Source: Thelephora terrestris (lineage: Eukaryota; Basidiomycota; Agaricomycetes; Thelephorales; Thelephoraceae). From it: a stretch of DNA of 64,000 bases. Below, in pieces: positions 1 through 64,000 of the stretch. A program made the translations under genes and the position numbers. The first letter of the stretch is position 1. Each line of letters opens with the position of its first letter. Where the stretch lies: the NCBI GenBank assembly GCA_015956445.1, contig WIUZ02000015.1, forward strand, positions 310,001-374,000, in the 5' to 3' direction. Below the pieces are notes generated by a model. That model made no database searches. It worked only from the letters and a program-made list of their open reading frames with translations, and had not been told where the DNA came from.

Positions 1-2289
1 TGATTTCCTTGAGGTACGCGTTGAATCCGGCCTTTGTGTTGCCCGATATGGCGAGCCATTCTCCCAACCATAGTTGCCTGAGATCTTTGGTTAGTGTATG
101 TAGACATGATAGGTATGCGCACATACCTCCAAGGGAACCGCCCTTTGGCTCCAGTCCTCTTCTTGGTGGGGGCAGCAACGGGCTCCGGAGATACGGAGGG
201 GGCCGTGAGGCTGTCGCTATCTCCATTGGTGTTCCCATCATTGGAGGGAGCGAGAGTGGCGATGATCGGAGTGATGACGGGAGGGGGGGGAACCGACGAA
301 GAACTGTGGGTTGGGCTCGAACTGGGAAGGTCCTTAAGCATGGCCCTTATCTGGGTAAAGGGACCGGGAGAGGGAGTAAGAGGGCCAGCACCCGAAACAG
401 AGTCGTTGAGTGCATCCAATACATTTCGGGAGGCGGTGCACAGGGTTTGTTCTGGGGTGGCGGAATGAGGGGGGGAAGGTTGGACGGCACGACTTCCCGA
501 TGCAACCGGAGGGTTCTGTTTCGTAACTAGGTTAATGGATGCAATTGAACCACCCTAGAACGGACAGACTTACCTGTGGGGTGGAGGGACGAGGGGGCTG
601 GGGATCGACGGCGCCAGTTCCCGACGCAACCTGGGGATCGACGGCGCCGGTTCCCGACGCAACCGGAGGGTTCTGTATCATAACCAGGTTAGATTAGTTG
701 ATGAGACCACCCTAGAATCCACTTACTTGAACGGGTAGAGCCTTGGGAGCAGGCTGAGTGACCTTCACCTTCGAGCTAGAGAGGGGGGTCAAGAAAGTCC
801 ACCCATAGCGTAGCGAGAGAACCGGTACAATATATCTGTCTGTGTGTTGTTAGCAGAGGTATTGATAGACATAATAGACTACGACTTACCTTGCCAATCT
901 TGGCGGTATTTTTTTTGGGCTGTGCCTTCGGGGGGTGGAAGTCGGTGGTCGTGGCAGTCGCCTTCCCCTTCCCTTTGCTTTTCTTGGGAGAAGCCGGACG
1001 CATGTCGTCGGATTCTGGACGTCCACGCTTCGAGCCAGCGGAGGGACCCGACGACTCCATGGGCTCCGGGTCGATAGTGGGGTTGGACGCCCTGACAGGG
1101 GCCTCGTTTGTTGTGTTCCCGGGGGCTGGGGAACCGTCTTCCGCCTCCGAGGAGATCACCAGCACAACCTTCTTCTTCTTTTGATTGCCAGTGGGCTGGG
1201 AACCTTCTGTATCCGAGGATATCTCCAGGATATCGGTGGGATCGGGAAGGATTGCTGCGAATTTTTTCTTGAGGGTCGGGTCGTTCTCGATAATGGCCAG
1301 GATCCTGCTTTTCCTATAATAGTTAACCCATATTTGTCTTACCTTCCAATGGCCTTCGCAGAGTCGAAGCCAAGGATATTTCTCCTCCATAGTCTTGCGG
1401 AAGTCCTCCCGGCGATTGAGTCCAAGGCCGGAATAATGCACGGGTAGCTTGCCGTCCTGGAGCATATCTACCCAGTATGCGGTGAGATCTCCCTGGACCT
1501 CTTCTTTGACGTCTGCTGAGACAGGGACGCCGAACTCGTCCTCAAAAAAGAGGGTGAGGACAGGAGGGGGGCGGGAGTCCAGGGTGTGGGATTCCTTGAG
1601 CTTGGCACCGTTACGGATTTCCTGCCATACGCTTCGGGGCCAGAACTTGACGCGCTTGTAGTCAACCTGCTTTGGGTTGAGCGGGATCCCAAACGTCCCG
1701 ATCCCAGGAATTTCCCCGGTGTAATTGGCCGCGATATGTTCGGCAATCTTCTGGACGTTGTCCTTCGTGTCGTAGATCGCATCGCGAAGGCCCTCAAACA
1801 TCTGTTCATATTCCCTGTCGATATTTTGATGATAGTTAGGCGCATATAATGTGTAAAATATGTAGACACTTACAATGAGGATTTTCCGAGGAGATGGGCG
1901 TCATGCACCTCGCGCTGCAATCTAGCACATTTAGCACGTAAATCCATTAGTTCAATCAAGTTGGGGTCGTCGTCGTCAACGGGAGAAGAGGATTGAGAGT
2001 GATATTTTTTTGCAGGCACAGAGATACGAGATTTCCCAGAATGAGGCCCATGACCACGAGATTTAGGGTCACGGCGAGCACGAGAGTCATATGGGTGAGA
2101 CCTGTGAGAGCCAGTAGGACCAGATACACGAGCAGCACGAGGCTCGTACTCGAGAGAGTCGTCCAGATCTAGATCGCCTTGATCGAAAGGCGAGGACCAG
2201 TCACAAGGAGGAGGAGAACCAGACAAGGCATGATCCTCATCGTCAAGAGCATGCGAAGAAGGTCGAGCTACCCTAGAGGAGACAGGCAT
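1..2289 (-). CDS. Second gene of the CACTA element, unknown function (partial, continues beyond window)
   Basis: I do not recognise a domain. A consistent minus-strand splice model is 2289-1874, 1814-890, 768-727, 672-574, 515-127 and 77 to beyond 1, with canonical GT/AG ends and phases that agree (exons 1 and 2 together give 447 codons exactly). The N-terminus is Ser/Arg/Asp-rich; a middle segment (MFEGLRDAIYD onward) looks globular; then follows a Lys/Ser-rich, low-complexity region with a KKSKGKGK basic stretch that could be a nuclear signal. Exons 4 and 5 are related by tandem duplication. The gene starts 150 bp downstream of the transposase stop on the same strand, so it is probably the element's accessory protein, by analogy with the TnpA-type partner of plant CACTA elements. 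That role is inference. Confidence 0.6.
541..720 (-). repeat. Tandem exon/intron duplication inside the CACTA accessory gene
   Basis: The branch site, acceptor and first codons of exon 5 (TAACCTAGTTACGAAACAG then AACCCTCCGGTTGC) recur nearly unchanged at exon 4 (TAACCTGGTTATGATACAG then AACCCTCCGGTTGC). Exon 4 itself holds two 33-bp copies encoding VASGTGAVDPQ. The result is three related proline-rich repeats in the protein, all in phase 0. Confidence 0.7.
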
Positions 2290-2439
2290 TGGAAAACAGC
2301 AGAGAGAGAGAGGAGGAAGATAATGGGAGAGAAAAAGAGAGAGATAAGATGAGATTTTTTTTGGGGATGGGGATATGTCGTGCGGATCGGATCGGGCTGG
2401 TCGGTCTCTGCAAATGTCGTCATATTGGTTGTAATATAT

Positions 2440-5400
2440 TTATTGGTTGTCCCCAGGGTCGTCTGCCTCCATTACATCTAATCCTATCCTTTCTACTACA
2501 TAAAACTGGTCGCTGTGTCCGTCAATTGCAAACGGAAAGGGGACCATCGCCACGACCGATTGAATCGACTTGGCACTTACGACCACAAGCGGCCTCTCCC
2601 TATGACGTCTACAGACTGCAAGCGTCGTGTGAGTGTATTGCAGGAGGTATTTGTTGGGCGGTGCATAGAACGACACGAGCGCGAAGGCTCGTAACTCTTC
2701 TCCAAACATCTTGAAGAAGTAGAATTCAATTTCGGCAAAGTACATGGCGTTTTGATAGAAGATCTTCGGTACCTTTTGTCAATAACGTACAGACTCAAAT
2801 TGAATCAAGATGCTTACCTTAACGTTGCGATCCATCCGGGACATGTCCGAGCACCAATCCACTTCCTTCCATCGGGATCTTGCTATCTGCTCGGTGGGAA
2901 GTTTGAGACGCCCCCAACGATAGACGGTCCATCGATCAATATCTTCTGCACCCGGGTAGCCGGAGAAGAAGGTATCCAGGGCGGTTTGTTCGTCGTCAGG
3001 AAGGCGATAGAGGGTCGTGTCCTTCGGTCCCAATAGCAAGTAGTTGTCGCCTAGATCCTTAGATCCTCGAGGGTCCTTGTCTTGTATTTGTAGGTCAGGC
3101 CACATAGCAGTAAGGGCGTTAGTGTATGCAACACGCTTCGCTTGTGCTGCAAGGTTCCGGAATATATTTGATGGCTGTTTGAGGAGGTTGCCAAGGTACC
3201 CGATTGTGCGCTCCATAGTCCACTGCGAAGAAAGCCAGAGGGGTCCGAGCCGATGGGTCTCTCGCGCGAGATGGGTGAGGGAATGCACGCATTGCCGGAT
3301 GAAGTGGAGCCGGTCTGGGTTGCGCTCACAGTAGATAACCTCGAAGTCAACAACCCATTGGAGGAGGAGCTGATGCGCGGCAAGCAACTGCTCCCGAGAG
3401 ATTGCACGCTGGTGAATGATCCGAACCGCGCGGACGAGCCTACAGAAGTGAGAGTAATAGGGGTCTGGAAGAATCCTATAGAAGACGCCAGGTCCCAGGC
3501 CGTAAAGATATGTTAGAAACTCCCAGGCCTTGTATCCACTCGAGACCTTCTCTTGCGGATTTCGAGGAGGACGGCCAAAGGAAGTCGGTAGATACTTAGC
3601 AGCATCTGAGACCACCGCACCATGAGCCTTCCAGACATTTCCAGTAAGTACTGCCCACGGCCAAACGGACGTACGATCCTGATCGCGAGCAGCAGGTCGA
3701 GCGCACCATAGGTCGAGGAATAGAGCCGCCATGTTTATCAGCGGCTGGTGCATCAGATCGCCTGGGAAGCAGGTAGGAAGCGGTAGGGTGCGAGGTATAC
3801 CAGAGAATATACTCGGCTTCCCTATACCTGTTGCCAAACGGCGTCTCCTGTATTCAGCCTCACTATCTGAATTGATAACCGAGATTAGATCTCGCCTGTA
3901 GATCGCGGGATCTGGGGCCAGGAGAGAGGTAACGTCGACGTCCGCATGGGAGGAGGTGCGATGATCTTCGAAGCCGATAGGTCGTAGAAGAGCAGGATAG
4001 TAGTGAGATCCGTGTTCCTTGTTACGCCCGGCAAACCCACAGAGAAGTCTGCAGCCACAACGGCCGTGATGTCCAACAGATCCGGTAAGCTGCCCCATCG
4101 CGATTGAATCTGCCAAGTCCAAGAAGAGGAATAGACGAGATCTCGCCTGTTTTCGGTCATAGGCATCCCAAATCGGCAGAGATTCGCGCTGAAGCGCAGA
4201 TACGTGGGCCAGGCCAGGGAACAAGAATGAATCCAAGTCCCCAGGTGGTTCTGGGCCAGGGATAACGCCACCAGGAAGGATGTTGCGCATCTTGTAACGT
4301 TTGTCCGGCCCCAGATCGAGGATTATCCAGATGTAGATCCAACAGTCGGACTGTTTACTCTTGTTGAGTTGCACACCGTCCATCGAGAGCATGACAACTG
4401 TGTCGTATTCGCGGATCGTTCTATTCCGGACAAGTTCTAGATAGTCCTCGCCACAGATAATGTCGTCGTAGAGTTTTGTACGTTCGCCGGTCGTCGCCTC
4501 TTCGTTCAAAATTTCTAAAGTCCTCTCCCATCGATAGTGCATGGCCTTGGCCATTTCTGAGTGTTTTCGGCAGGCCTGGAGTTGCGGACCGACTGGAAAG
4601 GTCGTGAATACTTTCCTAGGGACCTTTCTCTCGCTGTTAGACTCGTCGAGATCTTTCTGTACGTAGCGCGACTCCCCGCAATCGGGACAACGTTCCAGGT
4701 CCCGATATGGCCCAGTAAACCCAACGCACGTCTTGATACACATGTGGTGGTCCCAAGTAACAACCCCAGAGAGCTGTCGAGCCTGTTGTTCGACCTGGTA
4801 GTACGACAGTAGTTCGATGTCAGGATAGCAGGCCCAAAGGTTTCGGCGTGCGTCCTCGTAGGCCTTCTGAGAGTGATTCATGAAAGATACAAAATTCATG
4901 AGGGAAAGCCGGAGGTTACGGTCGTCCGGAGGGGTACAGTCGTGGGCTCTGGGATCCAGAAACTCCTCGAGCTCGTCAGGACCAAACTGAGATGCGAGAG
5001 TGGATTCTCCCAGCATACGGATGAACTCCAGAGCGATGCGAATCTTTGGGATCCGGGCGGGAGGAAACTCGTCCGGAGGTGGTGGCATTCGGTCAGAGTC
5101 ATCATGGTCAGAACCTGGTGGAGGGGGAGGTGGAGGTGGAGGTGTTGGAGGGGGAGGGGGAGGTGTTGGGGGGCGAGAACGAGGTGGGGGAGACAGGACG
5201 CGGGGAGTGGGAGGCTGGGGCGTTGGCAGAGGTGTCCGACGTCTTTGGTCGTCCTCTATATCTTCGTCCTATTCAAAAACCAGTAAAAAATGCAGCAGGA
5301 TAGATTAGATTTGCGTTACACTCACTGAATCTGATCTAGACGCCCGGCTAATGTTATCGGGGGGATCTACTTCATCCGGAGGTTCTTTTACGTCCAAGCT

Positions 5401-5574
5401 TCCACGAGGGCTAGATGCCACATCCGGAGGATCTTCCCGGGCCCTCCTGGTGCGGGGAGGATTGTAGGTAGACACAAGAGTACGACGACTCTGTGCCTTG
5501 TTATGAATATACCAAGTCCCTTTAACAACTAGACTTCCACGGCAGTTGTCGCATTCACACCAATGGTCGGCCAT
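2440..5574 (-). CDS. Tnp2-family CACTA transposase
   Basis: Likely DDE transposase of the Tnp2 (Transposase_21-like) family, acting in the nucleus on the element ends. Three exons on the minus strand, 5574-5326, 5268-2818 and 2772-2440, give 1010 codons plus stop with all junctions in phase 0. I start at the ATG giving MADHWCECDNCRGS, because the longer frame has no upstream ATG; this start carries a Cys-rich zinc-binding-like motif. Then comes a proline-run linker, a second Cys motif (CIKTCVGFTGPYRDLERCPDC), and the family core with VMLSMDGVQLNKSKQSDCWI, NILPGGVIPGPEPP and FPGDLMHQPLINM. The C-terminus (FAEIEFYFFKMFGEELRAF) is typical of basidiomycete copies. I see no interruption, so it may encode a full-length enzyme. 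The catalytic triad was not assigned. Confidence 0.88.
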
Positions 5575-5734
5575 CGCCTCGGGATATGAAACCGAGGTTC
5601 TGGCGCAGGTAGATTCCACGAACTACGATAAGATTGTCGACTGGAGGTCGGAGTGACTTAGACTTAGAAAATTTTCGATCACAAGGCGAAATTTTATTCT
5701 TGTAAATATCGAAACTCCCTACACATGCCTAGTG

Positions 5735-6150
5735 TCACGTAGAGAAAATACCAGAGTTCAACCAAATTTATTCGAAATCGATCCTAGACAGAACGTCGGG
5801 TCGATCCGAGTCGCCCCCAGTTGTTCTTTTCGGGTCAAGTCGCGACCGATCGGTGCCGGTGGATGAATTTCTTGCTGGGCCTGATCAGTGGGACTTTTGG
5901 GGTGAGGAAGCGCACGTGGATGCTTGGCGCTTATCCCACCACACTTCCTCCGACGCCATCATGCCCCTCTCCACCGAGAGGGGAGAATTGTACCCAGGAG
6001 ATGACTTGTCCGTATCCGAGCTCTTGTATGCAGCCAAAAAGAAGCTGCGAGGATTTACATTTGATTCGAGGTCAGTTTTGAAAATCATCATGCTAAACGT
6101 TCATTAAAAGGTCGGTAATGAAACTGAGATCCTATAGGATCGTCACGACC
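5735..6150. other. Intergenic stretch with a short open, coding-like segment
   Basis: Between the CACTA end and the F-box gene there is an open plus-strand frame at about 5823-6074 (acidic, contains GEEAHVDAWRLSHH) followed by a possible GT donor, but no ATG opens it and I recognise nothing. It may be a 5' leader or upstream exon of the F-box gene, or a remnant. No other feature is evident. Confidence 0.3.
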
Positions 6151-7723
6151 ATGGATCCGTTTGAGGTAAATCAAAAGAACTGAAGCTCAGTTGTCGTCCA
6201 TCCGTTGAACCTACGCGTATCATTCCCCGTGGTAGATTGGTCGTCTTGAGCAAGACACGCAGGAAGTGCTTCGCTTGCTTAGGTCCATCAAGAACAACTT
6301 CGCGCCCATCAATCGCATTCCACCAGAACTCTTCTCCACTATTCCGCAATACCGCGACAAAAGCTGCATGGACAAAAGCTTGATCGCCCTGACCCATGTG
6401 TGTCAAGGCTGGAGGGAGGTCCTCACGACGTATTCCTCGTTGTGGACCCGCATGGATTGCACGAATGCCGAAAAAACACGTGTTTACATAAAACGTTCGA
6501 AATCTTCGCCTCTAGAGATTGCCCTCCGCGAAAATGGCGTCTCGCGTTACCAGAAGGACGCATTACTTTTGGTTCTCCCACACATCAGCCGCGTTGCGTC
6601 GATCAACGTCTTTGGGGGCAGGAAGCTCCTCCAAGATTTCACGGAAACCTTCTCCTGCCCCGTCCCCATTCTCAGACACATGGTCATAAGACTCTCCGGC
6701 CATCTCACTCCAGTCCTTTGGCACAAGCTTTTCGATGGGAACCTATCGTCATTGTGTACGCTAAGCATTGCCGGAGTCATCCCCCGTCTACCCTGTGAAA
6801 GTCTGTCGAAACTCACGACCTTGCTAATTCCCCTCTTCTCGAGAGAATCACTCACGCCGCTTCTCGACATCTTCGCGAACGCCCCTCTGCTGAGCGAAAT
6901 TAAGCTCGGTGGGATACCAGACTCCTACGACGCCCCTCCCGGACGGGTCGTGTCCTTGCCCTGCCTGAAAACGTTCACCATTTGCACGGATACACAACCT
7001 GTGTGGATACTCTTGAGTCACCTCATCATACCAGCCGGGGCATCGTTAACAATGGATCTCTATTTGACTCGAGTAGAATCCATGTTTCGAAAATACATAC
7101 CAAACACCTTCGACAACCTTCAAAACATTTCCTGCATCTCTTCGATAAGTCTCGACTTTGGAGGGGCAACGGCCTCCCTACAGTTAAGCGGCCCAAGCGG
7201 AGGAGGGCTCCTCATACGCGGCTTCCGGGATTGGGCTTCGCCCCAGATCACGGACGAAGTGATCCTCCGGTCTCTTGACTATTTCGCCCTTTCGGGAACC
7301 CGAAGAGCGACCGTTAGGATGTACAAATCAAAGAGACCCGAAGCAGTCGACAACGCCCCTCATCACATCCTTGATGTCATGAAAGACCTCCGCACACTCT
7401 TCCTGAACCTATGCAACAATCGACACTTCATCCTCGCGTTGAATCCAGACCGAAATCCCTCGAGATCTGTCGTGTGCCCGAGATTGGAGGAGTTTATCGT
7501 TTACGTGGAGGACTACGGAGCGTTGGATTTCGGAGAGTTGACGAGTATGGCTGAGGAGCGTGCGTTGAGAGGTGCGAGGCTTCGGTTGATAAGGGTGATC
7601 CATCAAGGCGTACTTGTGCCGGGGGCAGAGGCGGTTAGGCTGAGGGAACATGTTGCGCATGTCGACTACAGGTTTGTGGAAGGTCGGCCTGAGTGGGATA
7701 GCATTCCAGTCGATTGGGAATAA
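6151..7723 (+). CDS. F-box / leucine-rich-repeat-like protein
   Basis: Probable substrate-recognition subunit of an SCF ubiquitin ligase, from the large F-box families of Agaricomycetes. Model: a tiny first exon 6151-6165 (MDPFE), a 70-nt intron (gtaaat...ggtag), then 6236-7723, giving 500 aa. The splice restores a helix IGRLEQDTQEVLRLLRSIKN leading straight into the F-box core INRIPPELFSTI, which is why I prefer it to the downstream ATG at 6266. After the F-box (CQGWREVLTTYSSLW) the protein is a long run of Leu-rich segments, typical of degenerate LRR-type F-box proteins. No frame problem is seen. The substrate is unknown. Confidence 0.82.
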
Positions 7724-8629
7724 TTGGTGGGAAGAAAAGTATCCTGTCCTGCCCCCTCGCCCCTCTCCCTCAGTTGTGAGTTGCCTTCGAACTGATTAGC
7801 CGTTGACTCTTGTACGCGTACATTAGAAAGAAATCTTGCCATGTAGGATGCCCTATCCTTTGTTTTGATGCCGATTGATCAAACGAGAGATTCTGCAGTC
7901 TTTTGCCTGCTGACCGTTGCCAGCCAGCTTGCTAACCCACGTTCTCGCCGTGGTGTATGAGGCTTCTGTTAGTGTCGGCAAAACACAAATGATCCGAGCA
8001 AGGCAAAGCATTTGAGCTGCTCTGTCCAGTTGCGAGTCCTTGGTAAGCGAATCCAACCTGGGCTGCGCTGGTGGAGAATGCGCGTACTCAACTTCGAGAA
8101 TTTGAGACCCGGGAAGCGTGACGAGGTCTCCCTATATATTGCATCACCCTCGAGAGACAAGGGTCCCCGTGGATTTGCAAATCACGAGCACGGGAAAGGT
8201 TTATCCGGGTGGTTGATCATCATGGTCACTGAGCTCTTCCTTCCTCCTTCCATTCGCGTTCTTGACATCCCCAAGTGGTTCTTATTCTCGAGGAACATTC
8301 GTCCTGGGTTTTACGGAAAGTCACTGTGTCGCTCACTCGCTGCGTGACCTGGTGCTGGTCTACACGACGTCCTTGTCAAGCCTTGTCATCGCGCTGTCTC
8401 GGATTCCGTGGAACACGATGTCAGAGCCGACGTGAAAGAAGTGGGGAGTCGCTCTAGCGCCGTTCCTCGGGACACTCAACCCTTCTTCTTCCCCGTCACG
8501 TTGTTCGGCAATGTTAAACTTCCTTTGGTTCCCAATAAAATACCTACAATGTTCGTTTCCACCTATTTCGTTCTTCCCTCTCCTCCCCCTCGCCCATCCT
8601 CACACTTTCTTTTTTCTACGCCTTGACCG
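7724..8629. other. Intergenic, F-box 3' flank and exo-glucanase promoter region
   Basis: No convincing gene on either strand; short open frames here lack context. The pyrimidine-rich run at about 8565-8620 (ctcctccccctcgcccatcc, then tttctttttt) just before the glucanase ATG is typical of fungal core promoters and transcription starts. Confidence 0.4.
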
Positions 8630-10407
8630 ATGCTGATCCGCGGTTCCCTCGTTGCGCTCGCTGTGGCTCTAGTTTCGTCGTCAGTGTCTGCGATCTCGCC
8701 GGGGTTTCCTTATGGGTCTCAAAAGGTCCGAGGCGTGAATTTGGGTGGTTGGCTCGTACTGTGAGTTCGCATAGTCTTACGCTCATGCTGTTCCCGTGCT
8801 TCTTGCGTTGGGCGATCACGCATGATGCCCGCCGGCGTTCCTCTGCGCTTTGCTTGGAATGATACGCTTGCGACTCCGACTTACGCGCTTTTTTTTTTTT
8901 GTTGCATCCAGGGGTTCGTCTCTTTGCTCTTCGTCGCTTGCGGTGCGCTGTGAACTGTTACACATACTGACGAGAACTGGGTGGATTTCGTTCGGTTTGC
9001 AGAGGTGTGTTGCTCCGCCTTTCCGGTGGAAATTATATTAGGCGAGACTCCAAGGATCTGACGGCATTCATTAATTAGCCCTGGATTACTCCAAGCCTTT
9101 TCGACAACACTGGGAACGACGCCATCGTTGACGAATGGTCCTTTTGTCAACTCCAACAACGCAATGTTGCCTCGAATGTGCTGCAGTCTCACTGGAACAC
9201 AGTGAGCGCCTCTTCACACTTTCGTTCTTCACGAAGACCCGTTTAACTCGTTTTCGTGGCGCATTTTTTGGGGGATGTTTAGTGGATTACTCAATCGGAC
9301 TTTGCGGCTATCGCTGCTGCCGGCTTAAACCACGTTCGTTTGCCGATTGGGTACTGGGCTTGGGATGTCAGCCAAGGTAAGCGTCATCTCGTTGCCCTCC
9401 TGCACGGCGGAAGCCTCACCGCGAGGACCATATCAGGCGAACCCTATATCCAAGGCCAACTCCAATATCTCGACATGGCTGTAGAATGGGCTGGTCAATA
9501 CGGATTGAAGGTCATCATCGACCTGCACGGCGCTCCGGGGAGCCAGAACGGTTTCGACAACTCTGGTCAGAGGCTCGATTACCCGGGATGGCATACGCAA
9601 AGCGGCGCTGTCGCTCGCACGAACGCTATCATCAAGACCATCGCTAACGGTTACGCGGGTAACCCGTCGGTGGTCCCTATCATTTCTCCGCTCAACGAGC
9701 CCGCTGGGTTCTACGACGAGATGATGGGAACGATCAAGCAGTACTGGTACGATTCGTTTGGGAACATCAGGTACCCATACGGAACTTCCCAACAGGTGAG
9801 TTGAGCCGGTTTTCAGCTGGATGTGTACGCGTGATTAAAATTAACACCTCATTTGCAGAGCGACACTGTCGTTCTGATCCACGACGCGTTCAAGGGTCTT
9901 AGCTACTGGAACGATTTCATGACCGGTGGAGATCAGGCGTGGCCCGGTGTAGCCATGGACGTGCACATCTATCAGATGTTTACCCTCGACCAGGTTGCCT
10001 ATTCCGACGATCAGCACATCAGCGCCGCCTGTTCGCAAGGAGGCGCCCTATCTTCCTTCCACCTCTGGACGATCGTCGGTGAATGGACGCCCGCTGCCAC
10101 CGATTGCGCCAAATACCTCAACGGACGCGGGCGCGGCGCGCGCTACGACGGAACCTACGGTGGTGCCAAATATACCGGAAACTGTGCGGCCAAGACTGGG
10201 AACGGAGCGAATTTCAGCCCGGATTACAAGACGTTCCTCAGGAAGTATTGGGAAGCGCAGACTATCGCTTTTGAGCAGGGCGCCGGGTGGATCCAGTGGA
10301 CGTGGAAGGCGGAGAACGCGGATGATTGGAGTTATCAGGCCGGGTTGAAGTATGGATGGATCCCTCAGAACCCTAGCGACAGGCAGTACCCTGGAATCTG
10401 TGGATGA
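8630..10407 (+). CDS. exg: Secreted exo-beta-1,3-glucanase, glycoside hydrolase family 5 (GH5_9)
   Basis: Hydrolyses beta-1,3-glucan from non-reducing ends; in fungi this family remodels the cell wall. The N-terminus is a signal peptide ([21 protein letters not shown]). Family motifs follow: [52 protein letters not shown], the acid/base Glu in PLNEPAG and the nucleophile Glu in [13 protein letters not shown]. Exons: 8630-8760, 8912-8913, 9003-9004, 9079-9201, 9283-9376, 9437-9795, 9859-10407; total 1260 nt, 419 aa, all in frame. The two 2-nt exons are inferred: the exon ending in CT and the exon starting CCC TGG can only be joined in frame as CT-GG-AG-CCC, which rebuilds the conserved Leu-Glu-Pro-Trp; introns 2 and 3 both carry a CTGAC branch site. 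The enzyme call is firm; the microexons need transcript support. Confidence 0.92.
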
Positions 10408-10888
10408 GGAAAGACCTCTGTTTGGATTGGCCGTCGTTTCGGACCCTCTCGTGATGGGGCAGCGATGTAGGTCTTGTATATTGCCCTCTTCGGACGCTCA
10501 TCCGTGTATATCTATATCCTTTCCCTTCCTTTCACCCACTCTTTTTTTGGTTTATCGTTCACGTCTATTCCCTCTCAAGTCACGGACATTAGGACTCACG
10601 CTAGTAATACCCTACCAATGCCCTCGCGGCGATATACACAGACCAAATACGATATACCTCGTCGTGGAGAAATAAGCCAGTCTCCCGGCTTTAAATGTAC
10701 ATATCCGAACACGGCGTGACCCGACGAGCCTCCTTCCTTGAGTTCAAGCCTCTCGAATTTCTGCAACGAGCCGGTTTACTCCAATACGCTGGATGCGCTT
10801 AAACGGGCGGTCCTATGTATTAACAAGAGGTTCTCTTTAATCTAAGTCTACCAGCGAGCAGGTCGGGGCGAACGACAAGGCCCCAGCT
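10408..10888. other. Convergent intergenic region
   Basis: 3' flanks of the glucanase gene (plus) and the F-box gene (minus). T-rich tract at about 10510-10560; no gene seen. Confidence 0.4.
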
Positions 10889-12313
10889 TCAAAATCCGTG
10901 AAAAAGATCTGGCTTTCTCGACGGAAGGCTGGGTCCAAGTCGTAGAGTGCTGTTTAGCGCATCGTCCAGGTGAACGGTCCCTCTTCTCGCCGTCCTCGGC
11001 AACAGCTCCTGAGCCATATTCTTCATTCCGTCCAAATGAGGCCGAGGTGCGACAGCGTTCGAGCTGATGCGGTGTAATTCCCACAATTTGACCAACAGGT
11101 TGTCGACGTCCGACCACCGCATGGTTTTGGTGGTCTCTTCCACGATCCTGCCCCTCTCGATCGCGTAGTGGTGGGCGAAGGGGATGTGAAGCGAGACCAG
11201 TTTGAGGTCGCGATGTTGATCGTGAGTTGCGATCGTCCTGAGCGTCGCTGCGATCCATCCGCTCGTCAGAGTCCCACATTGGAGCACGACTTCTTTGAGT
11301 TTTGTGGCTGTTGAGAGGTCGACAGGCTGGTGGATGGCTTTGCCTGGATCCCCAGGTGAACGCGGGGTTCCGACTTGGTGGACGAGGTAACTCGAACCTT
11401 TCATGTTGTATGAGACTTCGAGATACTCGAGGGTGCCAGAGCAAGCTGCCACCAAGTTCGTTATGGAGCGGATGTCTTCGACCTCGTGCCAGGACAATTT
11501 GAGTCTGTGGAAGTGAAGGCCGTTCGGTGTGCTCAGCAACAGGCGCGCGGCGCACGCCATCCCTTTAAACAGGGAAAATTCGAGGGTGCCGGTTAATGCG
11601 GGTGAAGGAGTAGTGGATTGCGGTTCGCCCGGTTGCTCGTCGTTGGCGGTGGCATCGTTTCCGGACAGCGACAGATCTTCGAGGAAGGGGAGGGAATGAA
11701 CGAGGTTGAAGATCTGGGACTGTGGGAGGGAGGGAGAAGACACGCGGAGAGTTTTGAGAGTGGGTGAGTAGATGCGGAACAGGGCGAGGGAGATTCCGAA
11801 GCCATCTCCGAACGTCCGTCGACGGTCGATCGCGAAATGCATGTAGTATGTATCTAATTCTAGACAGGAGAGGCGAACGAACGTCGGTATCCAACCGTAC
11901 TCTGACGCGTCTTGCGCTGTGATGGCGCTGGGGCAGTTTATGAACAAGGTTCGGGTGTGATAGGCGGGTGAGCGGGATAGATTCGGGAACGTCATCTTCC
12001 ACTTGTCGATGTCATCGGGGGTACGAAACTTGACGACGGCGAAGAGGTACCTTCGGGCGAGTTGGATCCACGATTTTGAGACTAGAGAGTATTGTTTGAG
12101 CGACTTGATGTCGTCGTCGTGTAGGAAGTCGAAGATGTATTCGAATATCTCGATGGGACAATTATCGGCCATTCGCGGGGGTTTTCTGCTCTTTTCGTTC
12201 TGGTGGCTTGAGGGGCGTGTGGCCGGGACTGGGTCGGGGGTTGTAGGTGTAGAGGGGGGAGGGGTGGACAGGAAGCTGAGTTGGGAGGGGAGTGGGACCT
12301 TGGAGAGAGCCAT
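10889..12313 (-). CDS. F-box protein
   Basis: Single-exon gene of 474 aa starting at the ATG at 12313. A Pro/Ser/Thr-rich leader of about 45 residues precedes the F-box: NCPIEIFEYIFDFLHDDD, then LKQYSLVSKSWIQLARRYLF. The remainder is Leu-rich with LRR-like spacing (SPTLKTLRVSSPSL, LPFLEDLSLSGN, GTLEYLEVSYN). The protein is clearly related to the gene at 22832-23963, sharing IFEYIFDFLHDD/IFDFIVDHLHDD, LVSKSW and DTLEYL/GTLEYL, so the locus holds dispersed paralogues. Expected role: SCF adaptor with unknown target. No break is visible. A GC-rich purine tract on the plus strand near 12230-12300 is the coding strand's Pro/Ser-rich leader. Confidence 0.82.
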   Translation of the reverse strand: MALSKVPLPSQLSFLSTPPPSTPTTPDPVPATRPSSHQNEKSRKPPRMADNCPIEIFEYIFDFLHDDDIKSLKQYSLVSKSWIQLARRYLFAVVKFRTPDDIDKWKMTFPNLSRSPAYHTRTLFINCPSAITAQDASEYGWIPTFVRLSCLELDTYYMHFAIDRRRTFGDGFGISLALFRIYSPTLKTLRVSSPSLPQSQIFNLVHSLPFLEDLSLSGNDATANDEQPGEPQSTTPSPALTGTLEFSLFKGMACAARLLLSTPNGLHFHRLKLSWHEVEDIRSITNLVAACSGTLEYLEVSYNMKGSSYLVHQVGTPRSPGDPGKAIHQPVDLSTATKLKEVVLQCGTLTSGWIAATLRTIATHDQHRDLKLVSLHIPFAHHYAIERGRIVEETTKTMRWSDVDNLLVKLWELHRISSNAVAPRPHLDGMKNMAQELLPRTARRGTVHLDDALNSTLRLGPSLPSRKPDLFHGF

Positions 12314-12599
12314 TCCTTCTTTATATTTATGGCGGAGAGGAAAATTCTCGCTGATTCCCGCTTCGAGCCGCTTGCCGTGGTTAAATTGAATCTGTTCTTT
12401 GAGAATCCGAATACACGTAACTTACAACTGAAACACAGATTCGTAATTAAGTACTACCATTGAACCACAAACGAAAGGCGGTGTTGGACCAGGGGCAAAC
12501 AAAAGACGACAATACGGATCGTAGTGTGGTGAAAGCACAGACCGCTCACTATTGTGATTAATTGTACGTAGCCTAGTAGCGCCTCCATCTCAAAAGTCC

Positions 12600-13640
12600 C
12601 ACAGCTGTGGCCGTTTGGTATGTCACTCGTTACACGCATTGACCTGTGTGTTCCACCTGTACGTGTACCGCTCGTGACCTAGAATATTGCTGGAGCCCAT
12701 AATTCCTCTCGAGTTCACATTACACGCTTCGCCGTGAGAGTGTCACACTTTCTCGGTTGCATTGCAGCTAGTTGGGTTTCGATAGACCGTTATCGGAAGA
12801 GTTGCCAGGGTCCCAAGCTTCTGCTTACCATTCAATGTGATTGGCACAACGCACAACGCTGGGGTCAGGCCCTTCTCAGAAGGATTACAACACATTTCCG
12901 TCGTTAACCATAGGTCGTCAGTGAGCATAAAGATTGAAAATCGGACGAAACACATAGGTGAATTTTCGGCCCCCGGTGGCCAATGAACGAACCACCAGAT
13001 GTGGTGATGCCGGGCGCCCGCTCCCTGGCATGTGTCAGATTATTGGTAAGATTGGCTTACAGCCGTTTCTGTAAGCCGAAAATTGGAGTTCAACTCTTTG
13101 GGAAACGGCTCAGGAAAGAAAAATGCTGTGCTTCACCCATCTTCCCGGGGTGGAGTCCCCTTATGTTACCAAAGACACCCCCCTCGGATGTGATCAGCAG
13201 TGTTTTTTTTGGTTCCGTGCACAGATTTTTCAGCCGTCCGACGCAGTTGCGCGAAGACGGCGGATCGCTGGTGGCCCCTTGTCAATACATGCACCTCGCT
13301 CAAGTTAACGCAATCTTCTATTTGCAGCAAGAGACCCGTCAGTAGCGAGAATGCACGGAATACTAAAACACAAACACCTGAACGTCCATAACGAGACCAG
13401 CTTGCGTGTCGAACGAGCCAATCTCAGAACTTACAACATCACTGGTTTTGGAGGGAAAGGTCAGCGGACCTTCAACGCGTTTACTTAGAATCTATGTCCA
13501 AGAAATTTTAAGACGACCGCTACTTCAACAAGTCACACAGCAGCTGACGTACCTGGTGTTTTCTATGGTTCTGCCGACAACCGAGCGGTGACCGCCAAAC
13601 CCTGTGTGCTGTACTCTCAAACCCACAGTCAAACCATTGG
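12600..13640 (+). repeat. Unknown ~1.1 kb interspersed repeat, copy 1
   Basis: Shares long diverged blocks with 16440-17690 in the same orientation: gtgtaccgctcgtgac, actttctcggttgc, gtttcgatagaccgttatcgg, ggcccccggtggccaatgaa, gcagctgacgtacctgg. Neither copy has a plausible open reading frame or visible terminal repeats. Non-autonomous element or old segmental duplication; class unknown. Confidence 0.65.
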
Positions 13641-13759
13641 TTAGACCAGAAAGTGAGCTTGGCACACGGCCGGTATATCATGTGAGCAGAAGAGTACAAT
13701 GATATCGATGACACGAGTCACATGTTTTTTGTTGGAACGCTCTATCTACTGACATAAGT

Positions 13760-15207
13760 TCACTGAGGTTTTGACCCCTTGCTACGCTGATAGCGGGTAC
13801 TGTAGCTAATGAGGGATCCCCGCGGTAGCCCTATGTCGGGGGCAGGGGATGGCGAGGATGGAGGACTTGAGGTCCTACCACGTTGTTTTGACTTTTCCGG
13901 GCTGGGGATGTACACGGATCCGTCGGTGGATGGAGTGAGAATTCTCTCCCCTGTCGCTGTGTACACGTATCCCTCGTGGTAGTGTAACCTGTCTGGAGAT
14001 TTACTCGCCAGGACTTCTTTCTGACGGTCTGCTTTATCCTTCTCTTCTGCTGCGGCAGCGTAATCAAAGTGGCGTCCACTCCGCTCGCTTTCTTCGTACC
14101 ACCAAGTAACCGCAACGTCAAAACCATCCTGTGAAACTTGTCACACACATTGCAAAGTGACGAGAGAAAACCTGTGTCACCTGTGCATCCTTGGTTTCTT
14201 TGAATGGGTGGTCACCGAACTCTGTAAAGTCAAAGACACTGGATTGCACCATCTGAACCCCTTGGTCGAAGCCCTCGATGAGATCCTCTGTCACACAGTG
14301 GAGGGCATGGCGAAGTGCGACGGAGAGTCCCTGTGTACAATCAAGGGGATCCGCGAGGATATGGCGGTTCCAGATGATCAACACTGGTGCATATTTACGG
14401 GGAACGAGGTCATGCAAAGATGGTTTTTCTTGTACATCTTCCTCCTCCTCCGCCCTGCGACGTTTTGTTGGCCGACTACTATCCTCCTGCCCCATGGTCG
14501 GCTCTGTGAAAAGTCCTGGGAGTGTCCCTGGCGGGCGGGAAAACTTGAGGACAGTGATAAATGGACCAGTGAGCAACATCAAGTAAATCTGCTGTTGTGT
14601 GGGGGACGCGTTACAGGAGCACCATGATTGGAGCATTAGCTGCCCCAGGTGTTGGTCAAAAGCATCTGCAGAAATTCTCTTCCCTGCCTCAATATCATAC
14701 CAAGGGCTGAGGCCTGACACAGTGGATAAGCCAGATACATCAATTTGGACGAGTAGGAATAAATCACCAGTAGACGTGTCGACACAAAGTCGCTTCGCCT
14801 CAATCACAAGTACCAGATGACCGTGACTCCTTTCCTCATCATACAAATCCCCCCTGGTGATTTTTACAGTCATATCAGGGATGACGCGCACGACGTTCTT
14901 ATTGGGAGCCACGCGCATCTCCTCTGGTCCGACCAACTTGTCTTGGGGAGTGATGAAAATTGAAATGCCGGGATCTTTGCTGAAGAATAAATCCACATAG
15001 GGGGTGAGCAACACATTCAGGATTGCATATGTCTTGGATTCATCCCGACAATGAACATGTGCGTAGGCGATCACGTTCGCGAGCTTCCGGAGAAACCGAA
15101 CATCCGTGGGTGTAGATCCACTCGTTGAGTCGGTTAGTGACTGTTTGGATTTGCGGAATTAGGTCCATCCACTTGCGCACTACAAAACTCACTTCGCTGG
15201 ACATCAT
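13760..15207 (-). CDS. PD-(D/E)XK nuclease-like protein of unknown function
   Basis: Model on the minus strand: 15207-15193, 15140-14181, 14128-13760, total 1344 nt, 447 aa; both introns are 52 nt and in phase 0. The core has VRVIPDMTVKI then LVLVIEAKR, the spacing of a PD...(D/E)xK active site, followed by the expected helix (FDQHLGQLMLQSW) and strand. A basic RPTKRRRAEEEED stretch may be a nuclear signal; the C-terminal exon is Pro/Ser-rich. The same PD...ExK pattern occurs in the N-terminal domain of the FunK1 kinase 12 kb downstream (FKPDLLIMTL...LLAIEVKR), so this could be a stand-alone relative of that domain. Nuclease activity is inference. It is divergent from the 214-aa gene, with 150 bp between their ATGs, and both lie between two repeat copies. 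Confidence 0.65.
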
Positions 15208-15357
15208 GCGAATATCCCTCGGAGGCAGGAAAGAGGGAATACGTGGTTGATATCGAACCCATTGTCTGCTCAATCGTGGAAGGTCACGGTGGCCAGAAGT
15301 TGACACGTGACCGCTCTCCGTCAATCTCCCAGAAAGGCATGTGACTTTTGCCGCACA
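15208..15357. promoter_or_regulatory. Compact divergent promoter
   Basis: Only 150 bp separates the start codons of the nuclease-like gene (minus) and the 214-aa gene (plus), so the pair probably shares regulatory sequence. No clear TATA box seen. Confidence 0.4.
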
Positions 15358-16114
15358 ATGTCGTCCCAAACCACAATGGACCACCTCAGCACCGGCGTTG
15401 ACCAGCTCAACATCTCTGATAAACGTTCGCCTGAGTACACCTACAGCAACGGTATGTTGTTTTTCTCGCCAGACGTGAGTATCTATAAACAATCGGGACT
15501 TCGCTCTGCGCGTTTACATCCACCATCAGACAATGACCCGGGACTACATTCTGAGCCACCAGCCCTGGGATTCAGACGCTCTCCCTCAACAATACGTTCC
15601 AACGGGCAAGCAGCGCTGGTTTCCGCCTATGTTCTATCTCGGCGTCCCCCTCACCACTGAGGAAGCCATTCACTTCGCTAGGCACCTGGGCGTACTCAGA
15701 GGGAAGGGTGACTACAATACATTTTACACGGTCGCGCGCCACCTTTCTCAACTCTGCGGTTTCGTCGGACCGGACTCTTTGTTTCCCCTACATAGTGTCA
15801 AGGTCAAGACGTGCGATACGAATGGGCTGCCTTGGATGATCACATTTATGTCCAACTACCAAATTCCTGAGAACCTCGACTACGGCGAACCTTTCACGAT
15901 GGTAGTTGACGCGCTTGATGGGGCGTTTGGGGGATCTAAGAAGCTCGAATGGTGGCTTGAATATTCGCTTAATCACTCCCCGAAGGCTGACATGGTACGT
16001 GAAATCACTTTACGGTCAACCTCAGCGCAGTGCTGATCGGGGCGTGTTCAGTGGCTCAAACTCAAACCGGATTGGGTCCACGACTGGGACAAAACATATG
16101 ACTATGAAGATTAA
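15358..16114 (+). CDS. Uncharacterised 214-aa protein
   Basis: Exons 15358-15474, 15530-15994 and 16052-16114 give 645 nt with every junction in phase 0; introns (gtgagt...catcag and gtacgt...ttcag) are of normal size. The product begins MSSQTTMDHLSTG and has a central hydrophobic/aromatic part (PMFYLGVPLTTEEAIHFA, GDYNTFYTVARHL), then an acidic C-terminus rich in Trp and Tyr (WVHDWDKTYDYED). No signal peptide or membrane segment. I do not recognise the family. The clean three-exon structure makes it a likely real host gene; its divergent partner is the PD-(D/E)XK-like gene. Confidence 0.6.
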
Positions 16115-16439
16115 GCAGCGATGGAGGGCTTCACCCGTTTGAAGCGCAGTATGGGGAGGAATCACGAGGCGGACGGACGCAGTGGGTTGTGTAATAACTA
16201 GATGGGGAAAGGACAAATTGCTGGAAGGAGTCTTCCCCCGTGGTGGCGTCGTCGAGAAGGAGAGAAGGCTCGCTTTCCTGTCAGGTAAGGCGGCTTTCAA
16301 ATGTTGTATACACTGCTATAAAGTCTGTCTCTTTGAATCTAGTTATCAACGGTTACTCGTTGAGGGGAGGCACGGGCAGAAACATGGGCGGGCTGGATCC
16401 GATGACGGAGATCACCTTTGCGCAACGACAATAGGACAC

Positions 16440-17690
16440 CCGTATGGGTGTGGCCTTCTGGTAAGATACACAGGTCAATGCGCGTAACGAGGGACATACC
16501 AGTGCCACGTGTACCGCTCGTGAGTTAGAATGGTGGAAACCATATCCTCTCGAGTTCGCATTGCGACAAGCTTTGCCCTGAGAGTGTCAGACTTTCTCGG
16601 TTGCGATGCAGCTGTTTGGGTTTCGATAAACCATTATCGGAAGAGCTGGTAATGTGTTTGGGGCTCGGCATCCTGGCATAACGCACAACGCTGGGGCTGG
16701 CCCTTTTCAGAAGGATTACAACACATTTCCGTCGTCAACCATAGGTCGCCAGTGTCCCTAAAGACCGAAAATCTGGCGAAATAGATGAACTTTCGGCCCC
16801 CGGTGGCCAATGAACGAACCGCCAGATGTGGTGATGCCTAGCGCCGGCTCCCATGTGTAATATTAGAGGTAAGCCGAAAATTGGAGCCCGACTCTTTGGG
16901 AAACGGCCTATGGAAAGAAAAATGCCGTACTGTAGCTGTGACGCATCGCCAACCATCTTTTCGGCGTGGAGTCTGGCCTCATGTTACCAAAGACACCCCG
17001 CAGATGTGATCAGCCCCGAGATCCCACGCAGCTGTGTATGACCAGATTTAAATGTTTCTGATGCAAGGCCCCACTGGTTAATCCTAAAGTATGGCGATAA
17101 AACATCCACAGTTGCTCTGCAAAGAATTGTGTTTCGGTTCCGTGCACTGTTTTTCCCGCCATCCGGCGCAGTTGTGGATCGTCGGCGGCCCCCCTTGTCA
17201 ATCGTGTACCTCGCTCCAGTTAACGCAACCGTCTATTTGCAGCAAGAGACCCGTCAGTATTGAGAATGCACGGAATGCGAGATCACAAACACCTGAATAT
17301 TCATAACGGGACCAGCTGGCGTGTCGAATGAGCCAGTCTCAGATTCAAAGTAAACACGTTAAAGGTCCACTGACCTCTCCCTCCGATACCATACAAGGTT
17401 GTAAGTTATATGCCCAAGAACGTCTCAAGACGACCGTTACTTCGACAACTCAGCAAGTCACGCAGCAGCTGACGTACCTGGCATTTTCTACGGTCCTGCT
17501 GACAGCAGAGTGGTGAACGCTGGGGGGCTCCAACCAGTCATCGGAACCAAACCCTGCATAGGGGAACATCGGACCCACGGTGGTTGATAGACAAGGGAAG
17601 CTCCATCGTCTCATCAGGCCAGCAATCAGGCCAGCGCTCAAAAGTCCTCGTCAATCGGCAATGACAGTCAAAACGTTGGTTAGAGAACCC
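16440..17690 (+). repeat. Unknown ~1.1 kb interspersed repeat, copy 2
   Basis: Diverged direct copy of 12600-13640. Relative to copy 1, a segment of about 35 bp at its start (16467-16501, acaggtcaatgcgcgtaacg...) is inverted between short TGGTA/TACCA borders (copy 1: 12616-12650). Copy 2 also carries about 60 extra bases at 17035-17100. No coding capacity seen. Confidence 0.65.
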
Positions 17691-19570
17691 CAAATGATAG
17701 TCAGCCCACGTCGTGACGGGAAAAGCGATAGGGTGACGCATCCCTTCGAATACCGACCAGAAAGCGGCCCCGCGCGGCCGGAGTGTGTGCAGAATGTTTT
17801 CGGAACAACCGCAGAGATGAACGCGATTTCAGCGTGGTAAAGGCCCAGACCCAAAGCCTTGGTGATGTGGAGGGCGGCCGGAGCCTCTTGTGGTGAACGA
17901 GCCTAACCACGGCTACCCAGTGAGTGTCCTCGATTGTGTCCATTGGTGATCCGAGGCTGTTATATGTAAGTGGATGAGTCGTTTGTCTGACCCCGCCGCT
18001 CTCGGAGTCATCGGCTTGTGGCGCCAAGATCGTTGTGGCGTTGTATGATGCGCCGGTTTTCTCCGCTCCGGCCATCCTCGGTGATCGCCAGCCACTCCAG
18101 GCCACTCTCCTCCTGCTATGAGCGATCATTGGGTTAGCCCCGTAAGATAACCGTGTAGGACTATCAGTTTCGCCCACCTGACAAGGGAACGCGGGGTACT
18201 AACGGTGTGAGTAATGCATTCCATTCCGATCGCCCCAGTTTCAAATCAGTGTAGTCAATTTGCTGGAACTCTAGCACGCCCCACTCACGGAGGTGAGAAA
18301 CCTCGTGGCGTGTATCTCCTTCTAACTCACGCCCGAGTTGACAACAATGACGGGTGCGTACATCGTTCGCTCTCGCTATGCCTGAGTGCCATATGGTCAA
18401 GGGCTAACGGCAGTCCAGTGGACGTAAAATCACTCTTCACAAGGCTAGGTTGTGTCCTACGGGCACTCGTTCCGATGACTTTGTTTGCGTTTTCTGGCTC
18501 GCTAGTCACCTTGCTTGGTTGGTCATGGGAGTTTTTGAATCGGGAGAGTTCCGTTGGCACCGACAGACACCCACATAATCACCTTGACGCCTGGCACTAA
18601 CCACTTTCTGTCAGGAGTGGGGCATGTCATGTCCGAGCGTCCGTGAATAGTATGTACTACGTTTTTTGTCCCTCTTATCAATTGTGCGAACTGATCATGA
18701 TGTTACATATTTAGCATAGAATGCCATCATCAATTACCTACTATTCCTCGACGAGATCTGAATGCCCGAGTGTCACGGTCCACCTGACCAAGCTATCAAG
18801 GTGGGGGTGTTCTTTCGCCTGCCGCGAGTGCGTGCTCCTCGCTGTCTTTGGCCATCCAATGCATGGCTCGCGACATATCGGATAGCAACCACTTGTCAGA
18901 GTTTATCCACAGTGATCATTGATCTCGGGAATAGTGCTTTACAGAAGCCGCCCGGGTGATGTGGGAAGGGAGTTGTGCGCAAATATTACGAAACCGGAAC
19001 ACGACGATAGGGCGTGGTCAGGGTGCGCGCCAAAGAAAATTGCTGTCGGTCTTCTCGGGACTGATCCGTGATTTTGTTTGCTTCTGTATACTACAGAGGA
19101 CACTTCGGTGGCTAAATACCGACTCGAAACTTGTTACAAGTGTCTTCTCTGGCGCAGCACTTCCTCATCTGCTTCCGCACGAAGGTCCCACGTCATCCGA
19201 GAGTTTTTGATTCCGCCCGAGTGCTCCACCCTGGATACCAGTGATGAACCGGGTCCGCTCAGTTTGTCTTGTCTCCATACGGCAACTATGTTCCCGGCGA
19301 ACGGCTCACCCAATCAATATTTCCCCCTCCTGCGTTTCTTGGCACGCGCGGCCCGTGTGGCTACAGTTCCCCACTCACAACTGACAGGGCTGGACGGAGC
19401 GCGACGTGATCACCGTAAGCGCTATCCAATCAGGGAAAAACCCTACTGACTTACGAGAACGCTTGTTATGGACAGATCTGGCGTTTTCTACGTGGCGCCG
19501 AGATTTTGCTGAATGGGGATTCTACCCACAAAATGCGAATCTTCGGTAGAGGCCGAACCCCGTAAGGGGG
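17691..19570. other. Unassigned intergenic sequence
   Basis: No gene, repeat or structured element that I can support; short open frames occur on both strands without splice logic or recognisable motifs. Confidence 0.4.
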
Positions 19571-19580
19571 CGAGTTTGGC

Positions 19581-19588
19581 ATATATAA
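19581..19588 (+). promoter_or_regulatory. TATA box of the methyltransferase gene
   Basis: The sequence atatataa lies about 95 bp before the ATG at 19677 and is followed by a C/T-rich leader, as in fungal core promoters. Confidence 0.45.
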
Positions 19589-19676
19589 CCGTTCCGCCGG
19601 TTCGATACCTCGTCCCCTCCGTGTCCATTCCCTCCGACTTGATTCGTTGTCTCCCCGTCGATACTCCCGTGCAGAA

Positions 19677-21130
19677 ATGGGTCTCCCTACCACCTCCAGG
19701 CCCGGCTCCTCTCAGAACGATGACTCATATGTACTTTCGGTCGGTCTCCGTCACCTCTTCCCTCCGAACTCCTGACACAAACCCCGTGCAATGTAGTCCG
19801 CTAACACGACCCCCAAAGAGCAAGAGAGGTGAGTTGTTCTAGCTTTCCTTCACTGTCAAAGCGGCATCGTCCAACGAGATGCGTTCACAGGCTTGACGCT
19901 TTGCATGAGGGCGTCACGGGGTTTCTCGGCGGACGCTTAACATTTACGGATTTGGGAAATCCAAAGAGGATTTTGGAGATCGGGTAAGCGGCTCCCAACG
20001 AATCTAGTCCTCCACGTTTCACCGAAGAAGTATCTTATCAGGGCAGGAAGCGGGGCTTGGGCAATACATGCCGCAAAAGTTTACCCGGGCGCTGAGGTCA
20101 TCGCAATCGATATTTCGCCTCTTCCGGAACGGTATGTTTGATACCCCATTCTGTCAGTCGAAAGGCCATTATCTGATCCGGAGAAATGCATCATCCTGAA
20201 TCAAGCGCGCTCCCAAAAAACCTAAAGTTTTTGCAAATGGACGTTTGTCAGGCCTTACCATTCGATGATGAATCCTTCGATGTTGTTCACGCTAGATTTG
20301 TCTTGATGCACGTAAGTTCTCGCCTCGTGGCTTTCTTCTGTGAGATGCGGACCCCTTATTATTTGATCGAGTACAGTTGCCTCATTTTCGGAACGTGTTG
20401 GCTAGAGTGTGCGCTCTGATCAAACCTGGAGGACGGTTGCTCCTGGAAGAAATCGACGCTCGACCTTACTCCGAGCATCAAGAGACCCCCGAGGAGGTCG
20501 AATACTTCTACGATCGACTTTACGATTGGGTCCTTTCAAAAGGTGAAACCTATGATGTCGGAAGCGAGCTTCAGCCGTGCGTTTCGAAACTGGGGATGTT
20601 CATGGACGTGACGGTGAAAGTGCTAGCGGTACCGTTTAGCCCGGGTTGGGATGGCCGTGAGTGCATGGGTGTGATTTTTACGTGTTGGAGCCTCGTTTGC
20701 TGATGTAATTGAATCTGTAGCGGCCGAGGTGGGTGCGCTAGGGGACACGATGAAGCAATCGCTATTGAAGGCTTCAGCGGTGGTAGCCAATGTCGTTCCC
20801 GGTTTGACAGAAGAGTCGGTGGCGAAGATGAAGTTCGCTCTCGAGGAACCGGAGCACAAGCTACGGATGAGGGTTTACTTCCTAGCAGCCCGCAAGAGGT
20901 AAGCTCACCCCATCGGACCCCATCTCCTGCACCTTGAACTGTGGTCTGACGTGGACTCTTCCCGCTTATTCAGCTACAGATTATCTCAGATCCAGAATAC
21001 GGAGGTCATACAAAGCGAGTCTCTTCTTCCAATCAGGGTGGCCCGGCGCGTTTTCGGTGCTATTGTCCCGTCTTACTGGGGTCTCACTGGTGCCGCGAGC
21101 TGGTTTATCTCGTTATTGAGATGGCGTTGA
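19677..21130 (+). CDS. Class I SAM-dependent methyltransferase
   Basis: Likely small-molecule methyltransferase (Methyltransf_25/UbiE-like fold). Motifs: SAM-binding ILEIGAGSGAWAIHAA, acidic VIAIDISPLP, then FDVVHARFVLMH and LIKPGGRLLLEE. Exons that fit: 19677-19739, 19797-19828, 19891-19983, 20042-20131, about 20184-20311, 20377-20656, 20721-20898, 20974-21130. All phases agree except the 20131/20184 junction, which is off by one with the visible splice sites, so there is either a one-base frame error or an unusual splice. The first intron uses a GTCGGT donor and is tentative. The last exon encodes a hydrophobic tail (RVFGAIVPSYWGLTGAASWF). The 3' end is repeated at 24047-24444. The substrate is unknown. 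Confidence 0.75.
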
Positions 21131-21217
21131 CCAGTTCACTTTGTGGGTGGGCCTGAACCGTCCACGCCCTGTACTATTATCACACTACTATTACTTTACG
21201 TGTGCAGTTTAAACTAC
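20791..21217 (+). repeat. Direct repeat copy 1 (methyltransferase 3' end)
   Basis: About 425 bp covering the last two exons, the intron between them and the 3' flank, ending at tgcagtttaaactact. Matches 24047-24444 with scattered substitutions and small indels. Confidence 0.8.
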
Positions 21218-22831
21218 TATCCGATCTTCGTTTTGTTGTTTTTTTTTTGTACATATAGCTCAATGTGGACTGTTGGGACGTTATCGTGCTGAACTCTATG
21301 GACGCCGTCGTGAAGGCCGCGGTGTATCCGTTAGTGTCCTTCGGAGCGGTCCGTTTGAGTCTTGTCGATTCACATGTCGAGGCGCGCGTGGAAGCCATGA
21401 GGCCTTGAGGCTCTGATTACGACTAGCGATGGGCATCGATAGGACTTATTTTGCCACGGGCTATCCATATTTGCTTACTTTCTGAGGTGCAGCTAGTCTA
21501 GTCATGGCGCCCTTAGTAGAAGTTCCGCGCAAATATAGCTTCTTCGAGTTAGCCCTTGTGGCGCCCACATAAGAAATGGTCAATAGGCTCTGGTGGGACC
21601 TGGGTGGGACGCTCAGACTATCGGGAGGTCCACGTTTCCTTTTGAGGGAAGGGATTGCTAGGATGAAACAGGTAGCCGGTAGAGATCCGGTTAGCGAACC
21701 ATGATTCCTTCATCCTTCCGGGTCGGACCCTGGGAGGTAACCCAGATCTCGATGGTTAGTGGCCGATCGTTGTAGCGAGGTGTCAGTGCCAGCATACTCG
21801 AGGGTAAAAACGAGGAGCCTTGTATTCAGCCAGTTTCGACAGAAGTCACGACTTCAGGAGTTATCCGGCTATACCGAACCGAAAGGTTTGGGTGATCCAA
21901 CCCCGTCTCTTCGAATGGGGTATGATCTCCCCGATACCACCAACCAAAGATATCCTTCGCACAATAAAACCGAAGATCACGCTTAGCATGGCGATTCTGC
22001 ATTCTTTCCGGAACAAACGGACGAGCCTGCCTTGGCACTTCGATGCAGGGAATACGGGCCCGATCCAATCGAATGACGCCTTCGCCTCAGCTTCGAAGCC
22101 TGAACGTTTGGGTTGCGGTGTCTGCGAGAACACCGTGTGTGTGCTGAAGCGCTGAAGCCCGAGGCCACAACTCTTCTTGCAGTAGGAATCTTAGGGCCAA
22201 GGTCGAAACCGCCGGACATTTCTCTGCCAACGCGATGCGAGGCAAATACTGTTGTATGCTCGCTGAGCTTTCCAGAGAACCAGCACCGAGCATGGCAGCG
22301 AGCTCAGCTTGAGCAAAAGTTCTTCGCGTTTCTCAACAGAACTGGGGCTGCTGGAGATTTCGCTCCGCATGGCGAATTTACCATGAGACCGGCGTGTAAT
22401 GTCATCTTCGAGAGGGGGACTGGTACAGTGGCGGGTGTCCTGAGGTTCGGCCACGCATATAACGTCAAGTCTGGTCAGCTCCGAGACCACCCCTATGGAA
22501 TTTCGACCTAAAAACATAACGTTAGTGAACCACAACGCACCCGTTGACAGATTTCAATACACCCTTATATTCTCGCATCTCAAGCTTTTCCATCGTGGTG
22601 GAAATCCTGCGTAATTCTTGCAGTATCGCAACAAATTTTGCGATTGCTGTGCTAGACGAACGTTCATGGGAGAGCAGTGCCATCGAAATTTAACGACATA
22701 CACGAGAGAACACAGAGGAGTTTCACCCAGGGTAGGTTTCGCCGGCGGGGGATCATGGGCGCTCCCGGGCCGTCTTCGGCCGGCGGCAGACGATTGTGGA
22801 GCCAGCGTCTAACGATTTGGTGGAAACCGCG
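21218..22831. other. Unassigned sequence between the methyltransferase and F-box gene
   Basis: Open frames at 21759-22511 overlap on both strands without recognisable motifs or a splice model. A short T-rich tract follows the methyltransferase at 21237-21250. Nothing further supported. Confidence 0.35.
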
Positions 22832-23963
22832 ATGCTGCCTCCCATTCCGCTCGAGATATTCGACTTCATCGTCGACCATCTGCACGATGACCCTACTGCG
22901 CTCAAATCGTGTTGTCTAGTTTCCAAATCATGGGTTCCGCGGGCTCGACGATACCTGTTCGCTCAGGTCGAGTTCACCTCACATCGATGCCCCATCCAAT
23001 CATGGATAAACGCCTTTCCGGACCCTTCAAACTCGCCCGGTCATCACACTCGCAGCCTCAATCTTTATGACATCAAGTCAACAAATGCTGCAGGCACGAT
23101 CGCGCCCACCTGGGTCCACCACTTTAGCCAAATCGAAGAATTGACGGTGGCAAACTTTATGTCCCGCAATTTGCTTCCGGTATCCTTCGTTCAGCTACGC
23201 GGATTATCACCTACCCTCAAATCCCTCCACATATTTCACGTATCCGCCCGGCTTTCAGAATTCTTTGACCTTATCTGCTCCTTTCCCCTTCTCGAGAATC
23301 TTTCGTTGCACTTTATCACCACCTGGGGCGACGCCGATAGGTGGTATACTCCTCCAACCTCGCCAAAGCTCACAGGGTCCCTTCACCTGATTGACCCGAG
23401 CCCCTTAGTCACACGCGAATTGTTGGCCTTCCCAATCGGCCCACGTTTCTCCCAAATCGCGGTTTCGTGTCCCGTTGAAAGTGCCAAGCTGGTAGCGGAC
23501 TTGATATCGAAGTGCTCTGACACCTTGGAATATCTCACCGTTGGTTTTGATTATCCAAGTGGGTTCCTGTTTGCTTTTGGGGTTGGTCAGTACCTGACCA
23601 CCACAGATAGCGCCTGGCCTTCTCGACCTCTCTGAAGCCATAAAACTCAAAGAAATGAGGTTTGAATCTGTCGGACTCGACGTTCGGTGGGTCATCACGG
23701 CGCTTCGAACCGCCAAATCCGCAAACCTCCAGAATATCATGATCAAGATCGGTAGTTCCCGAAGCACTCTCGTCAAAACAATCGGAGAAACGCTCCATCG
23801 GGAATGGGAAGACCTCGACCACCTGTTGGACCAATTGTGGACCTCGCGTTCGATTCGACCGAAAGTCACGTATGAGTTAAGGAGGGCGGCGAATGGTTTG
23901 GGAGAGCTTGTTCAAAGTTTTTTGCCGAAACTCGCGAGCAAGGGGGTGATAAACGGGGTCTGA
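22832..23963 (+). CDS. F-box protein gene with a reading-frame break
   Basis: Starts at the ATG giving MLPPIPLEIFDFIVDHLHDD; the F-box core continues LKSCCLVSKSWVPRARRYLF and the rest is Leu-rich. It is a paralogue of the gene at 10889-12313. The frame that reads DTLEYLTVGFDYP closes at 23633, while the expected downstream sequence (SEAIKLKEMRFESVGLD to LASKGVINGV) lies in another frame up to 23963. The paralogue has no intron at this point. Either a short indel broke the gene, or a weak intron from GTTGGT (about 23541) to the acag before 23608, which contains a CTGAC branch motif, restores the frame in phase 0. I cannot decide between a pseudogene and a gene with a poor donor. It sits between the two methyltransferase 3' repeats. 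Confidence 0.65.
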
Positions 23964-24046
23964 AGATGTGGTTGATACCTATAGGACTGCGGTGCTAGAC
24001 ACCGTGAGCATCGTGTTGGATAATTAAATGTATGCTCTCCTTTCGC

Positions 24047-24444
24047 AGCCGATGTCGTTCCTGGTTTGACAGGAGAGACGGTCGGTGGCGAAGATGAGGC
24101 TCGCTCTCAAGGAAGTGGAGCACAAGCTACAGATGGGGGCCCACTTCCTAGCAGCCCGCAAGAGATAAGCTCACCATCGGTCCCCATCTCCTGCGCTTTG
24201 AACCGTGGTCTGACGTGGGCTTTTCCCGCTTATTCAGTTACAAGAACACGGAGGTCATACAAAGCGAGTCCCTTCTTCCAATCAGGGTGGCCCGGCGTGT
24301 TTTCGGTGCTATTGTCCCGGCTTACTGGGGTCTCACTGGTTCCGCGAGCTGGTTGACCAGTTCAATTCAAGGGTGTGCCTAAACCGCCTACGCCCTGTAA
24401 TAGTATCACACCGCTATTACTTTACGTATGCAGTTTAAACTACT
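24047..24444 (+). repeat. Direct repeat copy 2: truncated methyltransferase 3' end
   Basis: Matches 20791-21217, including the last coding exon (AACACGGAGGTCATACAAAG...) and 3' flank. The frame is disrupted and no upstream methyltransferase exons are present, so it is a dead 3' fragment left by duplication. Confidence 0.8.
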
Positions 24445-25639
24445 GTTGCCCCTACGATTTCGCCTGTAGGGTCGGCTGCGACGCGTGGCCTTCTGATGAT
24501 ACTGACCCCGGAAGCCCCATGTTGGTGAGACTGAGATACTCACGGTGTCCCGCTTGCACATGTAGTCTCTTAACCCCAGATTGGTGGAAAGCATTTTTAG
24601 GCAGCTCATAATGATACGGTGCGATTGAGGCGCACACGTTGCCAATGGACGAAACCCGTCAAGAGAGGATGTCCTATCTAGGCAGTGTTTGTCCACCAAC
24701 GGAGATAGTCCAACGCGAAACACCGAAGGCAATGGACGTCGCTGGGGCCGACCACGAGCCCAATATCCGGCCTTGGCTACGGCGCCACTGTAGGAAGGCC
24801 AAGAAGGCACCGTAGCCTGCCCTTCTGGTCATTGTAAGCACACGGGAACAATCACACCACGGTTCTGCTCGAGGAACCAGCGGCCACCCATTGTAGAACA
24901 GGATGTTGAACAAATTCTCCGATAATTAATACAGTTCTATTGAGTGTATGTGGAGACATTCGAGCCTTTCCGCAGCGGACCTGGCTGGGGTTTGATCACG
25001 AGTGACAAAAACTCACATTCCCGATGCCCGAGGGGTCGCGGTCTTGCACGAAGGACCCCAACATCACTGCTGAAGCGACGGGGCGGCGATTCGCTTTTAA
25101 ACGGTTTCCTAGGATAGGTTACATTGGGGGTGAAAATTGCATTCGCAAAGGAAGCTTCCGAAACCGAACAAGGAACGTTCGAGGGTCTTTCCAGAGATGT
25201 CATTATGACTTGGCTTTCCCGCCTGCCGTGCGGGGTTCGGGTGTTTTTCCGTGCAGGACACAGCCTCGGCATTTACTGTAATCATGGGGTGAGAGAACGG
25301 TGGCCGTGGTTGAAATGTGGGTTTCAGGGTCCAATGGAATAGCGTGCCTCCATTGTGTCCAAGAACGGCGCATCCCATGGTCCATCACGGTATCCTGGCA
25401 GGTTGCGCTAAAAGCTGCAAATGATATTCTTCTACGAAAACAATGGATGGCAGACGTCGATAATCAGTGATCTGTTAAAATGATACTGAGCGCAGAACAC
25501 CGTGTCAGGGGTGGTCAACCACGAAGGGAATGGAGACTAGCCTACACTGGGCCGGAGCGTCCCACGGTCGATCACTCGAACCCCATTTCGCGATCGCCAC
25601 GCTTTCGCGGACGCCCACCACGGTCATTGGGTCGATTTG
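24445..25639. other. Unassigned intergenic sequence upstream of the FunK1 gene
   Basis: No gene or repeat that I can support. Confidence 0.35.
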
Positions 25640-25647
25640 TATAAAAA
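25640..25647 (+). promoter_or_regulatory. TATA box of the FunK1 gene
   Basis: The sequence tataaaaa lies about 40 bp upstream of the ATG at 25686. Confidence 0.4.
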
Positions 25648-25685
25648 CCCATACAATGTAAGCACGCTCCTCCGCAATTTCTCAG

Positions 25686-26193
25686 ATGTCCACAATGTCC
25701 ACTTACGACCGACCGACTACTCCCCCTCAAGACCTGAGGAAGCTAGAGGCTCACCTCAAGTCTCAACTGTCCACAAGGCCAAACAAAGGCTCGAGTACCT
25801 CCAGACAACTCCTAACAAAGATACAGTGAGTTTGCTATGTGTCAATGATTGTCTGCGGGATCTTGACTTTCTTCTTATAGAAAGACACCCGCCAAATCTG
25901 GAATAAAGGTTGACATGGCGCAACAGAAGGAGTGCAAACTAGAGGACATGATCCAGTTCCTCCTTGCTCTTTGCCATCTGGACAAGACTTCAACAGCTCC
26001 TGTCGCTCATGACGCAGTTGTGGATAGATGTTATGAAGACTGCTTGAGCATTGCAACCCTACTTGCTAAGTCGACCGAGTTGAGCGAGAAGCTGGAAATC
26101 TAGTACGTGGGCCAGTTCCATCTGAAAGTCTCTGTGTTGTTGACCATTTTTATACATTAGTAAATCGTTGACATCCGTCCATGAGTGTCATAT
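25686..26193 (+). pseudogene. FunK1 block 1 (exons 1-2 and start of exon 3)
   Basis: Exons 25686-25825, 25881-26102 and 26161-26193, with standard introns (gtgagt...tatag; gtacgt...attag). The product starts MSTMSTYDRPTTPPQD and has a helical segment (LEDMIQFLLALCHLD). It ends at target sequence catat, where the chromovirus begins. Confidence 0.8.
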
Positions 26194-26380
26194 TGTAAGT
26201 TGCGCGTAGCGCAACGTGAGCTTAGAGTTCCTTCGGGATGAACCAGAATCCGCAATGGATTACTAAGTCAACGTAGGAAGGTAAAAAAGCTATCGATCAT
26301 CTACCTACCGATGATCCATACATACGAATACTATACTATCTTTTCCCACGAGTGTGATGGCGTAAGCCGTCCGGCTTACA
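26194..26380 (-). repeat. Chromovirus LTR (3' LTR in element orientation)
   Basis: 187 bp, plus-strand ends TGTAAGTTGCG...GGCTTACA; appears identical to 45178-45364. Contains an internal inverted motif (gcgcgtagcgc) near its start. Confidence 0.95.
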
Positions 26381-26457
26381 CCCTCCCCGGCAAACAAGAA
26401 TTTATCGAGAGATGTACTTACTTGTTCCGTAGTACGTTTGCCTGCAATCGAGTCCAA

Positions 26458-27783
26458 TTACGATTGCGGCCTGGGTCTGTAAAGTTCCTCCTCTCCCCAG
26501 TCGAGCTTCTCGTCCTCTGGGGTCATGGTCCTTCGGGTTCCCTCCGAAGTACTTGGGGTTACTGACTCTAGTGGCGGCACCACGTCTTCGTCCTCCTCCA
26601 TGGGAGTTCCTACTGGGTCGTCCAGATAGCCGCCTGTCGAGTCGTCCATCGGCAGTTCCGCCGAGTCGTCTTGGGGTGTCGCTAATCGGCTGCTCTCCTC
26701 CCAAGTCTCTTCTCCTCTCGTGGCGTCCTCCACGAATTGGCGATCTTCGGGGTGTGAGATGTCGCCAGGGTACAGAATGAAGAATAAGCGACCAAGGTTG
26801 GTAGTGGGTGTGATCCTTGACTGATGTCGTGCCCAGTCGCGGAGGTAGGATCGAGCATATCCCCTAACGGTGTCGCGATAGAACCAGGGTTCGGTTATCC
26901 CTGATCGGGTAAGGTGTTCTACGATGTCGATGGGGGCGATTTCGTGTGGGTCCTCAACCGTTGCTAGGAACGGTTGCTTGTATGGCTGTTCGGGAATGAA
27001 TCGCTCGTTCATGCTCCGGAATACTCCTGGCTCGAGGATGATTGCGACAGTTCCCCGGAAGAATGCTGTTTCGAGCGCTTTCCATGGGCGTTGTTGGTCG
27101 ACTGGGTCGCGTCGGCCAGGTGGTCGGTTGCCCCCATAGAAGATACGTCCAATGGAGAGGTATACGTTTAGGTCATCCAGGCTGACCGGTTGTGAGCCCC
27201 ATTGTCTGACTCCTCGTGGTCGTATCGAGGGGTTTTCGCGAACCGCGTCCGGCCAATCCTGTGGCCTGGAGAACATTGGACCTCCCGTCCCCCCTTCTTG
27301 AAAATTGTTCCCGAGAGGGAGGAATCGCGGGTGGATATCAATCGGGCGAACCGCCACTGTAGGTGGGAGAGGTACGCCCTCTCTGAATATGACCGTTCTG
27401 CCACGGTTGTCTCCTGCGGCGCGTGTGGGCGATCTTCGCGGTGCACCCTCAATCCGTTCTGCCAGGGATCGAGGCCGGCTGCTATCGCCGGGATGGAGAG
27501 GCTCGGCGATGGGCTGCCCCTCGTCTGGTTGGACGTATTGTGCCATACGTTCCCTGAGGTCGTTGATTTCACCCTGGAACATCAGGTTTTCCATCTCCAA
27601 GGCCCTGCCGATGAGGACTTGGCCCTGGAGGCGAAGGCGTAGCGCCTGATCAGTAGTGCTGTCCGCACTCTCGAAAGCGGGTTGGGTGAAAGGGGTTCCT
27701 CCCCTTCCTCTTCCCATACGACTAGACCAACTACGAGGTGGTCTAGAAGGTCCACGGTACGGTTGACGGCCACGATGGTACAT
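26458..27783 (-). CDS. Extra 441-aa reading frame of the chromovirus, between pol and 3' LTR
   Basis: Open frame on the element's coding strand in the position where other Ty3-like elements carry a third gene. It begins MYHRGRQPYRGPSRPP (Arg/Gly/Pro-rich, possibly nucleic-acid binding), has a predicted helical stretch (ALRLRLQGQVLIGRALEMEN) and a long middle part without Cys clusters, then an acidic Ser/Thr-rich tail. I see no signal peptide and no membrane segment, so it does not look like an envelope protein. I do not recognise it. Its uninterrupted length fits a young element. Confidence 0.55.
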   Translation of the reverse strand: MYHRGRQPYRGPSRPPRSWSSRMGRGRGGTPFTQPAFESADSTTDQALRLRLQGQVLIGRALEMENLMFQGEINDLRERMAQYVQPDEGQPIAEPLHPGDSSRPRSLAERIEGAPRRSPTRAAGDNRGRTVIFREGVPLPPTVAVRPIDIHPRFLPLGNNFQEGGTGGPMFSRPQDWPDAVRENPSIRPRGVRQWGSQPVSLDDLNVYLSIGRIFYGGNRPPGRRDPVDQQRPWKALETAFFRGTVAIILEPGVFRSMNERFIPEQPYKQPFLATVEDPHEIAPIDIVEHLTRSGITEPWFYRDTVRGYARSYLRDWARHQSRITPTTNLGRLFFILYPGDISHPEDRQFVEDATRGEETWEESSRLATPQDDSAELPMDDSTGGYLDDPVGTPMEEDEDVVPPLESVTPSTSEGTRRTMTPEDEKLDWGEEELYRPRPQS

Positions 27784-27875
27784 GGCGTCGAGGCGAGGTC
27801 AGATAAGAGTTTCGGTTTCCCTGTCGCACATGGCCCTCCTTATATATGTGCCCCCCGGCTCACGTGCATTGCGAA

Positions 27876-30800
27876 TTACTCGCGTGCCTTTCCACTGTGG
27901 CGCGCTAGTTTCCGCCAATCGGAAACGCCATGCAGGGCAAGGTATTCGTCCAACGCCGCAAGGTCCTTGCAGTGCTCGTACGGCTCCCACGTCGTGTCAC
28001 CTAGTGACCACTGCACATTGAAAGATATCCTCCTCCCTTGCCACGCATGCCCGGTAATCGCGTCGACATACCACTCCTCGTCCTCAGGAGTTCCATAATC
28101 GTAATAGAATTTCGCCTCCCTCCCTGGGAACAATGTGTCATCATTCTCCAGGTACGGCCGCAACCGGTCCGCGTGAAACCGGTTTCGAATGTGGCGAGAT
28201 TTCATCTCTCCCGGTAATTCCAATTGGTAGTTGGATGTACGCCCATCCACTCCCGTTATCGCGAACGGCCCGATAAACTTGGGCAACAATTTCCGTACTC
28301 GTCCTTTCGGCATCGCCAAGTAATCAGTCGATAGCCACACCCGATCCCCGACGTCGTACGTGGGTTCCCTTCTGCGCCGTTTATTTGCGTGGTAAATCTG
28401 ATTGACCCGGGCGGCTATGATTGTGTCATGTGCTTCCAGAAGGTACGATTGCGCTTTCTCCGCATAATGCCGGACCCCCGGCTTAAACGATGCCGGTACC
28501 CGGTCGATCAGCCCCCGCAGTGTGGGGATGTATCCGTAGTTCAGCTCGAACGGCGCATGACCCGTCGATTTGTTCTCCGCTGAATTAATGGCGAACTCCA
28601 CCATGGGGAGTTTCTCGCACCAGTCGCCCTGGTCTGGCCTAATCACCGCTCGCAAGACCGAGTTAACAACTCGATTCATTCTCTCCGTGGCTCCATCCGT
28701 TTGAGGGTGGAACGAAGTTGACATCATCAACTTTGTTCCTAAAAGTCGGTGTACTTCGGTCCAGAATGCCGAAGTAAATCGGGGGTCCCGATCCGACACA
28801 ATCGAGCTCGCGATGCCATGAAGTCTGACGATCTCCTTCAGATACCTCTCTGCCACCTCCATCGCCGTTGCGCTGGTTTTCAGCGCAACCAGGTGCACCA
28901 TGGACGTTAGTCGATCGACTACTACCCAGATAAAGTTATACCCCTCAGGCGAGGGGGGTAACGGCCCGATGAAATCCATCCCGATGGATTCCCATGGTCG
29001 AGACGGGATCGGGAGGGGGTGAAGCAATCCCATTGGTCGTTGGGTGCTCGGTTTTACCGCTTGACAAGTCCCACACGTCGAACAGTACTTGGCAACGTCT
29101 TTCGAAAGGGTACTCCACCAGTAAAATCTGTGGACGTACTTGCTGGTGCGTTCGTTCCCAGCATGCCCGATGGTGTGGTGGGCTTGGTCGATTATCAATT
29201 CCGTTAATTTGCGCGATTTATGCATCGCGCGCGGGATACACAGAACGGGTAGTCCCTCCGTTCTATCCATGTATAACAGGCCCTGTTGCCACCGGAATCG
29301 GCTGAATTGATCTGGATTCTCTCTGATTTTCACGAACAGGGGGTCCTCACTATACCCTGCTCGAACGGCCTCCAGGAACCCGTCCGCAGCCGTCATTACC
29401 TGTGAGAGTGAATTTCCCACTTCCGGCGATTGGTTATCCTCCAGCGTGACCAATTCCGGGTGTTTGTCCCGAGATATTGTTGGTCTCGTGGCCAGCTTCA
29501 CCGGTTTAGGTGTTCGCGTTCGTAGTGCCCGCACAGTGGCCTGTGGCTTGAGTCCGTGTGGGAGGTCTTCTCCCTCCGGGTCCAATTGTAAGTCAGCAGA
29601 TACATATTGATGGTCTGCGTGCTGTTCTCCCGGTCGGTCCGACGAGTAGTATCTCGATAGGCAATCTGCCACGATATTATATTGGCCCTTCACGTAGACC
29701 ACCTCGAAGTCGAAGCGACTGAGGTACTCCGCCCATCGGGTCTGCCTTCCCGATAGGTGTTTCTGCTTCGAGAAAAACTCGAGCGATTGGTGGTCCGTGA
29801 TCACTGTGAATTTCCGGCCAATCAGTTTGTCTTCCCACTTAGTCAGCGCCTCGAGGATTGCAAGTGTCTCCATTTCGAACACTCGATAGTTTTGTTGCGC
29901 CTCTTTGAACTTGCGTGACATAAATCCAGCGGGTCGGCAATTCTCCCAGGATTTCCCCTGTCCATAGAACGCTCCCACACCCGAGGCTGACGCATCGCAG
30001 ATTACCCATATCGGGTCCTCTGCTTTGGGGTCAATTGGCTTTAAGATCGGCGTCTTTGCCGCCAATGCTTTCACCTCAGCGAAGCATTTATCATGAATTG
30101 GCCTCCACATAAATTCATGGCCATTCCTCGTGATCGCCGACAGGGGAGCCGTGTATACCGAAACATTCGGCATAAAGTGTTGGATGTATTGTATTAATCC
30201 AAGGAATCTTTGGACATCGTGGTACGTTCGGGGTGTCCTCCAGTTCAGGATCTGCGTCATTTTCGATGAATCTGCATGGATCCCCTGATCGTCTATGACG
30301 TGTCCAAGACAATCCATTTTCTTTGAAAAGAAGTCACACTTCTTTGGGTTGAGCACCATCTTGGCTCGACGAAGTCGGTCAATCACCAATTGAATATGCT
30401 CCTGGTGCTCCTCGACCGAGTCCGAAAATATGAATATGTCGTCCAAGTAAGCGTACACAAAGTTCCCGATGAAGTCTCGGAACAAATGTGTGATGAATCT
30501 CTGAAATGTAGAGGGCGCGTTGCAGTCGCCCTGCTGCATGACGTTGCTCGCAAACGTGCCAGCAATTGTTGAGAACGAAGTTTTCCAGACATCCTCTGGC
30601 TCCACCCGTATTAGTTCATAGGCGTTCGATATGTCGCATTTCGAACGGTATCGGGCCCCTGCCACCGCGTGTCGGATAGCATCCTGGTCCGGCATCGGCG
30701 TCAAATCCTTGTGGGTATTTAAGTTCTGTTCCCTCAGATCAAACACCGTCCTGAGTTCGTTCTGATTTTTCGCGCTCTTCGGTATACACAGCATCGGGGT

Positions 30801-31130
30801 TGCCCTTGTTGCTGTAATCGGTACCCACCAGCCTGCTCTTGTGTATCGTTCAATCTTTGCCATTAAGGCTGGTTTGAACGCATCGGGACATTTAGGTTGC
30901 CGGTGATGGTACACCTTTGATTCGTCAATCAAAGGTATCCTATGATTGATTTCCCGTAAGGGGGGTAATTCATCGGGTTGGTTTACGAACAGCCCTTCGC
31001 ACGTCTGTGTCCACTCGTTCCTCAGTCGTGGGATGTCCAAATCGGACATCCGTTCCTTTTTTGGCTCTGCGTTCATCGCCGCTACTCTCACTGTGCCCTC
31101 CCCCTGCGAGATCACGCCCAGATCTCCCAT
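27876..31130 (-). CDS. pol: Chromovirus pol: reverse transcriptase, RNase H, integrase, chromodomain
   Basis: Domains in order: reverse transcriptase with the catalytic YLDD (FVYAYLDDIFIFS), preceded by CDISNAYELIRVEP; RNase H (VICDASASGVGAFYGQG; FEMETLAILEAL; FTVITDHQSLEFF); integrase zinc region with HHTIGHAGNERT and CSTCGTCQAVK; integrase core (SIGMDFIGPLP, IVSDRDPRFTSAFW, NSAENKSTGHAPFELNYG); and a C-terminal chromodomain (ISFNVQWSLGDTTWEPYEHC). The chromodomain places it in the chromovirus lineage, which targets integration through chromatin marks. Open throughout its 1084 codons. Confidence 0.92.
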   Translation of the reverse strand: MGDLGVISQGEGTVRVAAMNAEPKKERMSDLDIPRLRNEWTQTCEGLFVNQPDELPPLREINHRIPLIDESKVYHHRQPKCPDAFKPALMAKIERYTRAGWWVPITATRATPMLCIPKSAKNQNELRTVFDLREQNLNTHKDLTPMPDQDAIRHAVAGARYRSKCDISNAYELIRVEPEDVWKTSFSTIAGTFASNVMQQGDCNAPSTFQRFITHLFRDFIGNFVYAYLDDIFIFSDSVEEHQEHIQLVIDRLRRAKMVLNPKKCDFFSKKMDCLGHVIDDQGIHADSSKMTQILNWRTPRTYHDVQRFLGLIQYIQHFMPNVSVYTAPLSAITRNGHEFMWRPIHDKCFAEVKALAAKTPILKPIDPKAEDPIWVICDASASGVGAFYGQGKSWENCRPAGFMSRKFKEAQQNYRVFEMETLAILEALTKWEDKLIGRKFTVITDHQSLEFFSKQKHLSGRQTRWAEYLSRFDFEVVYVKGQYNIVADCLSRYYSSDRPGEQHADHQYVSADLQLDPEGEDLPHGLKPQATVRALRTRTPKPVKLATRPTISRDKHPELVTLEDNQSPEVGNSLSQVMTAADGFLEAVRAGYSEDPLFVKIRENPDQFSRFRWQQGLLYMDRTEGLPVLCIPRAMHKSRKLTELIIDQAHHTIGHAGNERTSKYVHRFYWWSTLSKDVAKYCSTCGTCQAVKPSTQRPMGLLHPLPIPSRPWESIGMDFIGPLPPSPEGYNFIWVVVDRLTSMVHLVALKTSATAMEVAERYLKEIVRLHGIASSIVSDRDPRFTSAFWTEVHRLLGTKLMMSTSFHPQTDGATERMNRVVNSVLRAVIRPDQGDWCEKLPMVEFAINSAENKSTGHAPFELNYGYIPTLRGLIDRVPASFKPGVRHYAEKAQSYLLEAHDTIIAARVNQIYHANKRRRREPTYDVGDRVWLSTDYLAMPKGRVRKLLPKFIGPFAITGVDGRTSNYQLELPGEMKSRHIRNRFHADRLRPYLENDDTLFPGREAKFYYDYGTPEDEEWYVDAITGHAWQGRRISFNVQWSLGDTTWEPYEHCKDLAALDEYLALHGVSDWRKLARHSGKARE

Positions 31131-31199
31131 TCCACCTTCGCTGCCATGATCCTGCGGGGTACTGTCCAGCGATACGCTCCCACTCGCCCCCGAGTGTAG

Positions 31200-32413
31200 T
31201 CAGTGCGCCTGCCGATTCTCCCCGCCATCCCGACGAGCATCGCGACTCCTCAACAAGGTGGCCTCCTCTTCGGGCAGGAGGGCCCGAATCGCCATGTCAC
31301 TGACGATTATCAGGTTGGATTCGAAGTCCAATCGGATCCCAAACCGCCGCATAAACGGCGCTCCAAGGATAGCATCGTACCGGTCGATATTGACCACGTC
31401 CAGGTAATACTTCTCCTCCACTCTGTTCCCAAACTCTACTAAGGTCTTGACCCCATAGTTAATCGACGCCCGACTTCCAACAGTCCCCAACTGCAGCGGG
31501 ACTGGTTTATCGAGCGTGTGTATGCGGGTGTTGCTGACTCGTGCGAAATCCGGGCTAATCGCGTCCGTCGAGCTCCCAGAATCGAATAAAGTGAACGCCT
31601 CCATCCCATTGATATTGACATAGGTTGCAAGGCAACTCTCATACGCCTTTGACCGCCGTGGACGATCAATCTTTGAGTTCATGGTCGCACGCGCCGGGTT
31701 CTCCTTCTGGATCGCGACCACCTTATTACGCATCGCTCGTACATACACCGCGTCACCCCCCTCATTATCCGACGTCGTGACCTTCGCCAACATCCGATTC
31801 AATTGAGGGTCGCCATCGTGGCTATGAAGGGAACCTTCTCCCTCGGCGGCGGAGTCCCATTGGGAACCGTCGTCCCATTCCTCCCTGCCATCCAATTCCT
31901 CAGATGACTCGTTGGCCACACTAGTCTTGTCGTCCGCGTCTGAAATCCGTGCCGCCTTCAACTGGGGGCGGTCTCGGAGTTGGCGACCCTGACCACCGTT
32001 CTTCTCGAACATCGGGCAATTCGGGTCGTTCGAATAGTGACCTTTCCCTTGACAACGGAAACAGGTCACATCCTTTGTCGGGCCCTTTCCTTTTGCCGCA
32101 CGATCATCCACCTTCCTCTCACCCCATCGTTGGCGATCCTGTTGTGGTGCTGGTGGACGCTGTGCTCCGTAGGCTCGATCCCTCCCACCAAATTGGGGTC
32201 GGTTTATCTTGCGTTGTCCCGGACCATCCGCTTTACGGTGTTCCTCCATTACCGCGGCGTTCACGGTCTTGGTTACATTCTCTGCCTCCTCAAGTTCGTG
32301 CAACTTGGCCACGAAGTGCTTGAGGCGGTGCCTCGTAGGGTCCAGTCGCTCCCGTAAAGTGAGTCTTCGACTGGCGTCTACCGGTAGACCGGCTAAGAAC
32401 CTGACAATCATGG
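31200..32413 (-). CDS. gag-pr: Chromovirus gag C-terminal part and aspartic protease
   Basis: Open region with a nucleocapsid zinc knuckle (CFRCQGKGHYSNDPNC) followed by a retropepsin-like protease whose active site reads FTLFDSGSSTDAISPDF, then VGSRASINYGVKTLVEFG and IDRYDAILGAPFM. It ends shortly before pol begins (31130), so pol is probably made by read-through or reinitiation, as is usual in this family. Upstream it abuts the Copia element. Confidence 0.85.
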
Positions 32414-32762
32414 TGTTGAACCAAAGGTCTGTGCCCGGCAACGGGTCAACCGGCTCTACCGCTTCGTGCGAGAGCTGATGCCGGAGAGCGCTGAATAAGC
32501 GACCCGAAGGGACGGTGTCACATCAGTGACCCGATCGATCGGTATGACGCGCGCGTGCCTTAAGCCGCCGCACGGACCATGCATCAGTCACACTGTATAG
32601 ATGTGACGTTAATAGAGTAGATAGTATATATACCCCTCATGTGTCCATAGATCAATCAATCGCTTCTCTCTCTCTCCCACTTGCACTACTATATCTTCCC
32701 CTCTCAGGTAAGAACTAGAGTACGCCATGTAGTAGTATAGAATATACTCTACCTGCTCAACA
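32414..32762 (+). repeat. Copia 5' LTR
   Basis: 349 bp; contains a TATA-like agtatatata near 32624 followed by a TC-rich tract and a GT-rich splice-like site (caggtaagaact) near its end. Confidence 0.95.
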
Positions 32763-32774
32763 GGTTATGAGCCC
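32763..32774 (+). promoter_or_regulatory. Copia primer-binding site (half initiator tRNA-Met type)
   Basis: GGTTATGAGCCC starts at the base after the LTR and is complementary to GGGCUCAUAACC, the anticodon arm (CAU) of eukaryotic initiator tRNA-Met. Priming by a cleaved half of this tRNA is known for Drosophila copia and relatives. Confidence 0.7.
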
Positions 32775-32955
32775 GGGCTACGCCCTGTGTTCCAAGCTGC
32801 GCCTCTATGGCTGCGCTGTGAACAGGCTCTGATCTTACCTTAGTGCGCCCTCTGTGGCTGCCACTGCGCTATCCAGGCTTGACTGTCTACCTGCTTAGAA
32901 AGCGCTATTCACCACGTTCTTTTTGATTTGTAGGCTTACCCCTCATCAAAAGAAT

Positions 32956-33141
32956 ATGGAAAACGAACCTACCCTCATCGACCAAACGCCACCTCCAAAG
33001 GAGCTTAGAGCGCTGGACTTGGGAAAAGGGGATAACCTCAGGATGCGTATTAGATACGTACTAGAGGAGATGACAAAGCGCGCCCAAGAAGGCGGACCAC
33101 GACGAGTCATACGTCGCGTCCCTAAGCAGTACTTCTTTTAG
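32956..33141 (+). CDS. Small leader reading frame of the Copia element (61 aa)
   Basis: ATG-initiated frame MENEPTLIDQTPPPKEL... in the leader between the primer site and gag-pol, ending RRVPKQYFF. It is polar and basic at the end and not recognised. It may be chance, a regulatory upstream frame, or a small accessory product. Confidence 0.3.
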   Translation: MENEPTLIDQTPPPKELRALDLGKGDNLRMRIRYVLEEMTKRAQEGGPRRVIRRVPKQYFF

Positions 33142-33463
33142 ACATGTCAATAAACCTTCGCCTATCCACTGCGCAGGAAGGGGACTTAGAACAAAAAAGT
33201 CAAAACCCCAAAAGGGATGAAACAGTGATTGGCTAAGCTGAGCACAACACACATTCGTAGACCCCATAAGGGGAGGGTAGTCGATTAACATCTGCCGACG
33301 GTGTGGACTGAGGCAACATGCAATAAACCCCTCACTAAAGTAATCCCTAAAAGGGAAAGACTAATTCTTCCCTCTTTCATTGCATTTGGCATAGAAGCGT
33401 TCATTAACTGATGACTCTTATTTTTGGGCGTAGGCACTTCCACCCCCCAAAAACCAAAGAAAC

Positions 33464-36400
33464 ATGTCGTCTCAGCTTACCTCTCTCGTCCCCGTCCTTG
33501 AAGGTCCCAACTATCAGCGATGGGCCCCTGCCGTCAGAAGCTTCTTGATGGCACAAGGACAGTGGAGACTGATGAAGAAAGGAAAGCCCACCAAAACGGT
33601 ACGACCATATGTAGCAGCTGTCCCTGCCACCGATGATGCTGAAGAAATTCCGGCACAGGAGGGAGGTGAAGACATTGACGAAGACGCGCTCGAAGCATGG
33701 GAGGAAAACAATTCCAAAGCCCTTGGAAATATATTCCTGAGGCTAAGCCCTGACATCCAGGCAAAACACAAGTCCGAAGAGGACGCTTGGGCCCTATATC
33801 AGGCAATCGATGCGGAATATGGGAAACCCGGTGTAATGGGGATCTATTCAGAGTTCAAAAGCGCTCTGGACGTACAGATCCCCGGAAATGCTGACCCCAT
33901 CCCGGCAATAGATAAAATCATGGCCCATTTTGGTCGACTTGCTGAAGCAAATGCAGCAGTCCCAGATTTCATCAAAGCCATGATGATACTCTCCCGGATG
34001 CCCCCTGCCTACGATTACCTTGCCCAGATCCTCTGCCAGGCCGACGATATCGGTAAAGTCCAGATCGATGAGCTGAGGAAAATGGTCAAACTGGCCTGGG
34101 AGCAGAAGTCCAGCTCCCGTCGCTCCGGACAACAAGCACAAAAGTTGTCCAACGTACAGCGCGCCCCTGGGAACCCAAATTTCCAGCAGCAGCAGCAGCA
34201 GCACGACGGGAGCCAGCCCCAAGGCCAAGGCCGAGGACGAAACCGTCGAGGACAAAGAGGAGGTCGAGGAAGATTCCAGCAACAGGCTCAACAAACTGAC
34301 GAGTCTCAAATGCCACCTCCCCCTCCACAACCTCCGGTTCCCTCCGGCTCTAACATCTCGGTCTCGGACTATGGTTTTGCCTCCATGGCGGCTTTTCCCA
34401 TACGCCATCCCCCCGTCCATCGTCAAGGCACAGGGGCCCCTTCCTTCTACCCCTCCGTACAGGAGGCTAGGGACCTTGCAGCACGTATAAGCGTGAAGCC
34501 TTCGATTGAGACCCTAAAAAGGCTGGAACGCTCTTATGAGCAGACAATCGATCCTCGCCCCCGCAAAAAGGCGCGTACTCCGCCGGGCGAAGATGAAGTA
34601 AGCCTGGGATGGTCGGATGAAGAGATGGATGTTGTCTCCCCTGCGTCGGTTGCCGGTCCGTCTGGCCTTGGTGGAAGGTATGAAACAAATTTAGTGTTGA
34701 GTAACGAAACTAACGACTCCACAGCACCTGAAGATAAGTCTAGGTCTTCAGTAGTAGCTTCCAAATATATTTGTTTTACCTTGTCTGCCCCGAGTGAAAC
34801 TGAAGCTGTGTGGATGCTCGATTCTGGAGCATCCCGGCACTTTACTTTTGACATAAACGACTTCGTGGAGTACGAGGCTATTGAGTCCATTCCTTTAAGA
34901 ACAGCGACCAGCTTCACGACGATTATTGGTAAAGGAACAGTGGTCCTCCACATAAACGAAAAGGCCGTTCGACTAAGTCCTGTCTATCATGTCCCAGACA
35001 TCTCCCATAGGCTGCTGTCCCTTGGTCAGTTCCTCAAAAGCGGACTCCTCTCGAGGGGGAGTGCTCGCGAAATCTCACTCTATGAGGAAGAAACAGAATT
35101 TCTTACCTTCCACCCTCGAACCGAGGATGACAGTATTTACGTCATCAAAACTCTCCTCGGAGCGCAACTTACTGCTGCCAAAATTGAGACCATTTATAGT
35201 GCTGATTTTGAAATCATGCACCGCCGACTGGCTCACCCCTCAAAAGAAGTGATCCAAAAGGCTGGGAAACATGTCAAGAATTTTCCTCATGTCGAAATCC
35301 CAAAAGAGCACCTCTGCACTGGATGTGCGCAAGGAAAGATGACAAATAAAACCTTTCCCCCATCCAACACCAGAGCAAGCACCCCTTTCGAGCTGATCCA
35401 TTCGGATCTAAAAACCTTCCCCATTGAATCCTATCGCAAGTACAAGTACTCAATCGTCTTCTATGACGACTATACCTCACACGCCTGGACCATGAATTTG
35501 CGCACTAAGGACGCTGCACTGATGGCTACCAGACACTTCCTGGCTATGGTTGAAACCAAGTACCAGAAGAGAGTACGTCGATGGATGTCCGATGCCGGGG
35601 GGGAGTACACGTCCCTAACATTTACGACGATGCTCAAGGAAAAAGGGATTGAGATCCTCCAATCTATTCCGCATGCACACCAACAAAACGGTCGCGCGGA
35701 AAGGATCATTCGAACATTGATGGATAAGGCAGAATCCATGAGATTACAGGCTTGCCTCCCTCAGTCTTGGTGGGAATTCGCCCTTGACCACGCAACTCAC
35801 GTTTACAATCGAACGCCGAACCGTCGCCTAAATTGGCAGACTCCATTCCAACTATTAAATGGAAGTAAGCCTTCAATTGATCACCTTCGGGTCTTCGGCT
35901 GCGGAGCCTACGTCTTCATCCCGGAAGAAGTACGGATAAACAAACTCGCGCCCCGATCAGAGTTGATGACCTACCTGGGTACTCACCCGGGAGGAAAAGG
36001 ATGGATCTTTATGCGCGGACCCAACAACATCATTTTCTCCGCTGCTCAGGCCACCTTCGATGAGTTGCACTTTCCAAAGTGCCCAACTGCCAGTGTACGG
36101 CGAAACACACGGCTGCAATCTACTGCGCCACCCCTACCCAGTCATCACTGTCATAAAGACGGTGACTGCCAGTGTCCCCTTCCAGGAGGACAAGAGGAAG
36201 ATGACGCAGCACCCTCAGCGCGTCCCAAACCTACCCCCAAGCCTTCCTCAAAAGGCAAGGAACGTGCTATTGAGCCCGCACCACGGCCGCAGACGCCGGT
36301 GCAATCTAGAGCGCCCAGTTCGGAGCCGCCAAGATCACCTACACCCAGCTCTAGCTCTGATTCCGGCCCTGAGGATGCACCACCCGCCCCGCCAACAATT

Positions 36401-38356
36401 ATGCCTCCGTCACCTGTTAAGACTCGGAGGCCTCAGCGTGAGCAAAAGGTACCGGCCAAGCCCGGCAATGTTTACGGTAGTAAGCATCCGGTAGAAATAA
36501 TTAAATCTACCCGGCGTATGAAGGATTGGAAGAAGGTTGTCGGAGATTTTTCCGTAGCACCTAGGCGCGGGCGAAGTTCAGGAGCAGCTCCCGGACCTAG
36601 CACGCAGCCACTTCCTGAGAGAGAATCCTCCGCTGAGGAAGAGACTGAAGCGGCGTCAGAGTCCGAAGATGAGGTCGAAAAATCCGTTGAACCATCCGGA
36701 TTCACCACCCCTGAGGAAGACACTGACGCCCTTCTAGCTAGGCTATGCCGGGAAGGGGGAGTAGAACTCCAAAACCTCTTAATTTCGAAAGCCGTCTCAC
36801 CAACCGCCAACGAAAAAACTCCAAAAGAATGGAAATACCGAGACATCGCCACACTACCACAGGCAGAACTCGAGGAATGGAGGACAGCCTGCAACGAAGA
36901 GTTGGAAGCTCTTCGCAGGCGCAAGGTATACGACCTGGTAGAGCGCCCTCGAGGCCGCAAGGTTATCAAAAACCGCTGGGTATTCGACCAGAAACCAGAT
37001 GGTCGCAAGAAAGCCCGCTTAGTAGCAAAAGGCTTCTCACAGGTTGAGGGAATGGACTATGATGCCGTGTTCTCCCCCGTTGTCCGATTCGAGACAGTGC
37101 GCCTAATATTTGCAATGGCCGCCCTCGGAGGATGGGTCCTCAAAGGACTTGATGTTCGAAACGCGTACCTATACGGCGAACTCGACGAGGAAATATACAT
37201 GGAACAACCAGAGGGATTCGTAGCTCCAGGAAAAGAGACCCATGTTCTCCGCTTAAAGCGTGCCCTCTACGGACTGAAACAAGCCGGGCTCGCATGGTGG
37301 CGAGCCCTGAAACGGTCCATGGAAAAGCTCGGATTCAAATCCTTGAGCTCAGATGCTGGGATCTTCATCTACCAGGATAAAGATGGAAGATTCGTGATTG
37401 CATTAATCTACGTAGACGATGCCATCTTTACCGGACCCCACACAGCGCTTACGGAGCAGCTCAAGGGGGAGTTTATGAAGATATGGGAAACCAGGGATTT
37501 AGGGGACCTAACCGATTTCCTCCGCATGAGGATCACCCGACATGGCAGCAAAATCTCCATAGATCAATGCGCCTACCTTCAAACGGTCCTTGAGCGATGT
37601 GGGATGCAAAATGCTAAAGTCGCAACAACCCCTCTCCCGGCCGGGTATGTGCCGACTCCGTCGACAGAGGTAGCATGCCCGGAAAGACGAAGCAGGTTCC
37701 AAACCATAATTGGTTCCTTACTATACCTCATGCTGGGTACCCGACCAGATATCGCCTTTGCGGTTACCAAACTTGCGCAATATGCTGCAAACCCATCAAA
37801 AGAGCACGTCGAGAAAGCGCTGTATATCTGCCGCTATTTAATCGGGACTTCCAAATATCGATTAACCTACGACGGAGATTCACGGGAAGGTATCTCAGCC
37901 TGTACCGACTCAGACTGGGCTTCAGACCCCACTCAGAGACGATCCCAAAGTGGATACTTTGTCCGAATGGCAAAAGGGCTCATCTCATGGACCTCAAGAG
38001 CGCAGAAAACCATTGCGCTATCGTCCACTGAGGCTGAATACATGGCGCTCTCCGATTGTAGCCGCCAAGTAGTCTGGATGCATACCCTACTGGGGGAGCT
38101 CGGCTACGACCTTAAAGCCATCCCAATCTGCGGAGATAACCAAGGATCGATCTTTATCGCCTCAAACCCGGTTACTGAAAAGAGGTCGAAACACATCGAC
38201 ATCCGCTATCATTATATTCGCGAGGTCATCAATGATGGACGCGTGGTAGTGTATTTCATTCCCGGAGATGACAATCCCGCGGATCTCCTGACGAAGAACC
38301 TTGGAGTCGTCAAACTCAGAAAATTTAGAGATGCCTTAGGCCTTGAATTCTTCTGA
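33464..38356 (+). CDS. gag-pol: Copia gag-pol polyprotein (1630 aa)
   Basis: Order of domains is Copia-type, with integrase before reverse transcriptase. Gag-like N-terminus (LVPVLEGPNYQRWAPAV), a Gln-rich and Arg/Gly-rich segment in place of an obvious zinc knuckle, protease (WMLDSGASRHFTF), GAG pre-integrase (HRRLAHPSKEV, CTGCAQGKM), integrase core (FELIHSDLKTFP, FYDDYTSHAWTM, HAHQQNGRAERIIRTL), a long Ser/Pro-rich linker, reverse transcriptase (KNRWVFDQKPDG, GLDVRNAYLYGELDEEIYM, LIYVDDAIF), RNase H (TDSDWASDPTQRRSQSGY, SSTEAEYMALSD, SKHIDIRYHYIRE). The single frame is uninterrupted. Confidence 0.95.
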   Translation: MSSQLTSLVPVLEGPNYQRWAPAVRSFLMAQGQWRLMKKGKPTKTVRPYVAAVPATDDAEEIPAQEGGEDIDEDALEAWEENNSKALGNIFLRLSPDIQAKHKSEEDAWALYQAIDAEYGKPGVMGIYSEFKSALDVQIPGNADPIPAIDKIMAHFGRLAEANAAVPDFIKAMMILSRMPPAYDYLAQILCQADDIGKVQIDELRKMVKLAWEQKSSSRRSGQQAQKLSNVQRAPGNPNFQQQQQQHDGSQPQGQGRGRNRRGQRGGRGRFQQQAQQTDESQMPPPPPQPPVPSGSNISVSDYGFASMAAFPIRHPPVHRQGTGAPSFYPSVQEARDLAARISVKPSIETLKRLERSYEQTIDPRPRKKARTPPGEDEVSLGWSDEEMDVVSPASVAGPSGLGGRYETNLVLSNETNDSTAPEDKSRSSVVASKYICFTLSAPSETEAVWMLDSGASRHFTFDINDFVEYEAIESIPLRTATSFTTIIGKGTVVLHINEKAVRLSPVYHVPDISHRLLSLGQFLKSGLLSRGSAREISLYEEETEFLTFHPRTEDDSIYVIKTLLGAQLTAAKIETIYSADFEIMHRRLAHPSKEVIQKAGKHVKNFPHVEIPKEHLCTGCAQGKMTNKTFPPSNTRASTPFELIHSDLKTFPIESYRKYKYSIVFYDDYTSHAWTMNLRTKDAALMATRHFLAMVETKYQKRVRRWMSDAGGEYTSLTFTTMLKEKGIEILQSIPHAHQQNGRAERIIRTLMDKAESMRLQACLPQSWWEFALDHATHVYNRTPNRRLNWQTPFQLLNGSKPSIDHLRVFGCGAYVFIPEEVRINKLAPRSELMTYLGTHPGGKGWIFMRGPNNIIFSAAQATFDELHFPKCPTASVRRNTRLQSTAPPLPSHHCHKDGDCQCPLPGGQEEDDAAPSARPKPTPKPSSKGKERAIEPAPRPQTPVQSRAPSSEPPRSPTPSSSSDSGPEDAPPAPPTIMPPSPVKTRRPQREQKVPAKPGNVYGSKHPVEIIKSTRRMKDWKKVVGDFSVAPRRGRSSGAAPGPSTQPLPERESSAEEETEAASESEDEVEKSVEPSGFTTPEEDTDALLARLCREGGVELQNLLISKAVSPTANEKTPKEWKYRDIATLPQAELEEWRTACNEELEALRRRKVYDLVERPRGRKVIKNRWVFDQKPDGRKKARLVAKGFSQVEGMDYDAVFSPVVRFETVRLIFAMAALGGWVLKGLDVRNAYLYGELDEEIYMEQPEGFVAPGKETHVLRLKRALYGLKQAGLAWWRALKRSMEKLGFKSLSSDAGIFIYQDKDGRFVIALIYVDDAIFTGPHTALTEQLKGEFMKIWETRDLGDLTDFLRMRITRHGSKISIDQCAYLQTVLERCGMQNAKVATTPLPAGYVPTPSTEVACPERRSRFQTIIGSLLYLMLGTRPDIAFAVTKLAQYAANPSKEHVEKALYICRYLIGTSKYRLTYDGDSREGISACTDSDWASDPTQRRSQSGYFVRMAKGLISWTSRAQKTIALSSTEAEYMALSDCSRQVVWMHTLLGELGYDLKAIPICGDNQGSIFIASNPVTEKRSKHIDIRYHYIREVINDGRVVVYFIPGDDNPADLLTKNLGVVKLRKFRDALGLEFF

Positions 38357-38432
38357 GCACATACCTCCAACTTACTACAGTCCAGTTCCCACCAATGAAG
38401 TTATACAGGGAGCTGTACTTAGTAAGGGGGAG

Positions 38433-38785
38433 TGTTGAACCGAAGGTCTGTGCCCGGCAACGGGTCAACCGGCTCTACCGCTTCGTGCGAGAGCCGATGC
38501 CGGAGAGCGCTGAATAAGCGACCCGAAGGGACGGTGTCACATCAGTGACCCGATCGATCGGTATGACGCGCGCGTGCCTTAAGCCGCCGCACGGACCATG
38601 CATCAGTCACACTGTATAGATGTGACGTTAATAGAGTAGATAGTATATATACCCCTCATGTGTCCATAGATCAATCAATCGCTTCTCTCTCTCTCTCTCC
38701 CACTTGCACTACTATATCTTCCCCTCTCAGGTAAGAACTAGAGTACGCCATGTAGTAGTATAGAATATACTCTACCTGCTCAACA
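38433..38785 (+). repeat. Copia 3' LTR
   Basis: 353 bp, nearly identical to 32414-32762; the TC run is 4 bp longer. Confidence 0.95.
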
Positions 38786-40320
38786 AGCTGTTCCTGCTCG
38801 TACTCGGTCTTCGGGTCTCGTCTACGATCTCTCCTTTCCCGCCGCCGTCGGTCATCATCCTCCAGTGCGGTGAACTCGGAGTCCCAATCCTCCGACGTTC
38901 CTGGGGACGACGGATCTGATGGAGATCCCCCTCGTCGTCGTCGTCGTCGTCGCGATCGCCCACGATTGGTTCGGGATCCATCCCGGGAGCCACCTCCCGC
39001 GCGACTAGGTCCTCGTCGTGGTGGGTGGTTCGGGCCTCCACCCCCTCGCCCTGGCTCATCGCCTGAGCTTGAGCCGTCTCCTGGGTCTTGGTGGCCATGG
39101 TTACTAGGCTGGGGGTCGGCTTGAGGTGTCGATGGGTTTGGGTTCTGTCCAAACCCGACCTCGTGGGGTTGGGTAACGCTCCTTCGTCGTTCACCACCAT
39201 CCCCGCGATCTTCTGTGCTGTGTGCACCCGCGTCCATTTGGCGTTGGTTTGCATTTGTTTTGAGGCGCCTCGCTGCTCGCTGTTCACGGCTTGCTTCTGA
39301 TGCCGCTCTCCATCGTTCCAGCGCCTCCTCGGTTCCCAGTCCAAACCGTTGTGGCTGGTTCCGAGTCCGAACCCAGGCCTCCCCTGGTGTTTCCCGCCTA
39401 TCGTGTTGCTGAGCCTCCACTTGGGGTTGCCTTATTGCGTCCTCAGGCACCACTTCTTGGTTGTCCTCCTCTGACGCGTACAGCGATTCGATGTCAGATC
39501 TCGGCCTCACAATTGGCGCGGAGTTAGAGTCCCGGTTTCCACCGTTCGTGGATTTCGGCTCTGCTTTTATCGGACTACGGGCAGGCACCCGTGCTTCATA
39601 GGTTCTTTTCAGTTCGTCCATTCCCTCTCGTACGATCCACTGGTCGTCAATTACGTCTCCAATTCTTTTAAATAGTAATCCCAATCGGGATTCATGAGTT
39701 TTAGCCGTGGACTGGAGTTCGGCTGCGTCCCGACGCACGCCGTGGATCTCGATCCGAGTATCCCGTTGCTCCTGACGAGCACTTTGAATCTCACTTCTGA
39801 GATTCCGCTGCTCTTGGACTAATTCAGTCCTTAAGTTCTTTTGCTCTCGCGCTATCCCGCGAATCGTTTCCACGATTTCACGATCCAAAGCGGTTCGTGC
39901 ATTTTGGGATCTGGTTGTGTGTTGTTCCGTCACATCCGTCTCAGCGATCACCGAATCTTCTGAACTGACGCTTCCGCCCAATCCCCGATCACTTTGCATC
40001 ACCGTGCCAGGTTCCGATAAGGATTCCTCCCGGTTATACGCGGGGTTCTGTCCCGATACCAATGTGTCGCGCATCGGTTCTCTTTCGATCCTGGGGTTCC
40101 CGGTTGCTCTGGGATCCTGCCCCACCTGTTCCGTGTAACTCGGTGGGGCTGTGTCTCTGATAGTTGGTCCGGTCGCGACAGGAGTACTCCTGTTGGTAGG
40201 CCTAACTGTGTCGGGTGCAACAGGGGGTTCCCTGTTGGTTAATCTAGTTGCGTCTGGCGCGACTGGATTCTCCCCGTTGGCTGGTCTGGCTGGCAAACGA
40301 ATCACCATCCATGGGGTTTG
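38786..40320 (-). CDS. gag: Chromovirus gag, N-terminal/middle part
   Basis: Open minus-strand region between the Copia and fold-back insertions. Composition is Gag-like: Pro/Thr/Asn-rich repeats (VAPDATRLTNREPP), a long charged coiled-coil segment (REQKNLRTELVQEQRNLRSE), then Arg/Gly-rich basic tracts and RRRRRRRGG. No enzyme motif. It belongs to the same element as the zinc-knuckle part at 31200-32413. Confidence 0.7.
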
Positions 40321-40489
40321 AGCCCCTTCAGCTATCTTTTCTCCATGGGTCATGGACCATACATCGTGACAATTCTCCATGGGTCATGGGCCATGCAACG
40401 TTGTACAACGCGTTGTACAACCCATGACCCATGGAGAAAAGATACCATTGTACAACCCATGACCCATGGGTAATGGAATAGTATCCGTT

Positions 40490-41290
40490 GCCCATGCCCC
40501 ATGGGTTGTACAACACTATCCATTCTCCATGGGGCATGGGTTGTACAACTCTATCCATTTCCCATGGGTCATGGGTTGTACAACACTATCTATTTCCCAT
40601 GCCCCATGGGTTGTACAATGCTATCCAATTCTCATGCCCCATGGGTTGTACAACACTATCCATTTCCCATGCCCCATGGGTTGTACAACACTATCCGTTC
40701 CCCATGGGTCATGGGTTGTACAACGCTATCCTTTCTCCATGGGGCATGGGTTGTACAACACTATCCATTTCCCATGCCCCATGGGTTGTACAACGCTATC
40801 CGATTCCCATGCCCCATGGGTTGTACAACGCTATCCTTTCCCCATGGGTCATGGGTTGTACAACACTATCCATTCTCCATGGGGCATGGGTTGTACAACG
40901 CTATCCATTCTCCATGGGGCATGGGTTGTACAACACTATCCATTTCCCATGGGTCATGGGTTGTACAACACTATCTATTTCCCATGCCCCATGGGTTGTA
41001 CAATGCTATCCGATTCTCATGCCCCATGGGTTGTACAACACTATCCGTTCCCCATAGGGCATGGGTTGTACAACACTATCCATTCTCCATGCCCCATGGG
41101 TTGTACAACGCTATCTGTTCCCCATGGGTCATGGGTTGTACAACACTATCTGATTCCCATGCCCCATGGGTTGTACAATGCTATCCATTCTCCATGGGGC
41201 ATGGGTTGTACAACACTATCTATTTTCCATGCCCCATGGGTTGTACAATGCTATCCAATTCCCATGCCCCATGGGTTGTACAACAGCATC
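40490..41290 (+). repeat. 35-bp tandem array, left arm (about 23 units)
   Basis: Period 35, measured between successive GTTGTACAAC cores (for example 40505 to 40540). Each unit has that 10-bp perfect palindrome, a CTATCC linker and a CCATG-N4-ATGG element whose centre varies. Confidence 0.92.
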
Positions 41291-41594
41291 ATATGCCCAT
41301 GGGGCATCAGTTGCAGAATGGTGTCCTTTCTCCATGTCCCATGGATTATATCACTATTCCAGGAAAGGAGATACTTTATAAATCAACCATTAGCTGTGTG
41401 AATTTGAAAAAATTAGACTCTGTTTGTATGCATGATAGACCATATATCAGTTTGTGGCTCTAACCTAATGGAAACTAAACTTAACCTGATAATAGCCACA
41501 ACCTAATCCTCAATCTAACTTGAGCCAATGTAAACTTGACCCATGAACCTAAGCCTAACCTAATCCTAAACCTGGTCTAATCCCAAATCTACTC

Positions 41595-41752
41595 CTAACC
41601 TGACCTGACCTGACCTAACCTAACCTAACCTTATCTGACCTGAACCTACACCTAACCTAACCTAACCTAACCTAACCTAACCTAACCTAACCTAACCTAA
41701 CCTATACCTAAACTAACCTATACCTATACTAACCTATACCTAACCTAACCTG
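41595..41752 (+). repeat. CCTAA pentanucleotide tract, left arm
   Basis: Mostly (CCTAA)n with CCTGA and CCTATA variants. It is an internal mirror of 42403-42566, not a chromosome end. Confidence 0.9.
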
Positions 41753-42402
41753 GTATGGGCAAACCTAACCTACCTATCATGACCTGTTTCAGCCTAATGT
41801 CATGTATGCCAGCCAAGACTAACTTCACCCAGTTGCAAACATATGACTTGGGTCACAGGACCATAAAGCAAACTGCAGTCCCCTCACTCTGTGCCCAACC
41901 ATCCGATAAGCCCACGGACGCACATATATATCATCAGCAACCCAGCATCATGCTTATCACCCATGTTCAACCACAAACCACTCTCACCCTTTGTTCTGTG
42001 CCATCTCAAAGCCTAACCATAACTCTAGCTCACCCACCCATATTCATCCTTGTGTGGAATATGTTATAAGTCTATAAACCATATGTTTGTAGTCCACTTG
42101 CTTGTGGGCCCAAGGAGGTGGATGAACTTGAGTTGTGGTTTGTCTGTGAGATGGCACAGAACAAAGGGTGAGAGTGGTTTGTGGTTGAACATGGGTGATA
42201 AGCATGATGCTGGGTTGCTGATGATATATATGTGCATCCGTGGGCTTATCGGATGGTTGGGCACAGAGTGAGGGGACTGCAGTTTGCTTTATGGTCCTGT
42301 GACCCAAGTCATATGTTTGCAACTGGGTGAAGTTAGTCTTGGCTGGCATACATGACATTAGGCTGAAACAGGTCATGATAGGTAGGTTAGGTTTGCCCAT
42401 AC

Positions 42403-42566
42403 CAGGTTAGGTTAGGTATAGGTTAGTATAGGTATAGGTTAGTTTAGGTATAGGTTAGGTTAGGTTAGGTTAGGTTAGGTTAGGTTAGGTTAGGTTAGGT
42501 TAGGTTAGGTGTAGGTTCAGGTCAGATAAGGTTAGGTTAGGTTAGGTCAGGTCAGGTCAGGTTAGG
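42403..42566 (-). repeat. TTAGG pentanucleotide tract, right arm
   Basis: Reverse complement of the left-arm CCTAA tract, with the same variants in mirrored order. Confidence 0.9.
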
Positions 42567-42879
42567 AGTAGATTTGGGATTAGACCAGGTTTAGGATTAG
42601 GTTAGGCTTAGGTTCATGGGTAAAGTTTACATTGGCTCAGGTTAGATTGAGGATTAGGTTGTGGCTATTATCAGGTTAAGTTTAGTTTCCATTAGGTTAG
42701 AGCCACAAACTGATATATGGTCTATCATGCATACAAACAGAGTCTAATTTTTTCAAATTCACACAGCTAATGGTTGATTTATAAAGTATCTCCTTTCCTG
42801 GAATAGTGATATAATCCATGGAACATGGAGAAAGAACACCATTCTGCAACTGATGCCCCATGGGCACAAGATGCTGTTG

Positions 42880-44890
42880 TACAACCCATGGGGCATGGGA
42901 ATTGGATAGTATTGTACAACCCATGGGGCATGGAAAATAGATAGTGTTGTACAACCCATGCCCCATGGAGAAAGGATAGCGTTGTACAACCCATGGGGCA
43001 TGGAGAATGGATAGTGTTGTACAACCCATGGGGCATGGGAATTGGATAGTGTTGTACAACCCATGACCCATGGGAAATGGATAGTGTTGTACAACCCATG
43101 CCCCATGGAGAATGGATAGCGTTGTACAACCCATGCCCCATGGGGAAAGGATAGCGTTGTACAACCCATGAGGCATGGGGAAGGGATAGTGTTGTACAAC
43201 CCATGCCCCATGGAGAAAGGATAGTGTTGTACAACCCATGACCCATGGGGAACGGATAGTGTTGTACAACCCATGACCCATGGGGAACGGATAGTGTTGT
43301 ACAACCCATGACCCATGGGGAACGGATAGTGTTGTACAACCCATGGGGCATGGGAAATGGATAGTGTTGTACAACCCATGGGGCATGAGAATCGGATAGC
43401 ATTGTACAACCCATGGGGCATGGGAAATAGATAGTGTTGTACAACCCATGACCCATGGGAAATGGATAGTGTTGTACAACCCATGCCCCATGGAGAATGG
43501 ATAGCGTTGTACAACCCATGGGGCATGGGAATTGGATAGTGTTGTACAACCCATGAGGCATGGGGAAGGGATAGTGTTGTACAACCCATGCCCCATGGAG
43601 AAAGGATAGCGTTGTACAACCCATGACCCATGGGGAACGGATAGTGTTGTACAACCCATGGGGCATGGGAATCGGATAGTGTTGTACAACCCATGCCCCA
43701 TGGGGAATGGATAGTGTTGTACAACCCATGACCCATGGGGAACGGATAGTGTTGTACAACCCATGGGGCATGGGAAATGGATAGCATTGTACAACCCATG
43801 GGGCATGGGAATCGGATAGCGTTGTACAACCCATGCCCCATGGAGAATGGATAGCGTTGTACAACCCATGACCCATGGGGAATGGATAGCGTTGTACAAC
43901 CCATGACCCATGGGGAATGGATAGTGTTGTACAACCCATGGGGCATGGGAATCGGATAGCGTTGTACAACCCATGCCCCATGGGGAAAGGATAGCGTTGT
44001 ACAACCCATGACCCATGGGGAACGGATAGTGTTGTACAACCCATGCCCCATGGAGAAAGGATAGCGTTGTACAACCCATGGGGCATGGAGAATGGATAGT
44101 GTTGTACAACCCATGGGGCATGGGAATTGGATAGTGTTGTACAACCCATGACCCATGGGAAATGGATAGTGTTGTACAACCCATGGGGCATGGGAATTGG
44201 ATAGCGTTGTACAACCCATGCCCCATGGGGAAAGGATAGCGTTGTACAACCCATGAGGCATGGGGAAGGGATAGTGTTGTACAACCCATGCCCCATGGAG
44301 AAAGGATAGCGTTGTACAACCCATGACCCATGGGGAACGGATAGTGTTGTACAACCCATGACCCATGCGGAACGGATAGTGTTGTACAACCCATGACCCA
44401 TGGGGAACGGATAGTGTTGTACAACCCATGGGGCATGCGGAACGGATAGTGTTGTACAACCCATGACCCATGGGGAACGGATAGTGTTGTACAACCCATG
44501 GGGCATGGGAATCGGATAGTGTTGTACAACCCATGCCCCATGGGGAAAGGATAGTGTTGTACAACCCATGCCCCATGGAGAAAGGATAGCGTTGTACAAC
44601 CCATGACCCATGGGGAACGGATAGTGTTGTACAACCCATGCCCCATGGGAATCAGATAGCGTTGTACAACCCATGCCCCATGGAGAATGGATAGCGTTGT
44701 ACAACCCATGGGGCATGGGAATTGGATAGTGTTGTACAACCCGTGACCCATGGGGAACAGATAGCGTTGTACAACCCATGGGGCATGGGAATTGGATAGT
44801 GTTGTACAACCCATGCCCCATGGGGAAAGGATAGCATTGTACAACCCATGAGGCATGGGGAAAGGATAGTGTTGTACAACGTTGCATGGC
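42880..44890 (-). repeat. 35-bp tandem array, right arm (about 57 units)
   Basis: Same 35-bp unit as the left arm in inverted orientation, but more than twice as long, showing that arrays expand or contract independently of the flanking arm sequence. Confidence 0.92.
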
Positions 44891-44960
44891 CCATGACCCA
44901 TGGAGAATTGTCACGATGTATGGTCCATGACCCATGGAGAAAAGATAGCTGAACCCTGTG

Positions 44961-45094
44961 GGGGTTTGGGTTTCTGCCGCTGGTTCGGGGGGAGGGCCTC
45001 CTGAACGGAGTCCCTCGCGCCGTAGCGTCGTCGATAGGATAGGGATACGCCCGCGACCACTAATCGGAAGTGGCTTCGGGTGGTTGTTGGCCAT
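44961..45094 (-). CDS. gag: Chromovirus gag, first residues
   Basis: Open segment from the ATG at 45094 (MANNHPKPLPISGRG) in the correct orientation, 84 bp inside the 5' LTR. It runs into the fold-back element. Confidence 0.55.
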
Positions 45095-45177
45095 ATCGAG
45101 TTGGTAGGTAGCGTCGTTTGTGGGATAAGGGTTTTTCTTTGTGGTGTTTTTTAGTAACCCGTAGATAGGTTCAAAAA

Positions 45178-45364
45178 TGTAAGTTGCGCGTAGCGCAACG
45201 TGAGCTTAGAGTTCCTTCGGGATGAACCAGAATCCGCAATGGATTACTAAGTCAACGTAGGAAGGTAAAAAAGCTATCGATCATCTACCTACCGATGATC
45301 CATACATACGAATACTATACTATCTTTTCCCACGAGTGTGATGGCGTAAGCCGTCCGGCTTACA
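45178..45364 (-). repeat. Chromovirus LTR (5' LTR in element orientation)
   Basis: 187 bp, read as identical to 26194-26380; followed by the second catat target duplication at 45365-45369. Confidence 0.95.
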
Positions 45365-45369
45365 CATAT

Positions 45370-47344
45370 GTATCAACCTCTCACAGAAGCTATGAACTTT
45401 GCGCTCGAACACTTGTCTGATATTGAGGTGGCCGGGCTTCCCAAGTTCAAGTCTCACATTGCCTTCGTCCCGTGTAACAAAGGCGTGTTGTCCAATCGTG
45501 ACAAAGCAGGATCTCTATTCAAACCTGACCTTCTCATCATGACCCTCCAGGACACTTACAAACACCACAAGCTTGACGGGCCCGACGCACCACGACTCTC
45601 TGAATTCACCAGCATCATTGCGGAAACATCGACTGATGGCTCCTTCAGCTGGGAGGAAGTCCTCTTGGCGATTGAAGTCAAACGGACAAGGGCTCCGGGT
45701 TGGTTGCCACTAACAAAGTCCAAGCTCAAAGGTGGTGCTGTGCGGGAAAAGAACAAATGGTCTGATGCGGAACCAAGTGATTCCCAGCGTACAATCTGTA
45801 AGATTGATCGATTTATATCAGGTTATGTACACATTAACACGAGTTCCACAGCTATATCCTCTGCGACCGTTGCCTCGTTTAAACATTCCGCGAGCACCGC
45901 AGGGCTGGATACTGGTGCTGAGGCTTTGAGCACCAAGTGGCAGCGCACGGGGAAGGATCCCATCAAGAAGATCATGCGGTCCCTTGCAGTTCAAGCTGGC
46001 ATGTACGCCGCAGAGAAATTCTCCGACTCATTTTCCATCAGTCATGTGCTTAACCTGCTTATTGAAAGTGAGCATGCGGCAAGCAGACACGGCTCCACCC
46101 GTTGACACTTTTTCCAGACGACAAATTCTGGGTCTCTTGGACCAATAGGGAGGGGCCAATACTTTCGTCGGCCCATAGTTTCTTCGATGAACTCCCGCTC
46201 ATGCTTGTCCTACTCCTGGTTCTCCAACGGTTTGGACGCCGTCAGTGGGGACACATATCCAAACTTGCCACGGAAAACCTCCCTGTCAAATTGCACCCCG
46301 TCAATGCTGATGGGAATCTCGGCGAGGAAGAAGTCAAGGTCAACTTCGATCCAGACGATAAAGCCCATTTAACCTGGGCACTCCTCAGCAGAGCCACAGC
46401 CGTTGTTGGTGCGACCAAAGCTGAGAGTAGCAGTGGGATTACGGAGAGGGGCCACACCAAGGAGCTAGCTGCAGGACGTTGAAGATACTCGAAAGGACCA
46501 GGGGGGATCTGGGAGAAACAACGGAGGCCCTGACGACGAACACTGCACAGCCCTTGGCACAACTGAAACCAAGCCTGGCGCCGACAAGAGCAGCAAAGAG
46601 ATTGATAAGGAATGGCTGGCTTTTCAGAAGGCCCAGAGCGCATACAAGGAAGCCTATGCTAAGAAGGTTAAATCACACAATCTGGTTCTGAAGGTATCGT
46701 GGCCAGAAACATCAAGGACGGAAGAATGGAGGACAATCGAGCATGCTCGGACCTTGGGTGAGGGGGACAAGTTCATCAGGGGTCACATCCCTGAGGTCAA
46801 ATGCGCATGGGACTTGGACCACTATTCCACCATACATATCCAGAATTTCCTTGGCTTGAAACCGGAGGGAAATCCTGGGACGTGGACACTTTGATTGATC
46901 GTGATGAGCCATTTGTGGCTGATCTATGACTTAGATGGAGAGGAATTTTGGAAGGTGTTTTGGGATTGTGTTGCTTGTATGTGGTTCCTATCGTATGCCT
47001 GAACCTCCTCCACTAACAGCCTTCTCCCAGGCCACTACAGGCTGTGGGTGAACGGTATTCACCACAGCGACATCAGCCTCAAAAACCTGATGTGTGGTTT
47101 CTCTGAGACGGGAGTACCTGTAGGGGTGCTCAATGACTTTGACCTTGCTACTTGGGTTGGCTGCTCAACGATGAACAATGATCGCATGGGCACCATTCCG
47201 TTCATGGTTATCAACCTGCTCAACAGCGGACTCAAGAGCTGAATTCCCTGGTTGTATCGACACGACATGGAATCCTTTAGTTGGGTTCTTGCTTATGTCA
47301 CAGTCACCAACATAGAATACGAGGGTGGGACAATCAATATCTCT
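45370..47344 (+). pseudogene. FunK1 block 2 (N-terminal domain to kinase C-lobe)
   Basis: Coding up to 46067 with the PD...ExK-like N-domain (SLFKPDLLIMTL, EEVLLAIEVKRTR), intron to 46117, then NDKFWVSWTNREGPILSSAH and LSRATAVVGAT. A frame change of unknown nature lies near 46480; then LVLKVSWPETSRTEEW, HARTLGEGDKFIRGHIPEVK, an in-frame TGA near 46893, DLDGEEFWKVFWD, an intron ending ttctcccag (47030), HYRLWVNGIHHSDISLKNLM, GVLNDFDLATW, a second in-frame TGA (near 47240) and IPWLYRHDMESFSWVLAYVT. Both TGA codons could come from single C-to-T or G-to-A changes. The block ends at the first MITE. Confidence 0.8.
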
Positions 47345-47991
47345 CACTGGGGGCAAGGGGTCACTTACCAAGCAGATACATTGTGATTACATTGTGATTT
47401 TTTAGACAATGTTTCCGGCCTTTAGCCAGGAGGTACATGCTGAGTTCTTTTACAAAGTACCCATCAATGCAACCACAATGTGGCCAGTGGGTCCATCTTG
47501 ATCACTTTTACAAAGTGCCCATCAATTCAATCACAATGTGTCCACAAAGTACTCAACCAGATACTCAAATGGTTTCTTTGAGAGTTCATTGTGAAAAAAT
47601 TGAGAAGAACCCCCTGGGGACATTGTGGTTGCATTGCTGAGTACTTTTTGAAAGAACTTTCAATGAGTGGCTCAGGCACCCAGTAAATTACATTGTGAAC
47701 AAAATTGTGAAAGAAACCAGGGGTTTCTTTCACAAAGTGCCCAGTGGCCACTTTGGTGGATACTTTTACAATGTATCCTGCATGGACCCACAGGGCACAT
47801 TGAGATCGAATTGATGGGCACTTTGTAAAAGTGATCAAGATGGACCCACTGGCCACATTGTGGTCACATTGATGGGTACTTTGTAAAAGAACTCAGCATG
47901 TACCTCCTGGCTAAAGGCCGGAAACATTGTCTAAAAAATCACAATGTAATCACAATGTATCTGCTTGGTAAGTGACCCCTTGCCCCCAGTG
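47345..47991. mobile_element. MITE with long inverted repeats (CACTGGGGGCAAGGGG ends), copy 1
   Basis: 647 bp, ends CACTGGGGGCAAGGGG...CCCCTTGCCCCCAGTG, TSD tct on both sides, inverted repeats of roughly 200 bp (ctttaccagg-like blocks: ggcctttagccaggaggtac mirrored). No coding capacity. CACTG ends with a 3-bp duplication suggest a non-autonomous CACTA-superfamily relative. Confidence 0.85.
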
Positions 47992-47994
47992 TCT

Positions 47995-48065
47995 CCACTG
48001 TCAGGCATCAAGGTGTGGTTCAGAGATAGCACTGAAGAGGAACGCAACACACACGTTATGTCAAA
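47995..48065 (+). pseudogene. FunK1 block 3 (71 bp between two MITEs)
   Basis: Encodes LSGIKVWFRDSTEEERNT in the host frame; bounded by MITE copy 1 (after its tct duplication) and MITE copy 2 (aaa duplication at 48063-48065). Confidence 0.75.
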
Positions 48066-48502
48066 CACTGGGGGCAAGGGGGGTACTTACCTAGTAGGTA
48101 CATTGTGAGTTCATTGTGGGTTTTGAAACCATTTGCCCAGTTGTTACCCACCAGGTACTTTTTGGGTACTTTTTGAAATATACCCATCAATTCACCCAAA
48201 TTTTACCCACTGGGTACATGGTGGGTACTTTGTAAAAGTACCCACTCAGGAACCCAGTGGGTATTTTTTGAGCGAAACCCCTGGGTTCTTTCACAATTCA
48301 CTTTCCAATGTGCCCATCACAAACCTGAGCCACTCATTGAGAGTTCTTTCATAAAGTACACACCAATCTGATCACAATGTACTCAACCAGATACTCAATG
48401 GGTTCTTTGAGAGTTTGCAATGAAACTGAGCCACACTGTGAGTTCTTTGTGAGTTCTTTGAAAAAAACCCACTGGGTACATTTGTCAGGGTTGTAGGCCT
48501 GC

Positions 48503-49126
48503 TTACTGTTTGTGGGGCGCTAGAGGATTAGCGGATGGGTGAGGGGTGTCGGGTCTAACTTTGAAGGGAGTTCCGGGTGTAGAGACGAGGAGAGGGGGAA
48601 TATCAAGGGAGAGAGGTGACTCTGTCTGATATGGGTGGACGGGTGAGTGATAGTCTTGGCAGAACCGATTGAGTTGCTGTACAAACGGTTCGAAGTCTTG
48701 GTCGCTAAGACGTTCGAAATTGATGAGATATTCTATAACCGAATAAGGTAATTCAGTTGGGACTTCCCACCAGAGGACGATGATAGCAGGGGAGTGGGTA
48801 TGGATGTTAGTGGTAAGATGAATACGTGGAGAGGGGAAATAAAAGGCTGGACTGATACTGAAGTAAACAGTCGCAAGGACGCTCTCCGTAAGATCCGAAT
48901 TCCAGAGGAATTGATGATCTGCTCCTAAGAGAAAAGGAGGAGTAGTGACTCCGGCGTCGAGAGCTGCAAAGGGTCGGTAATAGGGGAAGTGGGTGAGTAA
49001 GCCGGCTGTTCGGTTTACTTGGAGACTCCTGATGAGTTTATACTCCCAGATAGATCTCCTGGCGTCAGGGACGTTTGGTCGCTGGACTGGACTAGTAGAG
49101 GGGAAAGGATTTGGGGGACTGAACAT
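48503..49126 (-). CDS. E1 minus-strand gene, unknown 207-aa protein
   Basis: ATG at 49126 (MFSPPNPFPSTSP); product nearly the same as that of E2 (50039-50662), with about 10 conservative differences over 207 residues. Upstream, GTAAGCTGAGG and a pyrimidine-poor acceptor suggest a 5' intron. Motifs: RRSIWEYKLIRSL, LLTHFPYYRPFAALDAG, LWWEVPTELPYSVIEYL. No known domain recognised. Confidence 0.55.
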   Translation of the reverse strand: MFSPPNPFPSTSPVQRPNVPDARRSIWEYKLIRSLQVNRTAGLLTHFPYYRPFAALDAGVTTPPFLLGADHQFLWNSDLTESVLATVYFSISPAFYFPSPRIHLTTNIHTHSPAIIVLWWEVPTELPYSVIEYLINFERLSDQDFEPFVQQLNRFCQDYHSPVHPYQTESPLSLDIPPLLVSTPGTPFKVRPDTPHPSANPLAPHKQ

Positions 49127-49766
49127 ACACTGGCAGGGGAGTTCCTGCTTTGGGTGAGTCAGAGAAAGTAAGGCGTGAGGAGAATTCCTCAGCTTACTTT
49201 GTTTATTCAAGTTGTGGGTAGGGGAGTACAGAAGAGATTGAGAATGGGGAAAAGAAGGAGCGAACGCTCTTCCTTATATACCCAATCCTCTACAGGAGTC
49301 ATTATTCTACAACGAGTCAAACAAGAGTCAACATGGTCTGTGCGTAGTTTAGGGTAGGGTAGATGAGTCAGAACGAGGGGACTTAGGACGACAGATGGTA
49401 ATTACTAATACAGGAACAGTAGAGATACGAGTTGATGGAAGCATTCGGGGATTTCTCGCGTTTCGTGGTGTCAATAGAAGCGCGATGGGGATTTCTTTGG
49501 ATCAATGGTAGTAATAGAAGCGTGATGGGGATTTCTCATGATCGATGGGGATTTCTCGGGGTTTGATGGGATCTCGATTGGGGCTGAGGGTTCGTTTATC
49601 CTAATGGGGGCGTTAATGGATAATAGGTTATTGTCTTCCCCTTTTGGTTTTCTTTGAGTCAGGATGTATTTAAGTCAGGGGGATTAATGATCGTTCCCCT
49701 CATCGTCTCTTTTCCACCCCCACCAAACACCAGTACCACCTTCTCTCTCAAATATCCACCACTACT

Positions 49767-50018
49767 ATGTCTGCTTTCGTTGCCAACAACGCTGTGCTCA
49801 GTGCTGCCGCTACCCCCTTCACTCCGTCCTTCGAGACGGATGCTCCCTACGATGTGGAGCAACATTTGTATGACTCCCCCGCCAACATCGCCCATGACAA
49901 CCAGGTCGCCATCAGTTTTCTCACCGCCCACAACGCCCCCGCTGAGTTCTGGGAACAGGCTGGTTACGAAGATCCCAGGCTTTCTGGGCCTCGTATTCAA
50001 GCCGCTCATCCTGGAGCC
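49767..50018 (+). CDS. E1 plus-strand gene, first piece
   Basis: Begins MSAFVANNAVLSAAATPF and is a relative of the E2 gene at 51279. It stops at 50018, where E2 is inserted (TSD gagcc). Other pieces of the same copy lie at 52299-52622 and 55926-56253. TATA-like tatttaa about 95 bp upstream (49666-49672). Confidence 0.5.
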
Positions 50019-50038
50019 TGTCAGGGTTGTAGGCCTGC

Positions 50039-50662
50039 TTACTGTTTATGGGGCGCTAGAGGATTAGCAGCGGGGTGAGGGGTGTCGGGTCTGACTTTGA
50101 AGGGAGTTCCGGGTGTGGAAACGAGGGGTGGAGGGATATCGAGAGAGAGCGGTGACTCTGTCTGATAGGGGTGCACGGGTGAGTGGTAGTCTTGGCAGAA
50201 CTGGTTGAGTTGCTGCACGAAAGGTTCGAAGTCTTGATCGCTAAGGCGTTCGAAGTTGACGAGATATTCTATAACCGAATAAGGTAGTTCAGTCGGGATC
50301 TCCCACCAAAGAACGATGATAGCTGGAGAATGGGTATGGATATTAGTGGTGAGGTGAACACGTGGGGAGGGAAAGTAAAAGGCGGGACTGATACTGAAGT
50401 AGACAGTCGCGAGGACGCTCTCTGTAAGGTCTGAATTCCAAAGGAATTGATGGTCGGCTCCTAATAGAAAAGGGGGAGTAGTAACTCCGGCGTCGAGAGC
50501 TGCGAAGGGGCGGTAGTAAGGGAAATGAGTGAGTAAACCGGCGGTTCGGTTTACTTGAAGACTCCTGATGAGTTTATACTCCCAGATAGATCTCCTAGCG
50601 TCAGAGACGACTGGTCGCTGAATGGGACTTGTAGAGGGGAAGGGATTAGGGGCGCTAAACAT
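50039..50662 (-). CDS. E2 minus-strand gene, unknown 207-aa protein
   Basis: ATG at 50662 (MFSAPNPFPSTSP) to a stop at 50039. A likely 5' intron lies just upstream: GTAAGCTGAGG at about 50737, branch CTAAC and acceptor ATTTCAG near 50689. The protein is rich in Pro, Phe, Tyr and Leu: YKLIRSLQVNRTAGLLTHF, ATVYFSISPAFYFPSP, FERLSDQDFEPFVQQLNQF. Not recognised. Many of the DNA differences from the E1 copy are silent, which suggests that the protein has been under selection. Confidence 0.6.
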   Translation of the reverse strand: MFSAPNPFPSTSPIQRPVVSDARRSIWEYKLIRSLQVNRTAGLLTHFPYYRPFAALDAGVTTPPFLLGADHQFLWNSDLTESVLATVYFSISPAFYFPSPRVHLTTNIHTHSPAIIVLWWEIPTELPYSVIEYLVNFERLSDQDFEPFVQQLNQFCQDYHSPVHPYQTESPLSLDIPPPLVSTPGTPFKVRPDTPHPAANPLAPHKQ

Positions 50663-51180
50663 ACACTGGCAGGAGGATTCCTGCTGAAATGAGTTAGAAG
50701 GGGGTAAGACGTGAGGAGAATTCCTCAGCTTACTTTGTATTCAAGTTATGGGTAGGAGAGTACAGAAGAGATTGAGAATGGGGAAAAGAAAGGAGCGAAC
50801 GCTCTTTCTTATATACCCAGTCCTCTACAGGAGTCATAGTTTTACAAGGAACCAAACGTGCGTAAACATGGTCTGTGTGTACTTTAGGGTAGGTTGAATG
50901 AGTCGGGGAAAGGGGACTTAGGACGATGGCTGGTAATGACTAATTAGTAAAACAATAGGAGGAATAACCGATGGAAGTATTAGGGGGATTTCTCCTGATC
51001 GACGGGGATTTCCCCGGGCTTTCGGAAGTAGTAGAAGTGTGGCGGGGATTTCTCCTGATTGATGGGGATTTCTCAGGTTTTGATGGGATCGGGATTGGGG
51101 TTGAGGGTTTGTTTATCCTAATTAGGACTTTAATGAGAAGTAACTATTGTTTTCCCCATTGGGACTTCTGTTGAGTCAGG

Positions 51181-51192
51181 ATGTATTTAAGT
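51181..51192 (+). promoter_or_regulatory. TATA-like box of the E2 plus-strand gene
   Basis: atgtatttaagt, about 95 bp before the ATG at 51279; the same element is present in E1 at 49662-49673. Confidence 0.4.
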
Positions 51193-51278
51193 CAAGGGGA
51201 TTAATGATCGTTCCCTCCATCGTCTCCTTTCCACTTCCACCAAACCAACCACCACTCTCCTAACCAACCCTCGATATT

Positions 51279-52188
51279 ATGTCTTCTTTTGTCGCCAACA
51301 ACGCCGTGCTCAACGCCGCTGCTACCCCCTTCGACTTTACCCCGTCCTTCGAGACGGATGCTCCTCTCAACGTGGAGCAGCACCTGTACGACTCCCCCGC
51401 CAACATCGCCCACGACAACCGAGTCGCCATCGACTTCCTTACCGCCCACAATGCTCCCGCCGAGTTCTGGGAACAGGCTGGGTATGAAGATCCCAGGCTT
51501 CCCATGCCTCAGATGCAGGCTCAACCCCCTGCGGCTGCTCGCTTATTGGATGTCATGGAGAGGGATAGGGAAGATAGGATCGCGAAGTTGGAGAAGCGTG
51601 TGGACCTCATGTACGTTATCATGAACAGCTTAAACGATGACTTCTCTCACTTTGCCTTGGAACATTGGGGACCTTTTCAGGCATCTCTCTTCCGACACTT
51701 CAGACATCAATGCCACGGGGCTTATTGCACCGACCCCCCTTGCAAGTCCCCAGTCATCCCTTCGCCACCGCCAGGATCAGGGCGTTCCTCTCCCTCCATC
51801 CCCTCCCTGGAGTCCTGCCCCAGTTCGCCAGATGGTGGAGAGGTCCCAGAAGAAGAAGACCCGCAAGAGTCCGATGACTCGTTCTGGTCAACGTTGTCGT
51901 CCCTCCGACAAGTCACGGCAGGTGAGGATGAAGTTGAAGGTGGAAGTGGCGGGTCTCCAAGACCGCTATGGGTTCTCCTTAGTGAGCGGGGCCTTGCTGG
52001 ACGTGCGACGAGAGATGTATGAGAGTCTCTCTCATGATGTGTTGGGGTGTAGGGAATGTTGGCAGGATCCGGTGACACAAGAGTGGTCTTATTGCCCTGA
52101 GAGTGTTTATAATCCTCACCACTTCGCTCATCGTTGTCCTCTCCCTCAGCAGTGTTCGTGCGATGTCGACCCGTTTGTTCTTGTTTGA
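51279..52188 (+). CDS. E2 plus-strand gene, unknown Cys/His-rich protein
   Basis: Starts MSSFVANNAVLNAAATPF. N-terminal part has FETDAPLNVEQHLYDSPAN and FWEQAGYEDPRL, then a helical EDRIAKLEKRVDLMYVIMN and Cys-containing FRHQCHGAYCTDPPC. This frame closes at 52022. An overlapping frame to 52188 carries a conserved Cys/His cluster (LGCRECWQDPVT, NPHHFAHRC, CSCDVDPF) that is kept with conservative changes in E1 (55926-56253), so both frames may be used through an intron between about 51840 and 51980 that I cannot place. Possible zinc-binding, DNA-binding role is inference only. Confidence 0.45.
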
Positions 52189-52298
52189 GTTTGTAGTTCC
52201 CTTTTCCCATCCTTGTATTATTACTACTGCGAATGAGACCAATGTCTTGAACTATTTGTGTGATCTTGGCTACTATGTCACGTGTTCGTGACAGAGCC

Positions 52299-52622
52299 GC
52301 TCTTTTGTTGGACACCATGGAGAGGGAGCGGGAGGATAGGATTGCGAAATTGGAGAAGCGAGCGGACCTTATGTACGTCATCATGAACAGCTTGAATGAT
52401 GACTTCTCTCACTTTGCTTTGGAACATTGGGGACCTTTCCAGGCATCTCTCTTCCGATATTTCGGACATCAATGCCACGGGGCTTATTGCACCGACCCCC
52501 CTTGCAAGTCCCCAGTCATCCCTTCGCCACCACCAGGATCAGGGCGTTCCTCTCCCTCCATCCCCTCCCTGGAGTCCTGCCCCAGTTCGCCAGATGGTGG
52601 AAAGGTCCCAGAAGAAGAAGAC
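52299..52622 (+). CDS. E1 plus-strand gene, middle piece
   Basis: Matches 51530-51852 of E2 (EREDRIAKLEKRADLMYVIM, CHGAYCTDPPC). Ends at element X, whose TSD is aagac. Confidence 0.5.
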
Positions 52623-52943
52623 TGTCAGGAACATGGTATTTTTAAACTTTTTATAACATGCTCTTTCTTCGAACTCTTCTTACCAATTCTTATGTTTGAA
52701 TGCTTCACATTCCTTATCCGTCACACTATTCATTCAAACACACAAAACGCGCATACATTCACGGCAATACGGAACAACATGGCTATACTAATGCTTATAC
52801 AACGTCCTCAAAAGTCGACTCTATCTACGGCAGGCCTCATGGTCATCACCCTTCCATCCCGGAGATCGAAGTGCTGGCCCCTCCTTGCTAGGACCTCTCC
52901 AAACATGGCGTCACCATCTTCGGCACTCAGCTGAACGACCAGT

Positions 52944-54546
52944 TCAAGCCGATAGGAAGAGATGCCTTCGAGCGGACCGATCAGCCTCCCAGATGTCACC
53001 GAACTGCGGAACACCTGGTCCCACATCTCCATCACCGGATGACTGCTCGACAGCACTATCGACGTAGTCGGCAAGCGACCCTCCGTCTCCCTCGTCGGAC
53101 CCCTGGGCGGAATCCTGTCTTGCGAGTCGAAGCTGGTGGCGAAGCTGGATCTCCGACTCGACCTGTCGGTAGGGACGGTTGACCCGATAGCGGAACTCTC
53201 GTCCCCTATCTCGACCAGACTGGTCACCATCCGACTCAACTGGACGCGGGTATGGGTAAGCCGAAGGAGCCATGCGATGAGCAGGACGGCGTTGAGAGCG
53301 TTTGCAACGTTGCCCCTTAGTCACCGGACGTACCTCGGCGACCCTCGGAGCATCTTCAGCTCGGTCAACCTCCATGACCTCATCCTCGATCTTCACCAAC
53401 TGATGGATCGGCTGCAAGACGCAGCGTCCACAATTCTCCTTGTCGGAAGCGGCCAAGGTGGAAGCCGGACCTGGAGTCGGAACGGGAACTGCGTTCTCGA
53501 TCGGAGGCGTCGCATAGGACGACGGGTTAGGCGATGGGAGTACCACCTCGTCGGCGTACTCCAACTCGAACGGAACATCGGCGGTCCCCTGACCAACCAA
53601 CTTGGGACCCTCCTGACAGTTGCAGGTCTTGTCCTGCAAGGACTCGACCTGCGCTGTCAACACAGCCACTACGTTCTCGAGTTCTTCGGTCTAGGAAATG
53701 TCAGCTTCCATCATTCTAAGCAATGATGAAAGCGGCATTACCTTTTCATCCCTCCGAGCCAACGCCCCCTTAATGTTGTTATCCCTAACCTTCAACCCGG
53801 CGATCAACTCTTGATGGTTGGCGACCATTGCCTCCAACGCCTCGTTCGTTCCCTGTTGAAAGGCAGCCAAGGTCTCCTTCATTTGAAGACCCTCCGCTGA
53901 CAGACGAAGAACGTCTGCCTTCGCCTCTTTCACCTCACGCTCCAATCGTTCAACCTAGGCAGTCTGATTAGTCGAGAGTCATACTCGAATATTCAGACAG
54001 AAAACCTACCCGGCTTTCTCCTTCCCGAACGAGTGACCACAAAAGGCTAGTGGAAGCGGTAGCATGGCGGACAGCCCTAGGAACAGTCGCTCCGTGCTCC
54101 AACAAGTCCTGATCGTAGATTCCCCTCTGCAGGGTGTACCAGAGCTCCTTCTTGATCGGATGCTCCAACTCTCCGAACCTACCCCTCATCTGGAAGGCTA
54201 CCTTCTCGGCGATGATCGTACGAACCCAAAGCTCATCATCCCAGGTTAACCCCTTCAAATGAGGCATCGTCTCCCTGAGACGTTCGGCGTCCACTTCGGT
54301 GACGACCTCCAAGATCTAGAAGCCGTTAGTTTGACATCAAACGCCAAAAGAACGTTCCTCTACCTAGAGGAAGGCGTTAGTGCGAACACACGAAGCTCTA
54401 GGTCTCCCCCATACCTGGTCATCTGTGGTATAGGGAGTCCCTGCCGCACAGGCATAAGTCTTGCGAGCGGCGGCACGACGGTCGATGCGAGAGATGGTGG
54501 AAATGCCGTTGGCGACTTTGTAGGTATGGTTGTTGGGGAAGGACAT
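52944..54546 (-). CDS. Coiled-coil protein of element X (465 aa), unknown
   Basis: Four exons, 54546-54415, 54315-54010, 53954-53742 and 53690-52944: 1398 nt, all junctions phase 0, each intron with a CTRAY branch site (for example AAACTAACGG). N-terminus MSFPNNHTYKVANGISTIS, then a globular part (MPHLKGLTWDDELWVRTI, KELWYTLQRGIYDQDLLEHG), a coiled coil (LEREVKEAKADVLRLSAEG, ENVVAVLTAQVESLQDK), a Pro/Ser-rich acidic region and an Arg-rich tail. The layout recalls structural, Gag-like proteins, but introns argue against a retroelement origin. Not recognised. Confidence 0.6.
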
Positions 54547-54601
54547 GTTTTGGTAAGATGATGGGGAAGTTGCTGGTGTTGCTGATCAAGGATGGCTCCA
54601 A

Positions 54602-55920
54602 GAAGACGTCCTTCTTATAGCCTAGATCGGTGATCCTTCACGTGACCTACCTCGACGAACCTCATTGGTCCGGGTCACATCAACTTCCGCCCCTGTACCA
54701 TCATCGTTGGCTTACTACATCAAGCTGACACCTCGGCCCGCGGGACGGCCTTGGAAGAACTTCGTTCCGGAACGCCTAGAACGCGCGCGCACTAAAAATA
54801 GGTCTCAAGACCCTGATGACCCCTTTATGACATTACGAACCCCTTTTACGACCCCTCATGACTTTACGATTACGATCAACCCTGGACCCTGATCACACAC
54901 GTGGACAGTCACATCACAGTCTCCTAACCGGAGGAAGGAATCGCCGTTATTCGGAAGGAGTGCCTTAGACTCCTTTTGTTTAGCCCAGCGAATGTGGAGT
55001 AGCCGTTAGCGTGAAACGCCGGCGAATCTGTAATCCCTCATGTCCCATGAGTCTAGGCTCGACCTCCTCATGTTCGGACGTACGTTGAGGTTACCACTTG
55101 TCCGTGATGCTGTTACCGCCTACAGACAACAAGGGATGCTGTATGGTCTCTATCTTTGGCCTCTCCAAAGGAAGCATCCGAGAAGATTCTCACCTAGCCC
55201 TTGGGTGTGATCCCCAGGTACGAACTTTAATGACCCCATGCCCCTCTTTCTTTTGGACTAGTGTTATCTTTACCCCTATGTTTCATGCGGACATTCGTTA
55301 TCTTTTATGCAATCCTTCACACGCTAGTAAGGCCCTTTGTCCTTTATTCTCCCACGCGTCATATTTGCTCGCTTCCCTTACTTAGCGTTCACACACTCCT
55401 TAGCTCCCTTTGTTCGGACTTGATAAGGGTATATTAGGGTATTGACGTCATGGCCACTCCTTTAGTATAAGTAGCAACTGTGGCTGTATCGTAGTACCTT
55501 AGTTTTGTTACCTCAGGAAATCCTCTGCCCTTCTCAGCCCAGTTGCAGTTAAGGCCAAGTCAGAGTTTCTTGTTTGATCCAAGACATCCCCCCATCTGCT
55601 CTCCCTCCCGCTCTGCGCGTCAACTGCGCCTCGTAACTATAGACTCTCCGCAGTCATATTAGAACACCTCGAGCGTCCAGTCGATCAACTGGTGGAGTCA
55701 TCAATCCTGTTGTAGGGATCAACCCTTGTTTGTTAAACCGAACGAAGTACGGTTTAGGTTGGGTTTCTCTTTAGGATTTCGACCTGACTTGCAGTGACCT
55801 CGGACAACCTACCGGAAGAATAGAGACGTGATCGTTCTCTCACAAGCTAGTCGGACTAGTGAGTACTCTGCGGAGTCGGCTCAGTGAACTGGTAGTTGTT
55901 GGGGTAGAGTGGCCCTGACA
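54602..55920. other. Non-coding right part of element X
   Basis: No long open frame. Contains a TATA-like tagtataagtag near 55465, in the plus orientation, and short CT-rich stretches. Confidence 0.35.
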
Positions 55921-55925
55921 AAGAC

Positions 55926-56253
55926 CCGCAAGAATCCGATGACTCGTTCTGGTCAACGTTGTCGTCCCTCCGACAAGTCACGTCAGGTTCGGATGAAGTT
56001 GAAGGTGGAAGTGGCGGGTCTCCAAGACCACTATGGGTTCGCCTTAGTGAGCGCGGCCTTGTCGGACGTGAAGCGAGAGATGCATGATAGTTTGTATCAT
56101 GATGTGTTGGGATGTCGGGAGTGTTGGGTGGATCCGGTAACACGAGCATATTTGTACTGTCCTCAGAGCGTGCATAATCCGCACCACTTCGCTCATCGTT
56201 GTCCGTTTGCTCAGGATTGTACTTGCGACGTAGATCCTTTTGTCTTGGTTTAA
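55926..56253 (+). CDS. E1 plus-strand gene, last piece
   Basis: Matches the C-terminal Cys/His-rich end of the E2 gene (LGCRECWVDPVT, NPHHFAHRC, CTCDVDPFVLV) with conservative differences. Confidence 0.5.
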
Positions 56254-56675
56254 ATTTGCGACTGTTACGAGTTCCCGTTGTACTTCTATTAGTTCGAATA
56301 AGACCAATGTCTTTGATTATCTGTGAGATCTTGGTTACTATGTCACGCGTTCGTGACAACATTGTGATCAAATTGGTGGTTACTTTATGAAAGAACTCTC
56401 AATGAGTGGCTCAGGTTTGTGATGGGCACATTGGAAAGTGAATTGTGAAAGAACCCAGGGGTTTCACTCAAAAAATACCCACTGGGTTCCTGAGTGGGTA
56501 CTTTTACAAAGTACCCACCATATACCCAGTGGGTAAAATTCGGGCGAATTGATGGGTATCTTTCAAAAAGTACCCAAAAAGTACCCAGTGGGTAACAACT
56601 GGGCAAATGGTTTCAAAACCCACAATGAACTCACAATGTACCTACTGGGTAAGTACCCCCTTGCCCCCAGTGAAA

Positions 56676-57060
56676 GCGACTTTTCCACTTGAATTACGGC
56701 GTAAAACAACAGATTTCTGGTCGCTACCTCTGTCATTCCGACACTGTTGCTGCAATTACCCGGTACTGGCCCAAATTTCATAGGAACCAGCAGCTCAAGA
56801 AGAATAGGGTGAAGTTTTTGCGGCCTAGACCAAGGCCAGGAGCACAAGAAAAAGTCTTTAGTGAGCCAGAGGTCGACAACCCAATGGGATCATTGAAGTC
56901 ATTCATCCAGGGAGTGGATAACTTGTTAGAGGAAGGCAGTGTTGGGTTTGAATTCGTCACAACTATTCTTCTCATCAGCAAAAGGGAAATCAACTTATTT
57001 TTCCCACCAGCCAAATCTGACAGATTTTGCGGTATAAATGACAGAGCGCTTAGGACATAA
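56676..57060 (+). pseudogene. FunK1 block 4 (C-terminus)
   Basis: Continues the host frame directly after the aaa target duplication: RLFHLNYGVKQQISGRYL, ITRYWPKFHRNQQLKKN, a basic linker, VDNPMGSLKSFIQGVDN, to a stop at 57060. Confidence 0.75.
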
Positions 57061-60000
57061 ACTTCTAGAAGTTAGAAAATAAGTCAAAAGGTTGCGGAAA
57101 AGGCAAAAAAAGTCGAAATAAGTCAGAAATAAGTAAAATTCCATGTTACTGATGCTCGAAGCTATTGCAACTCCTGTCACAGCTGGAGCTGTATAGCCTT
57201 ACACCTTTACCTACACTAAATTGTTTCCCGTATCGACAGCAGCCTTATAGATGACTTGATTATCACCAGGAAACCGCAATTCATGAGTAAGATGGGATAG
57301 ACCCTGGCCTCTCAGAGAGTACCGTCACCGTGTGGTGTATATGTCAGCACAATGATTTCAACGACATTCCCTGCCCCTGGAGTGAGAGAAGTTCCCCCTG
57401 CCCAGCCATGACTGCTTTTTTTTTTGCAACCAAGCGTCGATATAGCCCCCTTTCGTGTACACTTGTGTAGGGTGTGTAGGAAGAAATGCATTAACACGGC
57501 TTAGAATCCTGTGATATTGTTTACAGACCAATGTATGCGGTAGGAATACAGCGCATATTCGCGGATTACTAGTAGTAGGACCCAAGGTTCAGAGCCGTCG
57601 CCCACGGGTCTATCTCTGCTTGGCACGCCTTCTGGAATATCTTATTGACCTATGCCTACCAAGTTTTCCACGGGTCATAATTCTCCTAGGATAATACTAG
57701 AGTGAAAGGGGATCAATAGAGCGGTTGGATGACACGGTACATGTTTGTGTTCTGCAAGCCCATAAGCAAACATCGGCGCATATGATCATTCGAAACACGC
57801 GTTATACATCGCTCTCCCAAACGTCCTGTGCGCCGCTGTCTACGGCCACATGAGCCCCTGGATTGATGTAAAGATTCTGTTATCATAAATGGAAGCCTCC
57901 ACTATGCGTAGTGACCCGGATCTTCCAGAAAACCGTTGGCCGGTGAGGTTACCGCGTCGAACTTGCTATTCTTGTTCCAGAATCGGAGGTACAGAGCAGC
58001 AACCCCGAGCAACGAAAAACTCCTCAAACGGTTGAAATACGTTCTGCGGGTGATTAAAGCGGGATGGAGTCGAGACCATGGCTCTCGTGAGTCGTCGGGA
58101 CATACCAGAATCAAGCCGATCCGATCAGCTATCGGACCTCTCGAGTCTTCGCGCGACTCCTTGAGCGGTTTGAGGGGAGCGTGGGCGTCATCTTGGCGGG
58201 CTTTTTGTTCTTCTGGGAGGGGTGAAACTTCCCCAGTACCACTGCTCAGGACGCTTGGATCCTATTAGGTCCCGTTATTGAGAAGACGAAGTCTCGGTAG
58301 GCTAATGTTAGACTGAAGATTTATATACCTTGGAGAACGGCGTTGATTTCCATCAGTCCTGTGATCTTGTAGGTCAACTATCCTTCGGAGGTCCGACCCT
58401 CACTTTCTTCAGCGCAATCCAAAACCTGTGTGCAGCATCAGTGCATGTGAGCCCGCCGGAAAACAATAGGGCTTACCGATTAGAAGGGGCCAACTTGACC
58501 TGACCGTGTTCAAGGGTCCTGTCGGGGCCGCTTACGATCGCGCTCCGTATCGCTTTCTGCTCCGGAAGTGAGAATCTGGCGTACGTCCGATGCGCGTCAT
58601 AAATCCGACTCTAGACATGGCAGAGTCGTTACCCTTGGTCGCAAAGTAGTACCCAACCTCTTCTTTTTTTCTGGCAGTAAACCATGTATGCGGCCTGAAG
58701 TGATTGTTGCAAGACTTGCGGTTCCCCCCCCCCCCACGCTGTGATTTTTCGCTGGAAGACGTGAGTGTAGTCAGTTGGACCAAGCTCGACGCCACCAAGG
58801 ATGGGCGTGCCATTGCAGATGATGGTTTCGTTGAGCTGAACACAACACGGAGAGGGGATAGAATGGATATGACATTGCCCTCGTGGTCATGAAGTTCTAG
58901 AAGACGATTTTGCCGGTGAGGGCCATTGCCGCAGAAAGGTAGTCCATCGTACTTTTATATCAACAAATTTTCCGGGGACATTGTGGGTGAGGGACTGTTC
59001 AGGAGGAGCGGGGAGAGCAGCGGTTACGGCCCTCCTAGTATCGAGACGGATCTTCGCGATACCCCTGAGCTCCTTCGAGTTCCGCTATTTGCTGAACTTG
59101 TCCTTTTGGAGAAAGGTATCGTGTGAGTGGTAAGTGGTATTGGAAGAGATCATGCGGTTCTCACACGAGGGCAAATACACTACACCCAACCCCGACAGTG
59201 ATAAGTTTTTCCTTGCTGAATCGGTTCGAGGGCTGGTTTATCGGAAGGTAACCATCGCACCACAATTGCTTACGACCATTCTACTTGATCAACACGTCCA
59301 GGGACTCCAGGTGGTGGACGTGCGAGAGTGGCGATACAGCGGGGCACTAGTAGCAGAGCGGAAGTTTGGCACATATTTCTTGGATGAGTGTTATTCCTGG
59401 GACCTAAAGCTCGTGAGAGTCAAACACTTCCGTAGCGGGTTCACGCGTCGCGTACATATTCGCGTCGCAAGGTCATTAGTTACCCCGCTGTGGTAGACTC
59501 CTCCAGTTCTCTCCGCGCGCTAATACAGGTCCTGAACTTGGCAAATCTTGCAACGACCTTTTCTTTTCGACTGAGTTCGACGGCGATAATATCCTTATGC
59601 CATCGACAGTCAATGCGTATCCAGTCATGGGAGGGAAATTTTCACCTTGTGAAGGGACGTCACTTGGAGGAAGGTCGCGCCGGGGATCACCTCAACATAA
59701 CCTGTGTCGATTGTCGATTTTTGAGATGACATCGGCCCCGAGTCGCGGTGAGGACGCCAGAATATGGAGCTGGATTCGAATCACCTCGTTGCAGTGCAGT
59801 CTTGGTAGGACGTGGGGTATATTCCGTTTGAGAGGGCCTGATGCAGTGAGTGTTGTAGAGTCAAGCGGTGTCGATGCTCGTTCGTAGGAAAAATGAGGAC
59901 AGTGCTTTGATTCGACCGCGTGTACGGACAGACATGACGTTTACGAGAGAGCGCCGTTACCACGCGAAATCCATGTTGGGACCCACAAACTCACTTTCGT

Positions 60001-61489
60001 CTCGTCGCCCATCCTCAATGCCCACCCGCCTGACCATTTTGATGCTCAGGTCCCAGGATACCCCTCTGGAAAGCCACGAGGCCGCTAACAACGCGTTCTT
60101 GGATTCCACGGAGTGAGAAAATTTCAGCATGTCCTCGGTCCCGCAAGGGCCGGCACCACGCACGCATTGTTGCACATGATCTCTGCAAATGCTTCAGGAT
60201 AAGAAGGGTCTCGGGTTGAGGATGTGCACAGTACCTGGTTTGTTCACAAATAGGCTTTCATGCTCACCGTCCGTCGCTCCGATCCCTGTGAAGATGGAAC
60301 GGTTCGTCCTGCCGCGATGGTTCCGATTCTCATTCAAAAGTACGACTGTGCTAAACACAATGCTGTTCTTCACTTGGACCATCAGTAGATTGCATTCCTC
60401 ACAGCAGGTATACCATGATGTGTGTACAACCCAATTACGGAGGTAACTTCTGAGATCTGCACCTTTTCTGTCGGGTCGGATACACCTATAACCCCCGTAA
60501 AAAGGTCATGTCCGGGGCTCAGGGGTCTACGAGTGGGTATACTCACCTTTCCTCTCTCTGGAGCAGCTTTCGGGCAGCCTTTGTGACGCGTTTTCTCCTC
60601 GTCGGATGAAGGGGGTCATTGGACTTGGCCGCTTGGTCGACGCGTTGCCGTGGGTGTTTGTGGGATTGATCGGATGACTGATAGAGGTTATACCAACAGG
60701 TCCTCCAACGAGTAGTAGCGAGCGGCCATGGCTGGTTGAGTGGTCTCACACACGGCGGGTAACCAAGCTGTCTTCGTTCAGTTTCCACTGACGATTGGCC
60801 ATTGTATGCCGCGACCGTCTTCCGGGTGGAGTAACTGAGCTTGAGAGGGGTGGTTTTGTACACGGACGCGCTTTCTTCCCATTCCACCCAATCGCGTAGA
60901 AACAGCCCCTGGAAGCCAGGGGGGGATTCTGACCCGTGCCCCAAGGACTACGTCGTGTCGTTTGGTTTCTTCGAGCGTCCGGTAGCTGGGCCAAACGAAA
61001 AGTATGGGACTGGCGTAGGAGCAGGGTGTCGGTGCCTTCCAACTTGTGTAGAACCGGTCAGTCTTTGTGTTGTCGCCAGCCGTGCGGCTGTTTCGGGGTC
61101 CATCTACTTCAACTCCGCGAGTCCTTGTTCTCCCATGCATGATCGAGGGTCCGAATCTTGACCGTCCATCAGACCGTGGACTAGGAAAGGACCCGGGAGA
61201 CCTGATTTTGGGGTGGGCTGTGAGTGGTTCGTTGTGATTTTATCGCCGTGCGTGGGTAAACCACTCTTGATCCATGGCTCCTTGGGTGACCGTTGAGTCC
61301 CCACGGCGTGCACAACGGGCTGCATTGGCCGCCTGTCCCCAGGAGACCGCATGAGTTCAAAAACCTAGAGTACCGTCCTCTGTGTATCATTATTCCCAAG
61401 TTTTCCCCATCCTCCTCCGATGTTCCCGTCCCCGAGCAAGATTGGTTCTTCGCGCAGAGTTCCCGCTGAACATCCTGGTAAGCCTCTGG
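57061..61489. other. Largely unassigned region with decayed coding-like stretches
   Basis: Between FunK1 and the zinc-finger gene no gene model closes. Minus-strand stretches at 59957-60382 (ATDGEHESLFVNKPGTVHIL; HSVESKNALLAASWLSRG; RVGIEDGRRDESEFVGPN) read like an ancient protein gene in several frames. Another open stretch at 60543-60944 (minus, FLRDWVEWEESASVYKTT, basic C-terminus, followed by a GTGAGT donor) may be an exon. I cannot name either. A poly-C run lies at 58725-58735. Confidence 0.3.
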
Positions 61490-62815
61490 ATGCACCTATC
61501 CGCCTGCAATTTTTTTACTCAACCGAGGGATTCACTTCTTAGACGAGCTACAGTCGCCGTCATTTGTCCATCCGATATCCCTTCCACCCCTCAGGTCACT
61601 CGACATCCCCTCCCCTACTTCACAGTCTCATTCGAACTACGGCACAAGGTGCGTCGTCACTCCGACGTCTTCTGCGCACCCTCGTACTCACCATCCCTTG
61701 GATCACTCACTCACAGCGATGCCTCTGCTTCCCTTCGCTTCAATACGTTTCCCCCTCCTAGCAACTATGGATTCCCGACGCCTTGCCCCATCATTATCCA
61801 TCAACCCCAGATCGTCGACGAGCAAGTACTGGCTTCGCGTATTCAAAGGCCGGGAAATCCTTTCACTCCTCCGTCCACGTATACTGGTGGGTTTTTTTCT
61901 ACATTCAATCAAGGGAGCCCGCCGGTCCCTCGCCTACGTCCCGCCTCGTGGGGTTCACCTTCACAAGAATACGAGGATTCCGAAGATTACCAAATCACCA
62001 AATCAAAGTCATCGGTCGACTTTCGAGGACACTCGGGTGGCGACGACGAAGGACTACCATTCGGCAGAAGAACTCTTCCACCTCTACCGAACCATCAACA
62101 TCCCTGGAGCTTGGGCGCCCGTACGCCATCTAACGACGATTCCTCTTCATCTCGCGGACATTCCACTGATTTTGAAGACGTTTCATCAACCGATTCTTTG
62201 CCCATCGACCCTTTCCTTGCCGATCATCCAAATGAAGAGAACAGGCATGCTGGTTCACCTGTCCGTACAGACGCTGGGGATGTCACTCGAGGATCCACCT
62301 CTGATCAGCCGGAAGCGAGGTACATTCTTCCTTGTGATCGTAGCATTACATACTTACTGACGCTCGATTGAAGCACGTCCGCCCGCCGTCTCCCTTCCGT
62401 TTCCCAACCCGAACACCTCCCCGATTTCATTCTTACTAAGCCTGGTTGCCCACAGACATCGTCTCAAGGGGCGGCGCACAGCCGGAGACGACAACGCGAT
62501 ACCCTCCCTGAACCCAACCCTAACGGCAGCATCGAATGTGGTTGGAAGGGGTGCGTTTCGTCTGATCTTAACTATGACCAGCGATCGGTTGTAGACCACG
62601 TGAGGTTATTACACGGGGGCTCCGGGTCCGAACAGCGCATCACCTGTCGATGGGTCAGAGTTGACACGGGGATGGAATGTGGGTCTGAGTTGCTGCCGTC
62701 AAGTCTAAGCCGGCACACTCTGGACATCCACACAAATCTGCTTATGAAGACCTGCCCTGCATGCGGGAAGCAGTTTAGAAAGGATACGTTCAGGAGGCAC
62801 AATTGTCATGTCTAA
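61490..62815 (+). CDS. C2H2 zinc-finger protein
   Basis: Putative transcription factor. Exons about 61490-62319 and 62374-62815, joined across a 54-nt intron (gtacat...attgaag, branch CTGAC). The first exon encodes a Ser/Pro/Asp-rich, disordered region (NPFTPPSTYTGGFFSTFNQG, EYEDSEDYQITKSKSS). The second encodes three finger-like units: ECGWKGCVSS...VVDHVRLLHG, TCRWVRVDTGMECGSE...LSRHTLDIH and CPACGKQFRKDTFRRHNC. This arrangement of two Trp-containing fingers plus a final short one is common in basidiomycete C2H2 proteins. The 5' end is uncertain: 61490 is the first in-frame ATG, but possible introns at 61479-61543 and upstream exons would change the N-terminus. Confidence 0.7.
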
Positions 62816-64000
62816 GAGGGTCCATGAGCTATGCGGAGGTGTATTACGTCGTTTGAACCTACACTGTATTGTTACTCCTAGAATCAATCCACCTGTATTT
62901 GCAACGCGACGCTTGCCGTACGTCGACAGGGAAGGGTTAACAGGATGAGCTGCCCAAAGCTGCCATATTCCTTTTTTGTGGCATCCCAGCGACTAGAACA
63001 CCCGGTCAAATCAGCTATGGTGATGACCGCCCGGGGGTTGGCCGGAATGGGCTAGCGAGGAACATAGATCATTGTTCACTGCTAAAACGTAAACGGGTCC
63101 GCTGCGATTTCCAGGCCTACGGGTATGTTCGAATCCAACCTCCAATCCAGAGGCGGGGTGGAGGCAGTTTAGAAGCGGGCGGTACCCGGGGGACCCTTCC
63201 GAATCGGTGCGAAAGATAGGGTTAGGATGGGCGGTAACTTCCGTTTCCGTCGATACCGACGCGAGTTGGTCAATGACTCAATCGTTGTCCGGTGTCCCAA
63301 CGTTAACCTTGAACCTTACTTCCTCTCATCATTGCTTTCACATGGAAGGTCCGGGTTCGACTGAGGATCCTCGAAATGCCTTATTCGTGGCCAGACGACG
63401 CGGGCCATCTACCATCGAGCCTCCACGGTTCCGTGGTTTAGGAGGGGTGTTCAATTATGAGTTCATCACGGATGACAGCCCTCCTGGATTATATCGCTAC
63501 CAGCCTCAGAAAGTGGCCGCGGTCCCGACAGTTTCCTTCCCAGACGCGAGTATCCTGGGGGGCTAATGGCCATGGGAGTGACACACGTCAACCCCAGAAA
63601 TTTTGATAATCAGTGCATCGGACCTAGCTGGTGTACGGAGGGTTGTGTCCACCCTTTATCAATCAGAGTCCCTGGTATGGGATAGTCAATTGGTTGAAAT
63701 AGCGAATGAAGGCTGCAAGGCCGCCAAGGAACATGAAACATCGTATCGCACTGATAAGTTACAGGATAATTCGAATGAGCCCGCAGAAGTTGTGGGACTC
63801 GCAAACGATAACAAGCGCTAAGTGATTGCCTAAACCCACTGTCAGTCGTAGCTGCTCTCGCCAGGAACGCTGTCCCAGGCAGGTGATGCGTCATCCGACC
63901 TACACTCCAAGTGTACGATGTGTGCCCTAAGCTTTGACACCCCTCGCCCTGGAACGAAGCCTCTCAGACCGACGATCGAGATCGATGAGAGCTTCGCTCC
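62816..64000. other. Unassigned right edge
   Basis: An open plus frame at 63207-63566 lacks an ATG start and known motifs. No supported gene, repeat or RNA. Confidence 0.35.

Follow-up and report, generated by a model that had tools for sequence, protein, structure and literature searches.

The window, a 64,000-nucleotide stretch of the Thelephora terrestris genome, contains a complete 2275-bp unit, E2, at positions 50019..52293. The unit, to which no strand is assigned, begins with TGTCAGGG and ends with TCGTGACA, and is flanked by the 5-bp target-site duplication (TSD) gagcc on its left (50014..50018) and on its right (52294..52298). The coordinates, ends and TSD of E2 given in an earlier note on this DNA were exact on re-reading. 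The nesting of E2 within a second copy, E1, bounded by the TSD acatt, is likewise borne out; E1 is additionally split by a second element, F (52623-55920), which was absent from that note. E1 is therefore composed of three parts interrupted by E2 and by F: 48483..50018 with acatt at its left, 52294..52622, and 55921..56358 followed by acatt. Elsewhere in the window, positions 40456-44859 hold a large 35-bp tandem repeat array with an inverted arm of 1296 nt that is 90% complementary.

E2 carries two divergent genes. On the minus strand, an intronless gene of 207 aa (50039..50662; pN/pS 0.13 over 35 copies) has its stop codon 20 nt from the end of the unit, which leaves no room for a usual 3' UTR. 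The intergenic region that follows (50663..51278) would contain a bidirectional promoter, and this middle part of E has little codon periodicity across copies. On the plus strand, exon 1 (51279..51610; pN/pS 0.24), which by eye includes a coiled-coil-like segment, is followed by a 70-nt intron with the boundaries GTACGT...CAG (51611..51680) and by exon 2 in the spliced frame (51681..52188). The spliced product is 279 aa in length with a Cys/His-rich C-terminus. The intron is itself conserved as coding sequence in the exon-1 frame (pN/pS 0.06), and an unspliced open reading frame of 247 aa runs through it. The two divergent, unrecognised genes described previously are thus present; the assignment of splicing to the 207-aa gene was swapped, as the conserved open reading frame there is intronless and splicing belongs to the plus-strand Cys/His-rich gene. 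Its intron has a length of 70 nt in 37/37 copies and starts with GT in 36/37. Public T. terrestris gene models, rather than transcripts, were examined for splicing: models P0010-P0014 contain the spliced junction and models P0037, P0038 and P0040 read through the intron.

Across copies, third-position variation extends over approximately E 1-675 on the minus strand and E 1261-2170 on the plus strand, the latter in two frames. With changes among copies concentrated on third codon positions, both E genes are real, and both are intact in 33/37 copies. The pN/pS values were derived from 35 copies, with L055 and L056 left out. Beyond E 1865, the spliced frame is constrained (0.21 and 0.16) and the unspliced frame is not (1.6 and 1.5). 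Within E 1665-1864, the values are 0.37 and 0.49 for the unspliced frame, 0.59 and 0.88 for the spliced frame, and 2.4 and 1.6 for the third frame. In window coordinates, constraint in two reading frames across copies is seen at 51611-51680 and at 51683-51882. These patterns suggest that two overlapping products may arise from the retained and the spliced intron; internal initiation or frameshifting may be an alternative source of the dual-frame constraint. Changes private to single copies have pN/pS values of 0.44, 0.76 and 0.35 versus 0.07, 0.17 and 0.12 for shared changes, and this weaker constraint on private changes matches what a family kept under selection while spreading would show.

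Neither E protein could be assigned by Pfam, by a PDB sequence search or by AlphaFold. Pfam gave no match above cut-off for either gene and one match far below its cut-off, the PDB sequence search returned one match at E = 1 for one gene and none for the other, and the AlphaFold models were poor (mean pLDDT 38.9 and 47.2). No integrase or transposase match was found in E, in agreement with the earlier note, which saw no transposase. All homologues listed for the E genes and for the F gene belong to T. terrestris or to metagenome or unnamed sources, one of the searches having scored just the 7994 candidates that shared most words. The metagenome contigs with E homologues include some of ~10.8 and ~12 kb. 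The E proteins may serve the element itself, by regulating its own expression or its silencing (anti-silencing). Four annotated T. terrestris proteins (P0010, P0012, P0013 and P0014) are apparent chimeras of an E gene and other inserted elements; the partner is the F gene in P0010 and P0013 and, by eye, a copia-gag-like segment in P0014 and a coiled-coil segment in P0012.

A whole-genome search with 50019-52293, as proposed earlier, recovered many end-to-end copies, with 34 such places among the best 40 of 399 candidates. A second query listed 16 further full-length places among the best 40 of 394 candidates, and TSDs were checked for two of these 16. A 19-base pattern of the E start containing one N matched the genome 166 times versus 0 for its reversed control, and also caught a diverged subfamily that is 71-78% identical to E (L054-L057). 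The 37 copies that were aligned end to end range from 2224 to 2358 bp, and 37/37 start with TGTCAGGG and end with TGACA. The terminal inverted repeat is limited to the 5 bp TGTCA/TGACA. An exact 5-bp TSD flanks 36/37 aligned copies (35/36 by script, and L032), the sole exception being L026. Four of four additional copies (C59:1195867, L061, L062 and C59:693916) also have a TSD, that of C59:693916 being judged by eye from a copy of which just the two ends were read. Together, an exact 5-bp TSD of its own was seen for 40/41 copies whose two ends were read, a count that applies to copies other than truncated or interrupted ones such as L028, L038-L043, L054 and L057. With a length that is nearly fixed at ~2.3 kb, E is a real mobile unit, as previously stated, and the observation of an unusual unit is confirmed. 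The TSDs present no evident target motif or consensus over 35 sites. Nested insertions were seen of E in E, F in E, and E in F. Two inverted pairs of E copies were also observed: one tail to tail, with identical scores and ~0.5 kb apart (C13:553186-558334), and one head to head and nearly abutting (C6:233727-238223).

E copies typically share ~87% identity in pairwise comparison, with a median private divergence of 0.53%. The two most similar copies reach 99.3% identity, which indicates recent activity. Sites further apart are less strongly linked: r2 drops from 0.109 (<=20 bp) to 0.035 (>1 kb), with ~0.049 for shuffled positions, and the four-gamete fraction rises from 0.63 to 0.74, with ~0.72 for shuffled positions. 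From this decay, the E copies are mosaics. Template switching by reverse transcriptase would fit such mosaics, and gene conversion could produce them too.

The element that splits E1 provides a point of reference. F (52623..55920) is a 3.3-kb solo LTR with the ends TGTCAGG...CCTGACA and the TSD aagac, and its relatives flank a chromovirus gag-pol. On the minus strand at 52947..54546 (tblastn coordinates), F contains a spliced coiled-coil gene that is antisense to the retroelement and shows third-position variation among 7 copies. A version of the element termed F' is found at L053 (C23:1029200-1038900), where an LTR is followed by 6 kb of gag-pol, made up of a gag-like frame and a pol frame, and then by the start of the next LTR. 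The pol frame is 1322 aa long and by eye has a C-terminal chromodomain-like segment. On C23, three F'-type LTRs and two interiors are arranged in tandem with a period of 9310 bp. By eye, AACTACCAG, which follows the L053 LTR, is complementary to CTGGTAGTT close to the end of that LTR and is a candidate self-priming site. Markers of the window's own F type flank a pol on C1, and F'-type LTR markers do so on C12 and on C23. As judged by eye, 7/80 listed F/F' LTR markers are in pairs or triples around a pol and the other 73/80 flank none of the pols found. All of the complete F copies that were examined (6/6) are solo LTRs bounded by exact TSDs, and in F, too, most LTRs occur alone.

A second chromovirus pol, 70% identical over a 321-aa C-terminal query, has a putative LTR, G, directly downstream (L058, C12:1334400-1338400, at about 169-3102; ~2.9 kb). 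G ends with AGAGTGGCCCTGACA like F, with the same 15 terminal bases, and its antisense gene is homologous to the F gene (32% over 238 aa, E 1e-18). G is called putative, having been read on the downstream side of the pol only. In this genome, F is thus an established case of an LTR with a gene, and G a likely one.

The termini of E fit the TGTNR rule of gypsy LTRs, as that rule is given in PMC2836005. The TG...CA (TGTNR) ends, the 5-bp TSD, the 5-bp inverted repeat and the mosaic copies fit a Ty3/gypsy-type integrase, in line with the retroviral-type integrase that the earlier note had suggested. When reversed, E starts with TGTCACGAAC and ends with CCCTGACA; F starts with TGTCAGGAAC and ends with CCCTGACA. 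Read in this direction, the spliced gene of E has the antisense orientation found in F and G, and retrotransposition would therefore leave its intron in place. The gene content of E had been thought to fit neither a solo LTR nor a Ginger-like element; no integrase is recognised in E, and F in the same window belongs to a family of gene-carrying gypsy LTRs. At the DNA level, E is not homologous to F or G. No alignment longer than 17 bp was obtained between E and F DNA and just a 21-bp weak match between E and G DNA, in a comparison that covered F and G among the gypsy and copia family LTRs, and profile comparison detected no homology between the E and F proteins.

No arrangement of two E copies around an internal region was found in the places examined, the searches having covered the best-scored candidates. 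Searches with a gypsy C-terminal query, RVT_2 and rve identified, by eye and with 100/166 E starts listed, no polymerase or integrase bracketed by E. At the 7/80 rate of F, ~7 of 80 E starts would be expected to be linked to an interior. Among 39 further E starts, no 12-mer was common to any pair of upstream flanks (<=45 nt), a test which would miss a single complete element and which leaves out two more starts (L063). A tRNA-type PBS pattern after the E end had 0 matches in the genome. A purine run before E starts had 2 matches genome-wide with differing sequences, and a pyrimidine run after E ends had 27 matches with <=1 mismatch, 9 of them exact. The patterns covered a single tRNA-type PBS and, on each side, a single PPT spacing, and 3 of the 27 pyrimidine matches were inspected. 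Within that scope, neither a PBS nor a PPT was seen beside E; TSDs flank 40/41 copies instead. The earlier note would have given up its proposal of an undescribed element if E were the LTR of a standard gypsy element. With no internal region between E copies and no homology to the LTRs that were read, such an element was not encountered.

Several places that had the appearance of an LTR junction or a linked LTR were rejected. At C12:2831119 (L061), an E-like end directly adjoins an E copy, and a Helitron-like reading frame lies further on; at C59:1481148 (L062), E is rearranged with an inverted segment. The match at C59:696263 is the end of the E copy C59:693916, with the TSD CCTCC, ~0.4 kb beyond a retroelement integrase frame. 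Two E copies ~14 kb apart on C23 each have their own TSD, as does the copy at C59:1193928, next to a gypsy integrase. No E was found inside C4:17400-18500, where an E end and an integrase match are nearby. As an observation in its own right, the E-like end in L061 (4630-7101) is 78 bp in length and by eye adjoins the Helitron-like reading frame. Because no linked interior was found and DNA homology to the F and G LTRs is lacking, E is placed in no named family and is classed as an LTR-type unit seen in lone copies.

The most parsimonious account takes E as a gene-bearing LTR present as solo copies only. We regard it as somewhat probable that E is the LTR of a Ty3/gypsy-like lineage with gene-carrying LTRs, found only alone in this assembly. 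The strongest parallel is F, which by analogy would support E as a gene-bearing LTR and which alone carries the comparison. The sense strand of E would be the minus strand of the window, which would place the spliced Cys/His gene in U3 in antisense, the bidirectional promoter mid-unit, and the 207-aa open reading frame towards the 3' end of the LTR. Insertion would have been performed by a retroviral-type integrase through the 5-bp staggered joining of TG...CA ends. E would once have flanked gag-pol, and the internal region would later have been lost by LTR-LTR recombination. Given the recent activity of the family, it is surprising for all complete copies to have been lost. E may represent either the solo LTRs of a lineage absent from the finds in this assembly, or an LTR-only lineage that is moved in trans.

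The second of these is rather unlikely. On this view, an LTR-derived E now transposes on its own with no internal region, and the integrase of chromoviruses such as F or G recognises its ends in trans. No examined copy is linked to an internal region, copies are recent (the 99.3% pair; median private divergence 0.53%) with both genes intact in 33/37, the ends resemble those of F, and chromoviruses with open 1322-aa pol frames are present in the genome. However, no route is known to us by which a lone LTR would yield a linear copy fit for integration, and movement in trans needs one where the solo LTR needs nothing new; the lone LTRs of F also outnumber complete ones here. It is doubtful that E defines an LTR-only class, that is, a self-contained two-gene LTR that uses a retroviral-type integrase supplied in trans and whose own conserved proteins assist the step leading to an integration-competent copy. 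To our knowledge, no such class of mobile unit has been described.

A small DNA transposon of the Ginger-like or another DDE class, either non-autonomous or autonomous and undescribed, would have its transposase encoded elsewhere or as one of the unrecognised E proteins. A standalone unit with a 5-bp TSD and two conserved genes is compatible with this origin, and Ginger2/TDD elements also have TGTNR ends, with 5-bp TSDs for TDD-4/5 (PMC2836005). It is nevertheless quite unlikely, since the inverted repeat is just 5 bp, no integrase or transposase was matched, the gene at the left end leaves 20 nt for both a transcript end and a transposase site, and the copies are mosaics, although gene conversion could account for the last of these. 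The strong constraint on both genes and the many intact copies might also be read as a captured two-gene host cassette kept mainly for its service to the fungus. This origin is very improbable in view of the perfect TSDs at 40 sites and the weaker constraint in copy-private changes, as for a mobile family with individually dispensable copies.

LTRs are usually seen as promoters and recombination ends, and protein-coding LTRs as rare curiosities. Here, one genome has three LTR-type families (E, F and, putatively, G) of 2.3-3.3 kb with spliced or divergent genes, and the genes of E and F are under coding constraint. The F-type gene has been kept beside two chromovirus lineages; in the rest of their LTR DNA almost no similarity is left. 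These observations suggest a class of genes that serve retroelements from inside the LTR and stay intact in solo LTRs. If E does move without an internal region, it would represent a new transposition route.

At the level of titles and abstract openings, a mostly open-access literature on LTRs with genes, on Ginger and KDZ elements and on repeats of T. terrestris, Repbase not included, described no gene-bearing LTRs in fungi. The sag gene of MMTV is an LTR-encoded retroviral gene, and both it and the antisense gene of HTLV-1 are single genes. Like E, these systems have genes within or read from the LTR, including in antisense (for HTLV-1, PMC10186651); unlike them, E has two divergent genes that fill most of the unit. 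E was also considered as a TRIM or LARD non-autonomous LTR element and rejected, being a single coding unit and not two LTRs with a PBS, a PPT and a non-coding interior.

According to PMC2836005, Ginger2/TDD elements combine gypsy-like TGTNR termini and 4-5 bp TSDs with inverted repeats of ~50-300 bp and an integrase-like transposase. E shares the termini and the TSD length, but its inverted repeat is 5 bp and no integrase-like transposase was matched, which disfavours the Ginger-like reading of the earlier note. Among basidiomycete KDZ/Plavaka elements, PlavakaA has TGT..ACA ends with 2-bp TSDs, Kyakuja has CA..TG ends with 7-bp TSDs, and Zisupton has 8-bp TSDs, as described in PMC12730594. 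E resembles them as a fungal element with accessory genes and, in the case of PlavakaA, in its ends. It differs in its 5-bp TSDs, having neither CA..TG ends with 7-8 bp TSDs nor TSDs of 2-3 bp.

The solo LTRs of Ty3/gypsy chromoviruses are represented here by F and putatively by G. E differs from these in its two divergent genes, in its lack of DNA homology and of a complete element among the finds, and from F in its unrelated proteins. What E has in common with them are TGTNR-type TG...CA ends, a long gene-bearing LTR with a spliced antisense gene and, in the case of F, a 5-bp TSD and an occurrence mostly as lone copies.
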